Origin: a virus
IMG/VR virus record: IMGVR_UViG_3300026321_000014
Coordinates: 1-28,854 of that record
DNA: 28,854 bases
Strand: one strand, 5' to 3'
Below are positions 1 to 28,854 of the stretch, piece after piece. Position 1 is the first letter of the stretch. Every line of letters begins with the position of its first letter. The translations under genes were made by a program, and so were the position numbers. Under the pieces are notes generated by a model. It was not told the origin of the DNA. It ran no database searches and saw nothing but the letters and a program-made list of their open reading frames with translations.

Positions 1-11
1 CCTTATATGGC

Positions 12-212
12 ATGATTGATGATTTAATATTAGAGTATATGGATGAAGAGAATCCAAACAAACCTAATTACGGTGAGATTAGTATTGAATCTATTGATGT
101 AACAATGGAGAAAGAAAAGAAGGAAAGAGAAAAAGAATTTAAGAAGAACTTCGATATGATTACTCTAGATGGAGGTTGTTGGCAAATAGAAGTACCTATG
201 AGGAAAAAATGA
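12..212 (+). CDS. Small charged hypothetical protein, 66 aa
   Basis: I do not recognise a family. The protein is acidic at the N-terminus and has a lysine/glutamate-rich stretch at about residues 32-46 (EKEKKEREKEF) that should form a charged helix. It ends in a short hydrophobic segment and a basic tail. The ATG lies in ATGA, where the TGA would close an upstream frame reading P-Y-M-A-stop. This matches the junction style of the next genes, so the start at 12 is likely. The frame is open to the window edge, however, so a longer N-terminus cannot be excluded. The gene overlaps the next one by four bases. It is probably an accessory phage protein expressed with the cluster that follows. Function unknown. 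Confidence 0.6.
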   Translation: MIDDLILEYMDEENPNKPNYGEISIESIDVTMEKEKKEREKEFKKNFDMITLDGGCWQIEVPMRKK

Positions 213-376
213 AGACCTATCATATCTACTTAAAGGATCGTTGTTTGTTTAAGAACTTGGATGAGCATGAGTTTAAGATTATATGGGGCAGACTATTTCA
301 TTCTTATTGGGATGATATTACTTACAGTGAAGTAAGTGAGAAAGAACTATCACAACATGAGGAGGCAAGTTACTAA
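209..376 (+). CDS. Small hypothetical protein, 55 aa
   Basis: Unrecognised small phage protein beginning M-K-T-Y-H-I-Y-L and ending in an acidic tail. An in-frame ATG at 176 would give 66 residues, but I prefer the ATG at 209. It sits in an ATGA overlap with the stop of the preceding gene and has a GAGG ribosome-binding site at 200-203 with a five-base spacer. The same overlap is used repeatedly in this cluster. Aromatic residues are frequent (W, Y, F around residues 28-40), suggesting a small folded helical protein. The stop overlaps the next start as TAATG. Function unknown. Confidence 0.6.
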   Translation: MKTYHIYLKDRCLFKNLDEHEFKIIWGRLFHSYWDDITYSEVSEKELSQHEEASY

Positions 377-570
377 TGGACTTACCCATTAATAAAGAAG
401 AATTCGATGAAATCGTTGATGCTCTTTGTTCTGAGCATTCCGATTATAACAAGCGAGAGTATAGGGATAAACTCTATCAGAAGATGCGTCTTGTAAAAGA
501 GGTAATGGATGAGAACCCCAATGGGCCGTACAAACGTATTCTCCGTGAGAAGCACGGTATGGTGGCATGA
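376..570 (+). CDS. Small helical hypothetical protein, 64 aa
   Basis: Unrecognised protein rich in charged residues (E, D, K, R) and probably all helical, with no signal peptide, membrane segment or cysteine cluster. The start is well supported by a GAGGAGG sequence at about 360-365 and by the one-base TAATG overlap with the upstream stop. The stop overlaps the next start as ATGA. The gene sits among other tiny genes and before the oxygenase-like genes, a typical accessory neighbourhood of T4-like marine phages. No function can be assigned from sequence alone. Confidence 0.6.
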   Translation: MDLPINKEEFDEIVDALCSEHSDYNKREYRDKLYQKMRLVKEVMDENPNGPYKRILREKHGMVA

Positions 571-1094
571 GTCATGTACTCGATTTCCTAGAAGACTTTA
601 CTAATGATTGGGTTAATTGGTTAGGAGAAACCGATAAAGATCATATTGGTACAGATACCGTCTATGAAGGAGCACGATGTCCCTTTGCAAAGAAGGCTCG
701 TGATGAAGGTAGGATTAAGTATGTAAAGGTATATGATTACTTTCGTGCTTATGACTACTGGGAAGTTGTGAGTAAAGAATGTGATGAGTTTGATGATACT
801 TATGATGTTGTCTTGGTTGTTGCGAAGAGTAATGCAAGTCATATAAATCCAGACATGATCGGCGGCGGCGTTGACGGACTCAACACGTTTCTGAATCAAA
901 AGGGAAAAGACATCTGGTTATTATGTAAAATAGATGAGATGTATACTATAGTAATGGTACAAAGGCTTACTGCATTGGATAATGCAAAGAAACAATTAGA
1001 GTCCAAAGGATATTACGTTGGTCATTATAGTGAACAACAAATGGATAAGGTTGTAGATGGCCGTGCTAGGTATAGGGAGAAACTAGGAAAATGA
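567..1094 (+). CDS. Conserved-looking hypothetical protein with CPFA motif, 175 aa
   Basis: The protein has an N-terminal acidic/aromatic helix, then a Cys-containing motif (R-C-P-F-A-K-K-A, about residues 37-44), and alternating beta/alpha-like segments such as VKVYDYF and DVVLVVAKS. A glycine run from (GGC) codons near 861-870 follows. The C-terminal half contains hydrophobic strands and a helix rich in K and Q. I cannot name the family with confidence. The single conserved-looking CPFA segment suggests a small enzyme or binding domain, but no catalytic set is obvious. It begins in an ATGA overlap with the preceding gene and ends in an ATGA overlap with the first oxygenase-like gene, so it is likely co-translated with it and may act in the same process. 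Confidence 0.65.
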   Translation: MSHVLDFLEDFTNDWVNWLGETDKDHIGTDTVYEGARCPFAKKARDEGRIKYVKVYDYFRAYDYWEVVSKECDEFDDTYDVVLVVAKSNASHINPDMIGGGVDGLNTFLNQKGKDIWLLCKIDEMYTIVMVQRLTALDNAKKQLESKGYYVGHYSEQQMDKVVDGRARYREKLGK

Positions 1095-1756
1095 AATCGT
1101 GTGTTAAAGAAGACTTACCTAACTTCGGTATACTCCAATGTAAATTGGATCAAGAAGAAGTAGATTACCTGTGGAAACTAGTTCATAAGTACGCACCTGA
1201 TTCTGAATGGGATGGCAATAGACTCCTTAGTATAAAAGATGATACAAAGAAACAATTCTCTATTAATGATGATGATTTATATTTTCAAGACAATTGTTTA
1301 ATGCCTGCTGCGGAAAAGTATTTTAAGGAATACGGAGCTCCATTTAAATTTAAAACAAGTCATTACCACCATTTAGCTTTCAGTAGATTCTGGTGTCGTG
1401 CATCTAATGAAGGTGACTATCAAAGTATACATGACCATCAAGGAGTTTTTACCTTTGTAGTATGGTTAAAGATACCATTTGATCCAGAAGTAGAACGTGC
1501 GGTACAGCCAGGGTTCAGACCTGAGGCTGGAGATTTTGTTATAACTTACCCTGATACGTGTGGTCAACTACAGAAACGTAACTTTATATTGAGTGAAAGT
1601 GCAGAAGGTAAAATGTTATTCTTTCCTAGTGATATGAATCACATTGTATATCCACATTATACAACAAAAGACTATCGTATTGCCCTTGCAGGAGATGTTG
1701 TATTGGATAGTGATCACAGACTTGAGTTGATTAATCCTACAACTAAAGAAATGTAA
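1091..1756 (+). CDS. Putative 2OG-Fe(II) oxygenase-like protein, copy 1
   Basis: This 221-residue protein has the pattern of small phage 2-oxoglutarate and Fe(II) dependent oxygenases of the double-stranded beta-helix fold. Candidate metal ligands are H114 and H116 in S-I-H-D-H-Q and H184 in F-P-S-D-M-N-H. R196 in Y-R-I-A-L-A-G-D is the candidate 2-oxoglutarate-binding arginine. The segments EAGDF-VITY and MLFFPSDMNH resemble the core strands of the family. The family hydroxylates protein or small-molecule substrates, but the substrate here is unknown. A paralogue lies downstream at 2083. Both share L-P-N-F-G near the N-terminus, the TFVVWLKIP/SFVVWLKIP strand and the C-terminal LAGD. The start is fixed by the ATGA overlap with the preceding gene. 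Family assignment is inference from motif order. Confidence 0.72.
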   Translation: MKSCVKEDLPNFGILQCKLDQEEVDYLWKLVHKYAPDSEWDGNRLLSIKDDTKKQFSINDDDLYFQDNCLMPAAEKYFKEYGAPFKFKTSHYHHLAFSRFWCRASNEGDYQSIHDHQGVFTFVVWLKIPFDPEVERAVQPGFRPEAGDFVITYPDTCGQLQKRNFILSESAEGKMLFFPSDMNHIVYPHYTTKDYRIALAGDVVLDSDHRLELINPTTKEM

Positions 1757-1791
1757 ATTTATAGATAGAATGAAATATTACTTTCTCGCAG

Positions 1792-1941
1792 ATGAATATT
1801 GATCTGGACGTAAGCGAGTTGGAACTTATCTATGAATCAATTAGTTACCGACTCGAAAATGATAACCATCTAATGTATCATCCAAACATACGAAAAGATC
1901 TGGAAGATATGATGGCGGTATGGGAAGATGAATACTTATAA
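1792..1941 (+). CDS. Tiny acidic helical protein, 49 aa
   Basis: A 49-codon frame begins M-N-I-D-L-D-V-S-E-L and ends in W-E-D-E-Y-L. It is acidic, with hydrophobic spacing typical of two short helices. Small proteins of this kind are common between named genes in T4-like cyanophages, but I assign no function. No convincing ribosome-binding site precedes the ATG, which weakens the call. Support comes from its overlap of 14 bases with the next small gene and from the tight packing: only 35 bases separate it from the oxygenase-like gene upstream. It lies between the two oxygenase-like paralogues. Confidence 0.5.
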   Translation: MNIDLDVSELELIYESISYRLENDNHLMYHPNIRKDLEDMMAVWEDEYL

Positions 1942-2086
1942 CGTCTTTATAGGCGACAACGAAATCATGTCAGAAATCAGTGAACATGATTTAAAATACA
2001 AATTAGAGTTTTTAAGAGCGTATTTTACTCATTATCCTGATGATGAACTTAGAAATGAAGAAATTAAAGTGGTTAAAAATAAATGA
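1928..2086 (+). CDS. Tiny hypothetical protein, 52 aa
   Basis: This 52-codon frame begins M-N-T-Y-N-V-F-I-G-D and ends in a lysine-rich tail. The middle (LKYKLEFLRAYFTHY) is a strong amphipathic helix, and the flanks are acidic. It overlaps the upstream 49-residue gene by 14 bases and ends in an ATGA overlap with the second oxygenase-like gene, so it likely couples their translation. A GGCGG at about 1914-1918, nine bases before the ATG, could serve as ribosome-binding site. It resembles the many short helical proteins of T4-like cyanophages. Function unknown. Confidence 0.5.
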   Translation: MNTYNVFIGDNEIMSEISEHDLKYKLEFLRAYFTHYPDDELRNEEIKVVKNK

Positions 2087-2751
2087 ACATTGAAAAAAGG
2101 GTTTTGCCCAACTTTGGAGTACTAGATGTAACTCTGGAGAGGGAACATACTGACCATCTTTACCATCTTATAGAGAAATATGAGATTAATGCTGATGCAG
2201 GTAAACAACAATGGATGTTAGTTGATGATGAACATCGATTTAAACAGTCAGTTCTTGATCCTGCCATCAATTATTATGTAAAAGAGTGGGGTTTTCCTAC
2301 AAGATTAAAGTCAACACACGTTCATGACCTTACATTTCAGAAATTCTGGGTAAATTCTACTACAAAAGGTCAATATCAAGCATTACATAACCACGATGCT
2401 GTGTTTTCTTTCGTAGTGTGGTTAAAAATACCCTCTGTTGCTAGTGAAGAACAACAAGTTCAGGATACAATGCACCCTGAAGCAGGTGATTTTGTACTAA
2501 CTTACTCTGATATAACAGGAAAACACTGTAAAGTTAACTGGAAATTAGAAAAACAGTACAATGAAGGTCATATGTTACTGTTTCCGAGTGATTTGTTTCA
2601 TGCGGTATACCCACATTTCTTAACTGATGAGAAAAGAATATCTTTAGCTGGTGATATTGCAATAAACAGTAATAAGATAATGGATATTTACGACCAAGGA
2701 ATGTTGTTAGGCACTGAAAACAGTCAAGAATTTCTGTCCAAAGAAGCTTGA
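2083..2751 (+). CDS. Putative 2OG-Fe(II) oxygenase-like protein, copy 2
   Basis: A 222-residue paralogue of the gene at 1091. The matching residues are H102 and H104 in A-L-H-N-H-D, H173 in P-S-D-L-F-H, and R185 in K-R-I-S-L-A-G-D. The EAGDF-VLTYSD and MLLFPSDLFH strands also line up with copy 1. The residue between the two first histidines is N here and D in copy 1, so the pair shares an H-x-H version of the metal motif. The proteins differ most in the N-terminal third and in the loop after the WLKIP strand, where substrate specificity could differ. It starts in an ATGA overlap with the 52-residue gene. The last base is followed by a 68-base gap containing a sigma70-type promoter, so this gene probably ends the cluster. 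Confidence 0.72.
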   Translation: MNIEKRVLPNFGVLDVTLEREHTDHLYHLIEKYEINADAGKQQWMLVDDEHRFKQSVLDPAINYYVKEWGFPTRLKSTHVHDLTFQKFWVNSTTKGQYQALHNHDAVFSFVVWLKIPSVASEEQQVQDTMHPEAGDFVLTYSDITGKHCKVNWKLEKQYNEGHMLLFPSDLFHAVYPHFLTDEKRISLAGDIAINSNKIMDIYDQGMLLGTENSQEFLSKEA

Positions 2752-2768
2752 TATATAATATAACACTA

Positions 2769-2797
2769 TGGACAAAATGATTTGACCGTGGTATACT
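2769..2797 (+). promoter_or_regulatory. Sigma70-type promoter with extended -10
   Basis: TGGACA (2769-2774) matches the -35 consensus in five of six positions. It is followed by exactly 17 bases and TATACT (2792-2797), which matches the -10 in five of six. TG at 2789-2790 adds an extended -10. Transcription would start near 2804, just before the glycosyltransferase start at 2820. This looks like a host-polymerase promoter and is unlike the TATAAATA late promoters elsewhere in the window. Confidence 0.6.
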
Positions 2798-2819
2798 TAC
2801 TATGTACTGAATACATGTT

Positions 2820-3578
2820 ATGGCTAAAGGATTTACAGTAAAAGCTACTGCTCCTAAAACAAAGAAAGTCGAGGACGATTTTGATTTAGCAGCGGCAAAA
2901 GAAATAGCAAAAGGAAAAGCATTTGTTTTCTGTCTGCCTGGAAGAGGAGTATCATATATCTTCTTAAAGGCATTCGTTCAACTTTGTTTTGACCTCGTAC
3001 AAAACGGATCTAGTATCCAAATCTCCCAAGACTATTCTTCAATGGTCAACTTTGCACGTTGTAAGTGCTTGGGTGCGAATGTTTTACGAGGCCCAGACCA
3101 AATACCTTGGGATGGAAAACTAAAATACGATTATCAGATCTGGATTGACTCCGATATCGTATTTGACACAGAGAAGTTCTACCGTTTGGTATGGATGCAA
3201 AAGGATATCGCTGCTGGTTGGTATTGCACAGAGGACGGAAAGACAACATCAGTTGCACATTGGCTTGAAGAAGATGATTTCGCAAAGAATGGCGGTGTCA
3301 TGAATCACGAGACTATTGAATCCATCTCTCGTCGTCGTAAGCCTTTTACAGTAGATTACACAGGATTTGGATGGCTTCTGATTAAGAACGGAGTCTTTGA
3401 GAATAAAGAGATGAAGTATCCTTGGTTTGCTCCGAAGATGCAGGTCTTTGAATCTGGTGAGGTTCAGGATATGTGTGGAGAAGACGTTTCCTTCTGTTTA
3501 GATGCTAAGGAAGCAGGATATGAGATCTGGTGTGATCCAAAAATCCGTGTTGGTCATGAGAAAACTCGCATAATCTAA
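2820..3578 (+). CDS. Putative GT-A glycosyltransferase (family 2-like)
   Basis: This 252-residue protein has the layout of a small GT-A glycosyltransferase. There is an early strand (AFVFCLPGRGVSY, about residues 34-46) and a Q-D-Y-S-S-M-V-N-F-A-R segment near 70-80. Next comes D110-S-D112 in W-I-D-S-D-I-V-F, the expected D-x-D site for a metal and nucleotide-sugar. G-E221-D222-V-S-F follows as a candidate acceptor/catalytic acidic pair, and V-G-H246 lies near the end. The donor sugar and acceptor cannot be read from sequence. Possibilities are virion proteins, phage DNA or host surface glycans. It lies just behind a sigma70-type promoter and two bases short of a 54-residue gene. No clear Shine-Dalgarno sequence precedes the ATG. 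Confidence 0.75.
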   Translation: MAKGFTVKATAPKTKKVEDDFDLAAAKEIAKGKAFVFCLPGRGVSYIFLKAFVQLCFDLVQNGSSIQISQDYSSMVNFARCKCLGANVLRGPDQIPWDGKLKYDYQIWIDSDIVFDTEKFYRLVWMQKDIAAGWYCTEDGKTTSVAHWLEEDDFAKNGGVMNHETIESISRRRKPFTVDYTGFGWLLIKNGVFENKEMKYPWFAPKMQVFESGEVQDMCGEDVSFCLDAKEAGYEIWCDPKIRVGHEKTRII

Positions 3579-3580
3579 TT

Positions 3581-3745
3581 ATGGCAGACCGTTTATACAA
3601 AGTAATGGAGTTGGGCACTAATGGTTGGGGGATCCCTGATGAGAATCGGGATCAACACCTAACCAAGGAACAGGCTGATCAGAGATTACAGTTTCACATT
3701 AGTGAAGGTGTGTCTCCTCAACGTCTCAGAGCGTCTCCAGAGTAA
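3581..3745 (+). CDS. Small hypothetical protein, 54 aa
   Basis: A 54-codon frame starts two bases after the glycosyltransferase stop and reads M-A-D-R-L-Y-K-V. It has a tryptophan-containing segment (G-T-N-G-W-G-I-P), then a helix with L-T-K-E-Q-A-D-Q-R-L, which is the pattern of a short protein with one beta-hairpin followed by a helix. It ends in a basic, proline-containing tail. Small proteins with a W-x-hydrophobic segment followed by a T-K-E-x-A/C helix are frequent in cyanophages, but I know no function. It is probably transcribed with the glycosyltransferase. Confidence 0.6.
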   Translation: MADRLYKVMELGTNGWGIPDENRDQHLTKEQADQRLQFHISEGVSPQRLRASPE

Positions 3746-3772
3746 AAATTCGGCGTAAAACGCACACCAAAG

Positions 3773-3780
3773 TATAAATA
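3773..3780 (+). promoter_or_regulatory. T4-type late promoter, perfect TATAAATA
   Basis: The octamer TATAAATA is identical to the T4 late promoter consensus recognised by the gp55 sigma factor. It lies 29 bases before the ATG of the 51-residue gene at 3810, in a 64-base intergenic gap. The spacing leaves room for a leader of about 20 bases that contains the GGAG ribosome-binding site at 3801-3804. Confidence 0.75.
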
Positions 3781-3809
3781 GAGATACGATCAAGCAAAAT
3801 GGAGTAGTA

Positions 3810-3965
3810 ATGGCAGATTCAGATCCAACAAAAGCACCCCATAACGTAGCAAGTCAGGGATTCGCTAGTGGAAGTGTAAAAGGACAGTACGATGTAAGTG
3901 CCCAAGCACGAAAAAAAGGTGCCGCAATTAATAATAAAGCGCAATCTCCACTAGCTGCAGGTTGA
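3810..3965 (+). CDS. Small basic late protein, 51 aa, in its own transcription unit
   Basis: A 51-codon frame reads M-A-D-S-D-P-T-K-A-P and ends in S-P-L-A-A-G. It is rich in A, S, G, K and Q, has no cysteine or tryptophan and no hydrophobic core, and contains a basic cluster (A-R-K-K-G) near residue 35. That composition suggests a flexible or partly disordered protein. The start is supported by GGAG at 3801-3804, five bases upstream. It is flanked by a perfect late promoter at 3773 and a terminator at 3986, so it has its own late transcript. A small virion-associated or assembly protein is plausible, but function is unknown. Confidence 0.65.
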   Translation: MADSDPTKAPHNVASQGFASGSVKGQYDVSAQARKKGAAINNKAQSPLAAG

Positions 3966-3985
3966 TAAAAACCTCAATTTAATCA

Positions 3986-4021
3986 AACGCCTTTGGGTTC
4001 CTTGCCTAAAGGTGTTTTTTT
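3986..4021 (+). terminator. Rho-independent terminator
   Basis: The left arm AACGCCTTTGGG (3986-3997), a seven-base loop, and the right arm CCTAAAGGTGTT (4005-4016) pair along 12 positions with G-U wobbles. They run into a tract of seven T (4015-4021). It follows the 51-residue late gene by about 20 bases and separates it from the baseplate operon. Confidence 0.85.
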
Positions 4022-4024
4022 GTC

Positions 4025-4032
4025 GCTAAATA
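4025..4032 (+). promoter_or_regulatory. Late promoter variant GCTAAATA
   Basis: GCTAAATA differs from TATAAATA only in the first two positions. It stands four bases after the terminator T tract, at the head of the gp25-gp6-gp7 series. A related ACTAAATA precedes gp8 at 27488, which supports CTAAATA as a used variant in this phage. Transcription would start near 4038-4042. Confidence 0.6.
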
Positions 4033-4036
4033 GATT

Positions 4037-4222
4037 ATGATATACCTTTTTGTTAAGGAAATGCATAACGATCACATCAAAATTGATTATCTTAGCTCCA
4101 ATAAAATGGATTTAATTGATAAACCAGAAGAATCTGACGATTTATTACGTGAAGTCGTAGGTGATTACCTTCAAGACACCAAAAGAAAGCAAAATTTGAC
4201 TGAAAACCACAAATTAAGCTAA
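4037..4222 (+). CDS. Small acidic hypothetical protein upstream of gp25, up to 61 aa
   Basis: Unrecognised small protein whose likely folded part is the acidic helix D-K-P-E-E-S-D-D-L-L-R-E-V-V-G-D-Y-L (about residues 29-46), followed by a lysine-rich tail. The start is uncertain. The ATG at 4037 lies only five bases after the late promoter octamer, so it would fall at or before the transcript's 5' end. In-frame ATGs at 4061 (53 aa, AAGG at 4055-4058 but a very short spacer) and 4109 (37 aa) are alternatives. It ends three bases before the gp25 start, so it is probably the first gene of the baseplate operon. Function unknown. Confidence 0.5.
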   Translation: MIYLFVKEMHNDHIKIDYLSSNKMDLIDKPEESDDLLREVVGDYLQDTKRKQNLTENHKLS

Positions 4223-4225
4223 AAA

Positions 4226-4642
4226 ATGGCACAAGTTGACACCTCTTTACAAAATAGTCAGGCTTTTAAGGATATAAGTCTATCATTTGTCCGCCATCCT
4301 GTGACGGATGACATTGGAGTGTTTACAAATGAGTCAGCGATCAAGAGATCTGTGACAAATTTGGTTAGAACACGAGTAGGTGAACGTTTTTATGCCTCAT
4401 TATTGGGTAGTGAACTAGAAGATTCGTTATTTGAACAACAAGATCCAGATACTGCTATCGTTCTGGAAGATGATATACAACTTTTACTTGAAAACTTTGA
4501 ACCCAGAATATCGGGTGCAGATATTTCGGTGATTTATCCTTTAGATACCAATGAATTGACGGTAACTATTGCTTATGACATTGTTGGATTATCCTTGCCA
4601 AGACAAAATATAGAATTCGTTCTTCAATCAACTAGAATATAA
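4226..4642 (+). CDS. 25: Baseplate wedge subunit gp25
   Basis: This 138-residue protein belongs to the GPW/gp25 family. In T4, gp25 is a small wedge protein at the baseplate core that helps start sheath assembly, and its homologues are conserved in contractile injection systems. Family features visible here are F-V-R-H-P-V-T-D-D-I near residue 21, followed by a helix that reads AIKRSVTNLVRTRVGERFY. In the family this segment carries the Arg and Glu residues that pack against the core (R-V-G-E-R-F). The C-terminal half has strands such as ISVIYPLDTNELTVTIAYDI. Length is normal for the family. The stop overlaps the gp6 start as TAATG, as expected for proteins of one wedge complex. Confidence 0.93.
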   Translation: MAQVDTSLQNSQAFKDISLSFVRHPVTDDIGVFTNESAIKRSVTNLVRTRVGERFYASLLGSELEDSLFEQQDPDTAIVLEDDIQLLLENFEPRISGADISVIYPLDTNELTVTIAYDIVGLSLPRQNIEFVLQSTRI

Positions 4643-6516
4643 TGTCTTTTAACCAGTTTACGAACTTAGATTTCGCTGATCTGAGGGCTCAAATTAAAGA
4701 TTACCTTCGTGTAAATAGCGATTTCTCTGATTTTGACTTTGAGGGGTCAAACTTTTCGACGTTAATTGACCTTCTAGCATATAACTCATACATTACTGCC
4801 TACAATACGAACATGGCAGTCAATGAATGTTTCCTTGATAGTGCAACTTTGCGAGAAAATGTAGTTTCACTAGCAAGAAATATCGGTTATGTACCAAGAT
4901 CATCAAGATCTGCACAAGCTGTGGTTAATTTTACCGTAGATTTGGGTACAAATGACACAAAAATTGTAACTTTAAAAGCTGGACAGTGTGCATTGGGTAC
5001 ACAACAAGGAAGTTCTTACATATTTTCCATTCCAGACGACTTTGTTGCTACAACTGGTGAGAATAATATTGCAAATTTCTCTAATTTAACGATTTACGAA
5101 GGTGTTTATCTAACAAAAACCTTCCAAATTGATTATTCTCAACCAAATCAGAGATTTATCCTTCCAAATGCGAATATTGACACTACTTCTATTCGTGTTA
5201 CGGTCAAATCTACGACAAATGAGATTTATACCCTCTATAACAACATTTTACAGGTTGATGCTACATCCAAACTGTTCCTAATCCAAGAAATTGAAGATGA
5301 ACATTATGAAATACTCTTTGGAGACGGAATCATTGGTAAAAAACCGCCTGCTGGAGCAATTATCGACGTAACCTATGTTGTAACAAACGGAGCATTAGGA
5401 AATAACGCTAGAAACTTCTCATTTGTGGGAATTTTAAAGGATGATACGAATGCCACGATTACTGGCGGTATTTCACTCCTCACAACAACCCAAAAAGCGG
5501 AAATGGGTGACAGTATTGAAGATGTGAGTACAATCAAGTATCTTGCACCTCGTATATACTCGTCACAATACCGTGCCGTGACCGCCAACGACTATTCGGG
5601 GATAATTCCATTCGTATATCCTAACGTCGAGTCTGTGACCGCCTACGGTGGGGAAGAACTCGATCCTCCTGAGTATGGAAAGGTCTTTATCTCCATAAAA
5701 CCGAAAAATGGTTCATTCTTATCGCAAATTACGAAGGATGACATTTCCAGACAGTTAAAACAGTATTCTATTGCTGGAATCAAACCAGAAATCATAGATC
5801 TCAAATATCTTTATGTTGAAGTCGATACGGCAGTCTATTATAACACTAACGCAACTTCAGATACTACTGAATTGCTTACTGCTGTTACAAGAACACTAAC
5901 AACCTACTCATCATCATCTGATATTAATGATTTTGGTGGTAGATTCAAATATAGTAAAATTGTTGGTCTAATTGATGATTCTGCAAGGGGTGTTACTTCA
6001 AACATCACCAGAGTTAAGATGAGACGGGATATTACCCCTGAGATCAATATTTTTGCAACATATGAACTTTGCTATGGAAATGCTTTCTATATGCAATGTG
6101 GTGGATATGGAGTACGTTCAACAGGGTTTACGGTAAGTGGTATTGATGGAACTTTATATCTTGGAGATGTTCCTACTACAGGAACAACTGTAGGAAAACT
6201 AGTATTCTTCAAACTTGTCAATAATGTTCCTCTAATCGTTAAGAATGATGCTGGAACAATTGATTATACTCACGGAGAGCTTATTTTGGATGTGGTAAAT
6301 ATAACAGGAACTTCACTTGCAAGCGGAGTCATCGAAATAGAGACAATTCCCGAATCAAATGATGTTATTGCTTTGAAAGATTTGTATCTCCAATTAGATG
6401 TCGCAAATAGTAAAGTTACTGCTTTGCCAGACGTTATTTCCTCTGGTGAAAATACATCTGCTACATCATACGTCAAAACCTCTAGTTATGCTAGCGAATC
6501 AATCTATACGAGATAA
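4642..6516 (+). CDS. 6: Baseplate wedge subunit gp6
   Basis: This 624-residue protein is homologous to T4 gp6 (about 660 residues), which dimerises to form the continuous inner ring of the baseplate and joins neighbouring wedges. The N-terminal part (about residues 1-90) has the typical helical region with F-D-F-E-G-S-N-F and the TLRENVVSLARNIGY segment shared with baseplate J-type proteins. The middle holds an E-I-L-F-G-D-G-I-I-G-K strand-loop common to this family. Residues 290-340 read Y-S-S-Q-Y-R-A-V-T-A-N-D-Y, also a J-like signature. The C-terminal 120 residues look beta-rich. It starts inside the gp25 stop and its stop abuts the gp7 start with no gap. Confidence 0.93.
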   Translation: MSFNQFTNLDFADLRAQIKDYLRVNSDFSDFDFEGSNFSTLIDLLAYNSYITAYNTNMAVNECFLDSATLRENVVSLARNIGYVPRSSRSAQAVVNFTVDLGTNDTKIVTLKAGQCALGTQQGSSYIFSIPDDFVATTGENNIANFSNLTIYEGVYLTKTFQIDYSQPNQRFILPNANIDTTSIRVTVKSTTNEIYTLYNNILQVDATSKLFLIQEIEDEHYEILFGDGIIGKKPPAGAIIDVTYVVTNGALGNNARNFSFVGILKDDTNATITGGISLLTTTQKAEMGDSIEDVSTIKYLAPRIYSSQYRAVTANDYSGIIPFVYPNVESVTAYGGEELDPPEYGKVFISIKPKNGSFLSQITKDDISRQLKQYSIAGIKPEIIDLKYLYVEVDTAVYYNTNATSDTTELLTAVTRTLTTYSSSSDINDFGGRFKYSKIVGLIDDSARGVTSNITRVKMRRDITPEINIFATYELCYGNAFYMQCGGYGVRSTGFTVSGIDGTLYLGDVPTTGTTVGKLVFFKLVNNVPLIVKNDAGTIDYTHGELILDVVNITGTSLASGVIEIETIPESNDVIALKDLYLQLDVANSKVTALPDVISSGENTSATSYVKTSSYASESIYTR

Positions 6517-9500
6517 ATGACGGATATTAAAAGAGTAAAAGTCTCTCATTTAATAGAATCACAGATTCCTGAATTTTTGAATCAGGAATCTCCTTTATTT
6601 GGGGCTTTTTTAAATCAATATTACGAATCGCAAGAACATCAGTCTGGTGTAACTGATCTGGCTACCAATTTGCCAGATTATAGAAAAATTGGTTCTTTTA
6701 ATAATGAAACTTTAATACCTGCTACAATTCTTACTTTATCTGCACTTGCAGGTGATACTACTATAGAAGTTGCATCAACAACTGGTTGGCCTGAAACTTA
6801 TGGTCTATTGAAGATTGATAATGAGATTATTACATATACATCAAAAACTGCTACTACATTTGATGGATGTGCAAGGGGTTTTAGTGGAATAGATCAGATA
6901 TCGAAAGAAGATGCTGCAGAATTCTTAAATTTTGCTCAAACTGATGCAAAGGCACATCTTTCAGGTTCCGTAGTAACTAATTTAAGTAATCTCTTCTTAC
7001 AAGAATTCTTTACTAAGTTCAAGACAGAATTTCTTCCTGGCTTTGAGAATAGATCGTTTATATCTGGAACATCAGTCACTAATGTCCTAACAAGGGCAAA
7101 AGACTTCTATATGTCGAAGGGAACTGATGCATCTTATCAGATCCTATTCAAACTTCTTTATGGTGAGGATATTGAGCTCATCAAACCAATTGAAAGAACA
7201 TTAGTTCCCTCTGATAACGTATATTTCAAAACTAAGCATGTTCTTTTAGAAAACCTGTTTGGTGGACAACCTTTAGAAACTGTTGGTAACTTCTTATATC
7301 AAGATGTTGCTGGAATTGGTACAGTCAGTGCTTCAATCTACAATGTAGAGTACCGACCAATTAATCAACAAGATTTCTATGAAGTATCTTTAGACTCTAC
7401 ATCATTCGATGGTACTTTCCAAGTGCCTGGTAAGACGAAGGCATTGGAATTAACTGATGAAAATGCTGAGACACTTGTTGTAGACTCTACAGTTGGATTT
7501 GGAAAAAGTGGTACTCTATTGGTAAAACCTAGAGCGGGTGCAAACTTTCTAAATCTCCGTTATACCGATAAAACTATAAACCAATTCTTAGGAGTTACTG
7601 GTATTAGTACTTCTTTGGTTTTTGGTGCAGATATACTTGAAAATAAACTTGCATATGCATATGCTGGATATGGACAAACATCTAAACTTGAATTTAGACT
7701 TGTAAACGTTATTGATAAGGTAGATACCACTAAATCTACCAATATGAAACTTGGGGATAATCTCAAGTTACTCTCATTCGGTAAGGATATGGGTGAGAGT
7801 CCAAAATTCAATAATTGGATCTATAATATTCCTTCTAGTCATAGTATTTCCACACTTAATCAGGTAAACGTTAATACTTACAGAATTAGTCTATATGATT
7901 CTTGCGTTTTCTATATTGATGAGATTCTAAAATTAAAAAATCAGAATCAAGAGTCTGTCAATGTTACGATTAAACAGATTGAGTATGATTCAACAAATGT
8001 ATCAAAGACATATTCAAATACTATTGTTGTTCAAACTAATGGTACTGTTCCAACTAATGCAGATACTATTACGAAGACGGTTACCAAGGCTTCGCACAAT
8101 TCCAGTTACTTTGCTGGTGTAGATAATTTCCCAGTTGGTATTCAGAACAGTTATCTCGACAAAGATGAGAAATCTTTCTATGTAGCATCATCAGGACTAC
8201 CAAATTACCCCATTTTTGCAACAGACAATAAGGTATGGGTTAAGAGTAGTTCTGTAGAGGTCTCAGATGGGTTTGGAACACCTCTATTAGGTGGTGGCTA
8301 TACATATACTATAAAATCAGAAGATCCCGCTGCCAACACTCCCCTAAACCACAACTATGTAACTGGGGATAAAATCTATTGGGATAACACTACTAGTAGT
8401 GGAATTGCGACAGGTATCTATTTTGTAACCAATATCAACCAGACTGAATTTTATCTTTCATTCAGTGGTGCTGATGTATTTGCTAAAAAGTATATTGCTC
8501 TTAAAACAAATACAACTGGTCAATTCATTTACAAGTCTGGATGGGAAAATAAGACATTAAAGAATCAAAAGATTCTTAGAAAGTATCCATACATTAAAGA
8601 AAAGACATTATTCGACGATCCAAATAAGAGAGAAGTTAATAACAGAGCTGTAGGATTGATGGCTAACGGTGTTGAACTGTTCCCACCAACTGTTTTTGAT
8701 GAACAGATCTTCCACGGTGATATTACTGATATAAAAGTAACGAATCCAGGCAAAGATTATGATGTTATAACAGGACCTCCTTTGGTCATTAATGATCAAC
8801 AAGGATCTGGTGCTGTTGGACATGCCAATATTTCTGGATCATTCAGAGAAGTTAAGTTAATTACTCCTGGCATTGGATATCAGGAAAAACCCAAGATTAC
8901 AGTCAGTGGTGGCAATGGATCTGGTGCTGTTCTTGAGTCTAACCTTGTAAAGGGTAGAATTATTGCCAATTTCAAGGCAGATGGATCATCAGTCAATACT
9001 ACTGATGAAAGTGTCACTTTTGAAGTAAGACATAACTTTGAAGTTGGTGAAGGTGTTGTTTATGATGCTAGAGGTAACACTCCTATAGTCAACGTTGTTA
9101 GTGGATCTACTTACTTCGTTGGAGTAGAGAATGAAAAGAGAATTAAGTTATACAATACCCCAGAAGATGCTAAAATTGGAATTAATACCGTTAATTTAGG
9201 AAATATTAGTTTTGGTTTCCATAAGTTTACTTCACTTAATGCCAAAAACACTATAACGAAGATCTACGTTAAGGAAAGTGGTTCTGGATATTCAAACAAG
9301 AAGATTATCGTTCAAGCAAGACCTGTTAATGGAGATGTACAGTCTGGTATTAGTACATCTGATAATTATATTCTTGCATATGACCATAATTTTAATAATG
9401 GTGAAATTGTTGAGTATTCTACAGATGGAACTGTTGCTTCTGGTCTTTCCACTACAACTCAGTATGCAATAAAAACAATTGATACTAATAGGTTTAGACT

Positions 9501-12500
9501 ATGTGATGTTGGAGTTTCAACACTTAGAGACTTTACAAATTATGACAAAAATAAAACTGTTGTAATTCAGAGTTTGGGTACTGGTAAACATACTGTAAAA
9601 TACCCATCTATAGTAGTAAACGTAGAAAGTTTATCTGCTATTGGTAGCACAACTATCATTAAACCAGATATATCACCTTTAGTTCTTGGATCTATTGAAA
9701 GTGTTTACTTAGAAGAAGGTGGAATTGGTTATGGTTGTACTAATATCATGGATTTCCATAGGAGACCTGATGTTGGTATATCAACTGTTGTATATCAAGC
9801 ACTATTGAAACCAATCATTATTGGAGGTTCTATTGTAGACGTTCAGATACTTGCTTCTGGTAGTGGATATAGAGAAGACTCTGACATCAAGATTTATAGT
9901 CCTACAGGAGATTTTGCTGATATTAGACCGATTATTACTAATAATAAAATAACGGGTGTATCAGTACTTGATGGTGGTGTTGGATATGCTTCTAGTGACA
10001 CTACTTTAGATTTACAGAACAGAGGTAAATCTGCTAAGTTTATTGCTAACGTTCGTGAGTGGAAACTTAATCAAGTTCAGAAGAATGAAAATATCATCAG
10101 TGTCGAAGATTCCATATTAACTAAACCAAGTACAAACCCAGAATATCAACTACAAACGGTAGGAATGTATCCTCCACAGAAGTTGAGATATCAACTTGGA
10201 GATAATATTGATTCTGGTAATTTAGAAACACCTAATGCAACTCACTCACCAGTATTGGGATATGCTTATGATGGTAATCCAATTTATGGCCCATATGGTT
10301 ATCAAAATGCTGTTGGTGGATCCATTATTAGATTGAGTAGTGGATATATTCTTGATACTAGTCTTAGATCTGGTTTAAGACCTCCTGGCTTTGCGTTTGG
10401 ATACTTTGTTAATGACTATCTCTTTGATAACTCTGGTGACCTAGATGTGCATGGTGGAAGGTACTGTGTTACACCACAATACCCAGATGGAACGTATGCA
10501 TACTTCTACAGTGTTGATGTTGACTCTAGTGGTGTTGCTAAACCTAAGTTCCCATATCTTATTGGTGGATCATTTAAAGATACTCCAGTAGAAGAGAACT
10601 TTGTAACTTTCTTCAACCAAGATATTGATCTTACTTCTAGACAACTTACTAGAAATATATCACCATACTATCTAACTTATGGTAATTCTGATTATGAGTT
10701 GATTGATGATGTTAAGGATGCTCTAAAACAGGAATTTGAAGTTAGAAAAACAAAGAATGCTGGAATAACTTCTGTAACCATTTTTGCAAGAGGTGATGGA
10801 TATAAAATAGATGATCCTCTTACCTTAGACAATAAAGGAACTGATGGAACTGGCGCTAGTATTGTTGTAAGTGAAATATTTGGTAAGGATGTCGAATCTG
10901 TAACGATTGGTGTTTCTACATTCCCAGGCACTGAATTAAGAAAAGACAAGTCATTGATTATTGGTATAACAACAGTTCCACATGAAATTGCAACTGGTGA
11001 AACAGTTGTTTTAAGTGGTATTGATACTTCTCAGTTTACTGAATTTAATGGGCCTCAAAAGGTTACTGTTATTGGTAGAACTGTTGGATTAGCAACTTTC
11101 TTAGATAATGTAACTACTACTGGAGTTAGTACTCACATATACGTTACAGATACAAGAGGTTTTGAACCAAGTGACCATATTGGTATAGGAACAGAAACAT
11201 TCTTAGTTACCAACGTTGATGAACAATTCTCTAGATTATTTGTAAACAGAGAGAATTTTGTTGGTGCTGCAATGACACATGCAGTTGGAGAATATAATGT
11301 TATATTAAAACCAAAGAAATTCTCATTCCCAGTTGGTAATTCAACAGTAACTCAATTTACTTTTGAAAATTATGCAACCTACTTCAATCCACAACAAAGT
11401 GTTGGTGTTGGTTCTACTGGAACACATTATGATATACCCCTCACAGGTTTAAGTACTTCTGCTGTACAAACTATAGAAAATAGGTTTGTTCCTCAACAAA
11501 GAATTTATATTAAAGATCATACCTTCTTTACTGGTCAAAACTTGACTTATAATATGGGTATTGGTGGAACCTCTATTGTTTGGGCACAAACTAGTGCTGG
11601 TGCAACTTCTGGTGTAGGTACTGTAGTTCTTCCTGATGGAGATGTTTGGGCAATTAACTTTGAACCAAATTATATTGGATTAGCAACCGCAGGATTCTGT
11701 ACAACAGGAGATGCTATATGGTTCTATACTCCTGCTTCTAATTCTGGTCTTGCACATTCAATTACAACTAAGTATCCTAAAGTAACAACGAAAGTAGAGA
11801 GATTCTACGGAAATGTTGGAGTAACATCTAATCATGGTCTTTTGACTGGTGATACGATAACATTAGAGGCAATACCTAAATCTGCTGAATCTGTTTCTCT
11901 TAGATATGACCCCGTTATTGCAAAAGTAACTACAAAGAAAGTTGGATTTGCTAAGAGTAGTTTCTCTACAGATTTGACTCAAATAAACATTGCTGATGAA
12001 GACTTACAGAGTGGTGATAAAGTAGTCTATTACGATAGTGGAAATACTATTGCTGGATTATCAAATAATGAAACTTATTTTGTTCTTAGGGAAGATACTG
12101 AATCTATAAAACTTTGTAAATATAAGTCCGATGTTGCTGCTTCTAATCCAGTAGGAATAACAACAGTAAATGAGTCTCAAGCAGGTAATAAGAGTTATCT
12201 TGCTAAGATCAATCCCCCATTAAACTTTACCACAGGAAATACCATCACTTTTGATGTTTCCGATCCTACTTTATTGGATATGAGATTGGACTTCTTTGAA
12301 GATATCACTTTCAGTTCAAGATTGGATGTTTATGGTACAAGTTCCACTGGATTTAACATTGCTAGAAATGGTATTTCTGGAAATGTTGATGCTTCTGTAG
12401 TTGTCAGAACAGATATTAATTGGCCAAGTAAAACATTCTATAATTTGACTCCTGTTGTTCCTTCAGATGCAAGAAAGACATATGGATCATCGGACACTGA

Positions 12501-15500
12501 TGTTACAGGAAGAAACAATATAACATTCAAAAATATTGTTATAAAAAATGAGCATAAGGTAATAAAAAGTGATGATAAGAACTTTACCTTCAATTTATTA
12601 GAAAAACCACTAGAGTCTCAGAAATATATCTCCAGAACAGGTGTAAGTACTATCACATACAGTACAACTTCTCCTACTGCTAGAGGCCCAGTTTCTAAGA
12701 CTAAAATTAATTTCCCTGGCAAAGGATATACCGTCCTACCTAAAGTTATTGGTTTTGCTAGTACTCAAGGTCAAGATGCCATTGTTAAGGTTTCTTCACC
12801 AGAAATAGGTCAAATTGATACAATTGAAAGAGTAAAAGATGGATTTGATTATCCTACTGATCCTACTCTATTACCATTCTTAAGTGTTCCAGCAATTGTT
12901 GATATAAGTGGTATTGCTAGAATAAATCAAGTTAAAGTTGTTGATGGTGGTGAGAGATATAATCAACCACCCAAACTTACTGTTCGTGGTAATGATAAAG
13001 TAAAAATTGCTGCACATGTAATTGGTGGATCTGTTGATAGAGTAGAAGTCGTTGAAAATGCTTATGAGTTTAAAGAACCATTAAGTATAATCACAACTAA
13101 TAACTCTAATGGTTATGACATTGATGCGATAACTCATTCAGGAACAGCTGTTACTGTTGAATTACTATTGGATGCACAGTTCAATATTCCAATAAAAACT
13201 GGATTTGCATCTACTGAAACTAAATTACCATTTGCAATTGGAGATAAAGTATTTGTTGAAGGATGTAGAATAAAACCAGCATCCATAACTGCAGGAGAAG
13301 GTAACTTCAACTCTGTTGATTATGATTATACATTCTACAATGTAACTGGTGTAAGTACCGCTAATAACACAGTTACTTTCAGTATGAATGATGCTCCTGG
13401 CATTTCTACTGTTACTTTGGGTGCCTATGATGATGATTTCACTCTAGGTTCCATTGTCAATTACAATGACATGGCCAAGTTCCAGATGACAATCATTGAT
13501 GATGCCAAGTATGTTTCTGGTGAGAAAGTAACATCTACTAGATTTGAGGGATATGTTTCCGAAAATGGTTGGAATGGAAATATTGGTCAACTTAGACTTA
13601 GAGATACTATCGGAAAGTTATTGCCTGGAGATACATTGTATGGTCAGGTTTCTAAACTGCATGGTAATGTAAGAGATGTCAACAGATTTAGTGTTGATAC
13701 GACTCTTGGAGTTACTAGGGATAAGGTTTCCAAGAATGATATGAATGTTGGTATTCTGAATGATTTCAGTCAGAGATTATCAGATAACTTCTACTATCAA
13801 AAGTTTGCATATTCAATTAAGAGTAAGTTACCACATAATAAGTGGAAAGAGGCTGTAAAATCTATTGTTCATCCATCTGGATTCTTAGAATTCTCTGATC
13901 TTGTAGTAGAGAGTGATTCTAAGAAAGATGCAGAGACATTAGACTTGGTATCTGTTGGTATTGCAAAATCGACCAATATGAAGGTCAAACCAGCTGATAT
14001 TAAGATTGACCTCATCTTGAATATTGACAGTGAGATGTATATGGGCAAAAGAGATAATTTTGCCATGATTACTGAGGACGATCCTTTACCAGATGGTTCT
14101 GTACAGAGAATCTACTTCCCAGAAGGAAGACCAATTAAGAGTTTTGTTATGAACAAGACCAATAAGGTCTTGAATTTGGATGATATCTCTAGTGGATTTG
14201 ATGGTTCTCATGATAGAACAGGAACATTAGTTGGAAGTAAACAGTTCCAGTTAAGTTCTGATGGTTCTCCTGCATTTAAGAAAACATATAATTCTGCTGA
14301 TGGTGCAGTTGTTGATCTAGCACTCAACATTATAAGTATTCAGAATCATGATTTCCAGACTGGCCAGGCTGTAATTTTAGACACCGACGGTGGATCTAAG
14401 ATTGGTATTGCAATTACATCACATACAACAGGTACTAAAGATATTATTATGGCTGCCAGATCATCTGGTATTGGTGGTAGTGCAATATTTGAAAATGGAT
14501 ATAACGTCCAAATCCCAGGCCCTGTAACGGGTACTGCAGTAACTGCCAACCCTCCTGGCGATCAATTCAGAATCTATGGTTTTGGTAATCCTAATGGTGG
14601 ATTAGCTGGTATATGTACTAGAGGTTCTGGTGCTCATTTCCAAGTCAAGTTCGATTTTAATCAAACTACTGGACAGTGTATATCTACAGCAGTTACATTG
14701 ATTAATGGTGGTGCTGGTTACTTTGTTGGAGACAACGTAAGTATTGCTGGTACACACTTGGGTGGTGCTACTCCTGCAAATAATTTGACGTTCCCAATTA
14801 CAAAGGTTACTGGTACAAGAACTGGTGTTTCTACTATGTACAGTAATGTTCCATCCACGAATAATGGATCTGGATCTGGTGCAGTATTTGATATTACTAG
14901 AGATGGTAATTTAGATATTACAGCTGTTGGTGTTGTTACTGGAGGAACGGGATATGCTTCTACTAATGTAGTTGCTATTGCTGGAACATATATTGGTGGA
15001 TCTACACCAACTGATGACGTATATCTAACTCCTGTCGAGTTGGGTACAAATGTTATGCCTAACGAGTTATTTGTACAGAAAGTTGATGACTTCAAATTCA
15101 GAGTTGCTGGATTATCTACATCATTACCTTTCACTTTTGTTGGATTAGGAACTGGAACACACATTCTTAAAGTTGCTGAACCAACAAAACAGGCTTTGAT
15201 TATGATTGATAATATCATTCAAACTCCTATCAAGAACAAAAAACTGAATGTAACTGTTTCTAGTGCTCTTGGTCAGTCTGACGAAGGTGTTACTGTTTCT
15301 GCAGGAATAGGTTCTTTGACAAAAGGTGATATTTTAAAAGTAGATAGTGAGTATCTAAAGGTCAAACAGATTGGTGACACTACATTTGCTCAAGCTAGAT
15401 CAGCTAAAGCAGAGAATACTGTTGATAATACTTTCTATTATGATACTAATAGAATGAACTCAAATGTGACGAGTGCTGATACTACATTGGCAACTCACGA

Positions 15501-15519
15501 TGATAACCCTCCATATTAA
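6517..15519 (+). CDS. 7: Baseplate wedge gp7 homologue, greatly enlarged (3000 aa)
   Basis: Two separated segments match the C-terminal half of T4 gp7 as I recall it. One covers residues 1-50 and 156-220, including MSKGTDASYQILFKLLYGED. The other covers residues 2423-2460 (IKSKLPHNKW then IVHPSGF). In T4 these lie close together. Here about 2200 residues separate them, filled with beta-type modules: about ten copies of a strand followed by GGxGY; three or four copies of a unit like I-T-Y-T-S-K-T-A-T-T-F; and a YHYH-like domain at about 1160-1335 with Y-D-G-N-P-I-Y-G-P. The large N-terminal region of T4 gp7 is absent. In T4, gp7 ties wedge proteins together around the baseplate rim. The inserted arm probably projects outward. 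The ATG follows the gp6 stop directly. No frameshift or stop interrupts the 9 kb frame. Confidence 0.82.
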   Translation: MTDIKRVKVSHLIESQIPEFLNQESPLFGAFLNQYYESQEHQSGVTDLATNLPDYRKIGSFNNETLIPATILTLSALAGDTTIEVASTTGWPETYGLLKIDNEIITYTSKTATTFDGCARGFSGIDQISKEDAAEFLNFAQTDAKAHLSGSVVTNLSNLFLQEFFTKFKTEFLPGFENRSFISGTSVTNVLTRAKDFYMSKGTDASYQILFKLLYGEDIELIKPIERTLVPSDNVYFKTKHVLLENLFGGQPLETVGNFLYQDVAGIGTVSASIYNVEYRPINQQDFYEVSLDSTSFDGTFQVPGKTKALELTDENAETLVVDSTVGFGKSGTLLVKPRAGANFLNLRYTDKTINQFLGVTGISTSLVFGADILENKLAYAYAGYGQTSKLEFRLVNVIDKVDTTKSTNMKLGDNLKLLSFGKDMGESPKFNNWIYNIPSSHSISTLNQVNVNTYRISLYDSCVFYIDEILKLKNQNQESVNVTIKQIEYDSTNVSKTYSNTIVVQTNGTVPTNADTITKTVTKASHNSSYFAGVDNFPVGIQNSYLDKDEKSFYVASSGLPNYPIFATDNKVWVKSSSVEVSDGFGTPLLGGGYTYTIKSEDPAANTPLNHNYVTGDKIYWDNTTSSGIATGIYFVTNINQTEFYLSFSGADVFAKKYIALKTNTTGQFIYKSGWENKTLKNQKILRKYPYIKEKTLFDDPNKREVNNRAVGLMANGVELFPPTVFDEQIFHGDITDIKVTNPGKDYDVITGPPLVINDQQGSGAVGHANISGSFREVKLITPGIGYQEKPKITVSGGNGSGAVLESNLVKGRIIANFKADGSSVNTTDESVTFEVRHNFEVGEGVVYDARGNTPIVNVVSGSTYFVGVENEKRIKLYNTPEDAKIGINTVNLGNISFGFHKFTSLNAKNTITKIYVKESGSGYSNKKIIVQARPVNGDVQSGISTSDNYILAYDHNFNNGEIVEYSTDGTVASGLSTTTQYAIKTIDTNRFRLCDVGVSTLRDFTNYDKNKTVVIQSLGTGKHTVKYPSIVVNVESLSAIGSTTIIKPDISPLVLGSIESVYLEEGGIGYGCTNIMDFHRRPDVGISTVVYQALLKPIIIGGSIVDVQILASGSGYREDSDIKIYSPTGDFADIRPIITNNKITGVSVLDGGVGYASSDTTLDLQNRGKSAKFIANVREWKLNQVQKNENIISVEDSILTKPSTNPEYQLQTVGMYPPQKLRYQLGDNIDSGNLETPNATHSPVLGYAYDGNPIYGPYGYQNAVGGSIIRLSSGYILDTSLRSGLRPPGFAFGYFVNDYLFDNSGDLDVHGGRYCVTPQYPDGTYAYFYSVDVDSSGVAKPKFPYLIGGSFKDTPVEENFVTFFNQDIDLTSRQLTRNISPYYLTYGNSDYELIDDVKDALKQEFEVRKTKNAGITSVTIFARGDGYKIDDPLTLDNKGTDGTGASIVVSEIFGKDVESVTIGVSTFPGTELRKDKSLIIGITTVPHEIATGETVVLSGIDTSQFTEFNGPQKVTVIGRTVGLATFLDNVTTTGVSTHIYVTDTRGFEPSDHIGIGTETFLVTNVDEQFSRLFVNRENFVGAAMTHAVGEYNVILKPKKFSFPVGNSTVTQFTFENYATYFNPQQSVGVGSTGTHYDIPLTGLSTSAVQTIENRFVPQQRIYIKDHTFFTGQNLTYNMGIGGTSIVWAQTSAGATSGVGTVVLPDGDVWAINFEPNYIGLATAGFCTTGDAIWFYTPASNSGLAHSITTKYPKVTTKVERFYGNVGVTSNHGLLTGDTITLEAIPKSAESVSLRYDPVIAKVTTKKVGFAKSSFSTDLTQINIADEDLQSGDKVVYYDSGNTIAGLSNNETYFVLREDTESIKLCKYKSDVAASNPVGITTVNESQAGNKSYLAKINPPLNFTTGNTITFDVSDPTLLDMRLDFFEDITFSSRLDVYGTSSTGFNIARNGISGNVDASVVVRTDINWPSKTFYNLTPVVPSDARKTYGSSDTDVTGRNNITFKNIVIKNEHKVIKSDDKNFTFNLLEKPLESQKYISRTGVSTITYSTTSPTARGPVSKTKINFPGKGYTVLPKVIGFASTQGQDAIVKVSSPEIGQIDTIERVKDGFDYPTDPTLLPFLSVPAIVDISGIARINQVKVVDGGERYNQPPKLTVRGNDKVKIAAHVIGGSVDRVEVVENAYEFKEPLSIITTNNSNGYDIDAITHSGTAVTVELLLDAQFNIPIKTGFASTETKLPFAIGDKVFVEGCRIKPASITAGEGNFNSVDYDYTFYNVTGVSTANNTVTFSMNDAPGISTVTLGAYDDDFTLGSIVNYNDMAKFQMTIIDDAKYVSGEKVTSTRFEGYVSENGWNGNIGQLRLRDTIGKLLPGDTLYGQVSKLHGNVRDVNRFSVDTTLGVTRDKVSKNDMNVGILNDFSQRLSDNFYYQKFAYSIKSKLPHNKWKEAVKSIVHPSGFLEFSDLVVESDSKKDAETLDLVSVGIAKSTNMKVKPADIKIDLILNIDSEMYMGKRDNFAMITEDDPLPDGSVQRIYFPEGRPIKSFVMNKTNKVLNLDDISSGFDGSHDRTGTLVGSKQFQLSSDGSPAFKKTYNSADGAVVDLALNIISIQNHDFQTGQAVILDTDGGSKIGIAITSHTTGTKDIIMAARSSGIGGSAIFENGYNVQIPGPVTGTAVTANPPGDQFRIYGFGNPNGGLAGICTRGSGAHFQVKFDFNQTTGQCISTAVTLINGGAGYFVGDNVSIAGTHLGGATPANNLTFPITKVTGTRTGVSTMYSNVPSTNNGSGSGAVFDITRDGNLDITAVGVVTGGTGYASTNVVAIAGTYIGGSTPTDDVYLTPVELGTNVMPNELFVQKVDDFKFRVAGLSTSLPFTFVGLGTGTHILKVAEPTKQALIMIDNIIQTPIKNKKLNVTVSSALGQSDEGVTVSAGIGSLTKGDILKVDSEYLKVKQIGDTTFAQARSAKAENTVDNTFYYDTNRMNSNVTSADTTLATHDDNPPY

Positions 15520-15520
15520 C

Positions 15521-15528
15521 TATAAATA
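15521..15528 (+). promoter_or_regulatory. T4-type late promoter, perfect TATAAATA
   Basis: TATAAATA starts one base after the gp7 stop codon and 27 bases before the ATG of the 340-residue fibre-like gene. It would let the two fibre-like genes and possibly gp8 be transcribed apart from the gp25-gp6-gp7 transcript. Confidence 0.75.
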
Positions 15529-15547
15529 AAGAAAAACGTTTTAAATA

Positions 15548-16570
15548 ATGTCTAAACAGGGAATTAGTACTGGTTCTGCTCCGAATGACGGCACGGGTGA
15601 TACCCTATTGGCGGGAACCATCAAAATTAATAGTAATTTTAGTGAAATTTATGAAACGTTTGGAGACGGTGCTAACCTTTTAAGTTTCGTTTCTTACGCT
15701 ACTACTGCTGGTTATTCTACTAACTGTGGTATTGCGACGACATCGATTGCTGCTGGAATCGCAAAGAGTGTTGCAGACGATATAAATGTCAATACATCTG
15801 GTGTTGTAACATCAAGTTATGCTGATGTTGGTAAGATAACCATTCAACAGCCTGGTGCAATTACGGATGGGCCTATTGAGGTTGGTTATGCAACCACCAT
15901 GTTTAGGATCAAAGCTGATGGTATGGTTGGTATCGGCACATCACTACCTACCTCACAGTTAGAAGTTGCATCATTCTCGAACGAAAGACCTACTATATGG
16001 GCAATTGCAAAAGGTAATGGACATGGATTGCGAGTATCCGATCAAAATTCTACTGATGGAAAGTCATTTGTTGTTGATAAAAACGCATATACTGGAATAG
16101 GTTCTACTGCTCCCACTTGTAGACTAGATGTTCAGGGTGATGTTTTAGTCAGTGGTACTAGTACTTTAACCGATCAGGTAAACTTTAATGCAGATATTAC
16201 AGAGAAAGTCGTAGGTAACTATAGTGATAATTTCAATGTAAGTGCAGGTGGTACATTCACAGTTGATATTTCCCAAGGATCAGTTGTTCTGGGTGGACTT
16301 ACAACATCTGTTACAGCCTGGAATTTTACCAATGTAAGTGGTGCAAACAGTAAAGCAACAACGGTTACTGTGATTAATAATTCTGGTATTGGTTACACTT
16401 ACGGAGATGCAGTAAACGTCAATGGGGCGCCTGTTGCATCTGGTATTAAGTGGGTAGGTGGTAATCCTCCACCTGCAACAGCAAATGATGACATATTAAC
16501 CTTTAGTATTATCAGGGACGGTACTGGTGTTACTAGGGTTTATTGTAGCAGTTCCATTAACATCATATAG
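15548..16570 (+). CDS. Fibre-like virion structural protein, 340 aa
   Basis: Residues 11-33 carry NDGTGDTL followed by KINSNFSEIYETFGDG, an N-terminal signature I associate with structural and tail-fibre-like proteins of T4-like cyanophages. Residues 120-215 contain two units of the type V-G-I-G-T-S-x-P-T-S-Q-L-E-V and T-G-I-G-S-T-A-P-T-C-R-L-D-V, which are short beta repeats common in trimeric phage fibres. The C-terminal third includes one strand-GxGY module (NNSGIGYTYGD, about 278-288) and ends in a beta-rich domain with W-V-G-G-N-P-P-P. There is no signal peptide or catalytic motif. A perfect late promoter lies just upstream, and the 3632-residue gene starts 14 bases after it. I infer a fibre or fibre-connector on the baseplate. 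The exact role is not shown by sequence. Confidence 0.68.
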   Translation: MSKQGISTGSAPNDGTGDTLLAGTIKINSNFSEIYETFGDGANLLSFVSYATTAGYSTNCGIATTSIAAGIAKSVADDINVNTSGVVTSSYADVGKITIQQPGAITDGPIEVGYATTMFRIKADGMVGIGTSLPTSQLEVASFSNERPTIWAIAKGNGHGLRVSDQNSTDGKSFVVDKNAYTGIGSTAPTCRLDVQGDVLVSGTSTLTDQVNFNADITEKVVGNYSDNFNVSAGGTFTVDISQGSVVLGGLTTSVTAWNFTNVSGANSKATTVTVINNSGIGYTYGDAVNVNGAPVASGIKWVGGNPPPATANDDILTFSIIRDGTGVTRVYCSSSINII

Positions 16571-16574
16571 AGGA
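16570..16574 (+). promoter_or_regulatory. Ribosome-binding site for the 3632-residue gene
   Basis: GAGGA lies ten bases before the ATG at 16585 and begins on the last base of the preceding stop codon. It is one of the clearest Shine-Dalgarno sequences in the structural block, where gp6, gp7 and gp25 have weak ones. Confidence 0.6.
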
Positions 16575-16584
16575 CGTAGATTAA

Positions 16585-19500
16585 ATGCCAAGAACTACGC
16601 CTGGAGCCGGAGCGTTATTTAAACCAGCTTTTAACTCCACTTACGGTGTTCACCAGATACAAGTTTTAGCTGGTGGATCTGGATACGCTAAGACGGATCC
16701 CCCAAAAATAGAAATTACGGGTACAACTTCACCTACTGTTGAAGGTGTATTTTATCCTGTCATTAGTGGTGTCGGAACTATATCCGATATTATTATCTTT
16801 AAAACGGGTGTTGGATATTATCCTGTTTTTAGTACATCTACACAATCTCAGGTTGTTGTAGAGAGGGGTGCTTTTGGTACTATATCAACAAGTCACAGTT
16901 CTGCTGGTATTGCTTATTCTGTGTTTTCTGGTGATTACAATATTGTAGATGATAATATCTTTTTCAGCGATGCTCCATATGGTAAAACTGGCCCAGTCGG
17001 ACTCGAAACTGGATCTTCATTTGCTGGCAGAATGTTCTCCAGAAAGTTGGATCCTTATGATACTTCTGACACTAATACAATTCTAGATGACATATCATTA
17101 GAATTTACAGGTATTGCAGGAACTCAGTTCACTCTAACAGAGAATAATGGAATAGTTACTTCAGTTTATAATAATGTTAATACTGGAGTGGATATTAATA
17201 ATAATCCATTCGTTTTAATCAATAATGTAGTACAAACGCCAGGACTTGATTTTGAAATTGTAGATAATGTTTCAAATAAGATCAATTTCTTAAGTGGAGT
17301 CCCAAGAGCAGGAAGAATTAATAAAGTAGGACTTCAAACTGGTTCTGGTTATTACTTACCAATGAAGGCTGCTGTAAGGGTTGGTGTTGGATCAACTGGT
17401 AGTCTTGAGTTTGTTCGGATAGAAGGTAAAGGTCAGGGATATAGAACAGTTCCAGAAATTAGTGTTAGATCATCTCAAGGTTATGGTGCAAGTTTAACTG
17501 CATATCTTGGAACTTCAGCAGGAAGCGCAGTTGCTATTAGTACTGCAGATTATAATCATATTGCTGGTATTTGTACTTTTAGTACTGGTGCCGCATCTCA
17601 TGGATTTGAATCGGAGGATAGAATTAGATTAACTGGTCTAGGATTTACTTTTACTCCCGTATCTGCTGCTAGGAATGTCAATACTTTTGGATATGATTAT
17701 ATAACGGGAATTGCTACCATTGGAGTTACTGGTGGTCACTATATTGGTACAGCAGAAAATCAAAGTAGGAATTTATTAATAACACAAGTACAAGTCTATA
17801 ATGGTATTAGTACATATACTTTTAGAGAGGATGCTTATCCAATTACTAAAGTTATTGATGCTAATAACGTACTAGTTAATCTTGGCATAAGTACACAACC
17901 ATTAGCTTATGTTAGTGGTGGATTGACAAGAGCTGGTGTTGATACTGCCATTCTGGATGGTAGAAATGTAGTTGGTTTTGATGTAATTGGTGTAACTACA
18001 AATACATTTGAAGCCTTTATTGGTATCTCAACTTTTGCACATCAATATGTAACTGGTGGTGTAGTTAATAGAGCAGAAGCAGGAATAGTTACTAATTTTT
18101 CTATCGTAGAAGGTGGAACTGGATTCTATGCACCAAGGACAATTTCATACATTAATGGAACTCCTTCAAATGGTATTACGACTCTTACTGCTTATGGTAA
18201 TCAAGCTGGTAATACAGTTGCGATATCATCAGTAAACTACGATTACATATCTGGTGTTGCCACAGTTACTTCTGGAAGTGGACATGGATTAACAACATCT
18301 AGTGTTGTTAAATTGGCAGGTATTGCATTTAGTACTGGTCAGGGTGATATTGTATTCCCATCTGATGCACAGAAGTATTATGGTGTTAGAAGTGTTGCAG
18401 ATGTTAATAATTTCACGGTTAATATTGGTGCAGCACTAGAAACAACTGGTATTCATACACACCATGCTGGAGTGGGTTCTTTCATTGCCTATGAAGGACA
18501 TGGATTGGAGACTGATGACTTTGTTTATGCAAGTGGTGTTGCTGTTACATTCACAAGTGCTCCTTCAGTAAATGTTGGTGATGTAGAGTATGATGAAGTT
18601 ACTGGTATTGCAACAATTACTACTAGAAAAAATCATAATCTTAAAGAGGATGATTGTGTTATTCTTTCTGGTATTTCATTCACTTGTAATTACGATCCAG
18701 CATTAGGAATATCCAGTGCTGAGTATGATAACACTACTGGTGTTATGACAGTAACAACTTCTGCTGCTCACGGTTATAAGGTGGGTAAAGATGTTGTATT
18801 TACTGGTTTAGGATTTACATGTCAATTAGATAATGGTGCAAACCAACACTATTATCCAAGAAGTCGTTCTAGTGCATATGATAGTTCACTTCCTGTTGTA
18901 GGTATTGCTGGTACAACAGTTACTATTGATGTTGGATTTGCTCCTCCAAAGGATCAATTCACTCATGTATTCGATAAGGCAAATGCTGGTGCATTAATTG
19001 GTGGTGGTGCTTATAATCATAGGTACATTCGTTCTGAAGAAGGTGCTCTATTAACTGGTGGAGACTTTACACATAAGTTTATTAGTGCTACTGCTGATTC
19101 TACATTTAGTGGTGGTAATTACGAACACAAATTTGTTAGTGCTGAGGCATATAAGACTCTAAAAATTGGTGGTGATTATGCCCACACATTCGTTCCAGCA
19201 AAAACGGTTGCTGATTGTATCGATATAGTTGGTGGTGGTACAACTACACCCACAAATGCAGATTATGTTCCTAGTACTGGTGCATTAGTTTTAACAGTCC
19301 CTGGCCACGGATTATCAGGGCCAACATCCCATACAATAACAACTGCAAGATATAATGCTCTTGTTGGAATATTAACTATAACTGTTCCTGGCCATAACTT
19401 TGCCAATGGTGATCAAATTAAGATTGATAACGATGCCATTGGATTTAAGTGTTCAATGGATAGTAATTCCACCACTCATACATATCCACGTTCTACCGAT

Positions 19501-22500
19501 CCTGTAAGTAATCAGTGGTTACCAATATCAAATAAGACAACAGATGATTTTGAAGTATTCGTTGGTATGAGTACCATTGTTAATTACACTGTTTCTGATG
19601 CTCTATACACACCTTCTGTAGGTGTGATGACCATGACTATTGGTACTCATGATCTATTATCAGGTTCTAGTATTAAAATTAAACCATCTTCACTTGGATT
19701 TAAGTGTGAGATGGATAGTCAGACATCTACTAAGTATTATCCTCGTGCTTCTGACCCTGTTTATGATACTGCAGTTCCTATTACTGGTATTGGATCTACT
19801 ACAATAACTGTTCAGGTTGGTGTTACAACACAAGTCAAATACAACATTAGGTTTGCAGATTATAACCCTGTTGCAGGTATTATTACAGTTTCTCTTGATA
19901 GACTTCATAACTTTGTTGTTGGAGAGAGTATTAAATTCAAAGAAGGTTCTATTGTCTTTAAATGTGCTAAAGATGCTTTCCAAACTAATCATTTTTATCC
20001 AAGACCACAAGATCCTTTCTACAATACATCAGTTCCTATTGTTAGTTGTGCTGGTACAATATTCACAGCTCAAGTTGGAGTAACAACTCTTGGAAACTTT
20101 ATACACTCATTCGTTCCAAACCAAGGTGTTGCAGTTGAGGGTGTAATTTCTGGTGGTGATTATGGACATACATTTAGTGGAGTGGGAACAGATGCCGTAA
20201 TTACTGGTGGTGTTTATGACCATACATTTGAATCTGCAGTTGCTGGCGGACTTAAGAGACCTTCAACAAATGTTGAAATATCCAGAGGTGGATTAACATT
20301 TAAGTGTGCAAAAGATAATTATGCTACTGAACATGCATATCCTCGTGCTACAGACCCAGCATATAATACAGAACTAGGAATTGTTGACACAACAACTGAT
20401 ACTTTTGAAGTTAGAGTTGGTGTATCGACTGTTCAAGAAAGATCAATCACAGATGCGAGTTATAACGCTGCCACAGGTGACTTAGTGATGACAGTTGGAT
20501 CTGGTCATTCATATACTTCTCCAACCTCACACACGATTACAACCGCAACATATACTCCTTCTACTGGAGTAATAGAACCTACTATCGCAAATCATGGGTT
20601 CCTTAGTGGAGATTACGTTAATTTTGGTACTGGATCAGTCTCATTTAAGTGTGAAGAAGATGATTATGCAACTCCTCACGCATATCCTCGTTCATCCGAT
20701 CCATATGCTAATCGATGGTTACCAATTTATAATGTAGGAGTTAATACATTCTCCGTATTTGTTGGCGTATCTACAAACACTACTGAACATATATTTTTCG
20801 TTGGTCTTGCTGGAGGACTGAAGAGAGCAACTGATACTGTTGGAATTAACACATCATCAATTGTGATGACATGTTTCAGGGATCAACATAAGACAAAACA
20901 TGCTTATCCTCGTCCTAATGATCCTATTGGTGGTAATAAGAGTGTTGGTATTGGAGCAACAACTGATACTACTCTTACAATCAATGTTGGTGTATCAACG
21001 ATTAAGAATTACTCAATAACAACTGCTGCCTATACCGCAAGCACTGGTATTGTAACTGTATTCTCTAACCGCCATGGATTGAGTGGTAATTTAACTCAAA
21101 CAACTAATTTTGCTACTTATAATGCCGCTGTTGGTATTATGACCATCACAACAAATGGTGATCATAATCTTACAACTGGAGATAGAGTTCAATTTGATAG
21201 AGACTCTATTAACTTCAGATGTTACATGGATGGTAGGAAATCAATTAAGAGTTATCCAAGAGCATCAGATCCAGCAAATCAAAAATGGTTGCCTGTTGAA
21301 AGGGTTGATGATGATAAATTCTCTGTTCAGGTGGGTGTATCTACTATCGTTACTTACAGTCCTACAAGTGGATCTTATAATCCATTCACAGGATTGTTGA
21401 CTGTAGATATTGGTGAACATTATCTTAAGAAAGGAAATGCAGTAAAACTTAAGACAAGAGCCTTTAAGTTTACTTGTGGTCAAGATAATCACGCTACAAA
21501 TCACTTCTATCCTAGAGCAACTTCTATCAGTGGCCCAGATCCTGCTTATAATACTGCAGTTAAGATTACTGGCACAACTGATACAACCATTACATTAGAT
21601 GTTGGTAAGTCTTCTAACCAATCAGATCATATCTTTATTTCTTCTTCTGCTGACTCTGTTATTGCAGGTGGTAATTATGAACATACATATGAAAATTCAA
21701 TATCTAATAACATAAAGATTGCAAGAGATACTATTGGGTTAACAACAAACTCTTATACCTTCCAGTGTTCTCAAGATAATTATGGAACAGATCATACTTA
21801 TCCAAGATCGGGTTATGCTCATACATTTGTAAGTGCAACAGCTGGTGCTGCATTTACTGGTGGATCATATGCACATAATTTTGTAAGTGCTGGTGCAGAA
21901 TCAATTTATGTTACTCAAAGTGGTGCTAAATTAACACCAACAAATGCTGCCTATAATGCCGAAACAGGCAACATGGTTCTGACATTTGGATCCAATCATG
22001 GTTTGGTTGCAGGTACTAATACAGTTGGTATTGCAACTAATTCAATTACCTTAACTTGTGATAGAGATAATCACGCTACAAATCACGCATATCCAAGGTC
22101 AACCGACCCAGTTCACGGTCTTACAAACGTTGCAATTGGTGCCACTACACTTGACACAATTACGGTTAATGTAGGTGTTAGTCAGATTGTATCTAAGAAT
22201 ATAACTGCTGCGACTTATGATCCTGAATCTGGATCAATGGATATCACCATTGCCAATCATGGACTTCTAGTTGGTCAACCAATTGGTATTGTTACCAATT
22301 CAATGACATTTACATGTGCTAGAGATTCACATGCAACTAATCACACATATCCACGTAACAGTGATCCATATCATAATAAGAACATTTCTATTGGGGCAAC
22401 TACTGCCAATACAATAACACTCTTTGTTGGTAAATCTAACACTGGAGATCCTCTGAATAATCAGGAAATTGGTATTCTAACTTCTACAGCAGATACGTTC

Positions 22501-25500
22501 ACATTCAACGTTGGTATAACAAGTCTGGTTAAGTACAATATAACCACATCCACTTATACTCCTTCCTCTGGTATTGTCACATTTACAACTGACAGTTCTC
22601 ATGGATTAACTACTGCCACAAGTGTTGGTATTGCAACTGGTGGACTGATCTTCTCTTGTGAGATGGATCAACATGCCACAGAACATGCATATCCAAGACC
22701 AGGCTTTGCACATACATTCGTTAGTGCAACATCTGGTGCAGTAATTCAGGGTGGAAATTATGCACACACATATGTAAGTTCCCTTGCTGGTGTTGCATTT
22801 ACTGGTGGTAATTACAAACATAACTTTGTCAGTGCTGCTGCAAATTCAGTTCATGTTGGTTCTTGGACTGGAACGAAATTGACCCCTAACGACGTATCTT
22901 ATAATGCTGTTACGGGTAACATGACTATGAAGTTTGCTTCTGCACATGGTCTTGTTGCTGGTAGTAATACAGTTGGAATTGCAACAGGTGGTATTGTTCT
23001 AACTTGCGATAGAGATAACCATGCAACTAATCATGCATATCCAAGAGCATCTGACCCTGTACATGGTCTTGTAAACGTAGCAATTGGAGCGACAACTCTT
23101 ACTAGTATCACGGTTAACGTTGGTGTTTCTACAATCGTTTCTAGTGGTATTACAACTGCAACATATGCCCCTGCAACAGGAGATATTGAGTTAACAGTTG
23201 GATCTGGACATGGATTACTTGCACAGGGTCAAGCGACTGCAACAAACGCAAATTATAATCCTGCTGCTGGTATAATGACTGTGACTGTTGCTGGTCATGG
23301 ATGGGAAGTTGGTGAGTATGTTAAATTTGAACCAGATGCATTTGTCTTTACTTGTGGTATAGACACTCATGCAACACCTAAGGCATATCCTCGTCCTAGT
23401 GATGATTACTATAATACTTGGTTGCCTATACTTGGCACAGACACAAATACATTCTCTGTTCAAGTTGTTAAGAATCCTCCTTCAACTAGTGTAGGTGTAC
23501 ATACATTCGTTTCTTCTGCAACTAATGGTGTTAAGAAGGCGAATAATACTGTTGGTATTCATACTCGTTCAATTACAATGACATGTGCTAGAGATGCACA
23601 TGCAACTAATCATGCATATCCTCGTGATGCTGACCCAATTAATAACAAACAGGTTGGAATTAAGGCAGTAACCTCCACAACAATAACAATCAATTGTGGT
23701 ATTTCTACTCTTGTCACATATAACGTTACCGATGCATCTTACAATGATGTAGTTGGAGATCTTGAGTTGACAGTTGGTGCTGGTCACGGATTCGTTGTAA
23801 ATGACAACGCTAATGTAGGAATTGCTACAAACGCCTTGACATTTACTTGTGCTCAAGATGCTCATGCTTCAAATCATACTTATCCAAGAACAAGTGATCC
23901 AATCCATAAGAAGGTAGTTTCTATTGGATCAACTAGTGATACTACCATTACATTAAATTGTGGTGCAGCTGGTATTGACGATCCTGCTCACTCTGAAGGA
24001 CTGAAACCTACTAAGATAACATCAAATACTATCAGTCTAAATGTTGGTGCAACAAACCAAGTTAATTTCAACGTTGGTGGTGCAACATATCAAGAGTCTG
24101 TTGGTGTAATGACAATGAGTATAGGAACTCATAGTCTTGAAATAGGACAGAACGTTAAGTTAGCAAGTGAGTCCCTATACTTCAAGTGTTCTAGAGATGG
24201 TAATGCAACTTCTCATGTATATCCAAAGGGAGGAGATCCTTGGTACAATGGGTCTGTTATTACTAGAGTTATAGACGCTAATAACATTGAAACTAATGTT
24301 GGTGTTTCCACTGTTCCAACACATTACAATGCAGGTGGTACTATTCAGGGTGTTATTATTGCTCCAAGAGAATTTAATAATTCAGCAAGTGGAGTAGACT
24401 ATGCATCTGGTGGTACATTTGTAGATAAGATTATTGATAATAAGAACTTTGTTGTTAATGTTGGTATTTCTACTGTAGATCACAACTACAACAGAGGCGG
24501 ACTTTCACAACAAGGTAAGAGAATGGCTTCCTCTATTGAGAAAGGATTCTCTGGATTTGATGTTATAGAAAAGATAGACAGTGCTAACTTTAGAGTTGAT
24601 GCTGGATTAACTACCGAAAGGTCTCTATTTACGAGAGGTGGTAGGATAGACAAACCAGTTTATGTTGATATTGCAGAACCTGATCCATATTTCAATAGAA
24701 AACTTGAATATGTTTCTGGATCAACAGGTCTTGGAACAGATTCTAAGGTTGATATTCGTATCAATGTTGATGGTCAGATTGGTGAATATAATATTCTTGA
24801 AGAAGGAACTGCATTTAAAGTTGACGAAGAGTTAACTGTTTCTGGTATTGCTACAGACCCAAGAGTTGGCATTCTTACCGAATTCCAATTAAAAGTTGTA
24901 GAACTAGAAAGTGATACTTTCTCTGGATTCTATCCTGGCCAGTTCATCTTATTTGATGATATTTCTTCATACTTTAATGGACAACGTAAGAAGTTTACTT
25001 TATCAGTAACAACTGCTGGTGAAACAGAGATTTTGAGTCTTAAGACTCTGCCTGGTAGTGATATGGATATTACTAATAATATCTTCATTTACATTAATGA
25101 TATTCTACAGACTCCACAATCTTCTTACACATTTAAGGGTAGTAGAGTTATCTTCACTGAGGCACCAAAACCAAACTCTAAGTGTTCTGTATTTTACTTC
25201 AGAGGATCTAAGAGAGACGTTGAAACAATTGATCCAGTACAATCAGTTAAGTCTGGTGATGTTGTACAGATTAAAGAGAATAAATTAGATCTACTTGATA
25301 TTGATCAGTTCCAAAGAACTACTAAGAGAATAGTTGCTTCTGACCTCTTAGAAACATTCACATATGACAGTATTGGAATTAATACTGCTCAGGATGCTGA
25401 GAGACCACTAGCTTGGATTAAACAAAGACAGGATCAGATTCTTTCTGGTGTATTGATACCAAAATCAAGACCTAGTTTGAAGAGTAAAGTTCTTCCTACT

Positions 25501-27483
25501 ACAAGAATTATTAAAGCTGTTGGAAATTTAGATGATAGAATTCATGTAAGTAATGCTTTCCCAGTATTCACAAATATTGATAAACTACTTCAAGCTGAAA
25601 GAAATATACAAATCTTTGACGATGGTGATGTTGAGCCAGGTATTGTAACCTCTATTGTTTCTACCTCATCTAGTATATCCTCTTTGGCTATCAGTTATGG
25701 TGGAACTGGATACAGTAATCTTGCAAGTCCTAATGTCGCCATTTCAAGTGCGTTAATTACTCGTAAAGATCCTATTAAGAATTGGAAATTTGATGGAATT
25801 AGTGGTGTTACTCAGGCAGTTGAATTTAAGGCTATAACTCAACAAGCACCAATTGTTGCTGTTGGATCAAGTAGTTACTATATCAATACTAAGAGTGGAA
25901 CATTCTGGGAAAGAGGACAGATTGGATTTGGTGGAACTATCACCTTTAATGGTGTTGGTATGGGATTCAGTTATGCCAATCAAGGTAGTCTGAATGTTAT
26001 GGCTGTAGGTGATTATGCATCTATGGCAAGAGCAGTTGCAATTGGTAACAGTATTGGTACTTGGTCTGCTCTAGATCTTAAAGAAGAAAGGACAATTCCT
26101 GCCATCAACCAAACAGGTAAATTTGATAGTACCTATGCAGGTAATTTCCAAGATGTTCTTTGGGAAGGAACTAGAAATACATGGGTTGCTGTTGGTGCTG
26201 CTGGATCTATCTTTACTGCTGTTGGTCTTACAACCGCAGAGGCATTTAGTCAGTATTCAGGAACTTTACAACAATTAAACTCTGTATGTTATGGTCAATC
26301 GGAATTTGTCGCAGTTGGAAATGGTGGTGTAGTTATTGCATCTAATGACGGAACTGGATGGGGAGATAAGATCAGTAATACTGCATATGATTTGAATGAT
26401 ATCATCTATGATGGAAATAGATTCATCTGTGTTGGTGATAATGGTACTATTGGTATTTCTACCAATAAGAATTACTGGCAACCTTGGAGTCAACAGTTAC
26501 CTGCAGGAACAGTTCACCCCGCTACATTTGACTTTAAGACACTCAAGTTTATTGATGGAATTTATATTGGAATCAGTACTGTTGGTGACATGTACTATTC
26601 ATTCGATCTTGCAAACTGGAATAAGAGAGAAGTAAATCATACTAATGAGATTAGAGATATTGTTAATACTCCATTTGGTGATTTTGCAAGTAGTAGAATT
26701 CTCGCAGTTGGAACAGGAACAACACAATTCTATGCAGATCCAGTTGTTAACAGGGCAGTTGCAACTTCTTCTGTTACCGCTGGTGTATTAACTGCACTTA
26801 CAGTAACAGATGGTGGATTTGGTTATCAAGTTGGTAGTTCTCCTCCAGTTATTATCGAAACTGATAAGGCGAAACAGGAGAAAGTTTATTCAGTTAATGC
26901 CAAGGGTGATTTTGGTGACATTGTAGGAATAAATACATGGTTGCCAGGTTCCGCTGGTGTTCTGCCTAGATTAGCATTTACTCTAAAATCACAATATAAT
27001 GATAATACTAATTTGGGTTATGGTTATTCATCACTAAACGCTCTTGGTGTTGAGTACTCTGGACTTGAGAAAGGTGATTATTTCACAATTTATGATAGTT
27101 CTCTAGTTGTTGGACATGCACTAACTGGTATTACAACTTCTAGTGGTGCAAATGAACCTGTTGGTATGGTTACTGCTGGTGATTATCTTGGTGGAGTGTT
27201 CAGAGTAGAAGAAGTTACAAATGGAGATGCTGTTTCTGGAATCGTAACTGTCACTTGTGCTTTCCAACCAGGCCCAACACCTTATGGAAACAACCATATT
27301 CAGGTAGGAGTTGGTACAACTGCAACTACTGATACCTTCTGGGGTAAATATAGTTGGGGTCAAATCTACGGATATCAGAATCGTGGTTCAGGAAATCCAA
27401 AAGAATTTTTCGTCAATACAAACAATGGTAATGTAGGATTATCTACTGCTGCTGTAGTTTCCAGATTAAAACCACTAACTTAA
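16585..27483 (+). CDS. Giant repeat-rich virion protein, putative long fibre (3632 aa)
   Basis: Residues 1-320 contain several strand-GGxGY modules and a unit reading NPFVLINNVVQTP (about 207). Residues about 320-2640 are a repeat array. It includes 18 copies of C-x2-D-x5-H-x-Y-P-R (Cys at residues 746 to 2535), about 12 copies of a 20-residue GG-Y-x-H-x-F-V-S-A unit, and many copies of a Y-x3-T-G-x-M-T-x-T then H-G-L unit and a T-x-N-V-G-V-S-T strand. Residues about 2640-3060 hold another NNIFIYINDILQTP unit (2831). Residues 3063-3382 look like a beta-propeller, with repeats ending V-A-V-G-x-x-G and T-N-K-N-Y-W. A GGFGY module follows at 3410. It sits between gp7 and gp8 behind a late promoter, which implies a baseplate-associated virion protein. 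Host binding is likely but inferred. I know no T4 counterpart. Confidence 0.75.
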   Translation: MPRTTPGAGALFKPAFNSTYGVHQIQVLAGGSGYAKTDPPKIEITGTTSPTVEGVFYPVISGVGTISDIIIFKTGVGYYPVFSTSTQSQVVVERGAFGTISTSHSSAGIAYSVFSGDYNIVDDNIFFSDAPYGKTGPVGLETGSSFAGRMFSRKLDPYDTSDTNTILDDISLEFTGIAGTQFTLTENNGIVTSVYNNVNTGVDINNNPFVLINNVVQTPGLDFEIVDNVSNKINFLSGVPRAGRINKVGLQTGSGYYLPMKAAVRVGVGSTGSLEFVRIEGKGQGYRTVPEISVRSSQGYGASLTAYLGTSAGSAVAISTADYNHIAGICTFSTGAASHGFESEDRIRLTGLGFTFTPVSAARNVNTFGYDYITGIATIGVTGGHYIGTAENQSRNLLITQVQVYNGISTYTFREDAYPITKVIDANNVLVNLGISTQPLAYVSGGLTRAGVDTAILDGRNVVGFDVIGVTTNTFEAFIGISTFAHQYVTGGVVNRAEAGIVTNFSIVEGGTGFYAPRTISYINGTPSNGITTLTAYGNQAGNTVAISSVNYDYISGVATVTSGSGHGLTTSSVVKLAGIAFSTGQGDIVFPSDAQKYYGVRSVADVNNFTVNIGAALETTGIHTHHAGVGSFIAYEGHGLETDDFVYASGVAVTFTSAPSVNVGDVEYDEVTGIATITTRKNHNLKEDDCVILSGISFTCNYDPALGISSAEYDNTTGVMTVTTSAAHGYKVGKDVVFTGLGFTCQLDNGANQHYYPRSRSSAYDSSLPVVGIAGTTVTIDVGFAPPKDQFTHVFDKANAGALIGGGAYNHRYIRSEEGALLTGGDFTHKFISATADSTFSGGNYEHKFVSAEAYKTLKIGGDYAHTFVPAKTVADCIDIVGGGTTTPTNADYVPSTGALVLTVPGHGLSGPTSHTITTARYNALVGILTITVPGHNFANGDQIKIDNDAIGFKCSMDSNSTTHTYPRSTDPVSNQWLPISNKTTDDFEVFVGMSTIVNYTVSDALYTPSVGVMTMTIGTHDLLSGSSIKIKPSSLGFKCEMDSQTSTKYYPRASDPVYDTAVPITGIGSTTITVQVGVTTQVKYNIRFADYNPVAGIITVSLDRLHNFVVGESIKFKEGSIVFKCAKDAFQTNHFYPRPQDPFYNTSVPIVSCAGTIFTAQVGVTTLGNFIHSFVPNQGVAVEGVISGGDYGHTFSGVGTDAVITGGVYDHTFESAVAGGLKRPSTNVEISRGGLTFKCAKDNYATEHAYPRATDPAYNTELGIVDTTTDTFEVRVGVSTVQERSITDASYNAATGDLVMTVGSGHSYTSPTSHTITTATYTPSTGVIEPTIANHGFLSGDYVNFGTGSVSFKCEEDDYATPHAYPRSSDPYANRWLPIYNVGVNTFSVFVGVSTNTTEHIFFVGLAGGLKRATDTVGINTSSIVMTCFRDQHKTKHAYPRPNDPIGGNKSVGIGATTDTTLTINVGVSTIKNYSITTAAYTASTGIVTVFSNRHGLSGNLTQTTNFATYNAAVGIMTITTNGDHNLTTGDRVQFDRDSINFRCYMDGRKSIKSYPRASDPANQKWLPVERVDDDKFSVQVGVSTIVTYSPTSGSYNPFTGLLTVDIGEHYLKKGNAVKLKTRAFKFTCGQDNHATNHFYPRATSISGPDPAYNTAVKITGTTDTTITLDVGKSSNQSDHIFISSSADSVIAGGNYEHTYENSISNNIKIARDTIGLTTNSYTFQCSQDNYGTDHTYPRSGYAHTFVSATAGAAFTGGSYAHNFVSAGAESIYVTQSGAKLTPTNAAYNAETGNMVLTFGSNHGLVAGTNTVGIATNSITLTCDRDNHATNHAYPRSTDPVHGLTNVAIGATTLDTITVNVGVSQIVSKNITAATYDPESGSMDITIANHGLLVGQPIGIVTNSMTFTCARDSHATNHTYPRNSDPYHNKNISIGATTANTITLFVGKSNTGDPLNNQEIGILTSTADTFTFNVGITSLVKYNITTSTYTPSSGIVTFTTDSSHGLTTATSVGIATGGLIFSCEMDQHATEHAYPRPGFAHTFVSATSGAVIQGGNYAHTYVSSLAGVAFTGGNYKHNFVSAAANSVHVGSWTGTKLTPNDVSYNAVTGNMTMKFASAHGLVAGSNTVGIATGGIVLTCDRDNHATNHAYPRASDPVHGLVNVAIGATTLTSITVNVGVSTIVSSGITTATYAPATGDIELTVGSGHGLLAQGQATATNANYNPAAGIMTVTVAGHGWEVGEYVKFEPDAFVFTCGIDTHATPKAYPRPSDDYYNTWLPILGTDTNTFSVQVVKNPPSTSVGVHTFVSSATNGVKKANNTVGIHTRSITMTCARDAHATNHAYPRDADPINNKQVGIKAVTSTTITINCGISTLVTYNVTDASYNDVVGDLELTVGAGHGFVVNDNANVGIATNALTFTCAQDAHASNHTYPRTSDPIHKKVVSIGSTSDTTITLNCGAAGIDDPAHSEGLKPTKITSNTISLNVGATNQVNFNVGGATYQESVGVMTMSIGTHSLEIGQNVKLASESLYFKCSRDGNATSHVYPKGGDPWYNGSVITRVIDANNIETNVGVSTVPTHYNAGGTIQGVIIAPREFNNSASGVDYASGGTFVDKIIDNKNFVVNVGISTVDHNYNRGGLSQQGKRMASSIEKGFSGFDVIEKIDSANFRVDAGLTTERSLFTRGGRIDKPVYVDIAEPDPYFNRKLEYVSGSTGLGTDSKVDIRINVDGQIGEYNILEEGTAFKVDEELTVSGIATDPRVGILTEFQLKVVELESDTFSGFYPGQFILFDDISSYFNGQRKKFTLSVTTAGETEILSLKTLPGSDMDITNNIFIYINDILQTPQSSYTFKGSRVIFTEAPKPNSKCSVFYFRGSKRDVETIDPVQSVKSGDVVQIKENKLDLLDIDQFQRTTKRIVASDLLETFTYDSIGINTAQDAERPLAWIKQRQDQILSGVLIPKSRPSLKSKVLPTTRIIKAVGNLDDRIHVSNAFPVFTNIDKLLQAERNIQIFDDGDVEPGIVTSIVSTSSSISSLAISYGGTGYSNLASPNVAISSALITRKDPIKNWKFDGISGVTQAVEFKAITQQAPIVAVGSSSYYINTKSGTFWERGQIGFGGTITFNGVGMGFSYANQGSLNVMAVGDYASMARAVAIGNSIGTWSALDLKEERTIPAINQTGKFDSTYAGNFQDVLWEGTRNTWVAVGAAGSIFTAVGLTTAEAFSQYSGTLQQLNSVCYGQSEFVAVGNGGVVIASNDGTGWGDKISNTAYDLNDIIYDGNRFICVGDNGTIGISTNKNYWQPWSQQLPAGTVHPATFDFKTLKFIDGIYIGISTVGDMYYSFDLANWNKREVNHTNEIRDIVNTPFGDFASSRILAVGTGTTQFYADPVVNRAVATSSVTAGVLTALTVTDGGFGYQVGSSPPVIIETDKAKQEKVYSVNAKGDFGDIVGINTWLPGSAGVLPRLAFTLKSQYNDNTNLGYGYSSLNALGVEYSGLEKGDYFTIYDSSLVVGHALTGITTSSGANEPVGMVTAGDYLGGVFRVEEVTNGDAVSGIVTVTCAFQPGPTPYGNNHIQVGVGTTATTDTFWGKYSWGQIYGYQNRGSGNPKEFFVNTNNGNVGLSTAAVVSRLKPLT
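18820..24231 (+). repeat. 18-copy protein repeat C-x2-D-x5-H-x-Y-P-R
   Basis: Cys codons of the copies begin at 18820, 19450, 19705, 19963, 20305, 20650, 20872, 21220, 21475, 21766, 22057, 22315, 22657, 23005, 23353, 23584, 23848 and 24187. C, D and Y-P are present in all 18 copies. H is present in 15 and replaced by K in three (copies 3, 8 and 15). R is present in 17, with K in the last. The internal spacing never changes. Many copies continue as x-x-D-P. The repeat is coding and lies inside the 3632-residue protein. Confidence 0.9.
18994..22847 (+). repeat. About 12 copies of a 20-residue GG-Y-x-H-x-F-V-S-A repeat
   Basis: Clusters of this unit occur at about 18994-19200 (four in tandem), 20150-20240 (two), 21665-21700 (one), 21812-21900 (two) and 22703-22847 (three). 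The core is glycine(s), an aromatic residue, any residue, His, any residue, Phe or Tyr, then often V-S-A. Units run back to back every 19-21 residues. The clusters sit between, and never inside, the Y-P-R motifs. Degenerate copies lacking the glycines also appear, for example near 18958 and 20095. Confidence 0.75.
25771..26730 (+). other. Beta-propeller-like region of the giant protein
   Basis: Residues about 3063-3382 of the 3632-residue protein contain repeated blades. Each has a hydrophobic strand ending in V-A-V-G or C-V-G-D, a G-x-x-G turn, and a later aspartate/asparagine-tryptophan strand (T-N-K-N-Y-W, D-L-A-N-W, S-N-D-G-T-G-W). This is the pattern of BNR/Ycf48-like propellers. At least four or five blades are visible; the exact number needs a structure prediction. 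Confidence 0.6.
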
Positions 27484-27487
27484 CCAC

Positions 27488-27495
27488 ACTAAATA
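27488..27495 (+). promoter_or_regulatory. Late promoter variant ACTAAATA
   Basis: ACTAAATA lies in the 35-base gap between the giant gene and gp8, 24 bases before the gp8 ATG. It shares CTAAATA with the element at 4025. An AAGGA at 27501-27505 is the likely ribosome-binding site, with a 13-base spacer. Confidence 0.55.
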
Positions 27496-27518
27496 AACCA
27501 AAGGACTAGTTTTTTAAA

Positions 27519-28854
27519 ATGCCTGCAATTATATCCGAACAATTCAGGATTCTGAACGCCGAGACTTTCGTGCAAAGTTTTGTCGGGGTCGGATCTACTG
27601 TTAATAAGTATTATGCTTTCATGGGATTACCCAATTCCATTGAACCTAAAGCGGGTGGTACTGCTACGTGGGCAACTGATACTCCCTCACCTTTAGATGG
27701 GTTTGAGGAAGAATATGGAATTAAAGAATCCATTATTGCGATGAAGAAAGTTACTGATAAGGATGTTCGCAGACTTGTCAGAAAGGTTAGTTGGGTTGCT
27801 GGTACAACTTACGAGATGTACAGGCATGACTACAATATCTACAATCTCACACCTATTACTAGTCAGGGGAGTTTGTACGAGGCAAATTACTACATAGTCA
27901 ATGAAGACTTGAAAGTTTACATTTGTCTGCAAAATGGATCCGACCCAGAAAATCCAAAGGGAAGGCCTTCGTATGACCAACCCACATTTGTTGACCTTGA
28001 GCCAAGAGCAGCTGGTACTAGTGGCGATGGTTATGTTTGGAAATACCTTTATACGATTAAACCATCCGAAATCGTTAAATTTGACTCTATTGAATACATA
28101 CCTGTGCCCGAAAACTGGGGTAAACAGGGCGAGACTGTTGCAACAAAGGCTAATGCTATAGACGGAAAGATAGAAGTCGTTGTTGTTAATGATAGAGGAT
28201 CAAACTATCAGCCTATCTCTACATCATTTGCTAATGTTCCTATTTTGGGAGATGGTACTGGAGGAAAGGCAACCATTACTGTCGATTCATTCGGAAAGGT
28301 CTCAGAGGTATTTGTAACCGATGGAGGTACTGGATATACTCATGGATCTATTCAATTCTTCCCTGGCGCGCCTGGCAGTGAGAGTGGTGGTGTTCTTGCA
28401 AACCTAACCAATACTGGTATAGGAACAACATCTATCTCCAACTTCAATGTCATCATTCCACCTAAAGGTGGTCATGGATATGACATCTATAGAGAATTGG
28501 GAGCATATAGAGCTCTACTCTATTCTAGATTTGAAACTTTAGAAACTAACCCAGACATCATTGAAGGTAATGATTTCGCTAGGGTTGGACTAATAAAAAA
28601 TCCCACTGTATACGGTAGTAGTACAGAATTACTAGACACCGCAATGGTCAGTGGATTAAAAGCTTTGAAACTTGGTGGTATTACTACAGCAACAACATAT
28701 GCTGTAGACTCTGAAATTACCCAGACGGTTGGTGTTGGATCAACTGCAATTGGATATGTGGCATCTTGGGATAAAGTAACTGGAGTGTTGAAATACTATC
28801 AACCAATGGGTCTTGCTTCTAGTGCAACTGGATATAAGATCGTTCCATTTACAT
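27519..28854 (+). CDS. 8: Baseplate wedge subunit gp8, 5' part (runs off the window)
   Basis: The first 445 codons are present and no stop is reached. The start reads M-P-A-I-I-S-E-Q-F-R-I-L, matching the N-terminal strand of T4 gp8. DGYVWKYLYTI and the following E-Y-I-P-V-P (about residues 170-195) match the DGYVW-EYLFEI and E-Y-I-V-V-P of T4 gp8 as I recall it. T4 gp8 has 334 residues and forms a dimer in the wedge arm. This copy is already longer: residues about 213-325 hold two strand-GGxGY modules (one reads VTDGGTGYTH, near 266) that T4 lacks. The family sequence then resumes with G-A-Y-R-A-L-L-Y-S-R-F. The residues after 365 look like more beta modules (V-G-V-G-S-T). Confidence 0.85.
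   Translation, partial: MPAIISEQFRILNAETFVQSFVGVGSTVNKYYAFMGLPNSIEPKAGGTATWATDTPSPLDGFEEEYGIKESIIAMKKVTDKDVRRLVRKVSWVAGTTYEMYRHDYNIYNLTPITSQGSLYEANYYIVNEDLKVYICLQNGSDPENPKGRPSYDQPTFVDLEPRAAGTSGDGYVWKYLYTIKPSEIVKFDSIEYIPVPENWGKQGETVATKANAIDGKIEVVVVNDRGSNYQPISTSFANVPILGDGTGGKATITVDSFGKVSEVFVTDGGTGYTHGSIQFFPGAPGSESGGVLANLTNTGIGTTSISNFNVIIPPKGGHGYDIYRELGAYRALLYSRFETLETNPDIIEGNDFARVGLIKNPTVYGSSTELLDTAMVSGLKALKLGGITTATTYAVDSEITQTVGVGSTAIGYVASWDKVTGVLKYYQPMGLASSATGYKIVPFT

Follow-up and report, generated by a model that had tools for sequence, protein, structure and literature searches.

Giant proteins of unknown build take up a large share of the structural genes of marine T4-like cyanophages. The closest described relatives of the protein analysed here are SSSM7_103 of S-SSM7 (Lipsvirus, Kyanoviridae) and the gp7 proteins of P-SSM2 and P-SSM4, which share with it an arrayed domain, the motif of that domain and the gene neighbourhood, and in P-SSM2 the C-terminal region as well. 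They carry 12, 7 and 11 copies of the motif, respectively, as compared to 18 in the present protein. Our analysis defines a main building block of these giant proteins, with the testable motif C-x2-D-x3-[TS]-x-[HK]-x-Y-P-R. The number of domains differs between close relatives and the array occupies different genes; arm length and domain content thereby become a trait to set against host range, and the domain is a small soluble target for structural work.

The window is the whole of the 28,854-base virus record IMGVR_UViG_3300026321_000014, a partial rather than a complete genome. Its gene order is that of a marine T4-like cyanophage (gp25, gp6, a YHYH-domain ORF of 3000 residues, here the YHYH ORF, a connector-like ORF, the array ORF and gp8), and S-SSM7 has the same order, with SSSM7_103 as the orthologue of the array ORF (blastp E 0). 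The first 81 residues of the array ORF are 41–45% identical to syn9_103, SSM1_104 and PSSM4_082 (blastp E 4e-17 to 1e-15) and probably serve as a virion anchor, which occurs in a different gene of the baseplate region as well. By blastp, P-SSM2 gp7 matches both the array (E 3e-90) and the C-terminal region (E 1e-36, at its own C-terminal end); the latter, residues 2731–2979, is present in 387 phage records and is matched in part at the C-terminal ends of Syn9 gp101 (E 3e-14) and SSM1_102 of S-SM1. Sharing the array and the C-terminal region, the array ORF belongs with the gp7-type giant structural proteins of cyanophages.

The arrangement differs from that of P-SSM2, where the array lies within a single gp7 of 5195 residues. 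Residues 7–2605 of this gp7 match the YHYH ORF of the window, and residues 3443–4847 correspond to the array plus the C-terminal region in the 3632-residue protein; the array and C-terminal part of the giant gp7 are therefore found here on a separate protein with another anchor, a domain swap. The YHYH ORF, which is also homologous to S-CREM2 gp122, has its P-SSM2 homologue in the N-terminal half of gp7, and so the gp7 core lies there and not in the array ORF. The array ORF directly precedes gp8, yet gp6 is already followed by the ORF homologous to half of gp7. No similarity to T4 gp7, a protein of solved structure, was detected, as neither a profile of the C-terminal region (A7) nor the whole protein finds a baseplate chain in the PDB. 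The S-SSM7 orthologue is labelled as baseplate wedge initiator, and the name gp7 for the array ORF comes only from orthologue labels and gene order. In 39 loci, the motif ORFs are located directly upstream of a YHYH ORF and not beside gp8.

The motif array

The ORF is uninterrupted for 3632 residues, and the pattern C-x2-D-x5-X-x-Y-P-X matches it exactly 18 times between residues 746 and 2548 (18820–24228 of the window; Table 1); about 1e-5 matches are expected from composition alone. All 18 copies fit C-x2-D-x5-[HK]-x-Y-P-[RK] exactly. The Cys, Asp, Tyr and Pro are constant throughout, the His is replaced by Lys in three copies (residues 1041, 1546, and 2257), the final Arg by Lys in the last copy, and Thr or Ser occupies position C+7 in 17 of the 18. 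A sequence-only reading of the window had described 18 motifs of identical spacing in which C, D and YP are never replaced and H is replaced only by K, three times; the exact pattern match bears out both statements. Its definition of the motif as C-D-H-YPR holds, although it missed the Thr/Ser at C+7 and did not mention the Lys of the last copy.

Table 1. Features of the window, with coordinates and the basis of each assignment
Feature	Position	Strand	Basis
2OG-Fe(II) oxygenase gene (phrog_81)	1091..1756	+	
2OG-Fe(II) oxygenase gene (phrog_81)	2083..2751	+	
YHYH ORF, 3000 aa	6517..15519	+	homology
Repeat-array ORF, 3632 aa	16585..27483	+	open frame; orthologue in S-SSM7
N-terminal 81 aa, probable virion anchor	16585..16827	+	blastp
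Motif 1 CQLDNGANQHYYPR	18820..18861	+	pattern match
Motif 2 CSMDSNSTTHTYPR	19450..19491	+	pattern match; modelled singly and in tandem
Motif 3 CEMDSQTSTKYYPR, K type	19705..19746	+	pattern match; modelled in tandem
Motif 4 CAKDAFQTNHFYPR	19963..20004	+	pattern match; modelled in tandem
Motif 5 CAKDNYATEHAYPR	20305..20346	+	pattern match
Motif 6 CEEDDYATPHAYPR	20650..20691	+	pattern match
Motif 7 CFRDQHKTKHAYPR	20872..20913	+	pattern match
Motif 8 CYMDGRKSIKSYPR, K type	21220..21261	+	pattern match
Motif 9 CGQDNHATNHFYPR	21475..21516	+	pattern match
Motif 10 CSQDNYGTDHTYPR	21766..21807	+	pattern match
Motif 11 CDRDNHATNHAYPR	22057..22098	+	pattern match; unit 80% identical to unit 14
Motif 12 CARDSHATNHTYPR	22315..22356	+	pattern match
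Motif 13 CEMDQHATEHAYPR	22657..22698	+	pattern match
Motif 14 CDRDNHATNHAYPR	23005..23046	+	pattern match; duplicate of unit 11
Motif 15 CGIDTHATPKAYPR, K type	23353..23394	+	pattern match
Motif 16 CARDAHATNHAYPR	23584..23625	+	pattern match
Motif 17 CAQDAHASNHTYPR	23848..23889	+	pattern match
Motif 18 CSRDGNATSHVYPK	24187..24228	+	pattern match
Conserved C-terminal region	24775..25521	+	blastp

Compared with the orthologue L024, the motif codons show 32 synonymous and 2 non-synonymous differences, as against 851 and 1182 elsewhere in the ORF (p=2e-10); for the S-SSM7 orthologue the ratios of synonymous to non-synonymous differences are 26:2 at the motif and 899:830 elsewhere (p=8e-6). Codon variation at the motif is thus essentially synonymous and therefore points to strong purifying selection on the protein, not to recent copying of DNA. 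On the strength of the same variation we rejected the idea that the motif is constant through recent duplication of DNA; only units 11 and 14 resemble recent copies, their identity (Table 1) marking a recent duplication. The spacing between motifs ranges from 59 to more than 200 residues, and a candidate degenerate copy is located at residue 701 (FTCNYDP). Residues 807–2085 (window ~19003–22839) also hold nine copies of another short repeat, GG-x-Y-x-H-x-[FY], after which V-S-A comes in most cases. This repeat is located between the domains, either singly or in tandem at 18–19 residues.

The domain in marine viruses and its fold

A search with one unit matched 321 phage records, all of which bear names of marine cyanophages or marine viruses, and many IMG/VR contigs. 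The prokaryote genomes gave a single match, a marine contig binned as Euryarchaeota (PBPH01000042.1) with an ORF of 27 motif copies; homologues of gp6 and gp8 were not found on the stretch of it that was examined, and the contig may belong to a phage and have been misbinned. An initial profile from 12 units of the window was too diverse for database patterns, and tighter alignments succeeded. The 237 loci, which were collected by way of the motif (motif-free domains may occur elsewhere), yielded 2,360 distinct domain copies, 1,991 of which span the motif without gaps. Among the latter, the Cys is kept in 1990, Pro in 1991, Tyr in 1979, Arg in 1948, and Asp in 1914, and position C+9 is His in 1477, Lys in 455, and Gln in 29. 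A second Cys is present in 148 of the 1991, and about 93% have exactly one. The flanks, described in the sequence-only reading as varying widely, are more constrained than this suggests: the motif lies at the centre of an ~80-residue domain in which Y3, G8, H17, F34, and D52 are near-invariant, with T/S43 a further strongly conserved position.

The bias of a motif-containing profile was avoided by searching with the two flanking halves only. In these paired matches C-x2-[DGNSQE] is kept in 1408 of 1413 and YP in 1405 of 1413. Short-turn variants among the exceptions retain the Cys (FTCTQAGGNHSYPR); in one domain with a further shortened hairpin (FSTNSGNVTYPS, locus L231), C, D, H, and R are lost jointly.

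We found no significant Pfam or NCBIfam model for the domain, no solved relative in the PDB by sequence and no significant PDB fold match; Foldseek with three units gave no usable match in the PDB. The earlier failure to name a known domain thus agrees with the searches, and a description of the motif was not found in the open-licence papers searched. BFVD returns the same domain, chiefly in cyanophage structural proteins. In PHROGs, whose matches to the array comprise up to 19 stretches, phrog_1276 (unknown function), phrog_5342 (tail fiber), phrog_701 (virion structural), and phrog_2885 (baseplate wedge) match strongly, but they are broad multi-domain clusters, none of which describes the motif or its role. 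The domain is real, widespread in ocean viruses and apparently undescribed; the protein itself is of a known kind.

The nearest folds are to be taken as leads only. For one unit the top fold match is the phage phi92 endosialidase 4hiz (probability 0.96), but with E 0.23, a TM-score of 0.48, and 15% identity; the endosialidase beta barrel PF12195 matches 14 of 131 units at E≤1 (best 0.0023), none significantly after 131 tests. The whole protein matches the E1 FCCH domain PF16190 with E 2.5e-5 and 24.7 bits, under the cut-off of 29.5, and several ubiquitin-activating enzyme E1 chains are among the fold matches, all with structural E-values >1; a C-D-H hairpin common to E1 FCCH and the motif domain was not found. 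A PDB sequence match to iota-carbonic anhydrase (E 6e-4) was rejected, being the sum of three 40-residue pieces with an independent E ≥10 each, two of which miss the Cys.

The AlphaFold2 (AF2) model of one unit (pLDDT 91, pTM 0.77) is all-beta over ~80 residues, with strands at 3–7, 12–16, 27–29, 35–39, 47–50, 61–63, and 71–75; the motif runs from strand 4 through a short helical turn into strand 5. Three units in tandem gave pLDDT 88 and pTM 0.48; the individual units are thus modelled with confidence, with their placement relative to one another uncertain. Mean-field DCA of 1,765 domains (Meff 710), which is independent of AF2 although the sequences are related, pairs columns 33–46 and 35–44 within the motif hairpin, and elsewhere in the domain 11–70, 13–68, 63–70, 26–58, and 24–60. 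In this register L32, F34, C36, H45, and Y47 share one face of the hairpin, which is 80% hydrophobic, with 33, 35, 44, and 46 on the opposite face (18% hydrophobic). C, H, and Y would thus point inwards from a single beta-hairpin, their burial being deduced from the strand register. Modelling consecutive units had been proposed with the earlier reading as a check on whether C, D, and H cluster; C and H lie on one face and D in the turn, so that the three are probably near each other.

Readings of the motif

D39 is lost in 3 of 1477 H-type domains as compared to 63 of 455 K-type domains, and T/S43 in 21 of 1477 as compared to 184 of 455. The domains are related by descent and raw p-values for this covariation overstate the evidence; both contrasts with H45 persist, with an odds ratio of ~32 each, once similar sequences are down-weighted. 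C36 does not follow the losses at D39, T/S43, and H45.

We regard as the best explanation, and on balance a probable one when taken as a whole, that the motif is a structural lock of the hairpin and that the tandem domains form a modular arm or fibre extending from the baseplate. Each motif is central to a seven-strand domain of ~80 residues, where it forms the hairpin of strand 4, turn and strand 5. The Cys, the His or Lys and the Tyr, together with the preceding Leu and Phe, would face the core, and the side chains of Asp, Thr/Ser, and His would make a hydrogen-bond network that holds the turn, the exact bonds being putative. Lys may substitute for this network, and the inner-face Cys would meet a separate, more stringent requirement. 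Tyr-Pro-Arg and the following Asp would fix the exit of the hairpin. The lock would be conserved because every domain requires it. The tandem domains would make up a flexible string, lengthened and shortened by unit duplication and carried in this phage lineage on an N-terminal baseplate anchor beside gp8; this arm or fibre would presumably reach the cyanobacterial surface. The sequence-only reading had suggested a structural role, and the domain array supports a structural unit that recurs along a tail-associated protein. Counting against a simple lock is the Cys, whose conservation is unusually strict for a purely buried residue; such a Cys normally tolerates an occasional Ala, Ser, or Val.

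A ligand site is an unlikely alternative. The turn of the motif would bind a ligand, most likely cell-surface glycans, and the domain would be a carbohydrate-binding module, with avidity from its copies; this would suit the variable copy number, as in adhesin repeats, the endosialidase as best structural neighbour and the weak endosialidase beta barrel matches in Pfam, although the fold and profile signals are both below significance. Ligand sites of host-range proteins usually diversify, whereas the motif is the most constant part of the domain, and the inward position of C, H, and Y favours packing over contact.

The earlier reading had offered a metal site alongside strand-locking, and strand-locking is the better of these two guesses. 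In a metal site, Cys, Asp, and His, perhaps joined by a further conserved His in the HG motif, would bind iron or zinc, and an arm would hold up to 18 ions, as in the Ferrojan-horse idea for phage tails. C, D, and H are together at one end of the hairpin, the L231 domain loses them along with R as its hairpin shortens, and iron sites have been proposed in phage tail fibres (PMC11705849). The putative ligands are, however, neither kept nor lost jointly: His is Lys in 23% of domains (weighted), Asp is then often lost, and the Cys still stays. Once a site has lost its other ligands, the Cys should be free to change, and because the Cys persists when D and H are gone we consider a metal site quite improbable.

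About as improbable is a stiffening of the arm, after release into oxic seawater, by disulfides between domains or chains, or by another covalent link. The near-absolute invariance of the Cys, independent of D or H, would fit such thiol chemistry, and with one Cys in most domains any bond must be inter-domain; the strand register, however, places the Cys on the hydrophobic inner face, and the irregular motif spacing makes a regular inter-domain bond hard. We keep a chemical role of the thiol as a rival because the Cys never becomes Ala, Ser, or Val. That the Cys is chemically active in some form, for example by linking domains or chains covalently or as a redox switch, is distinctly unlikely; if true, the baseplate arms of each virion would be lined with many identical reactive thiols. 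We know of no phage fibre that is hardened or triggered by such thiols. An intra-domain disulfide was rejected on account of the single Cys of most domains, and bilin attachment, which in phycobiliproteins uses C-x-R-D, on account of the residue before D (M, K, Q, L, or R) and the all-beta fold.

Copy number and place in the virion

The same gene in complete close relatives has 12, 16, 17, and 18 copies of the motif. Syn9 has none and S-SM1 has two. Other contigs have at least 28 copies, in ORFs truncated at the start of the available sequence; such ORFs, with 28 copies in 5300–6100 residues, occur in L155, L116, L118, L121, and L158–L168.

The cluster of SSM1_102, which has the two motif copies of S-SM1, was detected in purified S-SM1 virions as T4-GC969 (PMC3037559), and S-CREM2 gp122, which is homologous to the YHYH ORF and has no motif, is a virion protein (PMC10665884). 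Most likely the array protein acts as a modular arm or fibre at the baseplate, because the chain of small domains is dispensable, varies in copy number and is located on a baseplate protein. A fibre, as first proposed from the sequence, is likely; virion proteomics covers the two-copy homologue (PMC3037559), and the array protein may contact the host surface. Upstream of the baseplate block of the window lie two adjacent 2OG-Fe(II) oxygenase genes (Table 1).
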